Shown here: positions 1-64,000 of the stretch, in pieces
How positions within the stretch are numbered: the stretch's first letter is position 1
Layout: every line of letters starts with the position of its first letter
Assembly (NCBI RefSeq): GCF_002850745.1
Contig: NZ_KZ559471.1
Coordinates: 124,001-188,000, forward strand
DNA from: Nonomuraea indica
GTDB taxonomy: Bacteria > Actinomycetota > Actinomycetes > Streptosporangiales > Streptosporangiaceae
DNA: 64,000 nt
Reading direction: 5' to 3'
Notes under the pieces: model-generated
What the model saw: the letters and a program-made list of their open reading frames with translations, nothing else
What the model was told of the DNA's origin: nothing
The model's database searches: none
Translations under genes and position numbers: made by a program

Positions 1-1
1 C

Positions 2-2065
2 ATGTTCTCATCACATCGCGATGCGCCCGACCGGGCAGCCGGCGCGTCTCATCGGCACATCATCCCCAAAAGGGGAAAAATCGGCCGTCGCTCGTGGGGG
101 CGGGCACTGGTCGCCACCGTCCTCACGGCCGGCGCGCTCGTCGCCGCGCCGGGTGGCGCGCGCGCCGCGCAGCCCGTCGACCTCGGTGACGCCGAGCCCT
201 TCGCGGTCCTGGCCGCCACGTCCGTCAGCAACACCAACCTGACGACCGTCACCGGCAACCTGGGCATCAGCCCCGGCAGCACGCTGACGGGCTTCCCGCC
301 CGGTGTGGTCAACGGCACCCGGCACCTGGGCAACGCCACCTCGGCCGCGGCCATGGCCGACGCCGAGGCCGTGGACACCGAGCTCGCCGGGCGGGCCACC
401 ACCGCCACGATCGCCCCCCAGCTGGGCGGCACCACCCGGGGGCCGGGCGTCTACCAGTCGACCAGCGGCGCCTTCTCCCTCAACGGCACCCTCACCCTCG
501 ACGCCCAGGGAGACCCCGACGCCGTCTTCGTCTTCCGCGCCTCCACCCTGACCGTGGCGCAGGTGGGCAACGTCGCCCTGGTCCGCGGCGCGCAGCCCGA
601 CAACGTCTTCTGGCAGGTCGGCGGCAACGCGAGCATCGGCATGTTCGCGACGTTCCGCGGCACCGTGCTGGCGCAGGGCTCCATCGCGGTGGCGTGGGGG
701 GCAGACGTGGACGGGCGCCTGTTCGCCCTCGACAGCTCGATCACCATCACCGGCACCGACGGCACCCCGCACACGCGCATCTCGCTGCCGGACGACCCGC
801 CGACCACCACCACCCTCACCTCGTCGCCCGACCCCTCGTGGAAGGGCCAGCCGGTCACGCTGACCGCCACGGTGCAGCCGGTGAGCGGCGACGTCGTCCC
901 GTTCGGCGAGGTGGTGTTCAAGGACGGCTCGCGGGTGCTGGGCTCGGCCTACCACAGCAGCGAAGGGCCGGCGGTGTTCACCACCACGACGCTGCCCGGG
1001 GGGCAGCGCAACCTCACCGCCGTCTACCTCGGCGGCGACACCTTCGACGGCGAGGCGTTGATCCACTTCGCGCCGAGCACCTCGCCCGCGGACTCCCACT
1101 TCGTCGAGGACAGCCTGTGGAACCGGCAGGCCACACCCGCCGTCGTGTCCCAGCCCGACGGCCAGCCGGTCACGCTCGGCGTGAAGTTCCGGTCGGAGAC
1201 GAAGGGCACCGTCTCCGGCGTCCGGTTCTACAAGAGCCCGCAGAACACCGGCACCCACGTCGGGAGCCTGTGGAGCGTCGGCGGTGACCTGCTGGCCACC
1301 GCCACCTTCACCGACGAGACCGCCTCGGGCTGGCAGGAGGTGGCCTTCCCGGTGCCCGTCGAGATCAGCGCGAACACCACCTACGTCGCCTCCTACCACA
1401 CGACCGCGGGGCGCTACTCGATCAACCGGCCGGGCTTCGGCGGGCCCGTCACCAACGGACCGCTCACCGCGCCGTCGAGCGGCGCCGCGGGCGGCAACGG
1501 CGTCTACACCTACGGCGCTGTCAACACCTTCCCCACGCAGACCTACCAGGCCACCAACTACTGGGTCGACGTCGTCTTCCAGCCGTCCGACAGCCTGTGG
1601 AACAAGGCGGCCACGCCCGCCGACCCGTCCAACCCCGACAGCCAGCCCATCACGGTCGGCACGAAGTTCCAGGCGTCGACGGGCGGCAACGTCTACGGCG
1701 TCCGCTTCTACAAGGGGCCGCAGAACACCGGCACCCACGTGGCCAGCCTGTGGAGCGCCACCGGCGACCTGCTCGCGAGCACGCCGTTCGTCCACGAGAC
1801 GGCGACCGGCTGGCAGGAGGTGAATTTCCCGACGCCCGTCCCCATAACCGCCGGCACCACCTATATAGCGGCCTACCACACGACGTCGGGGTTCTACTCG
1901 ACGACGCGGCCGTATTTCACCTCGGCGTACGTCAACAGCCCCCTCACCGCCCTGGCGCATTCGGCCGGCGGAAACGGCGTCTACAGCTACGGCGCGTCGA
2001 GCACGTTCCCGACGAGCAGTTACCAGGCGACCAACTACTGGGTCGACGTCATTTTCCGGCCATAA
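2..2065 (+). CDS. Secreted DUF3494 (ice-binding-like) protein with Ig-like domain and two DUF4082 domains
   Basis: This is a 687-residue exported protein. A basic N-terminus is followed by a hydrophobic stretch with an Ala-X-Ala cleavage site near residue 55. Residues 57-258 look like the DUF3494 ice-binding/adhesin fold: GGTTRGPG, DPDAVFVFRA and the later GADVDGRLFA match its beta-helix pattern. An Ig-like (Big_3-type) domain follows at about 268-352. Two DUF4082 modules lie at about 370-527 and 531-687, each containing a VRFYK..QNTGTHV core. The ATG lies at the window edge, so a longer start upstream cannot be excluded, although the signal peptide argues for a start near here. DUF3494 proteins bind ice or act as adhesins, and DUF4082 is a presumed carbohydrate-binding or surface module. 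Family assignment is confident; the role here is inferred. A paralogue without DUF4082 follows. Confidence 0.85.
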   Translation: MFSSHRDAPDRAAGASHRHIIPKRGKIGRRSWGRALVATVLTAGALVAAPGGARAAQPVDLGDAEPFAVLAATSVSNTNLTTVTGNLGISPGSTLTGFPPGVVNGTRHLGNATSAAAMADAEAVDTELAGRATTATIAPQLGGTTRGPGVYQSTSGAFSLNGTLTLDAQGDPDAVFVFRASTLTVAQVGNVALVRGAQPDNVFWQVGGNASIGMFATFRGTVLAQGSIAVAWGADVDGRLFALDSSITITGTDGTPHTRISLPDDPPTTTTLTSSPDPSWKGQPVTLTATVQPVSGDVVPFGEVVFKDGSRVLGSAYHSSEGPAVFTTTTLPGGQRNLTAVYLGGDTFDGEALIHFAPSTSPADSHFVEDSLWNRQATPAVVSQPDGQPVTLGVKFRSETKGTVSGVRFYKSPQNTGTHVGSLWSVGGDLLATATFTDETASGWQEVAFPVPVEISANTTYVASYHTTAGRYSINRPGFGGPVTNGPLTAPSSGAAGGNGVYTYGAVNTFPTQTYQATNYWVDVVFQPSDSLWNKAATPADPSNPDSQPITVGTKFQASTGGNVYGVRFYKGPQNTGTHVASLWSATGDLLASTPFVHETATGWQEVNFPTPVPITAGTTYIAAYHTTSGFYSTTRPYFTSAYVNSPLTALAHSAGGNGVYSYGASSTFPTSSYQATNYWVDVIFRP
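1111..2064 (+). repeat. Tandem duplication encoding two DUF4082 modules
   Basis: Two copies of about 474 bp lie in direct tandem with a 480-bp offset (1111-1584 and 1591-2064). Both begin with cagcctgtggaac and end with the codons for a NYWVDV motif. They are in frame, and each encodes one DUF4082 domain. Divergence is spread along the unit, so this is an old domain duplication and not an assembly artefact. Confidence 0.75.
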
Positions 2066-2073
2066 TCCGACAC

Positions 2074-2115
2074 GCGGTCCCGCCGGGCGGATCAATTTCC
2101 CTCCGGCGGGACCGC
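2074..2115 (+). terminator. Hairpin terminator after the first DUF3494 gene
   Basis: Perfect 13-bp arms (GCGGTCCCGCCGG at 2074-2086 and its complement at 2103-2115) surround a 16-nt AT-rich loop. The hairpin begins 9 nt after the stop codon of the upstream gene. No U-tract follows, as is usual for high-GC actinobacterial terminators. Confidence 0.6.
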
Positions 2116-2202
2116 CGCGTCCGCATGTCATTTCCGTCCGATGTCCTCGGCGGCCGGTACTGTCAAATGCACAGAGTAGTCCGAATTAGCAAGGATACGC
2201 TC

Positions 2203-3279
2203 ATGCTGCAATTCCGCTTTTCCGGCATCCTGTCGAGGGCCCGGCATTCCTGGAGGCCGCTGGCCGTGGTGACGGTCATGGCGGCGAGCACGCTCGTCGC
2301 GCTGTCACCCGCCGCCCACGCGCAGGAGCCGGTCGACCTCGGCGCCGCGCGACCGTTCGCCGTCTTCGGCGGGGCGTCCGTCGACAACAGGCACGCCACC
2401 CGGGTCACCGGCGACCTGGGCGTGAGCCCGGGGAGCCTGGTGACCGGCTTCCCGCCCGGCGTGGTCGACGGCGACCGGCACATCGGCGACGCGACCGCCG
2501 CCAACGCCCGGATCGCTGCGGTCAACGCCTACAACGACATCGTCTCGCGGGTCCCGACCGGCAGCCTGCCCGCGCAGCTCGGCGGCACCACCCGGGGACC
2601 CGGCATCTGGGACTCCCAGACCGGGGCGTTCGCCATCGACGGCTCGCTCACCCTGGACGCCCAGGGCAATCCCGACGCCGTCTTCATCTTCCGGGCCGAG
2701 ACGCTCAACACCGCCAGGGTCAGCAACATCAGCCTGCTGCGGGGCGCGAAGACCGAGAACATCTTCTGGCAGATCGGTCACTCCGCCCGCATCGGCGTCT
2801 ACTCCACCTTCCGCGGCACCCTGCTGGTCGACGACTTCGCGGCGGTGGACTTCGGCGCGAACGTGATCGGCAGGGTCTTCGCCTTCGTCCACAGCGTGAC
2901 CATCATTGGTACGGAGAACACCTCGGTGGTCACGCGGATCGGCCTGCCCGACGAGCCGCCGACCATCACCACGCTCACCTCCGAGCCCAACCCGTCACTG
3001 GTCGGCCAGCCCGTCACGTTCACCGCCACGGTGAAGCCGGTGGACGGCACGCTCGTGCCGCAGGGCGAGGTGCTGCTGAAGCGGCGCTCGGTCGTCCTCG
3101 GCGCGACGTTCCTCGACGCCACGGGACGCGCCACGTTCGTGCTGTCCAACCTGGCCCGCGGGCAGCACCGGATCGTCGCCGTCTACCTGGGCGGTGACAC
3201 CTTCCAGAACGAGGACCCGGTGCGCCACTCCGGCAGCACGTCACAGCCGGTGTTCCAGGTCGTGCTGCTTCCCTCCTGA
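2203..3279 (+). CDS. Secreted DUF3494 (ice-binding-like) protein with Ig-like domain
   Basis: This 358-residue protein is a paralogue of the first gene. The ATG at 2203 was chosen because AAGGA sits 7 nt upstream and a signal peptide follows directly (hydrophobic core about 19-35, Ala-rich cleavage site near residue 40). In-frame ATGs at 2125 and 2167 would only extend the leader. Residues 42-245 are DUF3494-like (GGTTRGPG, NPDAVFIFRA, FRGTLL) and 255-345 an Ig-like domain (VGQPVTFTATV, YLGGDTF). It has no DUF4082 modules and ends directly after the Ig domain. The product is expected to be extracellular or loosely wall-associated. Its partner gene lies just upstream behind a hairpin, so the two may be transcribed separately. 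Confidence 0.82.
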   Translation: MLQFRFSGILSRARHSWRPLAVVTVMAASTLVALSPAAHAQEPVDLGAARPFAVFGGASVDNRHATRVTGDLGVSPGSLVTGFPPGVVDGDRHIGDATAANARIAAVNAYNDIVSRVPTGSLPAQLGGTTRGPGIWDSQTGAFAIDGSLTLDAQGNPDAVFIFRAETLNTARVSNISLLRGAKTENIFWQIGHSARIGVYSTFRGTLLVDDFAAVDFGANVIGRVFAFVHSVTIIGTENTSVVTRIGLPDEPPTITTLTSEPNPSLVGQPVTFTATVKPVDGTLVPQGEVLLKRRSVVLGATFLDATGRATFVLSNLARGQHRIVAVYLGGDTFQNEDPVRHSGSTSQPVFQVVLLPS

Positions 3280-3322
3280 GGCAGGCACGCTCCCCCCGGC
3301 GCCCCCCGAGCGCCCGCAACGT

Positions 3323-3417
3323 CAGGCCGGACGCGAGCAGGCCGGACGCGAGCAGGCCGTAACGCACCGGCCGTACGCGAGCAGGCCGGGCGCGGGAGCG
3401 ATCAGGCCGGGCGCGCC
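3323..3417. repeat. 15-bp tandem repeat at the rmlB 3' end
   Basis: The unit caggccggacgcgag occurs twice exactly (3323-3337, 3338-3352) and then in degenerate copies to about 3417. The array runs into the last codons and stop of the rmlB gene on the other strand. It fills the space between two convergent genes. No other function is visible. Confidence 0.6.
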
Positions 3418-4379
3418 TTGAGCGGCCGCCACCAGGGCTCGTTGTCCGCGTACCAGCGGATCACCTCGGCCAGCCCCTGCTCGAAGCCCGTGCGCGGCTC
3501 GTAGCCGAGACCCCGCAGCTTGCCGCAGTCGACCGAGTAGCGCAGGTCGTGGCCCGGCCGGTCGGGCACCCGCCGGACCAGGTCCCAGCCCAGCCCGAAG
3601 GCCTCCAGCAGCAGGCCGGTCAGTTCCCTGTTGGTCAGCTCGGTGCCGCCGCCGATGTTGTAGACCTCTCCCGGCGAGCCCTTGTCCAGCACGAGCTGGA
3701 TGCCGCGACAGTGGTCGTCGACGTGCAGCCAGTCGCGGACGTTGCGCCCGTCGCCGTAGAGCGGGACCGGCTCGCGGTCGATGAGGTTGGTGACGAAGAG
3801 CGGGATCAGCTTCTCCGGGTACTGGTGCGGGCCGTAGTTGTTGGAGCAGCGCGTCACCCGCACGTCCAGGCCGTACGTGCGGTGGTAGGCCCGGCAGAGC
3901 AGGTCGGCGCCCGCCTTGGCCGCGGAGTACGGCGAGTTGGGGAGCAGCGGCTCCTCCTCGGTCCAGGACCCCTCGGCGATCGAGCCGTACACCTCGTCGG
4001 TGGAGACGTGGACGACCGTGGCGGTGCCCGCGTCGAGCGCCGCCTGCAGCAGCCGCTGGGTGCCGAGCACGTTGGTCGTCACGAAGTCGCCGGCGCCGGT
4101 GATGGACCGGTCGACGTGCGTCTCGGCCGCGAAGTTCACCACCACGTCGAACCCCGGCACGACCTCGGCCAGCAGCCGGGCGTCGGCGATGTCCCCCTGC
4201 CGGAACGCGTAGCGGGGATGACCCGAGACGGGCTCCAGGTTGGCCAGGTTGCCGGCGTAGGTGAGCTTGTCCAGCACGGTGACGTGCGCGTCCTCGTAGC
4301 CCGGGTAGGCCCCGAGCAGCAGGGACCGCACGTAGTGGGAACCGATGAAACCGGCGCCGCCGGTGACGAGGATGTTCAT
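3402..4379 (-). CDS. rmlB: dTDP-glucose 4,6-dehydratase
   Basis: This 325-residue extended SDR converts dTDP-glucose to dTDP-4-keto-6-deoxyglucose. The N-terminal GGAGFIG NAD-binding loop, the STDEVYG segment holding the catalytic Asp-Glu pair, the YSAAK catalytic Tyr/Lys motif and the NNYGPHQYPEKLIP signature are all present and typical of RmlB. The length is normal. The ATG at 4379 overlaps the rmlA stop by 4 nt (ATGA), which indicates translational coupling. The product is the branch point for dTDP-rhamnose or amino-deoxysugars. No rmlC or rmlD is seen in the window, while a wecE-like aminotransferase lies 4 kb away, so flow to an amino sugar is plausible. Confidence 0.95.
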   Translation of the reverse strand: MNILVTGGAGFIGSHYVRSLLLGAYPGYEDAHVTVLDKLTYAGNLANLEPVSGHPRYAFRQGDIADARLLAEVVPGFDVVVNFAAETHVDRSITGAGDFVTTNVLGTQRLLQAALDAGTATVVHVSTDEVYGSIAEGSWTEEEPLLPNSPYSAAKAGADLLCRAYHRTYGLDVRVTRCSNNYGPHQYPEKLIPLFVTNLIDREPVPLYGDGRNVRDWLHVDDHCRGIQLVLDKGSPGEVYNIGGGTELTNRELTGLLLEAFGLGWDLVRRVPDRPGHDLRYSVDCGKLRGLGYEPRTGFEQGLAEVIRWYADNEPWWRPLKARPA

Positions 4380-5443
4380 GCGCGTACCTTGATCTTGCTG
4401 TGGTCGCCCACCATGAGCTGGTGGGTGTTGGGGGCGCCGGTGGTGCCGGTGACCTCCACGTTGCGCCCGATGAGCGAGTGCCCGATCCGCGAGACGCCGA
4501 TCACCGAGGAGCCGTCGAGCACGATGGAGTACTCGATCTCGGCGTCCGCCACCACGCAGTCGGGACCGATCGAGGTGAACGGGCCGACGTAGGAGGAGAC
4601 GATCTTGGCGTTGGCGCCGACGACGATGGGCCCGCGCAGCACGGAGTTCTCCACCACCGCGCCGCGCTCGATGACGACCCGGCCGGTGATCTCGCTCAGG
4701 CCGTCGACGGTGCCGTTGACCTCGGGCTCCACCTGTTCGAGGACGATGCGGTTGCACTCCAGCATGTCCTGCAGCCGGCCGGTGTCCTTCCAGTAGCCGC
4801 TGACCAGGTGGGAGTGGACGTGGTAGCCCCGCTCGATGAGCCAGCCGATGGCGTCGGTGATCTCCAGCTCGCCCCGCGCCGACGGGCTGATCGCGCGGAC
4901 CGCCTCGTGGATGGCGGGGGAGAAGATGTAGACCCCGACGATCGCCAGGTCGCTGCGCGGATTCGGCGGCTTCTCCTCCAGGCGGAGGATCTCGCCCGAC
5001 GGTCCCAGCTCGGCGACCCCGTAGAACTGCGGCTCGGCCACCCTGGTGAGCAGGATCTGCGCGTCGTGGCCGGCCGCCCGATAGGACTCCACCAGGTCGC
5101 GGATGCCGCCGACCAGGAAGTTGTCGCCCAGGTACATGACGAACGGCTCGTCGCCGAGGAAGTCCCTGGCGATGACGACGCAGTGGGCCAGCCCCAGCGG
5201 CGCCTCCTGCGGGATGTACTCGACCTCCAGGCCGAACCGCGAACCGTCGCCGACGGCCGCGCGCACCTCCTGGCCGGTGTCGCCGGTGACGATCCCCACG
5301 CTGGTGATGCCGGCGTCGCGCAGCGCTTCGAGGCCGTAGTAGAGCACCGGCTTGTTCGCCACGGGGACGAGCTGCTTGGCCGAGGTGTGGGTGAGCGGGC
5401 GCAGCCTCGTCCCCTTGCCACCCGCCAGTACGAGCGCCTTCAT
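4376..5443 (-). CDS. rmlA: Glucose-1-phosphate thymidylyltransferase, long form
   Basis: This 355-residue enzyme makes dTDP-glucose from glucose-1-phosphate and dTTP. The LAGGKGTRLRPLT nucleotide-binding signature starts at residue 6, and GDNF and EEKPPNP motifs follow. Beyond the nucleotidyltransferase core, residues from about 245 onward form hexapeptide-like repeats (a left-handed beta-helix), as in the StrD/RmlA-long branch found in actinobacterial sugar clusters and not the short enterobacterial form. The start at 5443 places the signature at the N-terminus; the open frame extends upstream but looks non-coding. It is the first gene of the rmlA-rmlB pair. Confidence 0.95.
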   Translation of the reverse strand: MKALVLAGGKGTRLRPLTHTSAKQLVPVANKPVLYYGLEALRDAGITSVGIVTGDTGQEVRAAVGDGSRFGLEVEYIPQEAPLGLAHCVVIARDFLGDEPFVMYLGDNFLVGGIRDLVESYRAAGHDAQILLTRVAEPQFYGVAELGPSGEILRLEEKPPNPRSDLAIVGVYIFSPAIHEAVRAISPSARGELEITDAIGWLIERGYHVHSHLVSGYWKDTGRLQDMLECNRIVLEQVEPEVNGTVDGLSEITGRVVIERGAVVENSVLRGPIVVGANAKIVSSYVGPFTSIGPDCVVADAEIEYSIVLDGSSVIGVSRIGHSLIGRNVEVTGTTGAPNTHQLMVGDHSKIKVRA

Positions 5444-5534
5444 CAGGTGCGTTGGTCCTTCCGCGAAGAGGACGTGGCCGGAGCGGCCGCCTGCTCGCAG
5501 GAGTTTATGCAGGGTGCGCACGCACCGGCCCGCG

Positions 5535-5564
5535 CCCGGACGCGCTTGTCCAAGCACGTCCGGG
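5535..5564 (-). terminator. Inverted repeat between gtrA and rmlA
   Basis: Arms at 5535-5548 and 5551-5564 match at 13 of 14 positions, giving a long tight hairpin that starts 13 nt after the gtrA stop codon. It most likely ends gtrA transcription, or attenuates read-through into rmlA, which begins about 90 nt further on. Confidence 0.5.
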
Positions 5565-5576
5565 ACGTTGCCGAGA

Positions 5577-6041
5577 CTAGACGTTCGCCCGGTCGCGGAA
5601 CGTCCAGGTGCGATGCGCCAGGTAGCTCAGCGGCGGGCTGGCGAGGATGATCAGGCCCTGCGCGAGCATCAGCGGCATCCCGACGATCTCCACCAGGAGG
5701 GGGAGCCCCGCGAGGGAGGCGCCGAGAAAGGTCAGCCCGACCGCATAGAAGCGCAGATATCCGGTCAGCCATGATTCGCCCGAAACGCGAAAGACGATGA
5801 GGCGGTACGCCGGATAGACGATGACCACGGTGACGAAGTGGCTGGCCACGACCAGCACAAGATAGGGAGCCGCATCCTCCGCGGCCAGCAATGCTAGGCC
5901 AAGGAGAACGTAATAGACCACTGCCGTCATGGCGCCGGCCAGCAGATATGTGATGCGGTGTGCACCAAGAGCCGCGATCAGGGCCCGCCATCCGAATGAC
6001 GCTTCTTCGCCGCGCTTGGTCCGGCTTCTCAGATCGACCAT
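5577..6041 (-). CDS. GtrA-family membrane protein (putative polyprenyl-phosphate-sugar flippase)
   Basis: This is a small protein of 154 residues (168 if started at 6083) with four predicted membrane spans: YLLAGAMTAVVYYVLLGLAL, a span around YLVLVVASHFVTVVIVYP, one around FYAVGLTFLGASLAGLPL and a C-terminal one before LAHRTWTF. The last motif (W-T-F-R near the C-terminus) is a GtrA hallmark. GtrA proteins are thought to flip polyprenyl-phosphate sugars. The divergently transcribed neighbour is a GtrB-like glycosyltransferase, the usual partner. The start at 6041 has GGAG 10 nt upstream; the longer start would overlap the divergent gene's alternative start. Confidence 0.85.
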   Translation of the reverse strand: MVDLRSRTKRGEEASFGWRALIAALGAHRITYLLAGAMTAVVYYVLLGLALLAAEDAAPYLVLVVASHFVTVVIVYPAYRLIVFRVSGESWLTGYLRFYAVGLTFLGASLAGLPLLVEIVGMPLMLAQGLIILASPPLSYLAHRTWTFRDRANV

Positions 6042-6120
6042 GTCGCCCGCACTCCGCTTCTGATCGCGTGGTGGGGGCGGCATGAGTGTAACCGGTGAAC
6101 ACTGGATGATCGGGGGATCG

Positions 6121-7122
6121 ATGTCGGTGTCGGTGGTAATTCCCTGTTACCGGTCCGCGCGCACCCTGCCCACGCTGGTGAGCAGGATCGTCTCGACGTT
6201 GCGCCAGGCGAACGTCCGCCACGAGATCCTGCTGGTGGTCGACGGCAGCCCGGACGACACGTGGGAGACGGCCGCGCGGCTCGCCCGGGGGATCGAGGCC
6301 GTACGCGCCCTGCACCTGTCCCGCAACTACGGGCAGCACAACGCGCTGGTCGCCGGCATCCGGGAGGCGGCCCACGACGTCGTCGTCACGCTCGACGACG
6401 ACCTGCAGCACCCGCCCGAGCAGATACCCCACCTGCTGGCCGCGCTCGAAGGCGACCGGCTCGATTTGGTGTACGGCGTGTCGCACGAGGAGGAGCACGG
6501 CTTCCTGCGGAGCCTGGCGTCCCGCTCGGTCAAGGCGGGCATGGCGGGGGCGCTCGGCATCCGGGCCGCCCAGGACATCAGCGCCTTCCGCGCCTTCCGG
6601 ACCCGGCTGCGCGACGGGTTCGAGGGCCTGTCCGGCCCGCACGCCTCCATCGACGTGGCGCTGTCGTGGGCGACGGCGAAGGTCGGCTCCGTGCGGGTGC
6701 ACATGGACCAGCGCGCCCACGGGCGGTCCAACTACACCGCGCGCACGCTGATCCGCCACGCGGTCAACATGCTCGTCGGCTACAGCACGGCCCCGCTGCG
6801 GGCGGCCAGCTACCTGGGGTTCCTGGCCGGCGTCGTCGGTCTGCTGCTGGGCGCCGGGGTCCTGTGGCGCTTCGCCACGGGCGACACCACGGTGGCCGGG
6901 TTCACCACGATCGCCTCGATGGTGGCGCTCTTCTCGTCGGCGCAGCTCATCGCCATCGGCGTGCTCGGCGAGTACGTCGGCCGCATCCACGGCAGCGGGA
7001 TGGGCCGGCCCACGTACGTCGTCCGCGACCGGGTGGGCCCGTCACACGTGACGGACCCGTGCCCGGACGGACCCGTCATTCCCGTCCAGGCAGGAGCGAG
7101 CTCCGGACCAGGTGAGCCGTGA
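6121..7122 (+). CDS. GT2 glycosyltransferase, DPM1/GtrB-like with two C-terminal membrane spans
   Basis: This 333-residue protein probably moves a sugar from a nucleotide donor onto polyprenyl phosphate. Its GT-A domain begins with SVVIPCYRS and carries the metal-binding LDDDLQHPP motif near residue 95. A basic NYTARTL segment precedes two C-terminal spans (YLGFLAGVVGLLLGAGVLW and a span ending GVLGEYVGRI), the DPM1/ArnC/GtrB layout. An earlier ATG at 6082 also has a good ribosome site; 6121 was chosen because family members start close to SVVIP. Paired divergently with gtrA, it likely feeds lipid-linked sugar to the GT-C-like proteins at 9-17 kb. Its 3' end overlaps the convergent acetyltransferase gene by 47 bp. 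Confidence 0.88.
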   Translation: MSVSVVIPCYRSARTLPTLVSRIVSTLRQANVRHEILLVVDGSPDDTWETAARLARGIEAVRALHLSRNYGQHNALVAGIREAAHDVVVTLDDDLQHPPEQIPHLLAALEGDRLDLVYGVSHEEEHGFLRSLASRSVKAGMAGALGIRAAQDISAFRAFRTRLRDGFEGLSGPHASIDVALSWATAKVGSVRVHMDQRAHGRSNYTARTLIRHAVNMLVGYSTAPLRAASYLGFLAGVVGLLLGAGVLWRFATGDTTVAGFTTIASMVALFSSAQLIAIGVLGEYVGRIHGSGMGRPTYVVRDRVGPSHVTDPCPDGPVIPVQAGASSGPGEP

Positions 7123-7846
7123 GGATCGTCTGCACCGGCTCGAAACCGTAGCGCGCCCAGGCCCGCTGCACCCGGGTGTTGTGCCCCTGGGTGGAGATGA
7201 CCACCTCCGTGGCGCCGCGGGCCAGCGTCCGGTCCTCGACCGCCTTCAGCAGGTGGGCGTACAGGCCGCGGCCCTGGCAGCCGGACACCACGCCGGCGAG
7301 CAGGATCTCGGTGCGGCCGGCGTCCTCCTCCAGCGTGGCCAGCGCGAGCATGCGGGCGTCGTCGCGCAGGGTCAGGCACCGGTCCGCCTCCGCCGACCGC
7401 AGCGCCCACTCCTGGTAGCCGGCGAGGGCCGCGGCGGCGTCGAACAGCGGGTTGGCCAGGTAGTGACTGCCGTAGGCGGCGAAGATGTCGGCCACCAGCC
7501 CTTCCACCGCCGCGGTGTCGCGCGTCGGCTCGGCCACCAGGCCGGCGGCGGGCTCGGGCGCGCGGCCCCGGCCGGCGGGCAGCCGCCAGTAGACCAGCGA
7601 GTCGGCGAAGACGGCGGTCCGGCCGAGCGCGGTCAGCCCGGCGAACCAGCCGATCCGCTCGGCCGGGTAGCGGAGCACGACGACCTCCGCGTCGGAGCGG
7701 AGCACCGCCTCGCGGACCGCGTCGAGCTCCGTCCCGGCGCCGGCGGACACGGTCAGCCGCTCCACCGAGCGGCCGAAGCGCGCCGACTCGAAGGGGGAGG
7801 GCTGGGCGCGCAGCGCGGGCGCCTCCATCACGTCGTGCCAGGCCAT
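7076..7846 (-). CDS. GNAT acetyltransferase, WecD-like candidate
   Basis: This 256-residue protein has a C-terminal GNAT fold: RTEILLAGVVSGCQGRGLY is the acetyl-CoA-binding segment and NTRVQRAWARYGFEP the closing motif. The N-terminal 100 residues form a second, weaker domain, as in WecD-type enzymes. Its ATG shares one base with the stop of the wecE-like gene (TGATG), so the two are translationally coupled. In Escherichia coli the equivalent pair makes dTDP-Fuc4NAc: WecE aminates and WecD N-acetylates. The function is inferred from this pairing; acetylation of a different 4-amino sugar is possible. The frame stays open far upstream, but that part lies inside wecE. Confidence 0.78.
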   Translation of the reverse strand: MAWHDVMEAPALRAQPSPFESARFGRSVERLTVSAGAGTELDAVREAVLRSDAEVVVLRYPAERIGWFAGLTALGRTAVFADSLVYWRLPAGRGRAPEPAAGLVAEPTRDTAAVEGLVADIFAAYGSHYLANPLFDAAAALAGYQEWALRSAEADRCLTLRDDARMLALATLEEDAGRTEILLAGVVSGCQGRGLYAHLLKAVEDRTLARGATEVVISTQGHNTRVQRAWARYGFEPVQTILTAHLVRSSLLPGRE

Positions 7847-8985
7847 CAGCTCACCTCGTAGGTACGGACCGTGTCGATCACGTGGGTCAGGCCGGCCTCG
7901 TCCAGGTCGGCGAAGAGCGGCAGCCGCACGAGGCGGTCCGCGACCTGCTCCGTCACCGGGCAGCCGCCGGGCGCCGTCCGCCCGTACCGCAGGCCGGCGG
8001 GGGAGGCGTGCAGCGGCTGGTAGTGGAAGGCCGCCTGCACCCCCCGCTGCGCGAGATGGCCGATGAAGGCCTGGCGGTTGTCCAGGTCCGGAAGCAGCAG
8101 GTAGTACAGGTGCGCCGGGTGCGCGCAGCCGTCCGGCACCGCCGGCTGGGCGACGCCGCCCGCCGCCGCCCAGTCGGCGAGCCGGTCGTGGTAGGCGGTC
8201 CACACCGCGTGGCGGCGTTCCTGGATCCGGTCGAACGATTCGAGCTGCGCGGTGAGCTGGGCCGCGAGCACGTCGGAGGGCAGGTAGCTCGACCCGATGT
8301 CGATCCACCGGTACTTGTCCACCTGGCCGCGGAAGAACCGGCTCCGGTCGGTGCCCTTCTCCCGGACCACCTCGGCCCGCTCGACCAGGGTGGGGTCGTT
8401 CACGAGCAGCGCGCCCGCCTCCCCGCACTGGACGTTCTTCGTCTCGTGGAAGCTCTGGGTCGCCAGGCAGCCGAACGAGCCGAGCGGCCGGTCACCGTAG
8501 CGGCCGCCCAGCCCGTGGGCGTTGTCCTCGACGACGGCCAGGCCGTACCGGCGGGCGAGGTCCCCGATCGCGTCCATCGCGCAGGCGACGCCCGCGTAGT
8601 GGACCACGACGATGGCCCGGGTGCGTCCGGTGATCGCCGCTTCGACCAGCCGCTCGTCCAGGTTGAGCGTGTCCGGGCGGCAGTCGACGAACACCGGTAC
8701 GGCGCCGCGCAGCGCGAAGGCGTTGGCCGTCGACATGAACGTGAAGGACGGCATGATCACTTCGTCGCCGGGCCGAAGGTCGAGCAGGATCGCCGACATC
8801 TCCAGCGCGTGGGTGCAGGAGGTGGTCAGCAGCGCCTGCCGGGCGCCGGTGATCTCCCGCAGAAGGGCGGCGGCCCGCCGGGTGAAGGGGCCGTCGCCGC
8901 AGGTGGCGCGGCCGCGCACGGCCTCCGCCAGGTAGTCGAGCTCGTTGTCCGAGATGTGGGTCCGGTTGAACGGGACCACCGTCAC
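7846..8985 (-). CDS. wecE: DegT/DnrJ/EryC1-family aminotransferase, WecE-like
   Basis: This 379-residue PLP enzyme probably converts dTDP-4-keto-6-deoxyglucose to dTDP-4-amino-4,6-dideoxygalactose. It shares many WecE signatures: LCGDG-type start region (TCGDGPFTRR), PGDEVIMPSFTF, VHYAGVAC, the Schiff-base lysine in SFHETKN (K183), FFRGQVDKY and DIGSSYLPSD. The GTG at 8985 gives an N-terminus (VTVVPFNRTH) and length matching WecE; a GTG at 9039 would add 18 residues. Its substrate would come from rmlA-rmlB in the same region, and the downstream coupled gene is a WecD-like acetyltransferase. The gene order and motif match make this one of the safest enzyme calls here. Confidence 0.9.
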   Translation of the reverse strand: MTVVPFNRTHISDNELDYLAEAVRGRATCGDGPFTRRAAALLREITGARQALLTTSCTHALEMSAILLDLRPGDEVIMPSFTFMSTANAFALRGAVPVFVDCRPDTLNLDERLVEAAITGRTRAIVVVHYAGVACAMDAIGDLARRYGLAVVEDNAHGLGGRYGDRPLGSFGCLATQSFHETKNVQCGEAGALLVNDPTLVERAEVVREKGTDRSRFFRGQVDKYRWIDIGSSYLPSDVLAAQLTAQLESFDRIQERRHAVWTAYHDRLADWAAAGGVAQPAVPDGCAHPAHLYYLLLPDLDNRQAFIGHLAQRGVQAAFHYQPLHASPAGLRYGRTAPGGCPVTEQVADRLVRLPLFADLDEAGLTHVIDTVRTYEVS

Positions 8986-9079
8986 ACCAGTCGCATGCAC
9001 GAACGCAGTGAACAACGCGCCGTCGGCACCGGCACGCACCCCCCGGTGCCGCTGGGCGACGCATTGCGCAAGCCTTACC

Positions 9080-11545
9080 TCACGAGGGGGAGGAGCCCGG
9101 CAGCAGGTAGACGGCGTACCCGCCGGAGCGGAAGCGCAGGGTGGCGAAGTCGCCGATCCTGCCGAGGGAGGTGCCCGGGCGTTCCTCGGCGAACAGCCAG
9201 CGGACCCCGTGGCGCTCGCGCAGCTCGCTCATGACCTTCGCCGAGGGGGCCCGGAAGGCGGCGTCGTTCAGCGCGAGCAGGTCCCGGTCCCAGAACGGCA
9301 GGCTCTCGGGTGGCAGCCCCGGCCGCCACCGGCTCAGGTTGGCGGCCGTGTACGCCCAGCCCTCGACGAGCACGCGCCGTTCGGCCAGCGCGGCGACCCA
9401 GGGGAAGCGGCTGTCGCAGGGGTTCTCGCGGCCCCAGCGGCAGTGCGCGTTGGTGGCGACCAGGTCACCGGGCGCGGAGTGGGCGCGCAGCCACCGGCCG
9501 GCCGTCAGGCCGCCCTCCGGGATCATCCGCTCGGTCACGGGCCCGCGCGCCGGCGCCGTCGTCGAAGCCGTCGTCGAAGCCGTCGTCGAAGCCGTCGCCG
9601 ACGACGGAGCCGACGACGGGGCCGACGACGGGGCCGACGGCGGGGCGGAGGACGGGACGGACGACGGGGCGGGCGCGGAGACGAAGCCGTCGAGCGCCGA
9701 CAGGACCCGGGCGTGCCCGTACGCGGGCAGGCCGACGGCGGCGAGCGCGACCACCACGAGAGCGGCCGCGTGGCGGACCCCGCGCCACAGGGCCAGCAGG
9801 ACCGCCGCCGTCACGGCGGCGGCGACCAGCACCAGGTACGGCCGGTACAGCAGGCGGGGGTCCAGGCCCGGCGCCAGCGGGATCGTGACGCCGCACAGCA
9901 GGGGCACCAGGTAGGCGGCGGCCAGCCCGGCGCCCGCCGCGGCGGCCGCCGCCCGCGCGGAGAGCCCGGCCCACCGGACGAGCACGAGCAGCCCCCAGGC
10001 GGTGACCGCCGCCAGGTAGGGGTAGCCGCCCCAGAGGAAGAAGAGCTGGCTGCGGCCGGGATGGCCGAACAGCAGCGCGGCGGCCAGCCCGGCGCCGCCG
10101 ATGCCGAGCATCAGGGTGACGGCCGGGCGGGTGAGCTGCCCCGGCCGTGCGGCCAGGCCCGCGATGCCGAGCCAGGTGACCAGCCAGCAGATCAGGTGGA
10201 TCGCCGCGATGCCCGGCACGTCTCCGGCCGTCGTCCCGGCCGCCCCGGTGAGCTCGTTCCAGGTGTGCCGCATGAAGGAGAAGGGGTCCACGACGAGCCC
10301 CTGCCGGGCCCGGCCGAACAGCACGAACTGTGCGAACAGGACGCAGGCCGCGGTCAGCGCCAAGCCGGCGAGGACCGGCCGGGACGGCCGCCGCCCCCGG
10401 ACCACCCGCACGGCGGCCACGACCGCGAGTCCGGCCCCGAGCAGGGGCAGATAGGTCGCCTTGGCGCCGGTCAGCGCCACGAGCAGCACCCCGGCGAGGC
10501 ACCAGGCGCGCACATCACGCGGCCGATCCTCCAGCAGGTCGAGCAGGACCAGCACGACGGCCGCGAACAGCAGCGCCCCCAGCGTCTGCGTGGGGCTGAT
10601 CCACGCCGTGTCCGGAATCCCGCCCCACGTGAACAGCCCGTTGGCTCCCAGGTAGAGGCTCGGCGCCCCCACGAGGACCGTGCCCACCACGGTGACGGCG
10701 GCGCCGGACCACGTGCGGGTGAGCCGGCGCCCGGTCAGGCCGGCCAGGACGACGAGCGCGGCCAGCATGGGCAGCACGCCGAGGCGGAACAGCAGGATCA
10801 GGGGCTCGACCCCGGTGACCCAGCTGGTGGCGGCGAGGTGCGCGTAGACGAACCAGTGGTAGGCGAGCGGCTCGCCCGCCACCATCGGCACCATGGGCGG
10901 CATGTGGTGCCGCAGCTCGCCGATGAGCGCCAGGTGGAACGGCATGTCGGGGGCCGCCGTGCCCAGTGCCGGCCAGGCGACGGCGTGGGTCGCGAAGAAC
11001 TTGACGGCGCTCCAGGCCACGAGGGCGGCGGTGACCAGGGCCAGGAACGACGGCCACCACCAGGGGCCGGCCGGGGGCGGGCCGCCCCGCCAGTGCCGGC
11101 GCAGCGACGGCACGGCGAGGAAGGCCGCGTAGGTGGCGAGGGGCCAGGCGAGGACGAGCAGGGGCAGCCCGGCCGCGCGGGCGCCGATGTAGGCGAGGAT
11201 CTCCACGGCGTAGCCGAGGGACAGGCCGAGCGCGACCTCCTCGGCCAGGGTGCGGGAGCGGCCGTACAGCGCCCGGACCGTCAGCATGCCCGGCAGCGCC
11301 AGCCCGAGCGTCACGTAGCCGGCGAACAGCGCCAGGTCGGCGCCGGACACGCCGTACCGGATCAGCACCGCGGCGGTGAACGCGGCCAGCGCCGCGGCGG
11401 GCAGCCACCTGGTGAGCGGACGCCCCTGCCCGGCCCCGCGTGCGCCCCCGGCCGCCGACGCCCCCTCGGTCGGCGGAACCGCGCGTCCGGGCGCCGTCCG
11501 GGAACCGGAGGCGGTCCGCGGCATCTTCTCCATGGCCTTGTCCAT
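9080..11545 (-). CDS. Large polytopic membrane protein, GT-C glycosyltransferase-like (copy 1)
   Basis: This is a membrane protein of about 821 residues with a dozen or more hydrophobic spans and a C-terminal soluble domain. After the first spans, an extracytoplasmic loop contains DMPFHLALIGELRHHMPP and YHWFVYAHLAATSWVTG. An Asp in the first large loop is typical of GT-C enzymes, which use polyprenyl-phosphate sugars. The soluble tail has AGRWLRAHSAPGDLVATNA and a CRWGRENPCD segment with two Cys. A low-complexity Ser-Ala-Pro/Thr linker precedes it. A paralogue with the same motifs lies at 15-17.4 kb. Three clustered ATGs (11524, 11533, 11545) make the exact start uncertain. Downstream wecE lies on the same strand about 95 nt away. 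No exact family name is claimed. Confidence 0.75.
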   Translation of the reverse strand: MDKAMEKMPRTASGSRTAPGRAVPPTEGASAAGGARGAGQGRPLTRWLPAAALAAFTAAVLIRYGVSGADLALFAGYVTLGLALPGMLTVRALYGRSRTLAEEVALGLSLGYAVEILAYIGARAAGLPLLVLAWPLATYAAFLAVPSLRRHWRGGPPPAGPWWWPSFLALVTAALVAWSAVKFFATHAVAWPALGTAAPDMPFHLALIGELRHHMPPMVPMVAGEPLAYHWFVYAHLAATSWVTGVEPLILLFRLGVLPMLAALVVLAGLTGRRLTRTWSGAAVTVVGTVLVGAPSLYLGANGLFTWGGIPDTAWISPTQTLGALLFAAVVLVLLDLLEDRPRDVRAWCLAGVLLVALTGAKATYLPLLGAGLAVVAAVRVVRGRRPSRPVLAGLALTAACVLFAQFVLFGRARQGLVVDPFSFMRHTWNELTGAAGTTAGDVPGIAAIHLICWLVTWLGIAGLAARPGQLTRPAVTLMLGIGGAGLAAALLFGHPGRSQLFFLWGGYPYLAAVTAWGLLVLVRWAGLSARAAAAAAGAGLAAAYLVPLLCGVTIPLAPGLDPRLLYRPYLVLVAAAVTAAVLLALWRGVRHAAALVVVALAAVGLPAYGHARVLSALDGFVSAPAPSSVPSSAPPSAPSSAPSSAPSSATASTTASTTASTTAPARGPVTERMIPEGGLTAGRWLRAHSAPGDLVATNAHCRWGRENPCDSRFPWVAALAERRVLVEGWAYTAANLSRWRPGLPPESLPFWDRDLLALNDAAFRAPSAKVMSELRERHGVRWLFAEERPGTSLGRIGDFATLRFRSGGYAVYLLPGSSPS
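9555..9641 (-). repeat. 12-bp in-frame microrepeats in the GT-C-like protein linker
   Basis: Three exact copies of gccgtcgtcgaa (9555-9590) are followed, after a short break, by three near-identical 12-bp units at 9606-9641. On the coding strand they specify Ser-Thr-Thr-Ala and Ser-Ser-Ala-Pro repeats in the linker before the soluble C-terminal domain. The paralogue at 15-17.4 kb lacks this array. Confidence 0.7.
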
Positions 11546-11807
11546 GGCCGCAAGCTTGGTGATGCCGGCCGCTCGTTTCGGGCGGGACCTCCGTGTGCGG
11601 GCGTTTCTTGGCTTTTCCTTGTGGGAGCCGGGAGAACGCGAGCGGCTTTCGGCCGGAAAACCGAATCCCTGTGAAGCTTGCCGGGAAATCGCCCTGCTGT
11701 GGCAATAACCGGCGGCAAGTCGTGCATCGGGATATGCCTTGGTGCATGCCCCGCCCGATGACCGGCCGGGGACTTTCGCTGTGTTCGCTGCAATCGGGAG
11801 AGATGCC

Positions 11808-14800
11808 ATGCCCGTCGGTGAGAGAGAACCCGATGCGCCACGCCGGCCCGCACCATGGCCGGTCCGGGGTGTCCGCGTCGCCGTGGCCGCGACCGTGGTC
11901 GCCCTGCTGGCGGTGGCGGGCACCTGCTGGGCGCCGGGGCACCGGGCCGCCGAAGCCGCGGAGGTGACCGGCATGCCGGACCCGGCCGGGCGGACCGCCG
12001 AGGACGACACCCTCAAGAAGGTCGCTCCCGGGGTGCGGAAGCGGCTGCGCCCGTTCCGCGCGGCACGGGGCGAGGCCCGCCGGGCGCGGCAGGACTGCCC
12101 GCCCACCTCGGTGATCTGCCTGGAGAACGAGCTGCCAGGCAGCCCGCCGAGCGAGTGGGACGTCCCCGGCGGGGGCAGTTCCACGATCCTGGGGTTCACC
12201 ACCGACATCAGCGTCGACAAGGGCCAGGCGGTGGAGTTCAAGGTGGACACGCCGGCCACCGACTACCGCGTGGACATCTACCGGGTCGGATACTACGGCG
12301 GCCTGGGGGCGCGGTTCATCACCACGGTCCAGCCGTTCGCGGTCCTGCCGCAGACTCAGCCGGCGTGCGCCCGCCAGACCGAGACCGGTCTGGTGGACTG
12401 CGGCAACTGGGACGTCTCCGCCGCCTGGGTGGTGCCCGTCACCGCCGTCTCCGGCGTCTACCTCGCCAACCTCGTCCGGGAGGACGGCACCGCCGGCCGA
12501 AGTCAGATGATCTTCGTGGTCCGTGACGACACCCGCGGCGCCGACGTCCTGGTCCAGACCTCGGACGCGACGTGGCAGGCGTACAACACCTACGGCGGCA
12601 ACAGCCTTTACAGCGGCAGCCCCGCCGGGCGGGCGTTCAAGGTCAGCTACAACCGCCCGTTCGTCAACCGCGGGTCCGGGCTCAGCGGCGCCCTGCAGTC
12701 CTACTTCTTCAACTCCGAGTACCCGATGATCAGGTGGCTGGAGGCCAACGCCTACGACGTGAGCTACACCACCAACGTCGACACCGCCAGGTCCGGACCG
12801 GAGATCCTCGAACACGAGGCGTTCCTGTCGGTCGGGCACGACGAATACTGGTCGCTGTCGATGCGTGACAACCTCGCCACCGCCCGCGGCAACGGTGTCA
12901 GCCTCGCGTTCTTCTCGGGCAACGAGGTCTTCTGGAAGACCCGGTGGGAGAGCAGCATCGCCGACTCCGGGACACCGTTCCGGACGATGGTCTGTTACAA
13001 GGAGACGCTGGCCAACCGCAAGATCGACCCGAGCCCCGAGTGGACCGGCACCTGGCGCGACCCGCGGTTCGCCGCGCCGCCCAACGGCGGCTTCCCGGAG
13101 AACGAGCTGACCGGCACCCTGTTCGCCACCAACGGCACCGTCGCCGACTCGCTGGCCGTCCCCTACGACTACAGCAGGCTGCGGCTGTGGCGGAACACGT
13201 CGGTTGCCGGCCTCCTGCCGGGGCAGACGGCCGTCTTCCCGGCCGGGACGCTCGGCTACGAGTGGGACGCCGCCCCCGACACGGCCTTCACCCCGGCGGG
13301 CTCGGTCAAGTACTCCAGGACGACGGTCGGCAGGCTCGACAAGATCCTGCTCGACTTCGGCAGCACGTACGGCGCCGGGGTTCCGACGCACAACCTCGTG
13401 CTCTACAAGCACTCCAGCGGCGCCCGCGTGTTCGGCGCCGGCACCACCCAGTGGTCGTGGGGCCTCGACGCCGTGCACGACCGGCCGGGACCGCCCGCCG
13501 ACATCCGCATGCAGCAGGCGACGGTCAACCTCTTCGCCGACATGGGGCTCCAGCCGGCGAGCCTGCAGGCCGGGCTGGTGCCCGCTTCGCCGTCGACGGA
13601 CACCACCCCGCCGACGACCACGCTCAGCACCCCGACCGTCGGGGCCACCACTCCGAGCGGCACCACGATCACCCTGCGCGGCACGGCCGCCGACAGCGGC
13701 GGCGGCGTGGTGGCGGGCGTCGAGGTGTCGATGGACGGCGGCACCAGGTGGTTCCAGGCCAAGGGACTGACCAGCTGGCAGTTCGCCTGGACGAGCACCG
13801 AGACCGGGCCCCTGACGATCAGGGTCCGCGCGGTCGACGACTCCGGAAATCTGCAGACGACGCCCGCCACCCGGGCCGTCACCGTCGGCGGGCCGTGCCC
13901 CTGCAGCACCTGGCCCGTGTCCACCACCCCGGCGCTGGCCGACAGCGGGGACCTCAAGCCCGTCGAGGTCGGGGTGCGCTTCCAGGCGTCCAGCCCCGGC
14001 CTGATCAGCGGGATCAGGTTCTACAAGGGCGTCGGCAACACCGGCACGCACATCGGCAGCCTGTGGAGCGCGAGCGGCCAGCTCCTGGCGCGCGCGACGT
14101 TCACCAGTGAGTCGGGGAGCGGCTGGCAGCAGGTGAGCTTCGCCACGCCGGTACCGATCAGCTCGGGCACCACCTACGTCGCGTCGTACCACTCGACCTC
14201 CGGCTACGCCCTGACCAGGCCCTACTTCGGCGCCGAGTACTCCTCCGGGCTGCTCACCGGACTGGCCAGCGGCGTCAACGTGGGCAACGGCCTGTACTCC
14301 TACAGCAGCACGCCCACCTTCCCGACAAGCACGTACCGCTCGACGAACTACTGGGTGGACGTCGTGTTCAGCCCGTCGAACGCGCTGTGGGACGACACGG
14401 CCGAACCGGCCCTCGACACCGCCGGCGACGCCAAGGCGGTCGTCGTCGGCGTGAAGTTCGCCGGCATCACCGACGGCCTGGTGACCGGCATCCGCTTCTA
14501 CAAGGCGCCGCAGAACACCGGGACGCACACCGGCACCCTGTGGACAGCCGGCGGCCAGCTGCTGGCGAGCGCCACCTTCACCGACGAGACGCCGAGCGGC
14601 TGGCAGCAGGTGAACTTCGCCACGCCGGTGCCCATCACCGCGAACACGACGTACGTCGCCGCCTACCACGCCCCGAACGGCAACTACTCGATCACCAGGC
14701 CGTTCTTCACCACCGAGTACGGCAGGGGATCGCTCATCGCCCCGGCGGGCGCCACGGTCGGCGGGAACGGCGTGTACCGGTACGGCTCGGCGAGCACGTT

Positions 14801-14942
14801 CCCGAACAACACCTACCAGTTCACCAACTACTGGGTCAGCCCGCTGTTCAGCCCGGCGACGGGGACGCAGGCCGCGGGGCAGCAGGGCGGGCCCGCCGCC
14901 CGCCTGGCGGCGAGATCTGAAAAGGCCGCAAAGCGCCGGTAA
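11808..14942 (+). CDS. Exported protein with N,N-dimethylformamidase-like domain, Ig-like domain and two DUF4082 domains
   Basis: This is a 1044-residue exported protein. The ATG at 11808 has GGGAG 7 nt upstream and gives a single N-terminal hydrophobic span (about 21-40) that could be a signal peptide or anchor. Residues about 105-560 resemble the beta-subunit C-terminal region of N,N-dimethylformamidase (DMFA2_C-type): YRVGYYGG, QTSDATWQAYNTYGG, and LSVGHDEYWS followed by FFSGNEVFWKTR. An Ig-like domain (about 600-690, starting TTPPTTTLSTP) and two DUF4082 modules (about 700-855 and 857-1016) follow, each with an IRFYK core. Amidase activity is not assured; this domain is common in uncharacterised surface proteins. 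It sits between two paralogous GT-C-like genes, and its DUF4082 modules resemble those of the first gene in the window. Confidence 0.82.
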   Translation: MPVGEREPDAPRRPAPWPVRGVRVAVAATVVALLAVAGTCWAPGHRAAEAAEVTGMPDPAGRTAEDDTLKKVAPGVRKRLRPFRAARGEARRARQDCPPTSVICLENELPGSPPSEWDVPGGGSSTILGFTTDISVDKGQAVEFKVDTPATDYRVDIYRVGYYGGLGARFITTVQPFAVLPQTQPACARQTETGLVDCGNWDVSAAWVVPVTAVSGVYLANLVREDGTAGRSQMIFVVRDDTRGADVLVQTSDATWQAYNTYGGNSLYSGSPAGRAFKVSYNRPFVNRGSGLSGALQSYFFNSEYPMIRWLEANAYDVSYTTNVDTARSGPEILEHEAFLSVGHDEYWSLSMRDNLATARGNGVSLAFFSGNEVFWKTRWESSIADSGTPFRTMVCYKETLANRKIDPSPEWTGTWRDPRFAAPPNGGFPENELTGTLFATNGTVADSLAVPYDYSRLRLWRNTSVAGLLPGQTAVFPAGTLGYEWDAAPDTAFTPAGSVKYSRTTVGRLDKILLDFGSTYGAGVPTHNLVLYKHSSGARVFGAGTTQWSWGLDAVHDRPGPPADIRMQQATVNLFADMGLQPASLQAGLVPASPSTDTTPPTTTLSTPTVGATTPSGTTITLRGTAADSGGGVVAGVEVSMDGGTRWFQAKGLTSWQFAWTSTETGPLTIRVRAVDDSGNLQTTPATRAVTVGGPCPCSTWPVSTTPALADSGDLKPVEVGVRFQASSPGLISGIRFYKGVGNTGTHIGSLWSASGQLLARATFTSESGSGWQQVSFATPVPISSGTTYVASYHSTSGYALTRPYFGAEYSSGLLTGLASGVNVGNGLYSYSSTPTFPTSTYRSTNYWVDVVFSPSNALWDDTAEPALDTAGDAKAVVVGVKFAGITDGLVTGIRFYKAPQNTGTHTGTLWTAGGQLLASATFTDETPSGWQQVNFATPVPITANTTYVAAYHAPNGNYSITRPFFTTEYGRGSLIAPAGATVGGNGVYRYGSASTFPNNTYQFTNYWVSPLFSPATGTQAAGQQGGPAARLAARSEKAAKRR

Positions 14943-15005
14943 GAACATCTCCGCATTCGGTCGTTCGCGCCCGCCCGGCAGGCCGGTGTCGCCAGGCTTG
15001 CGCGC

Positions 15006-17357
15006 ATGGCCGAAGCTCCACCCTTTCAGCGTTCCACGCATCAGCCCTCCGCGCCCGGACCGGACGCGGAGGGCTCACCGCCCGTCCCGCTCACCGGCCG
15101 GCGCCGGCTCCTGAACCGGCTGCCCGCGGTGGCCGTGATCGGCTGCGTCGCGATCGTGCTGAGCCGCTACGGCGTCTCCGCCTGGGACATGGCCAGGTTC
15201 GCCGGCTACGTCGGTCTCGGCATCGCGCTGCCCGGCCTGCTGTGGATCCGCGCGGTGTACCGCCCCGCCCTCACGCTCACCGAGGGGCTCGCCCTCGGCG
15301 CGACGCTCGGTTACGCGGCCGAGGCGCTCACCTACATCCCGGCCCGCGCCCTCGGCGCCCCGCTCCTGGTGCTGGCCTGGCCGGTCGGCACGTACGCGCT
15401 CTTCCTCGCCGTGCCGGGGCTGCGCAGGCACTGGCGCGGGCGGGCCCGGCCGCGGCCGGCACCGCTGTGGTGGTCGTGGAGCCTGGCGCTCACCGTCATC
15501 TACCTGGTGGTGTGGACGGCCGTCAACTTCTTCAGGACCCAGGCGCTCACCTGGCCGGCGCTCGGCGCGTCCTTCGTGGACATGCCGTTCCACCTGGCGC
15601 TGGTGGGCGAGGTGAAGCACCACATGCCGCCCATGGTGCCCACCGTCGCGGGCGAGCCGCTCGTGTACCACTGGTTCGTCTACGCCCACCTGGCCGCCAC
15701 CAGCTGGGTCACCGGGGTGGAGCCGCTGGTGCTGTTGTTCCGGCTCGCCGTGCTCCCCATGCTGGCGGCGCTGGTCGTCCTCCTCGCGCTGATCGGGCGG
15801 CGCGTCACGGGATCGCGCGCCGGCTCGCTGGGCGCCCTCGCGGCGACGATCCTGGTCACGGCCCCCACCCTCTACCTGGGGTCGACGGCCGGCGTCTTCA
15901 CCTGGAAGACCGTGCAGTCCTGGTCGAGCCCGACGCAGACGTTCGGCGCCCTGCTGTTCGCCCCCATCGTGCTGCTGCTCATCGACCAGTTCGAGGGCCG
16001 GCAGCGGTCCCGCCACACGTGGGCGCTGCTGGCGGTCTTCCTGCTGGCCGTCATGGGCGCGAAGGCCACCTACCTGCCGCTGCTCACCGCGGGCCTGGCG
16101 GCCGTCGTGCTGGTCGAGGCGATCAGATGGTTCTGGGTGCCGCGTCGGCTGCTCCTCGCGCTGGCCATGGCGGGGTCGACGCTGCTGTTCGCCCAGTTCG
16201 TCTTCTTCGGCGGCGTGCGGCAGGGCATCGTGCTCGACCCGCTGTCGATCATGCGGGTCACGCTCGGCAACCTGGCCGGGCGCGACGCGGCCGCCGTCAC
16301 GGCGGGCGCCGCGCTCGGCGTCACGCTGCTGTGCGTGCTGTGCGCCGCGATCACCTGGTGCGGCGTGCTGGGGCTGCTGTGCAGGCCGCGGTTGCTGCTG
16401 CGGCCCGCTGTCGTGCTGGCGCTCGGCATGGCCGTCGCCGGGCTCGGGGCGGCGCTCCTGCTCGGCCATCCGCACCTGTCGCAGGGGTACTTCCTGCAGG
16501 CCCCGTACCCGTACGTGGCGATGGTGGCGGTGCTCGGACTGGTCACGGTCGTGCGCCGGGCGCGGCTGGGTGTCAGGCAGATCGCCGTCGCGGCCGTCGC
16601 CGGCATCGCCGCCGTCTACGCCATCAGGATGGTGTTCGCGGTCCGCGTTCCGCTGGAGCCGGGGCGCGCCGACTTCGCGCTGTACGCGCCCTACCTCGCC
16701 CTGCTGGGCGTGGCGGCGCTGGCGGGTGTGGCGCTGCTGGCCGCCGGGCGAGGCAGGCTGCGGGCGTTCGCCCTGGTCGTCTGCCTGGTGACGGCCGCCG
16801 GCACGCCCGCCGCGTGGGCGACCCGCGTCCTGCCGGGCACCTACCGCAGCCCGACGTCGGCCCCGCCCAACCCGAACGGCACACCGACCGCCGCGATGAT
16901 CCCGAAGGGCGTCTTCGCGGCCGGGCGGTGGCTGCGCGCCAACTCCGCCCCCGGCGACCTCGTCGCCACCAACGCGCACTGCCGCTGGGGCTACGAGAAC
17001 CCGTGCGACAGCCGCGTGTTCTGGGCCACGGCGCTGACCGAACGGCGGATGCTGGTCGAGGGGTGGGCCTACACGGCGACCAACATGGACAGCTGGCGCG
17101 ACGGCGAGGTGGTGGAGAACCGCCCGTTCTGGGACCACGACCGGCTCCAGGCCAACGACGAGGTCTTCCAGGCGCCCTCGCCGCAGACGGTCCGCCGGCT
17201 GCGTGACGGCTACGGGGTGCGCTGGCTGTTCGCCGACCATCGCCGGATGCGGCCGGGCACGCATCTGTGGGCGCACGCGAAGCTGCGCTTCCGCTCCGGC
17301 GACTACGGCGTCTACGAGCTGACCCCCGACTCCGAGGCCGCGCAGCCGACCCGCTGA
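15006..17357 (+). CDS. Large polytopic membrane protein, GT-C glycosyltransferase-like (copy 2)
   Basis: This 783-residue protein is a close paralogue of the gene at 9-11.5 kb. It shares the loop motifs DMPFHLALVGEVKHHMPPM and YHWFVYAHLAATSWVTGVEP, SPTQTFGALLF, GAKATYLPLL, and the soluble tail AAGRWLRANSAPGDLVATNA with CRWGYENPCDS and VEGWAYTATN. The Ser/Thr/Ala linker of copy 1 is replaced by a short Pro-Asn segment. Multiple spans plus an acidic first loop suggest a GT-C enzyme that uses lipid-linked sugar outside the membrane. It follows the DMFA/DUF4082 gene by 63 bp on the same strand, so they are probably co-transcribed. A strong hairpin ends the unit. Confidence 0.76.
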   Translation: MAEAPPFQRSTHQPSAPGPDAEGSPPVPLTGRRRLLNRLPAVAVIGCVAIVLSRYGVSAWDMARFAGYVGLGIALPGLLWIRAVYRPALTLTEGLALGATLGYAAEALTYIPARALGAPLLVLAWPVGTYALFLAVPGLRRHWRGRARPRPAPLWWSWSLALTVIYLVVWTAVNFFRTQALTWPALGASFVDMPFHLALVGEVKHHMPPMVPTVAGEPLVYHWFVYAHLAATSWVTGVEPLVLLFRLAVLPMLAALVVLLALIGRRVTGSRAGSLGALAATILVTAPTLYLGSTAGVFTWKTVQSWSSPTQTFGALLFAPIVLLLIDQFEGRQRSRHTWALLAVFLLAVMGAKATYLPLLTAGLAAVVLVEAIRWFWVPRRLLLALAMAGSTLLFAQFVFFGGVRQGIVLDPLSIMRVTLGNLAGRDAAAVTAGAALGVTLLCVLCAAITWCGVLGLLCRPRLLLRPAVVLALGMAVAGLGAALLLGHPHLSQGYFLQAPYPYVAMVAVLGLVTVVRRARLGVRQIAVAAVAGIAAVYAIRMVFAVRVPLEPGRADFALYAPYLALLGVAALAGVALLAAGRGRLRAFALVVCLVTAAGTPAAWATRVLPGTYRSPTSAPPNPNGTPTAAMIPKGVFAAGRWLRANSAPGDLVATNAHCRWGYENPCDSRVFWATALTERRMLVEGWAYTATNMDSWRDGEVVENRPFWDHDRLQANDEVFQAPSPQTVRRLRDGYGVRWLFADHRRMRPGTHLWAHAKLRFRSGDYGVYELTPDSEAAQPTR

Positions 17358-17369
17358 GCGCCGCACGGA

Positions 17370-17410
17370 CGCCGCGGGCCCGGCCTCCGAGGGAGGCCGG
17401 GCCCGCGGCG
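17370..17410. terminator. Strong bidirectional terminator
   Basis: A perfect 19-bp stem (17370-17388 with 17392-17410) closes on a 3-nt loop (gag). It lies between the stop of the plus-strand GT-C-like gene and the stop of the minus-strand methyltransferase gene, so it can serve both. It also marks the border between the first and second glycan regions. Confidence 0.85.
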
Positions 17411-17423
17411 TGAGTTCAGCGCC

Positions 17424-18233
17424 TCAGCGGGCGGCCATGTGGTCCACCCCGTGCCGCTCGAGCGCGCCGAGGCCGGGCCCTGTCACGCCGATGAACTTCC
17501 CCTGGTAGGCGAAGACCCGGTGGAGCGGCTGCGTGCGGGCGTACTCCTGGTACACCAGGTTGTCCTGGATGTCGTCCATGACGAGGATGTGCCCGTCGGT
17601 CAGATGGGGAGCGACCCGGCGCAGGAAGAACTCCCTGCCGCCGCGCGTCTTGTCGGAGTCGTAGTGGACCAGGTCCACCCGCATCACCGGGTGCAGGATG
17701 TCGCCGAGGTTGCGGCGGTCGCCCCGGGTGTGCAGGGTCCAGCGGTCCCGGAGCAGGTCGGGGACGACATGGCCGATGTGCCGTTCGGCGTCCGGCACCC
17801 GGAAGCACGGGAAGTCGCTGGAGTAGAGGTGCCCCGCGGCGTTGGCCCGCATCGCGGCCAGCACGGCGGCGGTGGACCAGCCCGCGGCGACGCCCGTCTC
17901 CAGGACCACCTTCGGCCGCAGCGCCAGCGTGAGGAAGTGCAGCAGCTCGATCCCGCCGGGCCCGCCGAGCCGTACGCCGGCGGCTGCCAGCCGCCTCACC
18001 TCGGGCTCCGCGGATCGGGTGAGCGAGCGCGCGAACGCCTCGGCCCGCGCCCACAGCGCCGCGTCGATGCGCCCGCCCCAGGTGGGCAGGTCCTCCGCCT
18101 GGCCGGCCGCCCAGGCGGTGGCCGCGGCCCGCTCCCGGTCGTGCCCGTGGCGCAGCCGGACGTACGCCTTGCGGGCCATGACCGGAAGATGCGCCGGACG
18201 CGCTGAGTTGCGAAGGATGTCGAGAATTCCCAT
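17424..18233 (-). CDS. Class I SAM-dependent methyltransferase (Methyltransf_24-like)
   Basis: This 269-residue protein starts at the ATG at 18233, with GGAGGG 5 nt upstream. Motif I is VVLETGVAAGWSTAAVLAAM, and the later VDLVHYDSDKT and ILVMDDIQDN are the acidic motifs of SAM-binding domains used by small-molecule and sugar O-methyltransferases. It has no signal peptide and is cytoplasmic. It follows the sulfotransferase gene by 17 bp on the same strand, so the pair is an operon. Both are tailoring functions, so methylation and sulfation of the same glycan is a reasonable inference. The true acceptor is not readable from sequence. Confidence 0.82.
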   Translation of the reverse strand: MGILDILRNSARPAHLPVMARKAYVRLRHGHDRERAAATAWAAGQAEDLPTWGGRIDAALWARAEAFARSLTRSAEPEVRRLAAAGVRLGGPGGIELLHFLTLALRPKVVLETGVAAGWSTAAVLAAMRANAAGHLYSSDFPCFRVPDAERHIGHVVPDLLRDRWTLHTRGDRRNLGDILHPVMRVDLVHYDSDKTRGGREFFLRRVAPHLTDGHILVMDDIQDNLVYQEYARTQPLHRVFAYQGKFIGVTGPGLGALERHGVDHMAAR

Positions 18234-18250
18234 GGAGCCCTCCAGGGGCG

Positions 18251-19120
18251 TCAGACGCGGTAACCGTAACGGTGGAGATGGTCCGACAGCGAGCTGTCGA
18301 GCAGGGCGAGCTGCCGGGCGGACAGGTCGGTCCGGTACGCCTCGGCGCGGCCCCGGCTGAACCTCCGGCGCTCCAGGCTCAGCTCGAAGTCGCGGGTCCA
18401 CGGCAGCTCGTAGAAACCGAGGATCCGGTCCAGGTGCTTGCGCGGGTCGGTCAGCAGGTCCTCGTAACGGACGTCCAGCCACTGGTCGGACGGCACCGCC
18501 GTGCGGGCGTCCTCGTAACGGTCCATCATCGTCTTCCAGCCCAGCCCGGCCAGGTGCACCAGGCACTGGCCGCCGGCCTCCCACTCCTGGGCGTAGGCGT
18601 CGGGCAGGGGGCCGAAGCGCCAGCCCGCGGACCCGAGATGGCCCCGCCACCACGGCATCTGCACGAGCGAGTTGGCCACGGCCCGCCCGTCGCGGACGAT
18701 GTGCACGAACCGCGCCTCGGGGAACACCGCGTGCAGGAAGCCCGCGCGCGGCCAGCCGGTGAACTTGTGGACGAACCGCCCTCCGGGCGCGGTCCGGTCG
18801 TCGAAGAACCTCCGCAGCCGCCCCGCCAGCCACGGCGTGACGTCCTCGGCGGTGAGGTCGCGGTACGGGTCGGTGATCATCGGGGACACCTCGCGGCTCA
18901 GCGCGACGTACGCCTCGGACGGCCCGAGCCGCCGGCTCACGGTCACCGGTCCGGTCCGCAGCCGGCGGTAGATCGTCGCCGCGTGCCGTCGGAGCGGCCG
19001 GGGCGTGCGGGCCCACCGGTTGTCCAGGCGGGACACGAAGCCCACCGCCGGATGGTGGGCGAGCACCTCGTAGGCCAGCGTGGAGCCGCAGCGTCCCGTG
19101 CCGATGAGAAAGTCGGGCAC
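18251..19120 (-). CDS. Sulfotransferase (PAPS-dependent)
   Basis: This 289-residue protein has the 5'-phosphosulfate-binding loop at its very start (FLIGTGRCGSTL) and the 3'-phosphate-binding segment VHIVRDGRAVANSL near residue 140. A C-terminal RYEDLLTDPRKHLDRIL helix is typical of the Sulfotransfer families. These enzymes move sulfate from PAPS to a hydroxyl or amino group. There is no membrane anchor. It is the first gene of a two-gene operon with a methyltransferase and is divergent from a GT4 gene across a 190-bp gap. Its position beside an exopolysaccharide cluster suggests a sugar acceptor. Confidence 0.88.
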   Translation of the reverse strand: MPDFLIGTGRCGSTLAYEVLAHHPAVGFVSRLDNRWARTPRPLRRHAATIYRRLRTGPVTVSRRLGPSEAYVALSREVSPMITDPYRDLTAEDVTPWLAGRLRRFFDDRTAPGGRFVHKFTGWPRAGFLHAVFPEARFVHIVRDGRAVANSLVQMPWWRGHLGSAGWRFGPLPDAYAQEWEAGGQCLVHLAGLGWKTMMDRYEDARTAVPSDQWLDVRYEDLLTDPRKHLDRILGFYELPWTRDFELSLERRRFSRGRAEAYRTDLSARQLALLDSSLSDHLHRYGYRV

Positions 19121-19310
19121 ACGCCCTCCCTCGTGGAGACGGGTCAGTTCATCCCGAACGTAGGGCCGCCGACGGCGTTGGTGTTGGAGGTCTGACTTGG
19201 ACCGTGTCGCCCGGAGATGGGCGTCTCGTGGTGCCGTGACCGGGCGTTCCGGTCATGGGAGGGGCACGAGTGCGTAATGTCTGCGGGCGCCGGAGCGCCG
19301 CCACGGGCGG

Positions 19311-20432
19311 GTGGACCTCCTGATCGCGATGATGGCGCTGGTGAAGACCAGGGTGCATGTCTGCGAAGTCATCAAGACACTGGACGTCGGCGGCGCGGAG
19401 GTGCTGCTCGTCGAGCGGCTGCTCGCGTCGCCTCCCGGGGACAAGCGCTACACGGTGGTGTGCCTGCGCGCCTCCACGGCGGAGCTGGCCGACCGGCTCC
19501 GGTCGGCGGGCATCGAGGTCGTGGACCTGACCCCGTGCCCGCCCGCCCTGCGGCTCGTCCGCCTGGCGGCCGTCGTCCGCCGTCTGCGCCCGGACGTGCT
19601 GAACCTGCACTCGCCGCTGCCGGCGTCGCTGCTCCGGCTGACGTCCCGGCTGTCCCGGCCCCGGCCCGTGCTCGTCTCGACGGTGCACAACGTCCGCTAC
19701 CGGGTGCCGACGATGCTGCTCGACCGCGCCACCGGCTGGCTGGACGCCCGCACTGTGGCCGTCTCGCCCCAGGTCGCGCGGGCCGTCGTCAGCCGGGGCG
19801 CGCGCGGGCTGGCGACCAGGATCCACGGGGTGGACGTCGCCGGGCAGCGCCGCAGGGTCACCGAGGCCCGCCGCGTCCGGCAGGAGTGGGACGTGCCGGA
19901 CTCCGCCTTCCTCATCGTGCACGTGGCCAACCTCCGGCCGCAGAAGGACCACGAGATGCTCCTCGCGGCGGCGGCCCGGGTGGCGGCCCGCGACCCGCGC
20001 GCGATGTTCCTGCTGGCCGGGACCGGCCCGCTGCACGACCGGATCGCCCGCCGGGTGGCCGAGCTCGGCCTCGACGCCGTCCGCTTCCTCGGCCCGGTGC
20101 CGAACGCCGCCCGGCTCATCGCCGCCGCCGACCTGCTCGTGCTCAGCTCCTCCTACGAGGGGCTGCCCGTGGTGGTCATGGAGGCCCTCGCCGCCGGGGT
20201 GCCCGTCGTGTCCACGAACGTGGGCGGCGTGCCCGACCTGGTACGGCACGGCGGCAACGGCCTGCTCACCCGGGCCGGCGACCCGGGAGCGCTGGCCGAG
20301 GCGATCCTCGACGCGATGCGCCCCGAGCGGCACGCCCTGCTGCGCCAGGGAGCGCGCGACAGCGCGGACCTGGTGGACATCGGCCGGACCGGCGAGTGGT
20401 TCGACAAGCTCTACGACGACGTGCGCGCCTAG
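19311..20432 (+). CDS. GT4 glycosyltransferase
   Basis: This GT-B enzyme has 373 residues. The N-terminal domain contains IKTLDVGGAEVLL, typical of GT4 retaining enzymes. The C-terminal domain has VANLRPQKDHEMLL, LLAGTGPL and the donor-binding SSYEGLPVVVMEALAAG (E-x7-E motif). The GTG at 19311 was taken as start; ATGs at 19329 and 19332 are equally possible because no clear ribosome site is seen. It would add a sugar from a nucleotide donor to a lipid-linked repeat unit at the inner face of the membrane. It begins the rightward run of exopolysaccharide genes. Confidence 0.88.
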   Translation: MDLLIAMMALVKTRVHVCEVIKTLDVGGAEVLLVERLLASPPGDKRYTVVCLRASTAELADRLRSAGIEVVDLTPCPPALRLVRLAAVVRRLRPDVLNLHSPLPASLLRLTSRLSRPRPVLVSTVHNVRYRVPTMLLDRATGWLDARTVAVSPQVARAVVSRGARGLATRIHGVDVAGQRRRVTEARRVRQEWDVPDSAFLIVHVANLRPQKDHEMLLAAAARVAARDPRAMFLLAGTGPLHDRIARRVAELGLDAVRFLGPVPNAARLIAAADLLVLSSSYEGLPVVVMEALAAGVPVVSTNVGGVPDLVRHGGNGLLTRAGDPGALAEAILDAMRPERHALLRQGARDSADLVDIGRTGEWFDKLYDDVRA

Positions 20433-20472
20433 TGGGCCGGCACGCCCGTTCACGACATCAGGAGGGTTGCCA

Positions 20473-21597
20473 ATGACGGCTGGAGGCGGGGCCCGGGTTC
20501 GCCGGGTCGTGCTGCTCATCGGCCACCTGGGCATGGGCGGCACCCAGAAGCAGGTGGCGCTGCTGGCGCAGGAGCTGCGGCACGCCGGCACCGACGTGCA
20601 CGTCATGGTGCTGTCGCGCGGTGGCCCGTACGAGGAGGTCCTGCACGACGCCGGGATCGAGGTGCACCGGCTCGGGTTCGGCCGCGGCTCGCGGCTCGGC
20701 AACGCCCGCGCGTGCGCCCGGCTGGGCGGGCTGGTGCGCCGGCTGGCCCCGGAGGTGCTGCACGCCTTCCTGCACGAGGCGACCCTGCTCGGCGTGCCCG
20801 CCGCCCGGCTGGCGGGGGTGCCCGTCGTGGTGGCGGGCCGGCGTAACGAGACCCGGCTGTCCGCCACCCGTCCCTGGAGCCTCGCGCTGGACAGGATGGC
20901 GGCGCGGATGGCCGACCACGTCGTCGTCAACGCGGCGGCGCTGGCCGTGGACGCGCACGCCATGCTGCGCCTGCCGCGCCAGAAGCTCACCGTGATCTAC
21001 AACGGCCTGCTGCCGGCGGCCTTCGACCCGGCCCCGCCCGTGGAGGTGCGCACCGCCCTGCCCGTGGTGGCGTGCGTGGCCCGGCTCAGCGCCGAGAAGG
21101 GGCACCGGCATCTCCTCGACGCCATGGCGGTGCTCGCTCACCGCGGCCGCCCGTGCACGCTCGTCCTGGCCGGTGACGGCCCCGAACGGGCGTCGCTGGA
21201 GAAGCAGGCGGCGGCCGCCGGGGTGGACGTCCGCTTCCTGGGGGCCACGACCGGCGGGGCGGGGCTGCTCGCCCGCGCCGACGTGGTGGTCCTCGCCTCG
21301 CTCACCGAGGGCCTCAGCAACGCCGTGATGGAGGCGATGGCGGCGGGCCGGCCCGTCGTGGCGACCTCGGTGGGCGGCAACCCCGAACTCCTCGACGGGC
21401 GCGGGCTGCTCGTCCCGCCCGCCGACCCGGCGGCCCTGGCCGAGGGCGTCACCCGGCTGCTCGACGACCGGGACCTGGCCGCCGGCCTGGCGTCGGCGGC
21501 CCGCGCCTGGGCCGGCAAGAACCTCGACCCGCACGCCATGGCCGACGAGCACGTCAGGCTCTACGAGCGGCTGCTGCGGGTCCGCCGTGCGGGATAG
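20473..21597 (+). CDS. GT4 glycosyltransferase
   Basis: This 374-residue GT-B enzyme starts at the ATG at 20473, where GGAGGG sits 6 nt upstream; an upstream TTG is less likely. The N-terminal GHLGMGGTQKQVALLAQEL is the acceptor-side signature. C-terminal CVARLSAEKGHRHLLDA, LAGDGPERASLE and ASLTEGLSNAVMEAMAAG (E-x7-E) form the donor site. It lies 40 bp after another GT4 gene and overlaps the flippase gene by 11 bp, so all three are probably one transcript for assembly of a lipid-linked repeat unit. Confidence 0.9.
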   Translation: MTAGGGARVRRVVLLIGHLGMGGTQKQVALLAQELRHAGTDVHVMVLSRGGPYEEVLHDAGIEVHRLGFGRGSRLGNARACARLGGLVRRLAPEVLHAFLHEATLLGVPAARLAGVPVVVAGRRNETRLSATRPWSLALDRMAARMADHVVVNAAALAVDAHAMLRLPRQKLTVIYNGLLPAAFDPAPPVEVRTALPVVACVARLSAEKGHRHLLDAMAVLAHRGRPCTLVLAGDGPERASLEKQAAAAGVDVRFLGATTGGAGLLARADVVVLASLTEGLSNAVMEAMAAGRPVVATSVGGNPELLDGRGLLVPPADPAALAEGVTRLLDDRDLAAGLASAARAWAGKNLDPHAMADEHVRLYERLLRVRRAG

Positions 21598-22966
21598 CCG
21601 GGACGAAGCCACGCTGGAACCCGTCGGCGACCACGACCGGCCACCGGCGAGCGCCGGGCTCTCCCTCAGGGCCGTGGGCAGGACGGTGGCCAGCAGGACC
21701 ATGCGCCTGATGCTGGCCACGCTGACCGGCATGCTGATCGCGCGCACCCTCCAGCCGGAGGGGCGGGGGATCTACGCCGTCATCGCCACGACCGCGGGCA
21801 TGACGATGGTCCTGGGACACCTGTCCGTCGAGAAGTCGCAGATCGCGCTGTGGGCGGAGCGTGACCGGCACCGCGCCCTCGCCTCCAACAGCCTGGTGCT
21901 GGGCCTGGTGCTCGGCGCCGTCGCCGCGCTGGGCGCGCTGGCCGTCACCGCGAGCGGCGTCATCCCGACGGCATCGCCGCTGATGGCCGTGGCGCTGATC
22001 GCCGTGCCGTTCGGCGTCGCGGCCATCAACCTCAACGGCATCGCCCTGCTGCGCTCCCGCGTGGACATCGTCAACCGCGGGACGCTCGCCGCCGCGCTGA
22101 CGCAGTGCCTGCCGCTCCTGCTGCTCATGGCGGTCGGCGAACTCACGGTGACGAGCGTCGTGGTGTGCTGGACGATCTCCATCGTCGTGCCGTTCGTCCT
22201 GCACCTGCGGGCCTCCAGCCCGCTGCCCCTGCGGTGGGACGGCGGGCTCGCGCGGCGACAGCTGGCGATCGGCGGCAGATACCACGCCGGGCGTGTCGCG
22301 TTCCACTTCCTGCTGACGCTCGACGTCCTGCTGCTGAACGCGCTGGACTCCACGGCGGCGGTGGGCATCTACACCGTCGCGGTCACCGTCCTGGCGCTGA
22401 CCCGCATCCCGGCGGACGCGATCGCCCAGGTCGTGCTGCCCTTCCAGGCGGGGGAGAACGCCCGTGACGCCGACCGGGTGACCGCCAGGACGCTCCGGCT
22501 GAACCTCATCCTGTCCACGGCCGTCATCGGCACGCTCGCGGTCGCGGCCCCGTTGCTGATCCCGCTGGTGTACGGCGAGGCGTTCGCCGGGAGCGTCGCG
22601 CCCCTGTGGGTGCTGGCCCCGGGGGCGATCGCGCTGGCGCTGATCCGGCTGGTGGAGCAGCACCTCGTCAGGCTGGCGCGGCCGATCGGGATGACCCTGA
22701 TCGCGCTCTGCGCCCTGGGCGCCAACGTCGTGCTCAACCTGCTGCTGATCCCGCACTGGGGTGCCGTGGGGGCTGCGCTGGCGTCGAGCGCCACCTACGT
22801 CCCGATGGCCCTGCTGGAGATCGCGTGGTTCGCGCGCTCGGCGGGCATCCCGATGCGCGAGTTGCTCCCGCGCCCGGCCGACGTCCGCGCGGTGCGGCGG
22901 CGGCTGGCCGGACGCGGGTTCGCCTCATGGCGCGGGCGGCGGCGCGGCGGCTCCGGGGCGCGCTGA
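21587..22966 (+). CDS. Oligosaccharide flippase, Wzx/MurJ-like
   Basis: This 459-residue protein has about 12-14 hydrophobic spans spread through its length and a basic C-terminus. It has the layout of polysaccharide transporters (Polysacc_synt family): an N-terminal TMRLMLATLTGMLIARTLQPEGRG segment (shown here as TGMLIARTLQPEGRG), where the short ARTLQPEGRGIYA motif is characteristic. It would flip undecaprenyl-linked repeat units. The GTG start at 21587 lies inside the preceding GT4 gene (11-bp overlap). Its 3' end overlaps the convergent polymerase candidate by 42 bp. Confidence 0.85.
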   Translation: MRDSRDEATLEPVGDHDRPPASAGLSLRAVGRTVASRTMRLMLATLTGMLIARTLQPEGRGIYAVIATTAGMTMVLGHLSVEKSQIALWAERDRHRALASNSLVLGLVLGAVAALGALAVTASGVIPTASPLMAVALIAVPFGVAAINLNGIALLRSRVDIVNRGTLAAALTQCLPLLLLMAVGELTVTSVVVCWTISIVVPFVLHLRASSPLPLRWDGGLARRQLAIGGRYHAGRVAFHFLLTLDVLLLNALDSTAAVGIYTVAVTVLALTRIPADAIAQVVLPFQAGENARDADRVTARTLRLNLILSTAVIGTLAVAAPLLIPLVYGEAFAGSVAPLWVLAPGAIALALIRLVEQHLVRLARPIGMTLIALCALGANVVLNLLLIPHWGAVGAALASSATYVPMALLEIAWFARSAGIPMRELLPRPADVRAVRRRLAGRGFASWRGRRRGGSGAR

Positions 22967-24250
22967 CCCGACCGGTGCCGGACCGGGGACCGCACTCCTG
23001 GTCGCGGGCCCCCCGGTGGGCGTCCCGGTGGGCTCGTCCGCGGGCTCGTCGGCGGCGGGGGAGCGGACCGGGGCCCTGTTCCAGGCGATCGCGGCCAGCA
23101 GGCTGATGACCATGACGATCGGGATGCGCTGCCGGAAGATCAGGCCGATGTTGGCCATGGTCGTCGCGTAGGCGATGGTGCCCGGCACGATGAACAGCAG
23201 CAGCAGCAGGAGCATCCGCCGGTCGGAGTTCCACAGCCGGCGGGCGCCGCGGGCCGCGCAGTAGAGCAGGTAGTAGAGCAGCAGCGCCTCCAGCTTGCCG
23301 AACTGCAGCGCCATGCTGCCGCCCATCCACGGGAACGGCGACAGCAGCGTGTAGACGAGTTTCGGCCCGAGCCGGCTCCAGGCGTTGCCGCCGTCGTCGA
23401 ACACCACCCCGGAGTCGTCGGAGGCGTTGGAGCGGCGGACGTTGTCGGCCTGTCCCTGTTCGAGCTCCTGCTGCATCATCGTGGCCGGCGCGGTGGCGGT
23501 GATCTCCTCGACGAACACCGCGGCGCACACCAGGGCGGCGACGGAGATGAGCATCAGCCGCAGGGACACGACGTGCCGGGGGTTGACGATGCCGAGCAGC
23601 AGCGGGACCGCGCACATGAACACCATGTACGGGCGCACGTGCCACAGCGCCCACAGCAGCGGAAGCAGCAGCATGATCTTGCGGAGGTCGAAGCGCTGGA
23701 CGTTGGAGGCGGCCAGCCCGAGGCAGGCCACCACGAGGAAGGCGTTGAAGCCGTCCTTGAACATGTCGGAGGTGTGCACCAGGAACGCCGGGACGAACGC
23801 CACCAGGACGAGCAGCCGGAAGGCGGACCGCTCCTCGGCGCCGATCAGCCGGGCGAACTTGTACATCACGATGCACATCGCGCACGCCAGCAGCGCCACC
23901 AGGGACGTGCAGGCCAGCGGGGCGTAACCGCCGCAGACGTAGATCACCAGGGCGAAGACGTGGCACGGGACGGCCGCCGAGTACAGGGAGTTCACCTGTT
24001 CGGTGGAGACGAACTGGAAACCGTCGTTCTTCCAATAGTTGACGATCTCCATGGCGGTCAGCTCGTAGCCGATGTTGTCCCCGCCGTAATCGAGCGAGCC
24101 GCTGCGCAACACCAGGACATGGGTCACCAGCCGGATGATGAACGCGAGCATCAGCACCGGGAGCACCCGCCATGCCGTGTCCGCCTGGAAACAGCCTCGG
24201 ACGAGCAGGATGAGTGCCACCGCGGCGGCGGCGACAATTACGTACTCCAT
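22925..24250 (-). CDS. Polytopic membrane protein, candidate Wzy-type polysaccharide polymerase
   Basis: This 441-residue protein has about ten membrane spans. A large extracytoplasmic loop lies near residues 40-70 (SGSLDYGGDNIGYELTAM). Another, around 250-300, contains a block of polar residues (ELEQGQADNVRRSNASDD). A basic Arg near FIRQRIPIVM precedes the last span, and the C-terminus is a Pro/Ala-rich tail of about 50 residues. Polymerases diverge fast and are recognised mainly by topology and by presence in clusters that have Wzx, Wzc and an initiating transferase, as here. The start at 24250 puts a span at the N-terminus. Alternative: another EpsG-like or ligase-type membrane protein. 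Confidence 0.6.
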   Translation of the reverse strand: MEYVIVAAAAVALILLVRGCFQADTAWRVLPVLMLAFIIRLVTHVLVLRSGSLDYGGDNIGYELTAMEIVNYWKNDGFQFVSTEQVNSLYSAAVPCHVFALVIYVCGGYAPLACTSLVALLACAMCIVMYKFARLIGAEERSAFRLLVLVAFVPAFLVHTSDMFKDGFNAFLVVACLGLAASNVQRFDLRKIMLLLPLLWALWHVRPYMVFMCAVPLLLGIVNPRHVVSLRLMLISVAALVCAAVFVEEITATAPATMMQQELEQGQADNVRRSNASDDSGVVFDDGGNAWSRLGPKLVYTLLSPFPWMGGSMALQFGKLEALLLYYLLYCAARGARRLWNSDRRMLLLLLLFIVPGTIAYATTMANIGLIFRQRIPIVMVISLLAAIAWNRAPVRSPAADEPADEPTGTPTGGPATRSAVPGPAPVGSARPGAAAPPPAP

Positions 24251-24581
24251 GGAATCGGACCTTAGTCGGCGGCCAACCCCCTGACCGGGAACAAAGGCGC
24301 ACGGTCCGGCATCCGGGGGCGCCAATGGGGCGGGGATTACGTTTTCGCTGCCCAGCCCCGGTGACAATAAGGACCAGCGTTTCTTGCGGCTCGCCTCACC
24401 AAAAAGGATGGCATGTCCGGCTTGTCGGAAAAACGTGGCGGCTGGTACGGGCGTTTCGCTGGCTCATGCGAAGGTAGGGAATAGGAAAAACATTTCGGCA
24501 CCGCCGTGACGGTGTCGGCGAAATATCAGGCGACGGGTTAGCTTCTCCGACGTGACCAGGCCAGCACCGAGGAGCCCGTGA
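24251..24581. other. Divergent intergenic region in the exopolysaccharide locus
   Basis: This 331-bp gap separates the polymerase candidate (leftward) from a GT4 gene (rightward). The part from about 24400 to 24540 is visibly richer in A and T than its surroundings and holds an imperfect hairpin (24492-24524, arms ATTTCG/CGAAAT extended by a GCACCG/CGGTG pairing). Promoters for both directions are expected here, but no clear -35/-10 pair can be fixed by eye. No credible gene is seen. Confidence 0.5.
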
Positions 24582-25763
24582 GTGAAACCCGACGACCGCA
24601 TCCGTGTCATGGAGATCATCGCGCGCCTGAACGTCGGCGGCCCCGCCACTCAGGTCCTGGGCCTGTACGAGCGGCTGAACCGCGACGAGTTCGACCACCG
24701 CCTCTACACCGGTCACGTGGACGGCGACGAGGAGGACCACCTCCAGCTCCGGCAGGCCGGGACACGCGTGCACCGGGTGCCGGGTCTCGGCAGGTCGGTC
24801 CGGCCCGGTGACGACGCCCGCGCGCTGCTGTGGCTGGTCCGCGCCATGCGCGAGTTCCGCCCGCACATCGTGCACACGCGCACGGCCAAGGCCGGGGCCC
24901 TCGGCCGGGTCGCTGCCCGCCTGTCCGGGGTGGGCGCGGCTCGCGTGCACGTCTTCCACGGCCATCTCCTGCACGGCTACTTCACACCCGCCCGACGACG
25001 CCTCTACGTGCAGACCGAGCGGTTCCTCGCCGCCCTGTCCGACCGGCTCGTGACGGTCGGCGCGCAGGTGCGCGACGACCTGCTCGCGGCCGGCATCGGC
25101 CGGCCCGGCCAGTACGTCGTCATCCCGCCGGGCGTCGGGCTCGGCCCGGTCCCCGACCGGTCCACCGCCCGCGACCTGCTCGGCATCCCGCCGCTCGCGC
25201 CGGTCGTCGCGTACGTGGGCCGGCTCACCCAGGTCAAGCGCCCCGACCGGTTCCTCGCCGTGGCCCGGATGGTGCAGGACCGCGTGCCCGGCTGCCACTT
25301 CGTGGTGTGCGGAGGCGGCGAGCTGGCCGCCTCCGTGGAGCGCGACGCGCGGCCCTTCGGCGACTCCTTCCACCTGCTCGGCTGGCGCAAGGACGTCGAG
25401 ACCGTCTACGCGGCCGCCGACGTCGTCGTCCTGACCTCCGACAACGAGGGCACCCCGCTGACCCTCGTCGAGGCGGGCATGGCCGGGGTCCCCGTCGTCT
25501 CCACCCGCGTGGGCAGCGTCGCCGAGGTCGTCCGCGACCGGCAGACCGGCCTGCTGGCCGCCACCGACGCCGTCGAACTGGCGGACCACACGATCCGGCT
25601 CCTGTCGGACCGGGCTCTTGCGCTCCGGATGGGCGAGGAGGGCCGCACCTGGACGACGCACGAGTTCGGCGTGGACCGGCTCGTCTCCGACACCCAGGAG
25701 CTCTACCGGTCGCTGAGCGCCCCGTCCGGGCGCCGCTCCATCCCGGAGGTAACGAAGCAGTGA
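24582..25763 (+). CDS. GT4 glycosyltransferase
   Basis: This 393-residue GT-B enzyme starts at the GTG at 24582, with GAGGAG about 7 nt upstream. The N-terminal MEIIARLNVGGPATQVLGL is typical of GT4 enzymes, as are VHTRTAKAGALGR and FHGHLLHGYF. The C-terminal half has YVGRLTQVKRPDRFL, VCGGGELAASVE and TSDNEGTPLTLVEAGMAG (donor-site E-x7-E). The start of the next gene overlaps its stop (GTGA at 25760-25763). It opens a five-gene run with two epimerases, the initiating transferase and the BY-kinase. Confidence 0.92.
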   Translation: MKPDDRIRVMEIIARLNVGGPATQVLGLYERLNRDEFDHRLYTGHVDGDEEDHLQLRQAGTRVHRVPGLGRSVRPGDDARALLWLVRAMREFRPHIVHTRTAKAGALGRVAARLSGVGAARVHVFHGHLLHGYFTPARRRLYVQTERFLAALSDRLVTVGAQVRDDLLAAGIGRPGQYVVIPPGVGLGPVPDRSTARDLLGIPPLAPVVAYVGRLTQVKRPDRFLAVARMVQDRVPGCHFVVCGGGELAASVERDARPFGDSFHLLGWRKDVETVYAAADVVVLTSDNEGTPLTLVEAGMAGVPVVSTRVGSVAEVVRDRQTGLLAATDAVELADHTIRLLSDRALALRMGEEGRTWTTHEFGVDRLVSDTQELYRSLSAPSGRRSIPEVTKQ

Positions 25764-26713
25764 GAGTACTCGTGACAGGCGGCGCCGGTTTCATCGGCGC
25801 CAACCTGTGCCGCGCGCTGGCCACCCGCCCCGAGGTCGAACAGATCACGGTGCTGGACGACCTGAGCACCGGCGACCTGGCCAACCTCGACGGCGTCGGC
25901 GTGCGGTTCGTCATGGGCAGCATCCTCGACCGGGACCTGCTGGCCGACCTCGTGCCCGACGCCACCACCGTCGTCCACCTGGCGGCCCGCCCGTCGGTGC
26001 CGCGCTCCCTCGCCGACCCGCTGGCCTCCCACACGGTCAACGCCACCGGCACCCTGCACGTGCTGGAGGCGTGCCGGGCCACCGCCCCGCACGTCGTCCT
26101 CGCCTCGTCGTCCTCGGTGTACGGCGACTCGGCGGAGCCGTTCAAGCACGAGGACCTGCCCACCAGGCCGCTCAGCCCGTACGGCGCGAGCAAGCTCGCG
26201 ACCGAGGCGTACGCGCTGGCCTACGCCCGCAGCTTCGGCCTGCCGGTCCTGCCGTTCCGCTTCTTCAACGTCTACGGTCCGATGCAGCCGGCGGACCACG
26301 CCTACGCGGCCGTCATCCCGGCGTTCGTGTCGGCGGCGCTGCGCGGCCGGCCGGTCCCCGTCCACGGCGACGGTCACCAGGCACGCGACTTCACCTACGT
26401 GGGTTCGGTGACGGCCGTGCTGATCGAGGCCGCCGTCCGCAGGGTGGTCAGCGACAGGCCCGTCAACCTCGCCTTCGGCACCCGGGTCACGCTGCGCGAA
26501 CTCATGGACGTCCTGGCGGGGGTGCTCGGCCGGCCCCTCGAAGCGGACCTCCAGCCGCCCCGGGCCGGCGACATCCGCCAGTCGCAGGCCTCGCCGAGGC
26601 TGCTGCGCGAGCTGTTCCCCGCCGTGGAGCCCGTCTCGCTCGAAGAGGGGCTCAGGCTCACGGTGGCCTGGCACGAGAAGGCGGGCGGCTCAGGCCCGGG
26701 TGTGTCCGCCTGA
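25760..26713 (+). CDS. NAD-dependent sugar-nucleotide epimerase/dehydratase (GalE-like extended SDR)
   Basis: This 317-residue protein has the Rossmann signature GGAGFIG at residues 7-13. DLSTGDLANL follows the second strand, SSSSVYGDS is the catalytic Ser/Thr region, and YGASKLATEAY is the Tyr-Lys motif. RFFNVYGPMQPADHAYAAVIPAFV is typical of UDP-glucose/UDP-N-acetylglucosamine 4-epimerase relatives. The start is a GTG overlapping the previous stop by 4 nt, with GGAGGTAA upstream. It probably supplies a UDP-hexose to the polysaccharide. The exact substrate is not determined. Confidence 0.88.
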   Translation: MRVLVTGGAGFIGANLCRALATRPEVEQITVLDDLSTGDLANLDGVGVRFVMGSILDRDLLADLVPDATTVVHLAARPSVPRSLADPLASHTVNATGTLHVLEACRATAPHVVLASSSSVYGDSAEPFKHEDLPTRPLSPYGASKLATEAYALAYARSFGLPVLPFRFFNVYGPMQPADHAYAAVIPAFVSAALRGRPVPVHGDGHQARDFTYVGSVTAVLIEAAVRRVVSDRPVNLAFGTRVTLRELMDVLAGVLGRPLEADLQPPRAGDIRQSQASPRLLRELFPAVEPVSLEEGLRLTVAWHEKAGGSGPGVSA

Positions 26714-26769
26714 CCTGCCGCTTCCCCCCGGCATTGCAAGCTCTCGACGTATGTGACTAGGGGAAGCCT

Positions 26770-27759
26770 GTGAGCAATTCAGCGAAGACCACCTACCTCA
26801 TAACCGGCGGCAGCGGCTTCGTCGGGTCGCACCTGACCGACGCGCTGCTCGCCCGCGGCGACGCGGTCATCGTCCTGGACAACCTGTCCACCGGCCGGCT
26901 GGAGAACCTCCGGCCGCACCCGGACCTGCGTTTCGTGCAGGGCTCGGTCCTGGACGAGCTCATGGTGGACGAGCTCGTGCACCAGTGCGACACGGTCGTC
27001 CACCTGGCCGCCGCGGTCGGCGTGAAGCTGATCGTCGAGCAGCCGCTGCGGTGCCTGACCACGAACATCCGCGGCTCCGAGATCGTCATCGAGGCGGCCC
27101 ACCGGTACCGCAAGAAGATCCTCATCACCAGCACGAGCGAGATCTACGGCAAGAACTCCTCCGGGCCGCTGCGCGAGGAGGCCGACCGCATCCTCGGCAG
27201 CCCCGCGGTGGTGCGCTGGGCCTACAGCACGGCCAAGGCCGTCGACGAGATCCTCGCCAACGCCTACCACCGCGAGCGCGGGCTGCCGACCGTCGTGGTC
27301 CGGCTGTTCAACACCGTGGGGCCGCGGCAGAGCGCCGCCTACGGCATGGTCATCCCGCGGCTCGTCCAGCAGGCCCTCACGGGGCAGCCGCTCACGGTCT
27401 TCGGCGACGGCACGCAGACCCGCTGCTTCGCGCACGTCTCCGACGTCGTCGACGCGCTGCTGCGCCTGCTCGACCTGGAGGCGGCCGTCGGCCAGACCTT
27501 CAACATCGGCTCCGCCGAGGAGGTCAGCATCCTGGAGCTGGCCAAGCTGGTCATCGACCACACCGGGTCCACCTCGGCGCTGGAGCTCGTCCCGTACCAC
27601 GAGGCGTACCAGCACGGTTTCGAGGACATGGTCCGCCGGGTGCCGGACACCACCAAGCTGCGCGAGCTCACCGGCTGGACGCCTCGGCGCACCCTCGACG
27701 AGATCCTCACCGAGGTCGTCAGGAAGGTGCGCGAAGACCTCGCGGCGTCCCTCCGGTGA
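26770..27759 (+). CDS. NAD-dependent epimerase/dehydratase family protein (extended SDR)
   Basis: This 329-residue protein has GGSGFVG near residue 14, LDNLSTGRLENL, ITSTSEIYGKN and the catalytic WAYSTAKAVDE motif. The EIYGKN plus RWAYSTAK pattern is common in UDP-glucuronate decarboxylase-like and related epimerases, so xylose-type or epimerised uronate products are possible. The start is GTG with GGGGAAG upstream. The next gene overlaps by 4 nt. It differs clearly from the preceding epimerase, so two distinct sugar nucleotides may be made. Confidence 0.86.
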   Translation: MSNSAKTTYLITGGSGFVGSHLTDALLARGDAVIVLDNLSTGRLENLRPHPDLRFVQGSVLDELMVDELVHQCDTVVHLAAAVGVKLIVEQPLRCLTTNIRGSEIVIEAAHRYRKKILITSTSEIYGKNSSGPLREEADRILGSPAVVRWAYSTAKAVDEILANAYHRERGLPTVVVRLFNTVGPRQSAAYGMVIPRLVQQALTGQPLTVFGDGTQTRCFAHVSDVVDALLRLLDLEAAVGQTFNIGSAEEVSILELAKLVIDHTGSTSALELVPYHEAYQHGFEDMVRRVPDTTKLRELTGWTPRRTLDEILTEVVRKVREDLAASLR

Positions 27760-28796
27760 GCGGAATGCTCGTCCTCACGGTCGGCAGCGCCGCCTACCTC
27801 ATCAGCGGCCTGACCGTGCCGTCGTTCAAGCGCCTGGCGCTGCGCTGGGGCCTGACCGACCGCCCGAGCGAGAAGAAGGCCCACGCGCGGCCGACCCCGT
27901 ACCTCGGGGGGCTGGCCATCGTGCTCGGCACGGTCGCGCCGCTGCTCGTGGTGCTCCGCGACGCCGACCAGCGGATCGTCGCGATCCTGCTGGCCGGGGC
28001 GGTGATCACCCTGCTCGGGCTGATCGACGACATCAGGCCGCTGCCCGCCGTCACCCGGCTGACCGCCGAGGCGGTCGCCGCGACGGGCGTCGCGCTGTCC
28101 GGCGTGCACGTCACGCTGGTCGGCGGCTGGCCGGACCTGGTCGTCACGGTGCTGTGGATCGTCGTGATGACCAACTCGTTCAACCTGCTCGACAACATGG
28201 ACGGCGCCCTCGGGGCCATCGCCACGGCGACGGCCGGGCTCCTGTCCGCGACCGCGTTCGTCAGCGGCCACGCCGGGCTCGGCCTGCTGCTCGCCGGGTT
28301 GACCTGCGCGTGCCTCGGCTACCTCCCGCACAACTGGGCGCCGGCGCGGATCTTCATGGGCGACTCGGGGTCGCTGTTCATCGGCTTCGTGCTCACCTGC
28401 TCCGCCGTCCTGCTGGTGACGGGGCGCGGCCTGGACGTCACGGTCGCCGGCCTGCTCCTGCCGACCTTCGTCGCGGCAGTGGACACCGGGGTCGTCCTGC
28501 TGTCGCGGATCCGGGCGGGGCGTTCGCCGCTGATGGGCGGCACCGACCACGTGTCGCACCGGCTGCGCCGGACGGGGATGCCCGTGCGGGCGGTCGCCGC
28601 CCTGCTCGGCGCGGTCGCCGCCGGCGCCGGCGCGCTGTGGCTCGCCACCGTCCTGAGCCTGCTGCCGCCGCCGGCCGTGGCGGTCGTCGCGGTAGCCGCG
28701 ACGGCGGTCCTCGTCGGCCGCCTGCAGGGCGTGCACGTCTACGTGCCGATCGAACACCTCAAAGCTCCTCCGAGAATCCGTGAAAGGCGGCGTTGA
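27756..28796 (+). CDS. Undecaprenyl-phosphate sugar-1-phosphate transferase (WecA/TagO/MraY family)
   Basis: This 346-residue protein has about ten spans and starts polysaccharide assembly by moving sugar-1-phosphate onto undecaprenyl phosphate. Family motifs are clear: KKAHARPTPYLGG at the first cytoplasmic loop, the Asp pair in LIDDI, NSFNLLDNMDG, GDSGSLFIGF, and DHVSHRLRR with the conserved His. The GTG overlaps the previous stop (GTGA); an ATG three codons later is also possible. WecA-type enzymes usually load GlcNAc-1-P or a related sugar. It is the expected priming enzyme of this Wzx/Wzy locus. Confidence 0.93.
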   Translation: MSGMLVLTVGSAAYLISGLTVPSFKRLALRWGLTDRPSEKKAHARPTPYLGGLAIVLGTVAPLLVVLRDADQRIVAILLAGAVITLLGLIDDIRPLPAVTRLTAEAVAATGVALSGVHVTLVGGWPDLVVTVLWIVVMTNSFNLLDNMDGALGAIATATAGLLSATAFVSGHAGLGLLLAGLTCACLGYLPHNWAPARIFMGDSGSLFIGFVLTCSAVLLVTGRGLDVTVAGLLLPTFVAAVDTGVVLLSRIRAGRSPLMGGTDHVSHRLRRTGMPVRAVAALLGAVAAGAGALWLATVLSLLPPPAVAVVAVAATAVLVGRLQGVHVYVPIEHLKAPPRIRERRR

Positions 28797-28800
28797 TCCC

Positions 28801-30189
28801 GTGGATCTGCTCTATTACGTACGGCTGGCGCGCAGGAACTGGTTGCTCATCATCCTGTCGCTGGTCATCGGGGTGACCGCGGCGGTCATGGTCACCGCGA
28901 ACACGCCGCCGACGTACGTGGCGTCGACCTCCATGCTGGTCTCCGGCCACGACAAGGAAGGCAGCCTGTCCACCGCGTACCAGGCCGGGATGCTGTCGGC
29001 GCAGCGCGTGCAGTCGTACGCCACCCTGCTGTCCAGCCGCCGGCTGGTGAGCGAGGTCGTGGCCCCCGAGGACGTCCGGCGCGTGCAGGGCAACATCACC
29101 GCCGAGGTCGTCCCCGGCACGGTCCTGCTGCGCGCCTCCGTCACCGACACCGACCCGGCCCGCGCCGCACAGCTCGCCAACACCCTGGGCGCGCGCTTCA
29201 CCGACCTGATCGACCGGATCGAGCGGCCCACGCCCAAGAGCCACTCGACGATCAAGATCACCGTGGTGGACCAGGCGGAGGTGCCCCAGGCGCCCGTCAG
29301 CCCGCGCCCGACCATGAACGTCCTGTTCGGCGTGCTGATCTCGCTGCTCGTCGCGCTGGCCGCGCTGGTGCTGCGCGACCGGCTCGACACCACCGTCAAG
29401 AGCTCGCACACGCTGCAGCAGACCTCCGGCAGCTCCACGCTCGGCATCATCGGGTACGAGCGCGACGCCCGCCGCAACCCGCTGATCGTGCGCCGCAAGG
29501 GCCGCTCGTCCCGGGCGGAGGCGTTCCGGTCGCTGCGCACCAACCTGCAGTTCATCGGCGTGGACCGGCAGCCGAAATCGCTCGTCATCACGAGCTGCCT
29601 GCCGAACGAGGGCAAGTCGTCCACCTCGTCCAACCTGGCGATCACCCTCGCCCAGGCGGGCTGGCGGGTCATCCTGGTCGACGGCGACCTGCGCCGCCCG
29701 CGCATCCCCGACTACCTCGGCATCGAGGGCGGCGTCGGCCTGACCGACGTGCTGATCGGCCGCGCCCGGCTCGCCGAGGTCGTCCAGACCTGGGGAGAGC
29801 CGCGGCTGCACGTGCTGCCGAGCGGCCAGATCCCGCCGAACCCGAGCGAGCTGCTCGCCTCGCAGGGCATGCGGCAGGTGCTCGACCAGCTCACCGCCGA
29901 GTACGACATGGTGATCATCGACGCGCCGCCGCTGCTGCCGGTCACCGACGCGGCCACGCTCTCGGCGGTCTGCGACGGGACGATGCTGGTGGCCCGCTAC
30001 GGCAAGACGCGCCAGGAGCACATCCAGCGTGGCACCGAGCTGCTGGCGTCCATCAACGCCCGGGTCGTCGGCACGGTGCTGAACTTCGTGCCGGCCAAGG
30101 CCAGCCGCTACGACGGCTACGGATACGGCTACGGGTACGATTCGGCGCCCGAGGACGTGCCGCCGGTCAAGGCCCCGGCGGCTGTGTGA
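28801..30189 (+). CDS. Polysaccharide co-polymerase / BY-kinase (Wzz domain plus CpsD/CapB-type kinase)
   Basis: This 462-residue protein controls chain length and export. The first span (about 12-32) starts a Wzz domain, with a second span near 177-197 following VDQAEVPQAPVSPRP. The cytoplasmic kinase has Walker A (SCLPNEGKSS, near 264-273), Walker A' (VDGDLRRPR) and Walker B (VIIDAPPLLPVTD). A Tyr-rich tail (YDGYGYGYGYDS, near 436-447) is the autophosphorylation cluster. The GTG at 28801 lies 4 nt after the preceding stop; a GTG at 28780 is the alternative. Both halves are fused in one chain, as in other actinobacteria. The convergent gene is its likely phosphatase. Confidence 0.93.
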   Translation: MDLLYYVRLARRNWLLIILSLVIGVTAAVMVTANTPPTYVASTSMLVSGHDKEGSLSTAYQAGMLSAQRVQSYATLLSSRRLVSEVVAPEDVRRVQGNITAEVVPGTVLLRASVTDTDPARAAQLANTLGARFTDLIDRIERPTPKSHSTIKITVVDQAEVPQAPVSPRPTMNVLFGVLISLLVALAALVLRDRLDTTVKSSHTLQQTSGSSTLGIIGYERDARRNPLIVRRKGRSSRAEAFRSLRTNLQFIGVDRQPKSLVITSCLPNEGKSSTSSNLAITLAQAGWRVILVDGDLRRPRIPDYLGIEGGVGLTDVLIGRARLAEVVQTWGEPRLHVLPSGQIPPNPSELLASQGMRQVLDQLTAEYDMVIIDAPPLLPVTDAATLSAVCDGTMLVARYGKTRQEHIQRGTELLASINARVVGTVLNFVPAKASRYDGYGYGYGYDSAPEDVPPVKAPAAV

Positions 30190-30745
30190 GCAGCCGCAGC
30201 GGGGCGGCGAGCGCCTGCGCGATGCGCCGTCCCGCGGCCCGGTAGGTCCACCGGGAGCCGCCGAACGGGTCGGGGATGTCGGGCTGGTCCACGTGGACCA
30301 GCCCGCGCAGTGCCCGGGCCTGCTCGACCAGTGACCGCGCCCGCCGCGCCACGTCACGTTCGGCGGCCAGCGGCCCGGCGGGCACCTCCCGGCTCAGGGC
30401 GCCGAACTCGGCGATCGTGAACGTCCGCCCGGTCGCCGGCGGGTGCAGCGCCACCGCCTCGGCCCGGTGCGCCACCGTGGCCGTCAGCACCAGATCGGCG
30501 GCCGCCACCAGCTCACCGGTGAGCGGCCGCGAGGCGAACCCGTCCGGGTCGCCGCCGAGACCGAGCAGCACCCGCCGGGCGCGCTCGGTCATCTCCATGC
30601 CGGGCCTGGCCCGCGTGCCCGCGCTGGTCACCTGGAACGGCGGACCGAGCGCCGCACGCGTCAGCCGCTCGGCCAGCGGCGAGCGGCAGATGTTGCCCGT
30701 GCACACGAACAGGATGCGGAAATCCGGCTCCGGCGTACGCTCCAT
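30167..30745 (-). CDS. Low-molecular-weight protein-tyrosine phosphatase (Wzb-like)
   Basis: This 192-residue protein begins with the catalytic P-loop VCTGNICRSPLAE (C-x5-R-S). It has TSAGTRA shortly after and the general-acid loop VDQPDIPDPFGG near residue 165. The fold and length fit LMW-PTPs that dephosphorylate the tyrosine tail of BY-kinases. Its 3' end overlaps the BY-kinase gene tail-to-tail by 23 bp. The ATG at 30745 leaves a short leader before the strand that holds the P-loop. Confidence 0.92.
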   Translation of the reverse strand: MERTPEPDFRILFVCTGNICRSPLAERLTRAALGPPFQVTSAGTRARPGMEMTERARRVLLGLGGDPDGFASRPLTGELVAAADLVLTATVAHRAEAVALHPPATGRTFTIAEFGALSREVPAGPLAAERDVARRARSLVEQARALRGLVHVDQPDIPDPFGGSRWTYRAAGRRIAQALAAPLRLLTQPPGP

Positions 30746-30857
30746 GGGCGCGACCGTAGGCCGCGACGGCCCGGGACCCGCCCGCGGCACGCCGCCTTTT
30801 ACCCATCCCTGCCCCGCCCGGCTGCCCGGACAGCCGTCCGGTGCTCTGCCGCCCCGC

Positions 30858-32627
30858 TCAGCCGTCCGGGGTGCAGCCCCTGGTGTCCCACACGACCCGG
30901 GTCTGCTGCTGGCGGGCCAGCGGCTGCACCGGCACCACGGGCCTGGCCTGCGACGCGGGCTCCAGCAGGTGGAACTCCAGCGTGCGCGCCTGCCGGGGCG
31001 CGAAGTGCATCATCGTCGTGAGGACCGGATGGGAGCGCTCGACCGCCTGCAGCGCCGACGCGCTCCGCCCGTCGATCCGCACGCCGCCGAGCTTGGTGCC
31101 GGGCGCGGTGTAGAGCGAGACCCACAGCAGGTTCGAGCCCGGTGTGTGGCGCCGGCCCGGCCGGTCGAGCCGGCTGGTGACGTACTCGGGGAGCTTGCGC
31201 CGCGGCACGTCGTTGACCAGCCGGACCCGCACCCGCGAGACGCGGTGGCCGTCGGCGCGGCAGGGGCCGAGCCGGTACTCCACCTGCCGGTCCAGGTAGT
31301 AGTCGAGCTTGTTGCCGGCCGAGTTGTTGATCACCAGGCTCGCGTACGGGCCGGGCCGGCCGGGCAGCGTGCCGCCGAGCGGTGTCGCGGCCAGCCGTCG
31401 CTGCTCGGCGTCCCGGCGGCTCCAGATCTGCAGCCGGCGCTCGTGCACCATCTTCGACAGGACGGGCACCACCTGCCGCGGGTCCGGCCGGACGCGGGTC
31501 ACCGCGTCGGCGACGGCGCCGGCGATCCGCATGAGGAACCTCTTGCGGGCGTGCTGGTCGTCGTAGCGGGCGTACGCCTGCCGTTCGGTGAGGTCCACGA
31601 CGTTGTCGGCGGTCACCTTCTCGCCGCCGGGCAGGGAGACGGGCCCGATCAGCCGGAGCAGGTGGGACAGGCCGACGGGGTCGGTGGCGATGGCTCCGTC
31701 GAGCCGCCGCCCGTGCTGGCGCTCCCACAGGGCGGTCCAGGTGGCGGCGGCGTAGGGGAAGTGCGGGGAGAGGTTGGAGATGTTGAGGGCGGCCTGGGCG
31801 TTGCGGCCGTAGCGGGCGGTGTAGGTGGCCCCGTGGTCGACGACCGGCCGCGGGCTCGTCGCCAGCGCGCTGTTGGAGGAGAGCCCTTCGATGGCGAGCC
31901 CGTTCCGGCCGGCCTTGAGTATGCCGAACGCGCCGACCAGCCCGCCGGTCGCGCGGGCCTCGGCGTTGGTCTGGAACGCCAGGAAGTAGCGGCGCGGACC
32001 CTCGCGGCCCAGCATCGGAGGGAGGAGGACGGCGGCGTCGGAGGCGGCGCGGAGCCAGCCGTGCAGCCGGTCGACCTCGCGCAGCGCCGTGGCCCGCGCC
32101 TCGTCGACCTGGGTCACGCCGGTGTCCGCCGGGGTGGCGGCCAGGCGCGCCCGGGTGCCGGCGATCTTCGTGGTGGCGGCCGCCAGGGCCGGCGCGGAGG
32201 AGTCCAGACGGTCGAGCAGCTTGCCCATGTCGTCCACGGAGAAGCCACCCGGCTGGATCAGCCCCGCACCGGCCTGGTGGACGCCGGCGAGCACGCCGGT
32301 CAGGTCGGCGGCCGACTCGGCCAGGCCGCGAACGGTCGCCGCTCCGTCACCCACCACGGGTGAGTGGGTGAGCAACGACCAGTCCGGACCGCTGGTGAGC
32401 CGGCGCGCCTCGGCCGCGTGCCGCTGCGCGAGCGCGAGCGCCCCGCCCAGCCGAGCGGGGTCGCCCACGGGGAGGTTCTCCAGAGCGTTCCTGGTCGCTT
32501 CGAGCTGCTCCCGCACGTTCAGTCCGAGACGCGCCGACCACCCCCCGGCCAGCACGAGGCAGGCCACGGGGCTCAGCAGCCCGTATACGACGACTCGACG
32601 CCGGTTGAGGCGCTTCTTACTTGGCAT
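30858..32627 (-). CDS. DUF4012-family membrane-anchored protein
   Basis: This 589-residue protein has a basic N-terminus and one span (about 13-33). The rest is extracytoplasmic. Residues around 200-260 carry NAEARATGGLVGAFGIL, the conserved core of DUF4012; later LPGGEKVTADNVVDL and VINNSAGNKLDYYLDR also fit the family. DUF4012 proteins are common beside actinobacterial capsule loci, but their job is not known. Its start overlaps the stop of the LPMTG gene by 11 bp, so the two are co-translated. A lytic or ligase-type role in wall attachment is speculation. Confidence 0.85.
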   Translation of the reverse strand: MPSKKRLNRRRVVVYGLLSPVACLVLAGGWSARLGLNVREQLEATRNALENLPVGDPARLGGALALAQRHAAEARRLTSGPDWSLLTHSPVVGDGAATVRGLAESAADLTGVLAGVHQAGAGLIQPGGFSVDDMGKLLDRLDSSAPALAAATTKIAGTRARLAATPADTGVTQVDEARATALREVDRLHGWLRAASDAAVLLPPMLGREGPRRYFLAFQTNAEARATGGLVGAFGILKAGRNGLAIEGLSSNSALATSPRPVVDHGATYTARYGRNAQAALNISNLSPHFPYAAATWTALWERQHGRRLDGAIATDPVGLSHLLRLIGPVSLPGGEKVTADNVVDLTERQAYARYDDQHARKRFLMRIAGAVADAVTRVRPDPRQVVPVLSKMVHERRLQIWSRRDAEQRRLAATPLGGTLPGRPGPYASLVINNSAGNKLDYYLDRQVEYRLGPCRADGHRVSRVRVRLVNDVPRRKLPEYVTSRLDRPGRRHTPGSNLLWVSLYTAPGTKLGGVRIDGRSASALQAVERSHPVLTTMMHFAPRQARTLEFHLLEPASQARPVVPVQPLARQQQTRVVWDTRGCTPDG

Positions 32628-33354
32628 CGGTGGAGCGGCGACGCCTCATGGCGATGAGCGTGCCGGCGGCGCCGGCGAGCAGCAGGCCGGTGCCGGCTCC
32701 TGCCAGGGTGCTCACGGAGGACGTGCCCGTCATGGGCAGTTCCTTCTTGACGACCTCCTCGCAGTACCCTCCGTCGCAGTCGCCCTCGTCCCACCAGCCG
32801 TGGCCGAAGTCGTCGTCGAACTCCTTGCCGTCCTCGTCACCGATGTCGATGGTGAAGTGCTTGTCCTGCGTGGAGCTGCTGTCCTCGGACGTGCCGTCGG
32901 AGTCGTCCCCGTCGTCCCCGTCGGAGTCGTCGCCGTCCTCGTCGCCTTCGTGGTTGAGCGGGCCGGGCTTGACGATGCCCGTGGCGCCGTCCAGCTCGTG
33001 GGCGCTCGGGAACGACTGGATGTCGCTGAAGTCCCCGAGAGGCGCGAGGTTCGGGTCGTCCGAGGTCAGCGCGTTGTCGAACGCCTCCTGCTCCGACTGC
33101 GAGACGGCGATGGCGTCGGCGTCCGCCTCGTTGTCGTTCTCGTTCACGTTGTTGTTCACGATGTTGGCGCAGACGTTGACGTCACCCCCCTCGGGGCAGT
33201 CGATCGGCGCCGGCGGGTACGGCTGGAGCGCCGCCAGCATGGGAGACGGGTGGGAGGCGGCACCGGCCTCCGTCGCCATCCCCGTGCTGGCGAACGCCAA
33301 TCCACTCCCGACGGCCACCGCGGCCAGGATGGATTTCCTGATTTTTATTGCCAT
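32617..33354 (-). CDS. Acidic LPXTG-type surface protein (sortase substrate)
   Basis: This 245-residue secreted protein has a signal peptide at residues 1-33. The mature part is rich in Asp, Glu and Ser, with an Asn-rich stretch (NIVNNNVNENDNE) and a Gly-Asp-Asp-Ser array. The C-terminus is a complete sortase signal: LPMTG at 206-210, a hydrophobic span and a MRRRR tail. Two Cys pairs (CPEGGDVNVC and CDGGYC) could form disulfides. It should be covalently fixed to the peptidoglycan. No sortase gene is in the window. It is the first gene of an operon with the DUF4012 gene. No known homologue is recognised for the central region. Confidence 0.82.
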   Translation of the reverse strand: MAIKIRKSILAAVAVGSGLAFASTGMATEAGAASHPSPMLAALQPYPPAPIDCPEGGDVNVCANIVNNNVNENDNEADADAIAVSQSEQEAFDNALTSDDPNLAPLGDFSDIQSFPSAHELDGATGIVKPGPLNHEGDEDGDDSDGDDGDDSDGTSEDSSSTQDKHFTIDIGDEDGKEFDDDFGHGWWDEGDCDGGYCEEVVKKELPMTGTSSVSTLAGAGTGLLLAGAAGTLIAMRRRRSTDAK

Positions 33355-33797
33355 TTCGGACTCCCCGTGACGGTAGTGCGGCCCTGGAACATTTCGCCCG
33401 GCATACCAGCGACATGTTCGCTACGGAACCCGTTATATGTGCCGCCTCCTGGGGGGCTCCGTGCGCCGCACGAGCCTTACCGAATGAGGACAATTGATTC
33501 TCCATAAGTTGACGGTCGATCATGCCCTCGCGCCGCGCTCGGAGGCCGGGCGCCGGGCGCTGTCCGCTTCGGTGCGCTCTGCACGGTTCGGGGGTTCGGA
33601 ACGTTGAACGATCTTGTGTGGTCCCGGGGGCCGCCCGCCCGCGGTCCCCCGTCGCCGTCTTCCGATCGAACGCTGGCGTTTTCTCCTTAACGTCCCCCAA
33701 ATCATGTCAATGCGAGTTATGCTCGCTGTCTACCGTTAACGCCGGAAGCACGGGGGCCCTCGGCGATTCTGACCGTCTGCCCGCCCCCGGAGGCCGG
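33355..33797. other. Divergent intergenic region upstream of the LPMTG protein and the LuxR-type regulator
   Basis: This gap of 443 bp has lower GC content than nearby genes. On the leftward side a TATAAC-like hexamer lies about 75 nt before the LPMTG start. On the rightward side a short inverted repeat (GCGAG-N5-CTCGC at 33712-33726) overlaps a TTATGCT sequence that could be a -10 box for the regulator. No gene with convincing codon use is seen. The region probably carries both promoters and operator sites. Confidence 0.45.
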
Positions 33798-34109
33798 ATG
33801 AGAGTCGACGACGCAGCGTTCGAGAGCGTGCTCACCTCGTTGAGCAAGCGTGAAGCCGAGGTCATGGATCTGATCGCGACCGGCGAGTCCAACGGGCAGA
33901 TCGCGCGGCGGCTCTTCCTGAGCGAGAAGACGGTCAAGAACCACGTCAACCGCATCTACGCGAAGCTGGGCGTGGACTCCCGCGTCACGGCCATCGGGCT
34001 GTGGTTGTCGCGGCGCGATCGCGCGGCCGGCGACGCCGACGCGGCGGCGCCCCTCCGCGGCGCGGGGCCGGGCGAGGCGGCGAACGCGGTGCCGGCCCGG
34101 CGGACGTGA
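33798..34109 (+). CDS. Small LuxR/GerE-type HTH transcriptional regulator
   Basis: This 103-residue protein is almost only a LuxR-type DNA-binding domain: [18 protein letters not shown], then [28 protein letters not shown], with conserved Glu, Thr-Val-Lys-Asn-His and Leu-Gly-Val positions. There is no receiver or autoinducer domain; the C-terminus is a Gly/Ala-rich tail. The ATG at 33798 has GGAGG 4-5 nt upstream, and the longer frame before it is non-coding in character. It is divergent from the LPMTG-DUF4012 operon and is a candidate regulator of it. Confidence 0.85.
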
Positions 34110-34133
34110 TCGGCGCACCCGTCCGCGGAACGG

Positions 34134-34170
34134 CGAAGGGCCCGGCCGATGAACTCGGCCGGGCCCTTCG
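34134..34170. terminator. Bidirectional terminator between the LuxR-type gene and tRNA-His
   Basis: A perfect 16-bp stem (34134-34149 with 34155-34170) closes on a 5-nt loop (tgaac). It sits between the end of the plus-strand regulator and the 3' end of the minus-strand tRNA gene and can stop both. Confidence 0.8.
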
Positions 34171-34188
34171 CGTGGAGTGATCTCCAAG

Positions 34189-34262
34189 GGTGAGTGAAGG
34201 GACTTGAACCCTCGACATCCAGGACCACAACCTGGCGCTCTGCCAACTGAGCTACACCCACC
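34189..34262 (-). tRNA. tRNA-His (anticodon GTG)
   Basis: Reading the minus strand, a full cloverleaf is visible. The acceptor arm GTGGGTG pairs with CACTCAC, the D arm holds AGCTCAGTTGG, the anticodon loop is TTGTGGT with anticodon GTG, and the T loop is GGTTCAAGTCC. The extra G at position -1 and C73 discriminator are specific to histidine tRNAs. CCA is not encoded. It lies next to orn, as in many actinobacteria. Confidence 0.96.
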
Positions 34263-34326
34263 ACGCGCCGCCGCGAAAGCGGCACAGGAAAAGTGTAGCG
34301 GTGTTCGGGAGTCGTTTCGCCATCTA

Positions 34327-34920
34327 TTAACCCGTGACACGCTCGGCGAGTGTCCGGGCCGTGCTCGAGTCGGGGCCCGGCTGCGCCACGAACACCGCCG
34401 CGCGGTAGTAGCGCAGCTCCCTGATGCTCTCGGTGATGTCGGCCAGCGCCCGGTGCCCGCCCTGCTTCTCGGGCGCGGCGAAGTAGACGCGGGGGTACCA
34501 GCGCCGCACCAGCTCCTTGATCGACGAGACGTCGATCATGCGGTAGTGCAGGTAGGCGTCGACCGCGGGCATGTCGCGCGAGAGGAACGTCCGGTCGGTG
34601 CCGATGGAGTTGCCGCACAGCGGCGCCTTCTTCGGCTCGGGGATGTGGCGGCGGATGTAGTCGAGCACGTACGACTCGGCCTCGGCCAGCGTCACCCCGC
34701 CCTGCAGCTCCGGCAGCAGGCCCGAGGCGGTGTGCATCTCGCGGACCACCTGCGACATCTGCTCCAGCGACTCCGGCGGCGGCTTGATGACCACGTCGAC
34801 GCCCTCGTCCACCTGGTTGAGCTCGCTGTCGGTGATGACGCACGCCACCTCGACGAGAGCATCACGACCGAGGTCGAGCCCGGTCATCTCGCAGTCGATC
34901 CAGACCAGCAAGTCACTCAT
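34327..34920 (-). CDS. orn: Oligoribonuclease
   Basis: This 197-residue 3'-5' exonuclease of the DEDDh class degrades di- and short oligoribonucleotides, including pGpG from cyclic-di-GMP. Exo I is [12 protein letters not shown], Exo II contains [10 protein letters not shown], and Exo III is [14 protein letters not shown]. The length is normal. GGAG lies 6 nt before the ATG at 34920. It is a conserved housekeeping gene and an anchor for placing the locus on the chromosome. Confidence 0.97.
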
Positions 34921-34990
34921 TCGCACTCCTCGCCCAAGCGGCTCGGAGCTGCCCGCCCGCTTGCTCACACGTCCAGCCTAGTGCCATGCG

Positions 34991-36394
34991 TCAGGCCGGC
35001 TTCAGCGAGCCGAGAACCTGATCCACCACATCGGTGCCGAGATTGTCCGGAACGGACACGTACACGATCGCCGGACGCTCGCCCTCGCCGCGATCCATGA
35101 GGACGATCGCGCCGTTCTCCTTCTTCCACTTGTAGTCCCGCTCCTTCGACACCGTGCTGAAGTCGAGCTCGAACTGGAACACCCACGCGTCCCTGTCGCC
35201 CACCTTCGTCGCCTTGTCGGCGACGATCTTGGTCTGGTGGGAGAGCTGGTAGAACCGGGCGAAGTCGGTGAAGACCAGCTTGGCCGTCGTGCCGAGGCTC
35301 TGGGTGCCGGCGTAGGGGTAGAGCTCGTGCAGCGAGCCCGTGTAGACGTTGCCGATCCAGTCGTCGGTGCCGTCGTACTTCTCGTGCGAGACCGCCTGCA
35401 CGGCGCTCGACCAGCGCTGGCGCGCCGGGTCGGTGCCGTTGACGGAGCCGTAGGCCGGCACGGTCCAGCCCCGCGGCGGCGCGTAGGAGATGCCGGCCTG
35501 CCCGTCGGTGATGCGGCCGTCCTGCGGCTGCGGCAGCTCGCCCGTCGGAGGCGGCGGCTCCGAGGACTGCCCCGGGTCCGGGGACTGCCGGGGCTCGGTG
35601 GGCGTCGCCGTCGGCGGCAGCGCCGTGCCGGGGGAGTCGTCCCGGTTGACCAGGAAGATCGCCGCCGCGGCCAGCACGCCGATCACGACCAGCGCGGCCA
35701 CCCCGCCGAGCACCCAGGGCAGCGGGTTGCTCCGCTTGGGCGGCCCTCCGAAGCCGGGGCCGGGAAGCTGCGCGCCGCTCCACTGCGCCGGCTGGTGCCC
35801 CTGCCCGTACGGGGACTGCCCGTATCCGGGCTGCCCGTACCCGACCGGCCCGGACGGGGGCTGCCCATAACCCGGCTGCCCGTAACCCGGCTGCCCGAAC
35901 CCTGGCTGCCCGTAGCCCTGCTGGGGCTGGTCCGGCTGCCCGAACCCCGGCTGACCGTGATCCTGCGGGCCGGACCCGGGCTGGCCGTGACTCTGCGGGC
36001 CGGACCCCGGCTGGCCGTAACCCTGCGGGCCGGATGTGGCCGGTCCGGGAGGGGGCTGGTCGTGGCCCGGCTGTCCGGGCGCGGCAGGGTCCGACGGGGC
36101 GCCGAACGGCTGCCGCGCCTCGCCCGGCCCCGACGGCTGCGCCGGGCCCTCCCCGTACGGGGACAGCCCGGGCAGCGGCTCGCCGAAGCGGAGGGTCGGG
36201 TTGGCCGGCGTGACGGGCACGTCGGGGACGGTGCGCGGCCCCGACGGCTGCCCCTGGGGCGCCGGCTGCTGATGCTGCTGCCCGCCCGGTTCGACCGGGT
36301 GGGTGGCGTCGGTCCACTGGCCGCCGTCCCACCAGCGGAGTTGGGGCGATCCGTAAGGGTCGGGGTACCAGCCCGCGGGGGTCTGCGTGGTCAT
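34991..36394 (-). CDS. DUF2510 membrane protein with Gly/Pro/Gln-rich repeats
   Basis: This is a 467-residue protein. Residues 1-40 are a DUF2510 module ([22 protein letters not shown]). The next 170 residues are a disordered cytoplasmic segment of [10 protein letters not shown]-like repeats rich in Gly, Pro, Gln and Tyr. A single span follows at about 228-250 ([22 protein letters not shown]), then a Pro-rich stalk and an extracellular domain of about 170 residues with no recognised name. DUF2510 is an actinobacterial domain of unknown function often joined to membrane anchors. It is on the same strand as the kinase genes upstream. A protein-interaction role is plausible but not shown. Confidence 0.8.
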
Positions 36395-36444
36395 GCCGCC
36401 AGATTAGTAAGAACCGCTTTGATGTGCATTGTTCGGCCCGGGGA

Positions 36445-38100
36445 TCAGCACTTGTACGTGAAGGACGCCTTGTCCGTCATGCGGGGGCCGGGCGACAGCA
36501 CGACGAGCGTGGCCGTGGCCTTGACGGTGCTGCGTCCCTTGAGCCGCCACCGCAGCGGCACCTCGTACGTGGTCCGGTCCGAAGCGGTGCGCAGCGTCTG
36601 CCTGACCACCTCGTCGTCCGTGCTCTTGCGCCACTCGTAGGTGACCTCGCCGGGCGCGCCGTTGGTGACGATGGTGCCCTTGACGACCACGGCGCTGTCG
36701 CAGCCCTGGGTCTTCTTCGGCGCCTCGACCTCGATCGAGGCGACCGTCAGTGCCGGGGTGTCGCCGAGCTTGAACCAGGCCAGGATCGCTCCGGCGACGA
36801 CGACCGCGAGGACCGCCGCCGACACGACCGTCCGGCGGCGGCGCGCGCGGCCCGCCCGGTCGCGGATCGTGCCGGCCCGCTGAAGCGTCTCCGCCTCCGC
36901 CCTCCCCTCCCGCCAGATCCGCTCCGCGGTGGTCTCCTGCGTCCCCTGCCGCGTCCCGACGCCCGGCCCGAACCGCACCGGCCCCGAGCCCCCGCCGTTC
37001 CCCGCCCCGCCGCCGGCGCCGCCACCCATCGCGCCACCAGTCCCGCCGCCCGTCCCGCCGCCGGAGGAGCCGCCTGTCCCGCCACCGCCGTACGGTCCGC
37101 CGGGTGCGCCGCCCGTCCCGCTGCCCGGCACGTGGAGGAGCGTCACGATGTCGCCCTCGTCGCGGGGGACCACGCCGTAGGCGGGCGGCCTCTCGTCCGG
37201 GGACTGGCGGGCGAACGCCGACCGGCCGCGCGCGGCCTGGATGAGCCCTTCACGACTGATCACGCCGCCCGGCAGCGCGCCGCGCCCGCCGAGCAGCAGG
37301 TCCCGGGCGGCGGCCAGACCGTAGCCGGTCGCCGTCGCCGCCGCCCGCTCCACCAGCTCCACGACTCCCGGCCCACCGGACGCGCCACCCGCACCAGCGA
37401 ACGCGCCACCCGCACCAGCAGCGAACGCGCCGCTCGCGCCTCCCGCACCGCCGGACGGGCCTCCCGCACCGCCGGACGGGCCGCCGGACGGGCCGCCGGA
37501 CGGGCCGCCGGACGGGCCGCCGGACGGGCCTGCTGTGCCGCCGGTGAGTGATGCGGCCAGGCTGCGGGCCAGGGAGGCCCACGCCGCCACGTCGTTGCCG
37601 GGTGGTGAGAGGTGGCCGCGGACGGCGTCGGCCAGCCCGCGCTCCGACAGCAGCGCCACCCCGTCGGCCCCGACGACCACGGTCCGCGGGTGCAGCGAGC
37701 CGTGCGTGACGCCCGCCGCGTGCAGCGCCAGCAGCGTATGCGCCGTGTCCACCAGCACCGCCACCGCGCCGCCCGCGTCCAGCCGGGCCGCGGCCAGCAG
37801 GTCGGCCAGGGTGGGGCTGACCGCCTGGGCGGTGAGCAGCCACACCTGCTCACCGGCCGCGACCACGTCGGCCACCAGTATCAGGCCGCCGGTCCCGCCG
37901 GCCACCAGCCGCTGGTCGGCCAGCACGGCCGCCACGACCCGTTCGCGCACGCCGGGCAGCCCGATCACCCGCGGATCGAACAGCAGCGCCCCGGCCCTGC
38001 GGCCGTCGGGCGAGATCGCGTCGATCCAGTTGCCCAGCTCGGTGTGCCAGGTGTGCTGGGTGAGCCGGAAGCCGGCGATTCCGTCCCTCGTGTTCTCCAT
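36445..38100 (-). CDS. Membrane protein with degenerate Ser/Thr kinase-like domain
   Basis: This is a 551-residue protein. Residues about 60-190 follow the C-lobe pattern of protein kinases but lack catalytic residues: the catalytic loop reads HGSLHP (133-138) where active enzymes have HRD-x4-N, the DFG triad is replaced by LLSERG, and no Gly-rich loop or Lys is seen. Two Gly-rich low-complexity stretches (about 195-260 and 320-375) precede a span (about 430-450), and an extracellular Ig-like domain of about 100 residues ends the chain at a Cys. It precedes no active domain of its own but sits directly downstream of two active receptor kinases, so it is a likely pseudokinase partner. The function is inferred. 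Confidence 0.72.
   Translation of the reverse strand: MENTRDGIAGFRLTQHTWHTELGNWIDAISPDGRRAGALLFDPRVIGLPGVRERVVAAVLADQRLVAGGTGGLILVADVVAAGEQVWLLTAQAVSPTLADLLAAARLDAGGAVAVLVDTAHTLLALHAAGVTHGSLHPRTVVVGADGVALLSERGLADAVRGHLSPPGNDVAAWASLARSLAASLTGGTAGPSGGPSGGPSGGPSGGPSGGAGGPSGGAGGASGAFAAGAGGAFAGAGGASGGPGVVELVERAAATATGYGLAAARDLLLGGRGALPGGVISREGLIQAARGRSAFARQSPDERPPAYGVVPRDEGDIVTLLHVPGSGTGGAPGGPYGGGGTGGSSGGGTGGGTGGAMGGGAGGGAGNGGGSGPVRFGPGVGTRQGTQETTAERIWREGRAEAETLQRAGTIRDRAGRARRRRTVVSAAVLAVVVAGAILAWFKLGDTPALTVASIEVEAPKKTQGCDSAVVVKGTIVTNGAPGEVTYEWRKSTDDEVVRQTLRTASDRTTYEVPLRWRLKGRSTVKATATLVVLSPGPRMTDKASFTYKC
37471..37530 (-). repeat. 12-bp tandem repeat, five exact copies
   Basis: The unit gccggacgggcc is repeated five times without change. 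On the coding strand it specifies Gly-Pro-Ser-Gly repeats in the linker of the degenerate kinase. It is in frame, so copy-number change would alter linker length only. Confidence 0.85.
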
Positions 38101-38121
38101 CGCCGTCGCTCCCCGGTGCCG

Positions 38122-39825
38122 CTAGCGCTTCCTCCGATGCCGCCCTGCCACGCGGCGCTTCACCGCCAGTGTGACGGGCACCGTGCCGGACGTCACCAGC
38201 CCGGCCGCGAGCAGCGTGGCCGCGGCCGTCCCGGTGGACTCGGGGACCGGGGTCGCGCCGTCGGACCCGGTCGCCCTGGGCGTGCCCGACCCGCCGTCCC
38301 CGCCGCCGTCACCGCTCGTCGGCGTGCCGGCCGTACCCGACGGGGTGGCCGCGGGGGAGGAGGCGGGAGGCGAGGAGGCGGAGGGACGGGCGGTGGTGGG
38401 CGAGGCCGACGGGACGGGCGACCGCGTCGCCCGCGTGGTGGGCGGGTCGTCGACCGTGCCGGTGATCTCCGGGTCGGGCGACTCGCTGGGCGTCGGCCTG
38501 CCGGTGGACCTGACCGGGGTGGGCGTCGGCCGCCGCGACGGTGACGTCGACGCCTTCGGCGTGGGGCTCTTCGTCGTGGCGACCGGGACGGCGGCCGACG
38601 TCGTGGGCCGCGTCACCGGTTCGTCGGACGTCGATGCGGTGGGCGACGCCGTGGGCTCCTCGGTCTCCTCCGGGACGTCGTCGGCCGGTTCGTCGGTGGG
38701 TTCGTCAGTGGTGTCGTCGGCGGGTTCGAGCGTCGCGGGCTCGGCCGTGGTCGGCGTCACCTCCGAGCTCTGCGCGCGCAGCGCCGCGTCGTCGTCGAAG
38801 GCGTTCACCGCGACCATCGTCACGCCCACCAGCAGGCCGACACAGACCGCACCGATGAGGATCTTCGTGGAGAGCTTGGCGAGCAGCCCGGACGGCTGGT
38901 CGAACGTGGTCTCGGCGAGCGAGGTCCGCGTCTCCGCCGGCACGTCCGGCTTGTTGGGGAACAGCAGGGCGAGCAGGCCGGCGAGCCGCGCCAGGCGGCG
39001 GCGCCCGCGCTCCTCCCAGTCGGGCCCGTACGCCTCGGCGGCGATCGCCTCCAGTTCGGTGAGGAACGCCTCGGCCGACGGCGGCCGCTCGGCGGCGTTC
39101 TTGGCCAGGCCGCGTTCGACCAGGCCACGAAGCGGCTCGGGCACCTCCTCGACCGGAGGCTGCACACTCTGGTGCTGCCGGGCGAGCGCGGCGAGGTTGG
39201 ACGCCCGGAACGGCCGCGCGCCGGTGAGGCACTCGAAGAACACGACCGTGGCGGCGTAGACGTCTGTGGCGGGCGCCGCGGCGGCTCCCGACCACTGTTC
39301 CGGCGCCATGTACGGCGGGGTGCCCGCGGCGCTGCCGCCTTCACCGGTGCGGACGGCGATGCCGAAGTCGACGAGTTTGCTGGCGCCGTCGCCCTGGACG
39401 ACGACGTTCTCGGGCTTGAAGTCTCGGTGCACCACGCCGATCGCGTGCGCGGCCGCCAGGCCCTTCAGCGAGCCCTTGAGCACGGTCAGCGCGGCCTCCG
39501 CCCCGGTGGGCCCCTCCGACCGGAGGATCTGGCGCAGCGAAACCCCGTTGACGAGCTCCATGACGATCGCGGCGCCGGACCCGGTCTCGACGTAGTCGAT
39601 CAGCCGGGCGTTGTACGGGCTGCGCAGGGTGGCGAGCAGCCGGGCCTCGTGCCGGAACCGGGCGACGAAGCCCACGTCGTACCTGAGCTGGTCGGCCAGG
39701 TACTTGACGGCGACCTCGGCGCCGTCGTGGTCACGCCTCGCCAGGACCACCCGGCCGGCGGAACCGCTCCCGAGCTCGCGGACGGCGCTGTACCCAGGGA
39801 CCTCCCACTGCTCATCACCGTGCAT
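38122..39825 (-). CDS. Receptor-type Ser/Thr protein kinase (PknB-like, no PASTA)
   Basis: This 567-residue active-looking kinase has a Gly-rich loop GSGSAGRV (19-26), Lys41 in VAVKYL, HRDFKPEN (133-140), DFG (153-155) and APEQWSGA activation-segment end. The juxtamembrane region is followed by a span (ILIGAVCVGLLVGVTMVAV). Then comes a long Thr/Pro/Ser-rich extracellular stalk of about 200 residues, and a second hydrophobic segment near the C-terminus with a basic end (RRVAGRHRRKR). So the tail may return through the membrane or act as an anchor signal. GAGGAG precedes the ATG at 39825. PASTA repeats, the usual wall-sensing part, are absent. Confidence 0.9.
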   Translation of the reverse strand: MHGDEQWEVPGYSAVRELGSGSAGRVVLARRDHDGAEVAVKYLADQLRYDVGFVARFRHEARLLATLRSPYNARLIDYVETGSGAAIVMELVNGVSLRQILRSEGPTGAEAALTVLKGSLKGLAAAHAIGVVHRDFKPENVVVQGDGASKLVDFGIAVRTGEGGSAAGTPPYMAPEQWSGAAAAPATDVYAATVVFFECLTGARPFRASNLAALARQHQSVQPPVEEVPEPLRGLVERGLAKNAAERPPSAEAFLTELEAIAAEAYGPDWEERGRRRLARLAGLLALLFPNKPDVPAETRTSLAETTFDQPSGLLAKLSTKILIGAVCVGLLVGVTMVAVNAFDDDAALRAQSSEVTPTTAEPATLEPADDTTDEPTDEPADDVPEETEEPTASPTASTSDEPVTRPTTSAAVPVATTKSPTPKASTSPSRRPTPTPVRSTGRPTPSESPDPEITGTVDDPPTTRATRSPVPSASPTTARPSASSPPASSPAATPSGTAGTPTSGDGGGDGGSGTPRATGSDGATPVPESTGTAAATLLAAGLVTSGTVPVTLAVKRRVAGRHRRKR

Positions 39826-39937
39826 AACGGTCTCCTCTGGAGTCTTCTGGGCCCCCACCCAAAACAAACGCACCGTAGCTTAACCAGAAAGGACCGCTAT
39901 CCGCCCATTAGTAGATGAATCAGGTTGAAATCGCAGG

Positions 39938-42502
39938 TCAACGGACTGTGCCGGTTCCCGCCGCCGGGGTCTCCTTCGTACGTCCGTCCTGCGGGCGTGG
40001 CTCCGCCGGCTCGCCGTCCCCGGGCTGCTCCTCCGGCGGAGGCTCCGACGGCGGGCAGGCGGCGGTCCGTCCCGATCTCACGGCGGCGCCGTTGCCCGCC
40101 GCCGGGTCGGTGACCGCCCGCACCCGCCAGGTCGCGCCGCACGGCACCTCGCCGAACGCGTGAGCGATCGTCCTCGTGTAGGAGGCGCCGCCCGACAGGC
40201 TGAGCCGTTCGGTACGCGACAGCTCGCCCACGGTGAACGAGACGGTGAGTCCCACCGGCTGCTCGTTGACCGTGTTCACCACGACGACCGCGGTGGCGGT
40301 GCCGGGCTCGGCCATCGCCGCCCGCACGATCGACACGCGCTGGACGCCCGGCGGGCAGCTCACCCGGGTGCGGGCCGTGGCCTGCCGGTCCCCGGCCGTC
40401 ACCAGCACCGTGAGCGTGGCGCCGCACGGGCGGCTGCGGAAGGCGTGGCCGAGCGACCGGCTGTAGGAGGTGCTGCCGGACAGCGTCGCCTCCCTGGTGG
40501 CGACCGTGTCGCCGTTCACCGCGAACCTGGCCCGCACGGGCACCGCCGCCGTGCCGCTGGTCGCCACCCGGATCCGCGCGGTGGCCGACCGGCCCGGCCC
40601 GTGGGCCATGGCGAGCGCGACCCGCAGGTTCGTGACCGTGGTGGGGCAGGGCGGCACGGCCAGCGTGGCCGTCCCGGCGCCGCCGGGTGCGGCGGGGGTC
40701 GTGGCGACGGTGAGGGTGACCGTCCGGCCGCAGGTCCGCCGGCCGAGGTCGTGGCTGAGGGTGCGGGTGTAGGAGGTGTCGCCGCTCAGGGACGAGCGCT
40801 GGGTGTCGACGACGACGCCGCCGACCGCCCACGTGGCGGTGACGGCGATGGGGGCGGTGCCGGTGGCCCGGACGGTGACCGTGGCGGCGGCGACGGCCTC
40901 GGCGTTCACCGTGAGGGACCCGACGCCGATGGCGGCCACCGCCGTGCCCGGCGTCGGCGTCGCCGTCGGGGTCAGTGTCGGGGTGGGCGTCGGGGTGGGC
41001 GTCGGTGTCGGTGTCGGTGTCGGGGTGGGCGTCGGGGTCCGGGTGGGTGTCGGGGTGGGAGTGGGAGTCCGCGTGGCCGTGCGGGTCGGCGTGGGGGTCG
41101 GCGTGGGGCTGCCGGTCCTCGTCGGGGTGCCCGTGGTCGGGCGGATCGTCTGCGGGGTGGTGGGGGAGACGCTCGGCCGAGGAGTGTCCGTCCGCGTCCC
41201 GGGCGTCCCCGACGTCCGTGGCGGCGTCGGCTGCGGCGGCGTCGTGCGCGGGCCGCCGGTCTCGGGCCCGCGCGGCTCCGGGCCTTCGGTCTCCGGGCCG
41301 CCGGTGCCCGGAACGGACGGCAGGACGCCGGGTGACGGGTCGCCGGTCACGCTGCCGGACGGCGGCGTGACCGGCTCCGGCGAGCCGCTGTCGCCCGGAT
41401 CGGGCAGAGGGCCCGGGGAGCCGAGCTGGGCCGGGCCCGGCTGCGACGGCGCGGCGGCCACGTCGAAGGACTTCGGCCCCTGCGTCCGCCCGGACAGCAC
41501 GGCCACCGCGGCGATGGTGACCACGGCGGCCAGCCCCGCGCCCATGCCGAGCCGTACCGCGTGGTTGCGCGCGCCACGCGCCGCCCCACGGAACACCGTC
41601 TGCGCCAGCGAGGTGGTCACCTCGGCGGGAGGCGGCTCCGGCGTGGGCAGCAGCATGGCGAGCAGCCCCACGAGCGCGGCCAGCCGCCGCCTGCCGCGCT
41701 CCTCCCAGTCGTCGCCGTAGGCGGCCCTGGCCGCCTCCTCCAGCTCGGTCACGAACACCTCGGCGCGGGCGGGCCGGTCGGCCGGGTCCTTGGCCAGGCC
41801 GCGCATGAGCAGCTCGCGGACCGCTTCGGGGGCGTCGTGCACCGGGACGGGCGCGTACACGTGCTGGTAGCCGAGCACGCTCGGCTCGGTGGACCGGTAG
41901 GGCCGGTGACCGGTCAGGCACTCGAAGAAGACCGCCGTCGCCGCGTACACGTCGGTCGCCGGCGAGGCGGGCGCGCCCGCCCACAGCTCCGGCGCCATGT
42001 ACGGGGGCGTCCCCGCGGGAGTCGAGGCCGTGCCCTGGCGGACGGCGATGCCGAAGTCGACGAGCTTGCTGACGCCGTCAGGACGGACGATGACGTTCTC
42101 GGGCTTGTAGTCGCGGTGCACCAGGCCCGACGCGTGCGCCCTGGCGAGCCCGAGCAGCGAACCCTTGAGCACGACCAGTGCCGCCTCCGGCCCCGTCGTG
42201 CCGTTCTCGCGCAGCAGCGCGCGCAGCGAGACGCCGTTGACCAGCTCCATGACGATGGCCGCGCCCTCGGGCTCCTGCACGTACTCCCACAGCGTCGCGA
42301 TGTGCGGGTCGCGCAGCGTCATCAGCAGGCGGGCCTCCGCCTGGAACCGGTCCAGTGCCTCGGGGTCGTTCAGCAGCCGCGCGGACAGGTACTTGACCGC
42401 GACCCTGACACCTGTCTCGTCGTGCACCGCGAGGACGACCCGGCCCCCGGCACCCGCGCCGAGCTGCCTGACCTCGGTGTAACCCGGAGCGCTCCACTCC
42501 AT
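39938..42502 (-). CDS. Receptor Ser/Thr protein kinase with Thr-Pro stalk and three Ig-like repeats
   Basis: This is an 854-residue kinase. The catalytic domain has GAGAGGRV, Lys37 in VAVKYL, HRDYKPEN (129-136), DFG (149-151) and APELWAGA. A span lies at about 318-334. The outside part is a Pro/Gly/Thr stalk ending in a Thr-Pro dipeptide run (about 464-514). Three homologous domains of about 100 residues follow, each with an LSG-x-TSY-TR/SR-x-L-x-H-x-F/L segment and a Cys in a CG motif. The tail is Pro/Glu-rich. GGGAGG precedes the ATG. It and the kinase gene downstream have nearly the same catalytic domain, so they arose by duplication and then gained different sensor regions. The ligand is unknown. 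Confidence 0.9.
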   Translation of the reverse strand: MEWSAPGYTEVRQLGAGAGGRVVLAVHDETGVRVAVKYLSARLLNDPEALDRFQAEARLLMTLRDPHIATLWEYVQEPEGAAIVMELVNGVSLRALLRENGTTGPEAALVVLKGSLLGLARAHASGLVHRDYKPENVIVRPDGVSKLVDFGIAVRQGTASTPAGTPPYMAPELWAGAPASPATDVYAATAVFFECLTGHRPYRSTEPSVLGYQHVYAPVPVHDAPEAVRELLMRGLAKDPADRPARAEVFVTELEEAARAAYGDDWEERGRRRLAALVGLLAMLLPTPEPPPAEVTTSLAQTVFRGAARGARNHAVRLGMGAGLAAVVTIAAVAVLSGRTQGPKSFDVAAAPSQPGPAQLGSPGPLPDPGDSGSPEPVTPPSGSVTGDPSPGVLPSVPGTGGPETEGPEPRGPETGGPRTTPPQPTPPRTSGTPGTRTDTPRPSVSPTTPQTIRPTTGTPTRTGSPTPTPTPTRTATRTPTPTPTPTRTPTPTPTPTPTPTPTPTPTPTLTPTATPTPGTAVAAIGVGSLTVNAEAVAAATVTVRATGTAPIAVTATWAVGGVVVDTQRSSLSGDTSYTRTLSHDLGRRTCGRTVTLTVATTPAAPGGAGTATLAVPPCPTTVTNLRVALAMAHGPGRSATARIRVATSGTAAVPVRARFAVNGDTVATREATLSGSTSYSRSLGHAFRSRPCGATLTVLVTAGDRQATARTRVSCPPGVQRVSIVRAAMAEPGTATAVVVVNTVNEQPVGLTVSFTVGELSRTERLSLSGGASYTRTIAHAFGEVPCGATWRVRAVTDPAAGNGAAVRSGRTAACPPSEPPPEEQPGDGEPAEPRPQDGRTKETPAAGTGTVR
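40963..41113 (-). repeat. Thr-Pro dipeptide-coding microrepeat
   Basis: About 150 bp of ggtgtcggggtgggcgtc-like hexanucleotide units (plus-strand view) encode an almost uninterrupted Pro-Thr run with a few Arg residues, in the stalk of the receptor kinase. Such runs are rigid and are common sites of O-mannosylation in actinobacteria. Slippage would change stalk length in steps of two residues. Confidence 0.75.
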
Positions 42503-42512
42503 GCCTGCCTCC

Positions 42513-42536
42513 CATCAGGAGTCGGCCCACCTGATG
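42513..42536 (-). promoter_or_regulatory. Inverted repeat abutting the kinase ribosome site
   Basis: Perfect 7-bp arms (CATCAGG at 42513-42519 and CCTGATG at 42530-42536) with a 10-nt spacer lie directly upstream of the GGGAGG ribosome site of the Ig-repeat kinase (start 42502). It could be an operator, or an mRNA hairpin that affects initiation. This is a sequence observation only. Confidence 0.4.
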
Positions 42537-42587
42537 AGACGCGTGATCTAGAGGGAAAGTTTGCCAGGTGGTTCCGGTCTCATGGAA

Positions 42588-43226
42588 CTACCGTCGGCCG
42601 CTGATGTGAACAGGTACGTCGATACCTTCTGGGAGCACCGGATCGGGCAGCGGAGCGCCCCACGAGGTCTCCAGCGGCAGCACCCCCGCCCAGACCGGCA
42701 GGGCGTAGTCCTCGGGCTCGTCGCTCGGCCCGCCGCGCCGGATCTTGACGGACGCCTCCTCCAGCGACAGGGCCAGGACGGCCGTGGCCGCCAGCTCCTT
42801 GCGTGACGGCGGCCGGGCGTGGTCCCACTGGCCGGGGGCGAGCTGCTCGGTCAGCGCCCGCAGTCCCGCGAGCCGTTCCTCCTCGTCCGTCACCAGTCTG
42901 GCCCGGCCGTAGACGATGGCCGAGCGGTAGTTCACGGAATGGTGGAAGACCGACCGGGCGAGCACGATCCCGTCCACGTGCGTGACCGTGACGCACACCT
43001 CCGTGCCGTCGCCGGCGCGCAGCGAGCGCGCTCCGGTGGAGCCGTGCAGGTAGAGGGTCTCGCCGATGCGGCCGTATCCGGTCGGCACCACCATCGGGTA
43101 TCCGTCGACCACCACGCCCAGGTGGCAGAACAGGCCGGTGTCGAGCACCTCGTACAGGTCGCTCCGGCCGGTACTGCCGCGCTGCTTCTCGCGACCGAGC
43201 GTGGTGCGGGATGTGGTGGAGAGCAT
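42588..43226 (-). CDS. Pyridoxamine 5'-phosphate oxidase-family flavin protein
   Basis: This 212-residue protein has a split-barrel fold of the PNPOx-like FMN/F420-binding superfamily. Motifs include VVVDGYPMVVPTGYGRIGETLYLHGS and the later HHSVNYRSAIVYGRA strand pair, which together bind the cofactor. It is not classical PdxH, whose signatures are absent. It is transcribed away from a MocR-type regulator across 72 bp containing a palindrome, an arrangement typical of a regulator and its target. A vitamin B6 link is possible but unproven. Confidence 0.85.
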   Translation of the reverse strand: MLSTTSRTTLGREKQRGSTGRSDLYEVLDTGLFCHLGVVVDGYPMVVPTGYGRIGETLYLHGSTGARSLRAGDGTEVCVTVTHVDGIVLARSVFHHSVNYRSAIVYGRARLVTDEEERLAGLRALTEQLAPGQWDHARPPSRKELAATAVLALSLEEASVKIRRGGPSDEPEDYALPVWAGVLPLETSWGAPLPDPVLPEGIDVPVHISGRR

Positions 43227-43246
43227 GCGTTCGACGCTAGCCGCGA

Positions 43247-43271
43247 AGTGGACCTATCCTGTAGGGCCACT
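43247..43271. promoter_or_regulatory. Palindromic candidate operator in the PNPOx/MocR divergent promoter
   Basis: Arms AGTGGACCTA (43247-43256) and TAGGGCCACT (43262-43271) match at 9 of 10 positions around a 5-nt spacer. It lies in the 72-bp gap between the two divergent starts and overlaps a TATCCT sequence that could be a -10 box for the regulator gene. The likely binder is the MocR protein encoded next to it. Confidence 0.55.
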
Positions 43272-43298
43272 ATCGAGCGCTTCTTGGAGACCACTTTC

Positions 43299-44972
43299 GT
43301 GCGCAGCCTCGTCGATCTGCCCGTAGCCCTGGACCGGGGAGCGGCCACGCCGCTGTCGGCCCAGCTCGCCGACTGGCTGCGGCGGGCCATGCTGGCGGGC
43401 ACGCTCGCGCCGGGGGAGCGGCTTCCGTCGTCGCGCGGGCTCGCCGCGCAGCTCGGGGTCAGCAGGACCGTGATCACGGAGGCGTTCCAGCAGCTGTACG
43501 CCGAGGGGTGGCTGGAGGGGCGCCACGGCTCGGGCACGTTCGTCGCCCCCGCCGAGACGCCCCGCCGCCCCGCCCCGGCGGGCACGACCGGTCTGGGCCC
43601 GCCGGGTCGCGCGACGACCGGCCCGGGCGGCGGCTGGGGCGCCGGCCGGGGTGGCGGCGAGGGCGGCCCGAGCGTGCCGGAGCGGGGAGGCGCCGCGCCG
43701 GCCGAGGTCCCGGACCCCGCGACCGCGCACGGCGCGTCGGCGATCCCGAACGGCACGGCCTCCGGCGGCCCCCAGCGCAACGCCGTGCTGTCCCCTGGAC
43801 CCCGGGCCGGCCGGAACGGCATGACCTCCCACGGACCCCAGGTCCGGAACGGCACGGCGTCCCACGGGCCCCAGGCCCGGAACGGCACGGCGTCCGGTGG
43901 TTCCCCGGTGGACCTGCGGCCCGGACATCCCTGGGTGCGCGACTACGACGAGCCCGCCTGGCGGCGCGCCTGGCGCAGGGCCGCCGACCTGCCCCCCGGA
44001 GGCGACCCGGACCCGTACGGCCTGCCCCACCTCAGGCGACTGCTGGCCGACCACCTGAGGCGCACCAGGGCCGTGACCGTCGGCCCGGAGAACATCCTCG
44101 TCACCCGCGGCACCGGCAACGGCCTCGACCTGTGCGCCCTGGCCCTGCTCGCCGGCGGCGGCCGGGCGGGAGTGGAGGAGCCCGGCTACCGGGTGGCCCG
44201 CGCGGTGTTCGCGGCCAGGGGCGCCGAGATCGTGCCCTGCCCGGTCGACGAGGACGGCGTGGTCGTCGACGGCCTCCCCGCCGATCTCGGTCTGCTCTAC
44301 ACCACCCCGGCCCACCAGTTCCCGCTCGGCGCGCGCCTGCCGATCCCGCGCCGCGAACGCCTGCTGACTTGGGCGCGTGCCACCGGCGCGATGGTCGTCG
44401 AGGACGACTACGACGCCGAGTTCCGCTACGACGTCGCGCCGCTGCCCGCCCTCTTCGGGCTGGACCCGTCGCGCGTCGTGCTGCTCGGCACCCTGTCGAA
44501 GACGCTGGCTCCGGACGTGGGGCTCGGCTGGCTGGTCGGCACCGAGGAGCTGGTGCACCGGGTCGCGGTCCTGCGGGACGAGCTGGGCGACCGGACCAGC
44601 GGGCCGGTCCAGCAGGCCGTCGCCACCCTGCTGGAGCGCGGCGACCTCGACCGTCACCTGCGCCGCATGCGGCTGGAGTACGCCCGCCGCCGGGCGACGG
44701 TCGTCGAGTCGCTGGGCGGCGTGTGCCGGCTGCGCGGCGACACGGCCGGGCTGCACGTCCTCGCCGAGCTCCCGGCGGACGCGGTCGCGCCGCTCGTCGC
44801 CGCCGCCCGCGAGGAGGGCGTCCTGCTCGACTCCACCGACCGCCACCACCACGGGCCGACGCGGGTGCACGGCCTCGTCATCGGGTACGGCTCCGCCTCG
44901 CTGCCGGAGGTGCGCCGCGGGTGCGCGATCCTCGCCCGGCTCATTGCGCAGCGAACCCGAGCGGCGTTCTAA
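43299..44972 (+). CDS. MocR-type regulator (GntR winged helix fused to aminotransferase-like domain) with a long repetitive linker
   Basis: This is a 557-residue protein. Residues 1-75 form a GntR-type winged helix (LPSSRGLAAQLGVSRTVITEAFQQL, abbreviated here as SSRGLAAQLGVSRTVI, then EGWLEGRHGSGTFV). From about 205 to the end lies a fold-type I aminotransferase domain with the PLP lysine K401 in LGTLSKTLAPD. MocR proteins sense PLP or a related amine. The linker (about 80-205) is unusually long, low in complexity, and contains repeats of the type GPQ-RNGTAS. The GTG at 43299 was chosen from the domain boundary and a TTGGAGA site 10 nt upstream. The divergent flavin gene is its likely target. 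The next two genes follow at 9 bp and by overlap. Confidence 0.88.
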   Translation: MRSLVDLPVALDRGAATPLSAQLADWLRRAMLAGTLAPGERLPSSRGLAAQLGVSRTVITEAFQQLYAEGWLEGRHGSGTFVAPAETPRRPAPAGTTGLGPPGRATTGPGGGWGAGRGGGEGGPSVPERGGAAPAEVPDPATAHGASAIPNGTASGGPQRNAVLSPGPRAGRNGMTSHGPQVRNGTASHGPQARNGTASGGSPVDLRPGHPWVRDYDEPAWRRAWRRAADLPPGGDPDPYGLPHLRRLLADHLRRTRAVTVGPENILVTRGTGNGLDLCALALLAGGGRAGVEEPGYRVARAVFAARGAEIVPCPVDEDGVVVDGLPADLGLLYTTPAHQFPLGARLPIPRRERLLTWARATGAMVVEDDYDAEFRYDVAPLPALFGLDPSRVVLLGTLSKTLAPDVGLGWLVGTEELVHRVAVLRDELGDRTSGPVQQAVATLLERGDLDRHLRRMRLEYARRRATVVESLGGVCRLRGDTAGLHVLAELPADAVAPLVAAAREEGVLLDSTDRHHHGPTRVHGLVIGYGSASLPEVRRGCAILARLIAQRTRAAF

Positions 44973-44981
44973 TGTGGTCCC

Positions 44982-46022
44982 ATGACCGTACCCGGCATTG
45001 ACTGGCCCCGGCTGGCCGCCTGGATGCCCGCGCATGTCCCGAGCGCCGGCGAGCCCCTGCGGGCATCGCTGATCTCCGGCGGGAAGTCGAATCTCACCTA
45101 CCTCGTGGAGGCGAGCGAGCGGCCCGTCGTGCTGCGCCGCCCGCCGCTCGGTCACGTGCTCCCGACCGCGCACGACATGCGGCGCGAGTGGCGGGTGATC
45201 TCCGCCCTGGCGGACACGCCCGTGCCGGTCCCGCCCGCGCTGGCCTTCTGCGCCGACGAGGACGTCATCGGCGCGCCCTTCTACGTGATGGGCCACGTGG
45301 CCGGCACCGCCGTACGCGAGAAGGAGGAGCTCGCCGGCCTGCCGCCCGAGCGGGCGCGGCGGCTCGCCGAACGGCTGGCCGAGGTGCTCGCCGCCATCCA
45401 CGACGTCGACTACCGGCAGGCGGGCCTGGCCGACTTCGGCCGTCCCGAAGGCTATCTGGCCCGCCAGCTCCAGCGCTGGGAGCAGCAGTGGGAGCGGTCG
45501 AAGACCGCCGACCTGCCCGAGTACGACCGCCTGGTCGCCCGGCTGCGCGCGCGCATGCCCGCCACGTCCGCGAGCACGCTCGTCCACGGCGACTACCGGC
45601 TGGACAACACGCTGGTGCGCCTGACCGGCGAGCGGCCGGAGATCATGGCCGTGGTCGACTGGGAGATGTCCACTCTCGGCGACCCCCTGGCCGACCTCGG
45701 CCTCACCCTCACCTACTGGCAGGACCCCGGCGACGACGAGCGCGCCGGCCTGCCGGTCGCGGGCGACGTGACGCTCGCGCCCGGCTTCCTCAGCGCCGCC
45801 GAGTTCGCCGCCCACTACGCCAAGGTGTCCGGCCGCGACATCGGCGACCTGGGCTTCTACGTGGCGTTCGGCAACTTCAAGCTCGCGGTGATCGTGGAGG
45901 GTATCCACGCCCGGTTCCGGCAGGGTAAGACCGTCGGGGAGGGGTTCGACGGCATCGGCGCCGCCGTCCCCACCCTGATCGCCCGCGCCCACCGCATGCT
46001 CGACCAGGAGGCCCCATCATGA
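44982..46022 (+). CDS. Phosphotransferase-family protein (APH fold, ACAD10/11-like)
   Basis: This 346-residue protein has an aminoglycoside-phosphotransferase-like kinase fold. SGGKSNLTYLV is the nucleotide loop, RRPPLGHVLPTAHDM is typical of the acyl-CoA dehydrogenase-associated branch, STLVHGDYRLDN (near 202-209) is the catalytic loop and VVDWEMSTLGDPLADLG the metal site. In that branch the substrates are hydroxyacyl compounds, with no link to antibiotic resistance. The ATG at its end overlaps the next gene (ATGA), so it is coupled to an SDR, a common pairing in fatty-acid or hydroxyacid metabolism. Confidence 0.87.
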   Translation: MTVPGIDWPRLAAWMPAHVPSAGEPLRASLISGGKSNLTYLVEASERPVVLRRPPLGHVLPTAHDMRREWRVISALADTPVPVPPALAFCADEDVIGAPFYVMGHVAGTAVREKEELAGLPPERARRLAERLAEVLAAIHDVDYRQAGLADFGRPEGYLARQLQRWEQQWERSKTADLPEYDRLVARLRARMPATSASTLVHGDYRLDNTLVRLTGERPEIMAVVDWEMSTLGDPLADLGLTLTYWQDPGDDERAGLPVAGDVTLAPGFLSAAEFAAHYAKVSGRDIGDLGFYVAFGNFKLAVIVEGIHARFRQGKTVGEGFDGIGAAVPTLIARAHRMLDQEAPS

Positions 46023-46789
46023 GCTCAGTGGCGTTGATCACCGGCGCGGCCAGCGGGATCGGGGCCGCCACGGCCCACCGGCTGGCCGACGGCGGGGCCC
46101 GGTGCGTCCTGGTCGACCTCGACCGCGACGCGGTCGAGCGGCTGGCCAAGGAGCTCGGCGGCACGGCGCTGACGGGCGACGTCACCGAGCGCGAGACGTC
46201 GGAGCGCGCCGTCGCCCTCGCCCTGGAGACGTACGGGCGGCTCGACCTCGTCCACCTGAACGCCGGCGTGGTCGGCGGCGTGGACCTGGCCGCCTTCGAT
46301 CCGGAGCGCTACCGCCGCGTCGTCGGGGTGAACGTGGACGGTGTGGTGTTCGGCGTCGAGGCGGCGCTGCCCGCGCTGCGCCGGTCGGGCGGCGGCGCGA
46401 TCGTGGTGACCGCGTCCCTCGCCGGGCTGGTCGGCTACGACGCCGACCCGATCTACACGATGACCAAGCACGCCGTCGTGGGCCTGGTGCGCGCGCTGGC
46501 CCAGCCGCTCGCCGCCGACGGCATCCGGATCGGCGCCGTCTGCCCCGGCTTCACCGACACGCCTCTGGTGTCGGAGATGCGCGAGACGTTCCGCGGGGCG
46601 GGATTCCCGCTGCTGACCGCCGAGGACGTGGCCGCCGCCGTCGAGTCGGCCTTCTACGCCGAGGAGCCGGGCGCCGTCCTGGTGGTGCAGCCGGGCAGGT
46701 CTCCGGTGCCGTACCGGTTCGCGGGCGTCCCGGGCCCGGCCGGCGGCCAGCGGCCCCCGGCGGAGGTGCGCGGCGGCGGGAGCGGCTGA
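46019..46789 (+). CDS. Short-chain dehydrogenase/reductase (classical SDR)
   Basis: This 256-residue protein has the cofactor motif TGAASGIG (8-15), an NAG motif in VHLNAGVVGG, catalytic Ser in VVTASLAGLVGY, and Y146/K150 in YTMTK. PGFTDTPLV follows as usual. It is an NAD(P)-dependent oxidoreductase of unknown substrate, translationally coupled to the phosphotransferase. Its last codons lie in the first copy of a 44-bp direct repeat that also covers the end of the convergent gene. Confidence 0.9.
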   Translation: MSSVALITGAASGIGAATAHRLADGGARCVLVDLDRDAVERLAKELGGTALTGDVTERETSERAVALALETYGRLDLVHLNAGVVGGVDLAAFDPERYRRVVGVNVDGVVFGVEAALPALRRSGGGAIVVTASLAGLVGYDADPIYTMTKHAVVGLVRALAQPLAADGIRIGAVCPGFTDTPLVSEMRETFRGAGFPLLTAEDVAAAVESAFYAEEPGAVLVVQPGRSPVPYRFAGVPGPAGGQRPPAEVRGGGSG

Positions 46790-46865
46790 CCCGGGCCACC
46801 AGTCCTGGGGCTCGCGGCGCCGGGAGCGGCTGACCCGGGTTACCAGTCCTGGGGCTCGCGGCGGC
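46778..46865. repeat. 44-bp direct duplication across two convergent gene ends
   Basis: Copy 1 (46778-46821) and copy 2 (46822-46865) are identical except for three bases. Copy 1 contains the SDR stop region, and copy 2 contains the last codons and stop of the minus-strand membrane gene. The duplication placed a second set of both tail sequences next to each other. Confidence 0.85.
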
Positions 46866-47250
46866 GGTTGACGCGGGGAACCGGCACGCGGTGCGCGCGC
46901 CGGGTCGTCACCAGCGCGCCGAGCGCCGCCGCCGAGGTGAGGGCGGCGAGCGTGATCAGCGTGCGCGACATGGTGAACGTCGCCGTCAGGAAGTAGAGCT
47001 CGCTGACGATCATGCCGAGGCCGATGCTGATGGCCAGCGCCAGCGCCCCGCTCTCCATGGCGTCGCCGGTGTGGTCACGCCGCCCGAGCAGCGGGCGGAC
47101 CAGGCCGATCACGGCCGCCCCCGGGCACACCAGCAGGAACACGATCGTCGTGACCACCCGCAGGGCCGAGCCCGGCGCGGCCTGGGTCACCAGCACCGCG
47201 AGCCAGCCCGAGGCGGCCAGCAGCAGCAGCGACACCCGGGAGAAGGTCAT
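46840..47250 (-). CDS. Small polytopic membrane protein
   Basis: This 136-residue protein has about four hydrophobic spans: VSLLLLAASGWLAVLVTQAA, VVTTIVFLLVCPGAAVIGLV, ALALAISIGLGMIVSELYFL and LITLAALTSAAALGALVTT. The C-terminus is basic (RVNRRREPQDW). Its ATG overlaps the stop of the GT2-membrane fusion gene (ATGA), so it is probably a structural partner or accessory to that glycosyltransferase. No family is recognised. Confidence 0.75.
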   Translation of the reverse strand: MTFSRVSLLLLAASGWLAVLVTQAAPGSALRVVTTIVFLLVCPGAAVIGLVRPLLGRRDHTGDAMESGALALAISIGLGMIVSELYFLTATFTMSRTLITLAALTSAAALGALVTTRRAHRVPVPRVNRRREPQDW

Positions 47251-50200
47251 TTTTTCCTCGCAGGTTGCAGCTCGTAGACGACTCCGCCGGGGCTGCTCAG
47301 CACCAGCGTGAACCGGCCGCTCGCCTCCACCTCGCGCTTGAGCCGGTCGATGGTGCCCTTCGGCAGGATGCCCGCCGTCTCCGTCGCCGGCCGCTGCGCC
47401 CGGTTGAGCACCAGGTAGGCCTTGGCCCCCGGCGGGATCTTCGACATGAGGCTGATGAGCGACGGCGTCGGCTTCTTCACGAACTCGGACAGGGTCGGCA
47501 CGTACGCCGGCAGGTTGGGCACCGCCGTGCGCGACGGGGGCAGCTCGTCCAGCCAGAGCTGGGCGAACTTGTCGTAGTCGTCGTAGGCGCCCGGCAGGTA
47601 GAACGTGGGCGCCACGATCAGGGAGTTGTCGGGCGCGATCCGGTGGAGCTGCTTGACCAGCCGCACCTCGTCCAGCGTGAAGTAGTTGCTCTGCTCCTTG
47701 CCGTAGTTGCCGAAGAAGAAGCCCGCGACCATGAGCAGCAGCACGAGCGGAAGGACCGTCACCCTGACCCACGTGCGGCGGTTGGGCAGGAACACCGACG
47801 CCGCCAGGAACGCCGTGAGCGGCAGCGTGAACAGGTAGACCCGGAAGATGATCTCCCCGCCGTAGCTGCCGGCCGCCAGGAACACCAGCGGGCTGAGCCC
47901 GATCATCAGCAGCGGCAGGCCGGGGCGGCGCAGCCACCGCCTGCGCAGCACGGCTCCGGCGATGGCCAGCAGCCACAGCCCGCCCGACAGCGCCCGGTCG
48001 GCGTAGGCCACGATCACCTGGCCCGGGGCGACGTCGCCGAGCGCGACGAGACCCGCGTTGAGGTTGGACCGGGCGTCGCCCAGCGACTCGATGATGTAGT
48101 TGAGCTTGCTCTCCAGCAGGCTCCACGCCACGATGACCGCCCACCCGCCGGCCAGCGCGGTGCTCAGCAGCAGGATGCCGAAGTTGCGGTATCTGCGCAG
48201 CACGAACAGGAAGGCCAGCGTGGACACCAGCATGAGCGGTGTGAGCTGGTGGGAGGAGGCGATGGCCGCGATCGGGACGACCAGCAGCAGCGTCCACGTC
48301 AGCCGGGTGTAGGTCGAGGTCATGGGCGGCGGCTCGGCGGCCAGCCCGTCGGGGTCGTCACCGGCGCGGATCGGGCCCCGCCGGAACCGCCGCACCACCA
48401 CCGCCAGCACGATGAGGTACAGCGCCAGCGTGGTGGCCTGCGGCGAGAAGTAGTCCTGGCCGACCCACGAGCACGAGAAGTAGACCCAGATCGCGCCCCA
48501 GATGAGCTGCCGGTCCCGGGTCACCGTACGGAACAGCAGCAGCAGCGGCAGCAGCGTGGCCACGTTGAAGGCCAGCGGCCCCCACTTGGCGATGTCGATC
48601 GCGTTGTCCAGGCCGGCCGCCTCGGTCATCAGCGCGAAGAACGAGAAGAAGCCGGGCCACTGGTGGTAGGCCGACAGCGGCCCCGTGCCGGGGTCGGTCG
48701 CCCCGTGCCGGATCAGGTAGTCGATGACCGACACGTGTTTCCACGCCCACGAGTAGCGCAGCGTGGGATACAGGAGGCTCGGGGTGGCGTGCAGCACCGC
48801 GATGAGGATCAGCACGTAGCCGGCATGCCACAGCTCCAGCGCGTGCCGGTCGCCGAGCAGCGCGACGAACCCGATCACCATGAGCGCTATCGCCACCCAG
48901 AAGGTGGCCGGTAGCACGGTCAGCAACCCCAGGTCGGTCATCTCGTCGAGGTTGACCGAGCGCAGCGACAGCCCCCACAGGATGGTGGAGACCGGCAGCG
49001 CGGTCCGCGCGACGAACCACGTCAGGTTGCTGGCCTGCGGGATGTGGTCGGTACGGGTGGAGTCGAGGCGGCCGCTCAGGTAGCCGAAGAGCGTGGCGAC
49101 CATGGCCATCAGCCGGGTCAGCAGCGCCTGCCACGGCTTGACGTTGTTGGGGCCGGTCAGCGTGATCGCGTGGAACGCCGTCCGCGGCAACGACGCCTTC
49201 ACCTGGGCCAGGTGGGTGCTCAGCTCCCTGCGGCCCCGGTCGCGCTGGGGCACCGCGGCCAGTGACCTGCCCTCGGCGACGCAGCGGGCCAGCACGTAGG
49301 CGCGGGTGGCGCGCCGGGCCGAGATGCCGGACCGGACGTTGGCCGACGGCTCATAGAGGACCTTGCCGTTCGGGTGCAGGCCGCGCAGCCGGTGCCACAG
49401 CTCGGCCTTGACGCCGCCGGGCGGCTCCGCCAGCACGTGACCGGCCTGGTGGTCGAGGTCCTCGGGGAACCCGCCGACCTCGGTCAGCGCCTCGCGCCGG
49501 AACGCCAGGCCCGCGCCGTACAGGTCGGACAGCGGCTCGCCCTCGTCAGGAGAGCCCGTGCACGAGTCGCCCATGAGCCATGTCAGCTCCTCGGGGAACC
49601 ACGTGGGCCGCCCCGACACCCAGCGCAGCGTCAGGTTGCTCCGGACGGCCAGCACCTGGCGGTCGGCGAACGCCGCCAGCAGGGCGGCCGACCAGTCGGG
49701 CTCGGCCGCGGTCTCGTCGTCGTGGAAGGCCACCACGTCGCCGGTGGCCGTCGACAGGCCGAGGTTGCGGGCCGCGGCCACGCCCCGGTGGCCCTCGTTG
49801 TGCAGCACGACGACCCCGTCGAGCGCGGACCGGGCCAGCTCCGCCAGCTCGGGGCAGTGGTCGACGACCACGATGATCTGCTCGGGGGGCGCCTGCTGGG
49901 CGCGCAGGGAGGCGAGCGTGACCCGCAGGTTGTGCCAGGCGGCCACCTCGCCGGTGACGATGACCACCGAGAGGGTGGGCGTCTTCGGAGGGGAGGAAGG
50001 GAGGTCGCCGGGTGCCGCGGGCTTCTCCCGGACGGCGATCCTGGGGATGGGCCGGGTGTAGGTGGCGTCGTCCTCCTCGCCCGCCACGTCCGCTGCCGCC
50101 ACGTCCTCGGTGGCGTCGGCCGGCGAGTCCAGCGTGGCGTCCACCGGGGCGTCCACCGGGGCGTCCACCGGGGCGTCCACCGGGGCGTCCGCTGGGGAGT

Positions 50201-50840
50201 CGATCGTGGGGTCCGCCGGGGCGTCCGGCTTGGGGTCCGCCGGGGCTTCGGTCCTCGTGCCCGCCGTGACGCCGGCCGCCGTGTCCGCCGCCGCGTCGGA
50301 GGCGCCGTCCGGGGCCCCACCCGAGGGGCCGTCCGAGACGTGGCCGGGTGCGGTGTCCGGGGTCGTGTCCTGTGTGGTCTTCGAGGCCTTGTCCACGAGC
50401 TTCTGGACGTCCGTTAACGCCCACACCTGGGTGGCGGTCACGTCCTCGTCGGCTTCGCCCCCGTCACCGTCGTCACCGTCGGCGGCGTCGGGAACGGTCC
50501 GAACGGGCAGCGGCCGGCCGGGAAGCGTACGGTCGTCGTCGAGGTCGTCCGGAGAGTCGGATCCGGCTCCCGGGGACCCGGTGTCGGCGGATCCGGCGTC
50601 GGGTCCGGCGTCCGAGGACTCCGTGTCGGCGGGCCCGGTGTCGGCGGGCCCGGTGTCGGCGGGCCCGGTGTCGTCGTGGGAAGCGGGTCGGGGGCGGGGG
50701 CGGAGCACCTGGATCGTCTCCGAGCCGTCGCCGTCCTCGGCGGCCGGCGGCCCGCCGGGCTGGGAGAGGGGGCCGCGCGGTAGCCGGATGGCCCTGGTGG
50801 CCGAGTCGTCGGTCACCTCGTCGGTGTTCCTGCCCTCCAC
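47247..50840 (-). CDS. GT2 glycosyltransferase fused to a polytopic membrane region, with long disordered N-terminus
   Basis: This is a 1197-residue protein in four parts. Residues 1-265 are disordered and acidic, with repeats such as DTGPADTGPAD and APVDAPVDAPVD. Residues about 285-560 are a GT2 domain (LSVVIVTGEVAAWHNL, HRGVAAARNLGLS, the metal site region FHDDETAAEPDW near 369, and YGAGLAFRREALTEVGG). From about 580 to 1040 there are some 12 spans, and a soluble C-terminal domain (about 1055-1197) follows with VAPTFYLPGAYDDYDKF. The start is a GTG with AAAGG 8 nt upstream. A cytoplasmic GT2 joined to a GT-C-like membrane part suggests synthesis and use of a lipid-linked sugar in one chain, but this is inference. 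The downstream small membrane gene is coupled. Confidence 0.85.
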   Translation of the reverse strand: MEGRNTDEVTDDSATRAIRLPRGPLSQPGGPPAAEDGDGSETIQVLRPRPRPASHDDTGPADTGPADTGPADTESSDAGPDAGSADTGSPGAGSDSPDDLDDDRTLPGRPLPVRTVPDAADGDDGDGGEADEDVTATQVWALTDVQKLVDKASKTTQDTTPDTAPGHVSDGPSGGAPDGASDAAADTAAGVTAGTRTEAPADPKPDAPADPTIDSPADAPVDAPVDAPVDAPVDATLDSPADATEDVAAADVAGEEDDATYTRPIPRIAVREKPAAPGDLPSSPPKTPTLSVVIVTGEVAAWHNLRVTLASLRAQQAPPEQIIVVVDHCPELAELARSALDGVVVLHNEGHRGVAAARNLGLSTATGDVVAFHDDETAAEPDWSAALLAAFADRQVLAVRSNLTLRWVSGRPTWFPEELTWLMGDSCTGSPDEGEPLSDLYGAGLAFRREALTEVGGFPEDLDHQAGHVLAEPPGGVKAELWHRLRGLHPNGKVLYEPSANVRSGISARRATRAYVLARCVAEGRSLAAVPQRDRGRRELSTHLAQVKASLPRTAFHAITLTGPNNVKPWQALLTRLMAMVATLFGYLSGRLDSTRTDHIPQASNLTWFVARTALPVSTILWGLSLRSVNLDEMTDLGLLTVLPATFWVAIALMVIGFVALLGDRHALELWHAGYVLILIAVLHATPSLLYPTLRYSWAWKHVSVIDYLIRHGATDPGTGPLSAYHQWPGFFSFFALMTEAAGLDNAIDIAKWGPLAFNVATLLPLLLLFRTVTRDRQLIWGAIWVYFSCSWVGQDYFSPQATTLALYLIVLAVVVRRFRRGPIRAGDDPDGLAAEPPPMTSTYTRLTWTLLLVVPIAAIASSHQLTPLMLVSTLAFLFVLRRYRNFGILLLSTALAGGWAVIVAWSLLESKLNYIIESLGDARSNLNAGLVALGDVAPGQVIVAYADRALSGGLWLLAIAGAVLRRRWLRRPGLPLLMIGLSPLVFLAAGSYGGEIIFRVYLFTLPLTAFLAASVFLPNRRTWVRVTVLPLVLLLMVAGFFFGNYGKEQSNYFTLDEVRLVKQLHRIAPDNSLIVAPTFYLPGAYDDYDKFAQLWLDELPPSRTAVPNLPAYVPTLSEFVKKPTPSLISLMSKIPPGAKAYLVLNRAQRPATETAGILPKGTIDRLKREVEASGRFTLVLSSPGGVVYELQPARKK
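50137..50184 (-). repeat. 12-bp tandem repeat, four exact copies
   Basis: The unit gcgtccaccggg occurs four times without change. It encodes Ala-Pro-Val-Asp repeats in the disordered N-terminus of the GT2-membrane fusion protein. Confidence 0.8.
50623..50667 (-). repeat. 15-bp tandem repeat, three exact copies
   Basis: The unit gtgtcggcgggcccg occurs three times in a row and encodes Gly-Pro-Ala-Asp-Thr repeats in the same disordered N-terminal segment, about 450 bp from the 12-bp array. Confidence 0.8.
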
Positions 50841-50986
50841 CGGATTACCTTTCGCTGGCGTGGCCCTGCGTCCTGACTGCCTGTGACTTTACTCGGTATC
50901 GGGGGTCGCAACGCATGCCTCATGATCAGGCTTTACGGCGCGAATCCCTAGATACTTCGACATATCTGGCGCTGTGGAGGTTCGCC

Positions 50987-52072
50987 TCAGGTCAGCGTCT
51001 TCGGCAGGTCCTTGCGGACGTACGGAGCCTTGCCCGCCTCGGCGAAGGCGGCCAGCGTGCCGGGGCCGGTCAGGGTGAAGTCGCACTTGTTGTCGTCCAC
51101 AGCGTTCCACTGGACCACGGCCTTGATGTTCGGCAGGTCCTCCAGCACCCCGGGCACGTCCTCGTACCACCGGCCGCGCGCGTCCTCGTCCCTCGGGTCG
51201 CTCTCGGTGCCGTACTCGCTGAGGATGAACGGCTTGTGGCCGAACCCGTTGCTCATGAACCAGTCGTAGGTGGGCTCGACGGTGTCCTCGAAGCTCTGCC
51301 AGGCGGCGTTGCGGCAGCGGGCGAAGTTGTACGGGTCGTAGCTGACCCAGTCGACGTAGGCGTCGCCGGGGTAGAACGCCTTCCACCGGTTGCGGTAGGG
51401 GTAGTAGCCGGTGACGCCCCACACCCACGCCACGTTGGTGACCCCGAGCTCCCTGAACCTGTTGACGATGTGCCGGTAGGCGGCGACGTACTCGGCCGGG
51501 GTGCCGCTGTCGGGCCTCAGCTCCATCTCGCCGTCGAAGCCGACCAGCACCGGTTTGCCGTACGCCTTGATCCGCTGCGCCTGCGGGTCGATGACGCTCG
51601 CGTCGGCCTCGCCGCGGGCGATGGCGCGCCACGGGATGCTGTCGCCGCTCTCCCAGCGCTCGGACTCCCAGCCGAGCAGCAGCAGCCGGTCGCGGCCGAG
51701 GTCGGGCTCGTCGTCGCGCAGCATCATGCCGTTACGCGACTCCGACATGTCGTGGTAGGTGAACACGATGTCGAACGTCCGCCCGACCTGCTGCTCCAGG
51801 CGGGTCACCGACGTGAGCATGCTGCCTTGCGCAGGCGGGGTGTAGATCCCCCACCAGGCGCCGCACGCCGGCCCCTGCTTGAGCGTGGCCGGCGCCGAGC
51901 AGGGCCGCTCGGGCACGCCCTGCCCCTGCGTGACCGCCTGCGTGCCGGGCCGGGTGGCGACGTAGACCACCGCCCCTCCGGCGACCAGCACCGAGAACCC
52001 GGCCAGCGCGGCCCACAGCTTGCGACGGCTCTTGCGGGGGACGGCGTGCTTGGCCCCGGTCTCCTGCGGCAT
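50987..52072 (-). CDS. Membrane-anchored GH26-like glycoside hydrolase
   Basis: This is a 361-residue protein. A basic N-terminus and one span (about 19-40) act as signal anchor; the catalytic domain is outside. ACGAWWGIYTPP, TYHDMSES, and VLVGFDGEMELRP (Glu182/Glu184) fit the GH26 acid/base region. Trp-rich VAWVWGVTGYYPYRN and FILSEYGTES (Glu286, nucleophile position) fit the second catalytic site. GH26 enzymes cut beta-mannans and related glycans. Next to a glycan synthesis locus, it could trim or release the polymer. The fold call is good; the substrate is inferred. Confidence 0.84.
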   Translation of the reverse strand: MPQETGAKHAVPRKSRRKLWAALAGFSVLVAGGAVVYVATRPGTQAVTQGQGVPERPCSAPATLKQGPACGAWWGIYTPPAQGSMLTSVTRLEQQVGRTFDIVFTYHDMSESRNGMMLRDDEPDLGRDRLLLLGWESERWESGDSIPWRAIARGEADASVIDPQAQRIKAYGKPVLVGFDGEMELRPDSGTPAEYVAAYRHIVNRFRELGVTNVAWVWGVTGYYPYRNRWKAFYPGDAYVDWVSYDPYNFARCRNAAWQSFEDTVEPTYDWFMSNGFGHKPFILSEYGTESDPRDEDARGRWYEDVPGVLEDLPNIKAVVQWNAVDDNKCDFTLTGPGTLAAFAEAGKAPYVRKDLPKTLT

Positions 52073-52160
52073 GTGGCTCTCCGTGATCTTCGGTGGCCGG
52101 TAGGTTACGCTCGGCGACCTAGAGTGTATGCAGGCAACTATAAAGTTGTTTCATCTCGTG

Positions 52161-53333
52161 TCATCGGACCGCGGGGCGCGTCGGCGCGCCCAGGGTGCGC
52201 AGCACCGGCAGCGCGCGGGCCGCCTGCAGCGGGTCCACCGGCAGCACGTGCCGGGTCCACCACAGGGCGGTCTCGGGCGTCGGTCCCGGCTCGGCGAGCA
52301 GGGGGCCGAAGTCGTCGTCGAGCGGCGGCGTGTAGAGGGCCGTGGTGATGACGCCGCGGCGCTCCAGCGCCTCCTTGGCCGCGTCGCGGTCCGCCACGAT
52401 CAGCGGCACCCTGAACAGTGGCTGGTCGGCGAAGCGCCGCACCGGCGGCGCGACCACCGGAAGCTCGGCCAGCAGCCGCACGCCCCGCACCCGCCGCTCG
52501 CGCTCGCGCTCGGCCGTGCGCTGCCGCCCGACCGCGAAGCGGCGCAGCAGCGGCCCGTGGGCGGTGCGGTAGCCGCCGGAGCCCACCGACATCCACCGGT
52601 CGAACGCCGGCAGGTCGTCGTGCTCGGCCGCCGTCGCCGCCAGGTCGCGGGCACGCGTGTCGTCGCTGGTGTGGGTGGCCTCGATGCCGAGCGCGCGGGC
52701 CGCCCGCCAGGCCGGCGTGCTCAGCCGCAGCGCGTAGACGGCGTCGCGCAGCAGCGGGCCGAGCATCGCCCGCGCCTCTCCGCCGGTGGACGGCGCGGTG
52801 AGCAGCCCGTCGCGCAGCAGGGCCAGCCGGTCGCGGGTGGCCGTGTCGGCGACGGTCAGCACGCCGCCCGCCCCGGCCCTCGGATGCTTGGACAGGCTGA
52901 ACGCACCGGCCGCGCCGAACGTGCCGACGTGCCGCCCGTCCACCTCGGTCAGGTAGGCGTGCGCGCAGTCCTCGACGAGCACGACCCCGCGCCGGTCGCA
53001 CTCGGCCGCCAGCCGCTCGACCTGGCCCGGCAGGCCGTACAGGTGGGTGGCGACCACGGCGCCGATGTCACGCCAGTCGACCCGGTCGACGTCGATGGTC
53101 GCGTCGTCGGGGGAGACCGGCGCCATGACCGGGCGCAGCCCGGCGGCGACCGCGGCGAACAGCACGGTCTCGCAGTTGACCGGGGACATGAGGACCCGCC
53201 GCCCGCGCGGCACGAGACCGCGCAGGGCCAGATAGAGGCCGAGCCGGGCGGAGGGGACATAGAGGCCGGGGCGGCCGGTCCGCCGGGTGAGCGACCAGGT
53301 CAGGGCGTCGTCGCCCACCTCACGAAGCCGCAT
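52161..53333 (-). CDS. Divergent DegT/DnrJ-type PLP aminotransferase
   Basis: This 390-residue protein has the DegT fold order: PVNCETVLFAAVAAGLRPV, the ring-stacking DCAHA segment in VLVEDCAHAY, and SLSKHPRAGAGGVLT with the PLP lysine at K149. The N-terminal substrate loop differs from the typical T-S-C-T pattern. The ATG at 53333 has AAGGA 6 nt upstream. It would aminate a keto-sugar for the glycan made by nearby GT2 enzymes. It is not a close relative of the WecE-like gene in this window. Confidence 0.8.
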   Translation of the reverse strand: MRLREVGDDALTWSLTRRTGRPGLYVPSARLGLYLALRGLVPRGRRVLMSPVNCETVLFAAVAAGLRPVMAPVSPDDATIDVDRVDWRDIGAVVATHLYGLPGQVERLAAECDRRGVVLVEDCAHAYLTEVDGRHVGTFGAAGAFSLSKHPRAGAGGVLTVADTATRDRLALLRDGLLTAPSTGGEARAMLGPLLRDAVYALRLSTPAWRAARALGIEATHTSDDTRARDLAATAAEHDDLPAFDRWMSVGSGGYRTAHGPLLRRFAVGRQRTAERERERRVRGVRLLAELPVVAPPVRRFADQPLFRVPLIVADRDAAKEALERRGVITTALYTPPLDDDFGPLLAEPGPTPETALWWTRHVLPVDPLQAARALPVLRTLGAPTRPAVR

Positions 53334-53432
53334 CGAATGTCCTTTTCGCTGGGTGTCCGGCACTCCATGAACGATACGCTGTAAGCCTCAGCCGGCGCGG
53401 ATCGCGCTCACGTCTCCAGGGTGGTTGTCTCC

Positions 53433-54383
53433 ATGACGGAATCTGGCGTTACCTCCTCGTGGCCGGACGTCGGCGTCGTGGTCTGCACGCGCGGCGACCG
53501 GCCGGAGATGCTGCGCGAGGCCCTCAAGGGCATCGAGTCGCAGGACTACCCCGGCAAGGTCACCACGGTGGTCGTCTTCGACGGCAACGACCCCGATCCC
53601 GACCTGGTCTCCGACGACCCGGCGCGACCGGTCAGGGTGGTCCGCAACAACCGGCGGCGCGGCCTGCCCGCCGCCCGCAACTGCGGCATCCTCACCCACG
53701 GCGACGAGGTCGAGTGGGTGGCCTTCTGCGACGACGACGACACCTGGCTGCCGACCCGCGTCCGGGTGCAGATCGAGGCGCTGCGCCGGCACCCCGACGC
53801 GGTCTTCGCCACCTGCGGCTCGCTGATCGTGCACCCGGAGTGGACCCGCCACATCCCGCTCGACAAGGAGCGCGTGCCGTTCTCCGACCTGCTCGACGGC
53901 CGCCAGCCGGCGATGCACCCGTCCGGGTTCCTCGCCCGGCGGGCCGCGCTCGTGGGCGACGCCGTCGGGCTGTTCTCCGAGACGATCCCCAGCGGCTACG
54001 GCGAGGACTACGAGATGCTGCTGCGCGCCGCCAGGCACGCGCCGATCGTGCACGTGCCCGGCGAGCACCTGCACGTGGCGATGCACGGCCAGTCACACTT
54101 CGCCGGACGCTGGGACACCATCGCCGAGGCCCTGCAGTGGCTGCTGGAGCACTATCCCGAGATCCGCACCTCCCGCAAGGGCTACTCGCGGCTGGCCGGC
54201 CAGGTGGCCTTCACCCGCGTCGCCGTCGGGCGCCGCGCCGAGGCGCTGCGCTGGGCGGCGCGGGCCTTCGTCACCGACCCGCGGGAGATCAGGTCCTACG
54301 GCGTCGCCGTGATCGCCCTGCTACGGCTCGACCCGGCCTGGGTGGTCCGGCGGATGGAGGCGCGCGGGTTCGGGGCCCCGTGA
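53433..54383 (+). CDS. GT2 glycosyltransferase
   Basis: This is a 316-residue cytoplasmic GT-A enzyme. The core begins VGVVVCTRGDRPEMLREAL, with NNRRRGLPAARNCGI and the metal-binding FCDDDDTWLP near residue 105. GYGEDYEMLLRAA is the acceptor-side acidic motif of this family (the ED pair). There are no spans. The ATG at 53433 was preferred over a GTG at 53421. It overlaps the convergent flippase by 63 bp at its end. It is the only rightward gene in the second glycan locus. Confidence 0.9.
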   Translation: MTESGVTSSWPDVGVVVCTRGDRPEMLREALKGIESQDYPGKVTTVVVFDGNDPDPDLVSDDPARPVRVVRNNRRRGLPAARNCGILTHGDEVEWVAFCDDDDTWLPTRVRVQIEALRRHPDAVFATCGSLIVHPEWTRHIPLDKERVPFSDLLDGRQPAMHPSGFLARRAALVGDAVGLFSETIPSGYGEDYEMLLRAARHAPIVHVPGEHLHVAMHGQSHFAGRWDTIAEALQWLLEHYPEIRTSRKGYSRLAGQVAFTRVAVGRRAEALRWAARAFVTDPREIRSYGVAVIALLRLDPAWVVRRMEARGFGAP

Positions 54384-55700
54384 CCGGCCCGCGGCGATCC
54401 GCCGCAGCCCCGGCAGCACGGCCAGCGCCGTGACGGTCTGGCTGCCGAAGATCGCCATGCCCACTCCGGTGATGCCGTAGCGCGGCAGCAGCAGCTGCGC
54501 CCCGCCGATGGCCATCGCGGCCATGGCGAACTGCACGAACACGATGGTCCCGGCGCGCCGCAACGCCCGCAGCGCGCCCAGGTACAGCTCGACCACCGCC
54601 CGGGGCAGCGCCGCGAGCGCGATGAGCCGCATCAGGTCGGTGGCGTGCGCGGCGTACCCCTCACCGAACAACAGCAGCCCGACGGGCGCCAGCACCGCCG
54701 CCGCGACCACCAGCGGCGTGAGGATGAGGAACGTCCGGCGCAGCGCCCGCCGGCAGTTCTCCGCCAGCCGGGCCGAGTCGAACGCCCCCTCCACGGTGAG
54801 CGAGGACGCCATCGTGTAGCTGAGCATCTCCAGCATGGCGCCGAGCGTGATGGTCAGCCCGTAGTAGGCGTTCATCTCCTGGGTGACCTGGGCGGCCACC
54901 AGCACGGGCACGCCGTAGTTGAACAGCAGGGTGAAGATGGAGCCCGCGTAGTCGCCGGCCAGGAACCTGCCGATCTGCCGCGCCGGCGGCAGCGTGTTCG
55001 CGGCGGTCAGCCGTGAGTGCCCGGGGATCAGCCGCCTGAAGACGATCGTGTTCAGGCAGAGCGCCACCAGCAGCCCGGGCGCGATCCACGCGAGGAAGAC
55101 CGCCCAGGACACCGCCGCACCCGACGCCGAGGCCAGCGCGAACGCGCACGCGGCCAGCACCCCGAACCTGACCACCCAGAAGACGAGATTGGCCACCGGC
55201 ACCCACGGCGCCTTGCGCAGCGCCGTGAGCACCACGTCCTGCAACGTGCAGATGCTCCACACGATCACCATGGCGGTGAAGACCACACCGGCCGTCCAGC
55301 CCGACAGCAGGCGGTAGGTCTCTCCCCAGCTCGTCAGCGTCAGCAGGAACACCAGGCACGCGGCGGCCGACAGACCGGCCCCGGCCAGGTAGACGGTCGC
55401 GACGAACCGCCCGGTCCGCCGCCCGGCCTCGGGGACGAACCGGGCCACCGTGCCGACGAAGCCGAACGAGGTGATCGCGGCGAGGAACCGCATGGCCGCC
55501 AGGATCGCCATGCCGACGCCGACGTCGTCCTCGTCGAAGACGCGGGCGGTGACGGTCCAGTAGCCGAGCCCGATGACCGCGCCGGCCCCCGCGTTCAGCA
55601 TCAGGGCGTACGCGCTGCGCAGCAGCGGGTCGTCGAGGTCGGACGGCAACCATCGGCGCGGGCCCGCCGGCCGGTCGGCGGGCTGGACGTTCCCGCTCAC
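54321..55700 (-). CDS. Oligosaccharide flippase, Wzx/MATE-like
   Basis: This 459-residue protein has about 12-14 spans in the polysaccharide transporter pattern. The N-terminal ARVFDEDDVGVGMAI motif resembles the conserved start of Wzx-type flippases. The GTG start overlaps the deacetylase stop by 4 nt (GTGA). It is distinct from the flippase at 21.6-23 kb, so two glycans are likely exported from this chromosome segment. Confidence 0.85.
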   Translation of the reverse strand: MSGNVQPADRPAGPRRWLPSDLDDPLLRSAYALMLNAGAGAVIGLGYWTVTARVFDEDDVGVGMAILAAMRFLAAITSFGFVGTVARFVPEAGRRTGRFVATVYLAGAGLSAAACLVFLLTLTSWGETYRLLSGWTAGVVFTAMVIVWSICTLQDVVLTALRKAPWVPVANLVFWVVRFGVLAACAFALASASGAAVSWAVFLAWIAPGLLVALCLNTIVFRRLIPGHSRLTAANTLPPARQIGRFLAGDYAGSIFTLLFNYGVPVLVAAQVTQEMNAYYGLTITLGAMLEMLSYTMASSLTVEGAFDSARLAENCRRALRRTFLILTPLVVAAAVLAPVGLLLFGEGYAAHATDLMRLIALAALPRAVVELYLGALRALRRAGTIVFVQFAMAAMAIGGAQLLLPRYGITGVGMAIFGSQTVTALAVLPGLRRIAAGRSRGPEPARLHPPDHPGRVEP

Positions 55701-56509
55701 CGGGCCACGACCTGACGGATCGCGTACCTGGTCCGGCGCACGACCGCGTAGCCCTTGGTCAGCGCCCGCTCCTTCAGGTAGAGCAGCGGGACGCCGCGGC
55801 CCTCGACGGCGCGGCGGAACTTGTCCATGCCGGTGTTCCTGGCCACGGTCAGCCGGGGCACGGCAAGCAGGTCCTGCCGCCCGCCGGGCACCGCGTCGGC
55901 CACGGCGTTGGCCACGGCGCAGGCGGCGACGTAGCCGGCCGCCCCGGCCTCGCGGCGCACCCGCGCGCTGGAGTAGCCGAAGGGATAGGCCATCGTCGTC
56001 ACCGGGACGCCGGCCTTCTCCTCCAGCAGCCCCTTGTTGCGGCGCAGCTCGTCGCGCAGCTCGGCGTCGCGGAGCTGGTCGAGCTGGGGATGGCTGTGGC
56101 TGTGGCCGCCGATCTCGATCCCGGCCTGCGCGGCCTCGCGGACCTGGCCCCAGCTCAGCATGTCGTCCAGCGGGCGGCCCGCCGCGTCGGCGCCGGCGTC
56201 GGCCAGCCATCCGCTGGTCACGAAGACCGTGGCGGCGAAGCGGTGCCGCTCCAGGACGGGCAGCGCCTGGGAGTGGAAGTCGGCGTAGCCGTCGTCGAAC
56301 GTCACCACGACCGGCCTGTCCGGCATCGGCCTCCCGCCTCCCCGGGCCAGGGAGGCGGCGAGGTCGCCGAACGTCAGCGGGGTGAAGCCGCTGCCGGCGA
56401 GGTAGGCGAGCTGCTCGGCGAAGTCGGACGGGCGCACCGACAGCCCGCGCGTCTCGTCCTTCGGCGTGTCGGTGACCGAGTGGTACATGAGGATCGGTAC
56501 GCGGATCAC
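55697..56509 (-). CDS. Polysaccharide deacetylase (NodB-type CE4)
   Basis: This 270-residue protein begins VPILMYHSVTD, typical of the family. Motif 1 is VVVTFDDGYADF (catalytic and metal Asp), motif 2 is GGHSHSHPQL (metal His pair), and AYPFGYSSARV is motif 3. It has no signal peptide, so it may act on a lipid-linked or cytoplasmic intermediate, or be exported without one. Starts and stops overlap with both neighbours (GTGA), so it is tightly coupled to a GT2 and the flippase. Removal of N-acetyl groups from the repeat unit is the usual role. Confidence 0.91.
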   Translation of the reverse strand: MIRVPILMYHSVTDTPKDETRGLSVRPSDFAEQLAYLAGSGFTPLTFGDLAASLARGGGRPMPDRPVVVTFDDGYADFHSQALPVLERHRFAATVFVTSGWLADAGADAAGRPLDDMLSWGQVREAAQAGIEIGGHSHSHPQLDQLRDAELRDELRRNKGLLEEKAGVPVTTMAYPFGYSSARVRREAGAAGYVAACAVANAVADAVPGGRQDLLAVPRLTVARNTGMDKFRRAVEGRGVPLLYLKERALTKGYAVVRRTRYAIRQVVAR

Positions 56510-57459
56510 CGTCCCGCACCTCGCAGCCGTACGGACCCCACCAGATAGCCCCAGGCGGTCCAGGCGAGCCCGACGACGATGGCGACGGCCCGGCCGACCC
56601 CGCCGGGATCGCCGCGCAGCGCCTCGCCCAGGCTGCGCAGCGCGCCGAGCGGCAGCGTCTTCAGGGCGTGCGCCCGCTCGCTGGACAGCCCGTCCTGGCT
56701 GCCCACCTCCCGGGTGACCAGCGCCTTGGACAGCCCCTCGGCGTAGCACCGGGAGCGGAAGTAGGAGAACGTCTCGCGCTGGCGGGGCACCTTGTGCCCG
56801 ATCAGGGCCCGCGGCTCGAACAGCATGACCGAGCCCGGCCTGCGCTGGCTCAGCCGGATGCAGAACTCGGTCTCCTCGCAGCCCAGCGGGCGGCTCTTGC
56901 GGCCCTGCACGCTGCGGCCGATGCCGCTGTGGAAGCCGCCGACCTCGCCGATCACCTCGCGCCGGAACGCCGCGTTGCCGCCCATGACGTTGCGGATCGG
57001 CGCCCGGACCGCGGGCATGCCCCGATAGGTGCAGCCCACGGTCCAGTCGAACTCGTACGGGAACCAGCGCGGGCGCCGCTTCGACGCCCACAGTGGCTCC
57101 GTCCGCCCGCCCACGCCCACGACCGTGCCGCCGGCGTCGGTGTCCTGGAAGCCCTCCTCCAAAGCCTCCAGCCAACCGGGATCGGCCACCGCGTCGTCGT
57201 CCAGATAGGCGACGATGTCACCGGTGGCGATGTCCGCCCCGGTGTTCTTGCCGCCGGACAGGCCGCGTTCGTGGCTGTTGGCCACCACGACGGCCCGCGG
57301 GTATGCGGCCTTGAGTCGCAGCAGCAGGTCGGGGTTGTGGTCGACGACGAGGATCAGCTCGTGCGCGGGGCGCCGCTGGCGCTCGACCGACTCGACGGCC
57401 TGCCTGATGTCCTCCCAGCGGTCCTCGGTGTAGACGCAGATGACGACGGATGTAAGCAC
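56506..57459 (-). CDS. GT2 glycosyltransferase with C-terminal hydrophobic segment
   Basis: This 317-residue GT-A enzyme starts with LTSVVICVYTEDRWEDI. It has ERGLSGGKNTG, the metal site AYLDDDAVADPGWL near residue 95, and the GCEETEFCIRL acidic motif near 210 (ED-type catalytic base). A hydrophobic C-terminal segment (AIVVGLAWTAWGYLVGSV) may bind the membrane. The GTG at 57459 has AAGG about 8 nt upstream. Similar family members decorate actinobacterial surface glycans. Confidence 0.9.
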   Translation of the reverse strand: MLTSVVICVYTEDRWEDIRQAVESVERQRRPAHELILVVDHNPDLLLRLKAAYPRAVVVANSHERGLSGGKNTGADIATGDIVAYLDDDAVADPGWLEALEEGFQDTDAGGTVVGVGGRTEPLWASKRRPRWFPYEFDWTVGCTYRGMPAVRAPIRNVMGGNAAFRREVIGEVGGFHSGIGRSVQGRKSRPLGCEETEFCIRLSQRRPGSVMLFEPRALIGHKVPRQRETFSYFRSRCYAEGLSKALVTREVGSQDGLSSERAHALKTLPLGALRSLGEALRGDPGGVGRAVAIVVGLAWTAWGYLVGSVRLRGAGR

Positions 57460-57485
57460 GGGCGGGACCTTGTTTCCGGCGTTGG

Positions 57486-58319
57486 TCAGGCCACGCCCCG
57501 GTCGGCGGCTGGCCGCGCGGCGGGCTCGGGGAGCGGGGTGACCGGCTGGCGGCGCCACTCGCGCAGGATGGTCTTGAGCACGCGGAACCCGTCGCGGACG
57601 GCCCGCAGGTTGCTCTCGCCGTGGATGCGGCAGCCCTCGTGGCTGGGCACCTCCTGGATCTTCAGGCCGGCCTTGGCGGCGCGCACGTTCATCAGCGTCT
57701 CCACCTCGAAGCCGTCGCAGTCGAGGTCGAGCACGTCGAGGTGGCGCGCCCAGAAGGCGTTGTAGCCGTAGCACAGGTCGGAGTACTTCGTCCCGTACAT
57801 GAGGTTAACCAGCAGGGTGAGCGCCCTGTTGCCGAGGCTGCGGCCCAGCGTCAGGTCGTCGCTGCCGCCGCCCGGCGCGTAGCGCGAGCCCTTGACGAAG
57901 TCGGCGCCGGTCACGAGCGCGCCGACGTAGGAGATGATCTCCCGTCCGTCCATCGAGCCGTCAGCGTCGATCATCACGATGATGTCGCCCGTGCAGGCGG
58001 CGAACCCCGCCGCCAGCGCGTCGCCCTTGCCCTTGCCGGTCTGCGTGACGATCTTCATGTTGGGGCGCAGGCGGCGGGCCACGGCGACGGTGTCGTCCAC
58101 CGAGTTGCCGTCGACGAGCACGATCTCGTCGATCCACTGGGGCAGCGTCGCGAACAGGTGAGGAAGGTTCTCGGCCTCGTTCATCGCGGGCACCACCACG
58201 CTGACCGTGGGCGAGATCGCGAGGTGCGGCGTGATGGGGGTGAAACGTTCGAGCGGCGGCATGGATCGCAGCGGCGCGACATGCACCTTGCCGTTGTGCC
58301 TGATCATCTCGGGACTCAT
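57486..58319 (-). CDS. GT2 glycosyltransferase, DPM1-like (no membrane span)
   Basis: This 277-residue enzyme has TVSVVVPAMNEAENLP, GKGKGDALAAGFAACTGD and the metal motif VMIDADGSMD. YGYNAFWAR and EVETLMNVRAAKAGLKI are typical of polyprenyl-phosphate glucose/mannose transferases of the GT2 family. It ends in a Pro/Ala-rich tail without spans. It probably makes a polyprenyl-phosphate sugar used by the membrane GT-C-type enzymes nearby. AAAGGA lies upstream of the ATG at 58319. Confidence 0.9.
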   Translation of the reverse strand: MSPEMIRHNGKVHVAPLRSMPPLERFTPITPHLAISPTVSVVVPAMNEAENLPHLFATLPQWIDEIVLVDGNSVDDTVAVARRLRPNMKIVTQTGKGKGDALAAGFAACTGDIIVMIDADGSMDGREIISYVGALVTGADFVKGSRYAPGGGSDDLTLGRSLGNRALTLLVNLMYGTKYSDLCYGYNAFWARHLDVLDLDCDGFEVETLMNVRAAKAGLKIQEVPSHEGCRIHGESNLRAVRDGFRVLKTILREWRRQPVTPLPEPAARPAADRGVA

Positions 58320-58496
58320 GATGCGAACAATCCTTTCGGGACCACTCGCTGCGAGCCGCCGGACGCCCCCTGGGTGCTGAGGGAACGCCGAAAGCGGCGA
58401 ACGGTGCATTGACGGTCCTGTGGGAGTGAAGGGTGTGCTCTGCTGGGTGTGCTGTGCTGCGGTGATGCTGTGCGCGAGGGGGACCGGGAGTGAGCC

Positions 58497-59615
58497 TCAG
58501 CGCGCTCCCGAGGTTTCCTTGGCGGTCTGATCAGGCTGCAGGGCGGTGCGCACCCGCCCGAAGCCCTTGAGCACGCGATCGGCCGCCCTGTAGAGAGACG
58601 GCCGATCAAGGACGATCGTCCGGGCCTTGTTGAGGGGAACGCGGCCCATCCAGTGCACGGCCGCCGCCGGGGACGGCCGCGAGATGCGACCCTCCGAGAC
58701 GTAGAGCGTGCCGCTCTTCAACCAGTCCTTGTACTCCTTGCCGCCCTTGCCCATGTCGACCATGTGCAAACCGGCCCCGGCGGCCGCCTCGGCCATCTGG
58801 AGATGGTGGACGATACCTGGGGAGTACCGGGCGAACTCGGTGTCGTAGGCCGGGAACCAGCCGACGAGGGTGGTGGCCGTGCGCAGGCCGAAATGGCCCG
58901 CCACCGGGACGTCGCCGGCGTAGAGCATCGTCAGCACGCCGGCGAAGTCCGTGGACCGTTCCGCGTGCATCTGCTCGGTCAGCTCGACGATCCACGGTTG
59001 CGCGAACCTGTCGACACGGCCGGTGCGGCGATACTGGTCCGACTTCCAGGCGAGCAGCGTGCGCAGCACCCCGGGGTCGGCCGAGGCCCACTCGAAGCGC
59101 AACTCACCCTGCTCCCGGCCGAGCTTGCGCTCCTTGTAGCGGACGGTCTTGAGGTTCTTGGGGGAGTTGGCCCTGACCTGCTCCAGCCATGCATCGAAGC
59201 CGGCGGTGAAGTCCATCACCGGGGCCGGGCGCACGTCGCTCTCGTACGGGCCGAACGTGGGCTGCCCGGCGACCATGTGGTCGAAGTCGTAGACGTTGAG
59301 CCTGCACGCGCGCAGCAGCGCCCTGGCGTCGAGCTTGACGCCCTGCTCGGCGATCAGGCCGTGGCAGGTGGTGAGGAAGCCGCCGAGCGGCTTGCCCACG
59401 CCGAACCCGTGGCGCTCGTAGGGGAAGAAACCCACGATCCTGCCGCCGTCCTCGACGACCGCCACCCGTACGTAGTCGCGCAGGCTGTCCATCGCCACGG
59501 CGAACTCGACCGACAGGAACGGGTTGTCCAGGGCCCGATCCGCCTTCTGCAGCTCACGCCATCGTGCGCGTTCGGAGTTCGCGAGATCCCTTGGGCGAAC
59601 GACCGAGATCTTCAC
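58497..59615 (-). CDS. GNAT/FemAB-like acyltransferase (CelD/BcsL family)
   Basis: This 372-residue protein has the split GNAT arrangement of the Acetyltransf_6 family. An N-terminal half has DNPFLSVEFAVAM and RIVGFFPYERHGFG, and a second half has SPKNLKTVRYKERKLGRE, LYAGDVPVAGHFGLR and the closing DMGKGGKEYKDWLKSG. Such proteins are found in cellulose and capsule loci and probably acylate the polymer. The start is a GTG preceded by AGGGAAAGG. It is the first gene of the leftward run of region D. Confidence 0.85.
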   Translation of the reverse strand: MKISVVRPRDLANSERARWRELQKADRALDNPFLSVEFAVAMDSLRDYVRVAVVEDGGRIVGFFPYERHGFGVGKPLGGFLTTCHGLIAEQGVKLDARALLRACRLNVYDFDHMVAGQPTFGPYESDVRPAPVMDFTAGFDAWLEQVRANSPKNLKTVRYKERKLGREQGELRFEWASADPGVLRTLLAWKSDQYRRTGRVDRFAQPWIVELTEQMHAERSTDFAGVLTMLYAGDVPVAGHFGLRTATTLVGWFPAYDTEFARYSPGIVHHLQMAEAAAGAGLHMVDMGKGGKEYKDWLKSGTLYVSEGRISRPSPAAAVHWMGRVPLNKARTIVLDRPSLYRAADRVLKGFGRVRTALQPDQTAKETSGAR

Positions 59616-60092
59616 CTTTCCCTGGCCCCCTGTCCGGTCCGGATGTCCCTTCCATGACGCGCCTCGGAAAGCACCTTTACCACGAGGCTCCCAGGGGCTC
59701 CTCCTAATGGAACGGTGGGCAGGTCACGATCATGCAACAGTCCGGTTGCACCCACCGTCGTGACGGTGAACGCTCGGTAGTGCTTGATCATTACCGTTCT
59801 CCCGGATGTCCTGGTTCGTCTCAGGGCACGACTGATCGCATCCCATGTCATGGGATCAATCGGCTCGTGAACACGTCAATGCCGACGCTTGACGACTCGC
59901 TCCGGTTTACCAACAGATGAGAAAATCTGCTTCGGGTGACGCATGCCACACCCACGGGTAAGGCTGGGGCCCCGGCGCGGTCCTCAAGCACACCAGGATG
60001 CCCTATCCGGGCCACCGGCATGGCCCGCGGGCCGGATTTCGCATCACGGGTAGTTCAAAAGTTGATCTACTTGGCCATGGTGCGCGGCCGAC
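59616..60092. other. Intergenic region between the acyltransferase and the sigma-factor fusion gene
   Basis: This gap of 477 bp holds two short palindromes: CACCGT-cgtg-ACGGTG (59753-59768) and ATCCCATG-t-CATGGGAT (59840-59856). Its base composition is closer to balanced than that of the genes. An 80-codon frame on the minus strand (59612-59851) overlaps the acyltransferase start by 4 nt but has mixed third positions and a TTA codon, so it is not called as a gene. The leftward promoter of region D is expected here. Confidence 0.55.
59840..59856. promoter_or_regulatory. Perfect palindrome, candidate operator upstream of the region D operon
   Basis: ATCCCATG and CATGGGAT flank a single T. The site lies about 225 nt before the acyltransferase start, in the promoter region of the leftward run. 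Perfect dyads of this size usually bind dimeric regulators; none is encoded beside it. Confidence 0.4.
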
Positions 60093-61703
60093 TTACAAGT
60101 CGTCTGCCTGCGTGTCCTCCGGTGCGCGAACGGGCGGGTCCGTCCCGTCGCCGGGCGGGTCCGGGGTGGCCGATGCGGTCGAGGGATCATCGGTGGGAGG
60201 CTCCGGCAGCGGCCGTCCCTCCCACGACAGCGCGCACGACGCGCCTCCCCCGTTGGAGGAGAGCGAGACCGTGCCGTCGCCGGGCGTGTCCGGGTCGGCG
60301 ACCGTGACGACGATGGTCGCCGACCTGCCCGGCCGGATGGAGCCGCTCGCCGGGGACACCTCCAGCCCCTCCGACGCGCCTGCGGTCCAGGTGACGGTGG
60401 CGTTCCGGGCGCGCAGCACCACCGTGGCGGCGCCGTCGGCGTCACCCGGGCAGGTGACGCCGAGCCGGGCGCGAGGTGCGGCCCGCCGGGTCGCGCTGGG
60501 TCCCGTGGCGGGCTTCGTGGCCGCCTTCGTGACGCCGGGCCCGGTGGGCACGGTGGCGGTCGGCGCCGTGGCGGATGCGGTGGCGGTGGGCCGGGTGGCC
60601 GTCGGCTCCGCGCTCGGGCCGCTGGAGGGGGACGCCGGCTCCGCGGCGGGGTCGGGGTCGCGAGTGCCGCCCGGCTGCTCCACCGAGGCGGTGACGCCGG
60701 GCGAGGGGGCCACGCGCGACGCCGCGGGGCGGTCGTCGCCGGCCGCCACCAGCACCGCGCCGGTCGTGGCGAGCAGGCACGCGCCGGCCGCCAGCGCGGG
60801 GGCGAGCCCGAGCGGGCGGCGCCGGCGCGGGCGCCGCCCGGGCGGCGCCGGGAAGCCCGCCCGGTCGAAGCCGTCGCTCCGGTCGAGGATCAGCGTACGG
60901 GCGTCGTCCGGCTCCCGGCTCAGGCACGTGCCGACCACCCGGCGCCGCAGGGACAGCGGCGGATACGCCACCGGCGCCATGCCGAGCAGCCGGGCCGCCG
61001 ACACGTGGCGGCGGCGCCTTTCCACGCACACCTCGCACCCGGCGATGTGCCCGGACAGCCGGCGCCGGAGCAGCGGGGTGAGCGGTCCCGTCCACGAGTC
61101 GAGCATCGCCGACAGGTCGGGACAGTGCGCCCGCCCGACCCGGGCCAGGACGACGGCCGCGGCGGCGTTCTCCAGGTGGTCCCGGGCCCGGTTCAGCCGG
61201 GACGCCGCCCGCCGTGAGGTCAGCCCGAGCACCGCGCCGGTCTCGGCCGGGCTCAGGCCGTGTCGCAGCGACAGGTGCAGCACCTCGCGCCCGACCCGTC
61301 CCAGCTCGCCCAGCGCCTCGCCCACCAGCGAGACCAGCTCCGCATCCGCGGCCTCGTCACCGCCGGCTCCCGGGACGACCGCCGCGGGCACGGTCCGGCC
61401 CGGCCCGCCGGAGGCGCGGCGGTGGGCCAGGCGGGCGACGGCCTGTGCCCGGGTCAGGGCGTAGAGCCAGGCGCGCAGCCGGGCGGTGTCCCTGAGCCGG
61501 GCCACCCGCCCGTGCGCGGTGACCAGCGCGTCATGGACCGCGTCGGCCGCCCCGTCACCCGTGCCGATCAGCGAGAAGGCGTAGTCGTGCAGCCGCTCGC
61601 CGTACGCGTCGTACAGCGCGGCCGGGCCGTCGGCGTCGCCGCGCCGCAGCGCGTCCACCAGGCACTGGTCGCCGGTGCGATCGGCGGTCGGCCATCCGGG
61701 CAC
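60093..61703 (-). CDS. ECF-like sigma factor fused to a zinc-finger domain, membrane span and extracellular domain
   Basis: This is a 536-residue protein. Residues about 26-95 match sigma region 2 (LYDAYGERLHDYAF, RLRAWLYALTRAQAV) and 125-178 match region 4 (REVLHLSLRHGLSPAETGAVLG). A zinc-binding pattern (Cys194, then H219-x3-C223-x2-C226) follows, as in zf-HC2 anti-sigma factors. Next come a basic linker, a span (about 297-320), a Thr/Ala/Pro stalk and an Ig-like domain (about 410-500) ending in an acidic tail. GGGGAGGGA lies upstream of the GTG at 61703. Sigma and anti-sigma parts in one membrane protein imply a signal from outside that releases or activates the sigma part. This is a rare layout, and the mechanism is inferred. 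Confidence 0.82.
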   Translation of the reverse strand: MPGWPTADRTGDQCLVDALRRGDADGPAALYDAYGERLHDYAFSLIGTGDGAADAVHDALVTAHGRVARLRDTARLRAWLYALTRAQAVARLAHRRASGGPGRTVPAAVVPGAGGDEAADAELVSLVGEALGELGRVGREVLHLSLRHGLSPAETGAVLGLTSRRAASRLNRARDHLENAAAAVVLARVGRAHCPDLSAMLDSWTGPLTPLLRRRLSGHIAGCEVCVERRRRHVSAARLLGMAPVAYPPLSLRRRVVGTCLSREPDDARTLILDRSDGFDRAGFPAPPGRRPRRRRPLGLAPALAAGACLLATTGAVLVAAGDDRPAASRVAPSPGVTASVEQPGGTRDPDPAAEPASPSSGPSAEPTATRPTATASATAPTATVPTGPGVTKAATKPATGPSATRRAAPRARLGVTCPGDADGAATVVLRARNATVTWTAGASEGLEVSPASGSIRPGRSATIVVTVADPDTPGDGTVSLSSNGGGASCALSWEGRPLPEPPTDDPSTASATPDPPGDGTDPPVRAPEDTQADDL

Positions 61704-62040
61704 GACGTCCCTCCCCGCAACTCGCTCACGGACCCCCACGCGCCTAGGACGCCGCCCCGCTCCCCGGGGTTGGCTGAACCATGCCCAACAGGCATGACTT
61801 GGGACAAGCGGGGCAAAGGTGGCCGATGTGACAGCGCGTTCCTGCTCCGGCCTCCCTCGTGGGCGGCTCCGTCCCTTGCGCGAGGGAGGCCGGGGCCGGC
61901 GGGGCGCGTCGTGACGGCGGCGGGCCACGTGCGGGTCAGCGGCCGTTCCCCTGGAGGCCCTCAGCCCCGTACGGCGGGTGGCAGACCACGGCCGGCCGTA
62001 CAGGAAAGGTCACGGGCGGCCGGGCCGGGGGGCGGGGACG
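61704..62040. other. Intergenic region upstream of the sigma-factor fusion
   Basis: This gap of 337 bp contains the hairpin at 61847-61893 near its middle and a short inverted repeat, CATGCC-N5-GGCATG (61780-61796), nearer the sigma gene. The stretch 61704-61845 should hold the sigma gene promoter. No gene is seen. Confidence 0.5.
61847..61893 (-). terminator. Hairpin downstream of the VWA-protein gene
   Basis: Perfect 13-bp arms (CCGGCCTCCCTCG and its complement, extendable by three pairs) flank a 21-nt loop. It lies about 150 nt after the VWA gene stop on the minus strand and before the sigma gene, so it probably ends the VWA transcript. Confidence 0.5.
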
Positions 62041-63819
62041 TCAGCCGTCGCACTTGGGCGCGCAGAGGCGGCGCTCCATGCCCTGGAGGAAGAAGTCGCG
62101 CACCTGGAGCACGTCCTTGGCGATGTACGCCTCACCGCCGGTCGCCTTGGCGAGGGCGTCCATCTGCTCCTTGCCCTTGGGCGCGTCCGGCCCGAACGCG
62201 ATCACCAGGATGTTGACCGGTCGTTTCGGGTTGTAGGTCTTCTTCAGGAACTCCAGCGTCTGGGCGTCGCCGAGGCCGCCCTGGGGGTCGTCGTTGCCGG
62301 CGCCGTCCGTGAGGATCAGCAGTGTGTTGATCTTGTCCTGCTGGTACGACTTGGTCATCTCGGTGTAGGCGGCCTTGAGCGTGTCGTTCAGGCCCGTGTC
62401 ACCCGTGGCCTTGGCCTGGACGGTCGCCAGTTCCTTGATCAGCATGTCCTTGCGCAGGGTGCCGTCGAGGGTCTCGGTCAGCGGGCCGACGGAGACCAGC
62501 TCGCGCCAGTCCTTGCCCTGACCGTCGAGGTGCGTGGAGAACGCCCAGACGCCGATCTCGGAGTCGGCGGCGAACAGGCCGAGGCCCTCGGTCGCGATCT
62601 TGGAGATGGCCTGCATCCGGGTCATGTTCGTGCCCGGCACGGGCAGCGCCATGGTGCCCGAGACGTCGAGCAGGGTGAGCATGCGGCTGCCGAGGTTCAG
62701 CCGCGACCAGGTCTGCGCCATGCTCGCCACGGTCTTGGGGTCGGGCGCGGGAAGCGCCTTCGGCGGCGCCGGGTTGAAGCCCTTGCCCTTGGTCAGGTTC
62801 TCGCCCGCTTTGCCGTCCGGGGCGCGGAAGCCGTGGTTCTGCAGCACCCTGACGGCCGACGCGGTGGCCAGCTCCCGCTTGAAGTCGGCCGCCGCCTTCT
62901 GCACGGCCGCGTCCTTGGTGACGACCACGAGGGGGTAGTCGAGGCTGAGCGTGCCCTCGGCCGGGTAGAGCGGCACCACCTGGGCGTCCGGCTTCTTGGC
63001 GTTGTGCACCTGGACGCTCTGCTCCGTGGCCGCTCCCACCGGCACCTTGCTGCCGGACTTCACGGTGAGGCTGGCCAGCAGCGCGTTCGGGTCGGTGGCG
63101 AGCTGGCCCGACAGCTCCTTGAGCGCGCCCACCAGGGCCTTGTCCTGGCCCGCCTTCTTCGCCGAGCCGGCGGCGGCGAGCAGCGCGGCCATGCCGGCGG
63201 AGTTCTTCTGCGGGTCCAGGGCCAGCACGCGGACCTTCTTGCCGGGACCGTCGGGGTCGGCCACGTTGGCGGCGGCGATCAGGCCCGCCCAGCTCGGCTT
63301 GAGGCTGCTGGTGAGCTTGTCGGCCGAGGACTTCGCGGTGATCAGCACGACGGGGGAGACGGCGACGGAACCGGACGGCTCGGGCACCGCCGTGGCGGGG
63401 TCGTCGCGGAGACGGGACACCGCGAGGCTGGAGTCGGCCACCCACAGGTCGGTGTTCGCCTTCCCGGCGACCAGCGCGTTCGCCGTGCGGGCCGCCGACT
63501 CCTTGGCCACCGTGACCTCGACGCAGCGGCTGTCGATGGAGTGCAGGGCCTTGTTGTAGGTGCCGGCGATCTTGTTCAGCGCGGGCTGGATGTCCGGGGT
63601 CGCGACCACGCGCAACGGCAGCTTGCCGCCCGAGCAGTCGTGCTCGCGGTTGAAGATGACGAACGCGGCGACGCCGAGCAGCACGGCGAGCGCGACGGCG
63701 CCGGCGAGCGGGACCAGCACCCTGCCCCGGCCGCCGCGCGGGGCGCGCCTGCGAGGGGAGGGTGAGGGCTCCTGGGCGTGGTGGCCGCCGTCGAACTCGT
63801 CTGTGCGGTGTCGACCCAC
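62041..63819 (-). CDS. Membrane-anchored solute-binding protein / von Willebrand factor A hybrid
   Basis: This is a 592-residue protein. It has a Pro/Arg-rich cytoplasmic N-terminus and one span (about 34-56). Residues about 63-330 resemble a type-2 extracellular solute-binding fold (LRVVATPDIQPALNKIAG, DLWVADSSLAVSRL, and SPVVLITAKSSADKL). Residues about 380-560 are a VWA domain with the metal-ion-dependent adhesion site LTLLDVSGTM and LLILTDGAGNDDP. Two Cys near the C-terminus (LCAPKC) may form a disulfide. GAGGA lies upstream of the GTG start. Such hybrids are known in actinobacteria without an assigned role; ligand binding plus metal-dependent protein contact is the likely sense. It is the rightmost gene seen. 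Confidence 0.85.
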   Translation of the reverse strand: MGRHRTDEFDGGHHAQEPSPSPRRRAPRGGRGRVLVPLAGAVALAVLLGVAAFVIFNREHDCSGGKLPLRVVATPDIQPALNKIAGTYNKALHSIDSRCVEVTVAKESAARTANALVAGKANTDLWVADSSLAVSRLRDDPATAVPEPSGSVAVSPVVLITAKSSADKLTSSLKPSWAGLIAAANVADPDGPGKKVRVLALDPQKNSAGMAALLAAAGSAKKAGQDKALVGALKELSGQLATDPNALLASLTVKSGSKVPVGAATEQSVQVHNAKKPDAQVVPLYPAEGTLSLDYPLVVVTKDAAVQKAAADFKRELATASAVRVLQNHGFRAPDGKAGENLTKGKGFNPAPPKALPAPDPKTVASMAQTWSRLNLGSRMLTLLDVSGTMALPVPGTNMTRMQAISKIATEGLGLFAADSEIGVWAFSTHLDGQGKDWRELVSVGPLTETLDGTLRKDMLIKELATVQAKATGDTGLNDTLKAAYTEMTKSYQQDKINTLLILTDGAGNDDPQGGLGDAQTLEFLKKTYNPKRPVNILVIAFGPDAPKGKEQMDALAKATGGEAYIAKDVLQVRDFFLQGMERRLCAPKCDG

Positions 63820-64000
63820 GATGTCCTCTTAGGTAGTCGTAACCTTCCGGAGACCCTAGCGGGAGAAGCTCCGCAATACCTCCGGAACGATACTCAATGC
63901 GCTTGCTGCAGCAAAACAGCCCTTTTGGTGCGGATATCACGCGCCGTGAGGATCAATGGCAGCAAGCGTGACCGCGCCAGGCACGCATACCCTCCCGCGC
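63820..64000. other. Upstream region of the VWA gene at the window edge
   Basis: These 181 bp probably carry the promoter of the VWA gene. No other gene or repeat is seen, and the sequence continues beyond the window. Confidence 0.35.

Follow-up and report, generated by a model that had tools for sequence, protein, structure and literature searches.

PsK, a membrane pseudokinase of Nonomuraea indica, is encoded directly after the Ser/Thr kinase KinB, with a second kinase, KinA, often further upstream. We propose that these genes form a lineage-specific module for signalling at the membrane, with KinB, often together with KinA, encoded alongside a dead partner, PsK, that would be its substrate, and we put the probability of this reading at somewhat under one half (about 45%). 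The adjacency of kinase and PsK is constant across the loci compared, which suggests that the two act jointly as one sensor. All three genes lie in the window, the whole stretch of 64,000 nucleotides analysed here, which is surrounded by a genome of 8.29 Mb with 58 Pkinase matches.

The locus and its two membrane kinases

KinA, KinB and PsK were all confirmed on the minus strand at the coordinates of the original prediction (Table 1). The minus-strand order is PLPox-like gene, KinA, KinB, PsK, DUF2510 protein, Orn-like gene and tRNA-His, and the gap between KinB and PsK is 21 nt. For KinB the ATG at 39825 was used as the start, and its open frame reaches back to a GTG at 39873. Three of the neighbours we take to be a pyridoxamine-phosphate-oxidase-like (PLPox) gene, a MocR-type gene and an oligoribonuclease (Orn)-like gene. 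Elsewhere in the window, the minus-strand frame at 32617-33354 encodes a small protein that looks secreted and has an acidic run and, by eye, a C-terminal sortase signal of the LPMTG type. At 28780-30790, what is presumably a capsule-type Wzz/BY-kinase-like gene lies beside a gene that we take to resemble low-molecular-weight protein tyrosine phosphatases, a pair that suggests an exopolysaccharide region.

Table 1 Positions of the kinase-PsK locus, its protein features and its neighbours in the window.
Feature	Position	Strand	Remarks
MocR-type gene (presumed)	42819-44972	+	open frame; divergent to PLPox-like gene; conserved neighbour
PLPox-like gene (presumed)	42588..43226	-	upstream of KinA, co-directional; conserved neighbour
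KinA, receptor Ser/Thr kinase, 854 aa	39938..42502	-	Pfam Pkinase 144 bits
KinA catalytic domain, residues 8-249	about 42481-41756	-	followed by TM, Thr-Pro stalk and three Ig-like repeats
KinA Ig-like repeats, residues 519-615, 620-716, 717-812	40067..40948	-	iterated profile, 97-101 bits each
KinB, Ser/Thr kinase	38122..39825	-	Pfam Pkinase 145 bits
PsK, membrane pseudokinase, 551 aa	36445..38100	-	
PsK pseudokinase domain, residues 5-297	37210..38088	-	model, VIA, alignments
PsK linker motif DEGDIVTLLHVP, residues 314-325	37126..37161	-	cytoplasmic; alignment of 35 sequences
PsK linker motif ETTAERIWREG, residues 389-399	36904..36936	-	cytoplasmic, before TM
PsK TM helix, about residues 421-446	36763..36840	-	model helix; hydrophobic in alignment
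PsK Ig-like outside domain, residues 453-550	36451..36744	-	seven strands, pLDDT mostly >90
DUF2510 membrane protein	34991..36394	-	Pfam DUF2510 45.6 bits; next gene after PsK
Orn-like gene (presumed)	34327..34968	-	last of co-directional block; anchor for locus searches
tRNA-His	34261-34188	-	beyond Orn-like gene

By motif, KinA and KinB appear to be active-type Ser/Thr kinases. Their catalytic domains share 62-63% identity and retain HRDYKPEN (KinA) or HRDFKPEN (KinB) together with LVDFG in both, in agreement with the original prediction of two similar domains with intact HRD-x4-N and DFG motifs. Among the related loci, the beta3 Lys, HRDxKPEN and DFG patterns were all present in 52 of 53 KinB-type and 34 of 40 KinA-type sequences, and the remaining one and six, respectively, miss at least one of them. 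The dN/dS values were 0.09 and 0.16 for KinB and 0.22 and 0.25 for KinA (two comparisons each). Within its own genome KinA is matched best by KinB and next, at 51%, by KinC (G000:C12; L194:2962-4737, plus strand, contig 12), which keeps HRDVTPGN and DFG and has one KinA-type domain on the outside; in the 8 kb stretch around it no match to a separate PsK gene was obtained.

The outside parts of the two kinases differ, also as predicted. KinB consists, after its kinase domain, of TM1, a Thr/Pro-rich loop, a second hydrophobic segment and a short basic C-tail, whereas KinA ends in three Ig-like repeats. A pattern for the hydrophobic-plus-basic tail of KinB before PsK, which proved too strict, matched in 43 of 53 loci; among the ten misses the tail was seen by eye in five (L043, L044, L047, L082, L205), the sequence is apparently partial or frameshifted in two (L083, L203), and in L086, L098 and L200 it was found neither by pattern nor by eye. 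A model of the outside part of KinA (pLDDT 92) shows seven-strand sandwiches, and this part matched a GH2 mannanase with a VIA Z of 11.8 (1.9 A over 94 residues). The matched part of GH2 enzymes is Ig-like. The structural matches of this region are generic Ig/FN3-like folds, and the ligand is therefore not readable from them. KinA proteins of other loci carry 1-3 copies of the repeat, those of L046 in another frame; PsK and KinA of that locus, like KinB of L034, are split over frames.

In profile searches of the outside regions, suggested with the original prediction, the KinA part gave no Pfam match at E<=1, and the best match for PsK among 20 members had an E of 0.0085 (Gmad2), below the cut-off in the member inspected. 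The absence of PASTA repeats was confirmed, with no Pfam match for PASTA at E<=1 in KinA, KinB or PsK. Yet this absence is the rule here: PASTA repeats occur in the same open frame as a Pkinase match in only 3 of 58 cases in this genome, and non-PASTA kinases are thus ordinary in it. KinA shares with PknB-type PASTA receptor kinases a cytoplasmic kinase, one TM and repeated outside domains, but the repeats are Ig-like, and KinB instead has a Thr/Pro loop and two hydrophobic segments; against NCBIfam PknB_PASTA_kin the kinases scored 175 and 193 bits, compared with a cut-off of 450.

A kinase fold with lost catalytic residues in PsK

Structural modelling strongly indicates that the cytoplasmic domain of PsK has a protein-kinase fold. 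The model, built on an alignment of 35 sequences, has pLDDT mostly >90 over residues 10-190 and 244-290. Compared with solved kinases it gave VIA Z scores of 17-19 among the 50 matches listed, including PknA (4ow8; Z 17.7, rmsd 3.2, 214 residues aligned), and the kinase fold proposed for the 36445-38100 protein thus withstood structure prediction. Among the best 60 of 271 matches of a profile of 22 orthologous PsK N-domains, PAK4 ranked first (E 1.7e-7) and Pkn kinases had E values of 3e-5 to 1e-4; the Pfam kinase match of PsK itself is sub-threshold (10.7 bits). Most of the aligned relatives have little or nothing of the Gly-rich insert that interrupts the domain (about residues 195-239).

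PsK is, with strong indications from the alignments, predicted to be a catalytically dead kinase-like protein. It reads HGSLHPRT where HRDxKPxN is expected and LLSERG where xxDFG is expected. The reported HGSLHP, the missing DFG and the single Ig-like outside domain (453-550) were all recovered. In 54 aligned PsKs the beta3 Lys is always Leu and the DFG Asp always Glu; Ser (24) or Ala (30) takes the place of the HRD Asp, and the catalytic-loop Asn survives in two and has been replaced in the other 52. Between the DFG position and the alphaF Asp lie 14 residues in all 11 PsKs measured, compared with 31-32 residues in 13 KinA/KinB and 35-40 in 17 other kinases of the genome. The kinase-like domain is under constraint, with dN/dS of 0.36-0.55 in four comparisons. 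We rejected a decaying pseudogene on the basis of this dN/dS below 1 and of 39 columns that do not vary among 35 sequences of 21 genera.

Two motifs stand out in the linker that follows. In DEGDIVTLLHVP, columns T320, L321 and L322 are conserved in at least 90% of 35 sequences and the rest is eroded in several rows of other genera; Thr320 is a candidate phosphosite. In the second motif W396 is invariant, and R397 and G399 reach at least 90% of the same 35 sequences. The alignment also contains two invariant Cys, at residues 467 and 551. An hhalign comparison of the Ig-like domain of PsK with the KinA repeats (E 0.0005 over 44 columns, probability 32%) gives a faint hint that they may be one family. 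In the KinA protein of one other locus (L098:6195-8534, minus strand), the PsK-type Ig profile picks out the last domain (655-765) at a domain E of 0.00026, possibly the result of a domain swap between KinA and PsK.

Spread, gene order and relation to MviN-type pseudokinases

PsK orthologs were found in 24 of 24 other genomes of the same genus (E <= 1.9e-57), or 25 of 25 with its own, and PsK is therefore not a chance occurrence. The same search of 16 genomes outside the genus gave weak matches only, with a best E of 8.7e-9. Among 100 genomes of the host's family, strong matches (E <= 2.5e-45) occurred in at least 35, from at least 22 of 68 genera, and two further matches were weak (about 1e-13). 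Presence was judged from at most the best 33 candidates per genome in the family set and 42 in the class set, and PsK-negative genomes may for this reason hold missed copies. Across 79 genomes of the class, at least three of the five family members, own genome included, had a strong match; the 74 non-family genomes had none among the candidates scored and weak matches in three. Of these weak class-level matches (E about 1e-12), one, L144, proved to be an active kinase with HRDVKPSN, L145 is MviN-type-looking with, by eye, a discoidin-like tail, and L143 was interrupted in the frame translated.

Gene order was compared at 54 PsK loci (the window, L001, L032-L050, L081-L100 and L200-L212), of which 53 could be scored, L085 being cut upstream; four Nonomuraea loci (L008, L012, L013, L022) in which the contig begins or ends near PsK were left out of these counts. 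A kinase gene lies immediately upstream of PsK in 53 of 53 loci. The two genes overlap or are separated by 30 nt or less in 46, and the other seven gaps are 51-358 nt, with starts guessed by script. KinA was present further upstream in 42 of 53 loci, including two cut by the contig (L045, L202), one short (L210) and one ambiguous (L086), and was not found in the other 11 (L043, L082, L089-L092, L097, L206, L208, L211, L212). The constant unit is therefore the kinase-PsK pair, with KinA optional. The original prediction that the three genes are kept together holds for the pair only, and we rejected the KinA-KinB-PsK trio as a conserved unit. L086:4174-9432 (minus strand) carries two kinase-PsK pairs in tandem; one of its kinases, which carries two Ig-like repeats of the KinA type, has degenerate motifs (HRDCRPGN, LADTG).

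Of the 65 family genomes with no strong PsK match, 22 were searched for orn and 19 orn loci were fetched. In two of these kinases are present and PsK is missing: L124 has the order KinA-KinB-DUF2510-orn, and L125 has one kinase at the locus. Four loci (L126, L131, L133, L138) show MocR-PLPox-DUF2510-orn with no kinases, three (L123, L128, L129) retain part of the gene block, and ten have none of it except orn. DUF2510 stands beside orn with no kinases in six loci, two of which, L123 and L129, also lack MocR and PLPox. On a simple reading of these gene orders, the kinases would have entered between PLPox and DUF2510, and PsK would have been gained or lost.

The closest described counterparts of PsK are the ActPs3 pseudokinases, which a review (PMC12599244) describes as having lost the catalytic motifs and the activation loop, with a TM after the domain in many members. 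The same source reports that the C-terminal tail of M. tuberculosis MviN is phosphorylated by PknB and then recruits the FHA domain of FhaA, and gives 3UQC as an MviN structure. PsK resembles MviN in that its motifs are all lost, its activation loop is deleted, its TM is C-terminal to the domain and its host is actinobacterial; it differs in being neither fused to nor beside MurJ, in having its own Ig-like domain and in lying directly after a kinase gene. The activation segment of nine MviN-type proteins spans 14-16 residues, against 14 in PsKs. The N. indica genome has a separate pseudokinase gene after MurJ, not fused to it (L166:485-2053, minus strand, contig 7), and PsK is a second pseudokinase distinct from this MviN-type gene. 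Over about 226 residues the L166 protein can be matched to the MviN structures 3oun, 3uqc and 3otv, which carry the name 'probable conserved transmembrane protein', and higher scores were reached by PknB and further active kinases. By eye, the C-terminal part of the L166 protein is discoidin-like.

In our careful tree, a branch with 98/95 support separates PsK and the nine MviN-type proteins from all active kinases, although the PsK stem is very long (2.43) and long-branch attraction is therefore possible. The support for this branch was 94, not starred, in the quick tree. KinA/KinB and KinC form a 100/100 clade in the careful tree with PsK outside it; trees constrained to join PsK with KinB (p-AU 0.079) or with both KinA and KinB (p-AU 0.084) were not rejected. 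Given that clade, an origin of PsK as a decayed copy of KinA/KinB is not favoured. The mean identity of PsK to MviN-type proteins (0.192), KinA/KinB (0.180) and other kinases (0.193) does not separate the choices, and the hhalign scores against PsK were 59.6, 71.7 and 118.8, respectively. MviN structures were not among the 50 VIA matches listed or the best 60 of 271 profile matches, which excludes nothing. D78 of PsK (Asp in 54/54) shares a column with an Asp of three MviN-type rows. By the description in the review PsK appears ActPs3-like rather than a proven member, and it may share descent with MviN-type proteins.

The proposed module and its alternatives

In the module that we propose, PsK would pair with KinB and also serve as its substrate. 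Docked on KinB, the dead domain would hold the kinase or tune its activity, and a kinase would phosphorylate a Thr in the conserved linker on the cytoplasmic side. Once phosphorylated, this linker would attract a downstream protein of the FHA type, in the way reported for MviN and FhaA. An outside signal would come in through KinB's Thr/Pro loop and through the Ig-like domains that PsK and KinA carry. The MviN precedent may be taken to support the phospho-adaptor half of this scheme, and the receptor-partner half would follow by analogy. HER3 with HER2 is a eukaryotic example of kinase/pseudokinase partners. The pseudokinase domain of TYK2, named in the review (PMC12599244), offers a similar analogy, with a dead, kinase-like domain as the partner of an active kinase. 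Here PsK and the kinase differ from the eukaryotic pairs in being separate polypeptides, with a bacterial Ser/Thr kinase, and the pairing is one that we infer. Points against the module are that kinases exist without PsK (L124, L125), that one L086 PsK follows a degenerate kinase and that DEGDIVTLLHVP has worn away in several sequences of other genera. On the original prediction the three proteins may form a heteromeric receptor with PsK as scaffold or regulator, which stays a hypothesis here. A stricter version, an obligate KinB-PsK membrane heteromer with allosteric activation or holding of KinB by the dead domain, sensing by the Ig-like domains and KinA as an optional arm, we consider doubtful.

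A conserved order of genes can by itself stem from co-expression or from retention by chance. Protein distances were compared by a mirror-tree analysis of distance matrices in which the distances of orn, MocR and PLPox were removed and residual correlations were set against 300 permutations. It covered 35 or 43 of the 54 loci, after L086, L034 and sequences below 70% of the median length were dropped. The PsK-KinB pair gave no signal, with residual correlations of 0.07 (51/300 as high; 35 loci) and 0.08 (19/300; 43 loci). PsK-DUF2510 reached 0.31 in both sets (0/300), PsK-KinA 0.26 (0/300; 35 loci) and KinB-DUF2510 0.18 (5/300; 35 loci) and 0.27 (0/300; 43 loci). This crude distance test lends no support to direct KinB-PsK contact and, if it means anything, would point to DUF2510 or KinA, rather than KinB, as the nearer partner of PsK. 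That PsK and KinB were simply retained side by side in a stable part of the chromosome near orn, without a functional tie, fits this missing signal and a neighbourhood that is partly stable even where kinases are absent. We regard it as quite unlikely, given the adjacency in 53/53 loci from 22 genera with 46/53 gaps of 30 nt or less while KinA varies, and given the two kinase-PsK pairs in L086. It is improbable, too, that PsK serves the DUF2510 membrane protein, with the kinases as upstream inputs sharing the operon: the top residual correlation of PsK is with DUF2510, which also stays beside orn in the six kinase-free loci, but DUF2510 is the most divergent protein compared, so that its correlation may be alignment noise, and KinB correlates with it as well.

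An alternative is a reading in which PsK acts only as a phospho-dependent adaptor by the logic of MviN, its linker being phosphorylated and an FHA protein recruited with no stable receptor complex. The M. tuberculosis MviN pseudokinase domain is so described in the review (PMC12599244), and the short activation segment common to both groups, their shared side of the 98/95 branch (94, not starred, in the quick tree) and the Thr-containing motifs of the PsK linker point the same way. The PsK Ig-like outside domain and the constant kinase adjacency would go unexplained, and we think the adaptor-only reading rather unlikely. A catalytic PsK, with other transferase chemistry on the kinase fold, is very improbable for a protein that has lost the beta3 Lys, the HRD Asp and the activation loop, even though HGS/HGA keeps its His and Gly, and the DFG site its Glu-x-Gly, in 54/54 PsKs and the review names SelO and SidJ as divergent pseudokinases, SidJ being a polyglutamase (PMC12599244).

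Bacterial pseudokinases and receptor Ser/Thr kinases are both known kinds of protein; in the titles and abstract openings of the papers listed by our literature searches, the kinase-PsK gene pair was not described. Bacterial pseudokinases are called experimentally little explored in the 2025 review (PMC12599244). With its place after a kinase gene in 53/53 loci, its spread over 22 genera and an outside domain of its own, PsK offers a natural test case for the question of whether bacterial dead kinases may serve as receptor partners or allosteric regulators, like those of eukaryotes.
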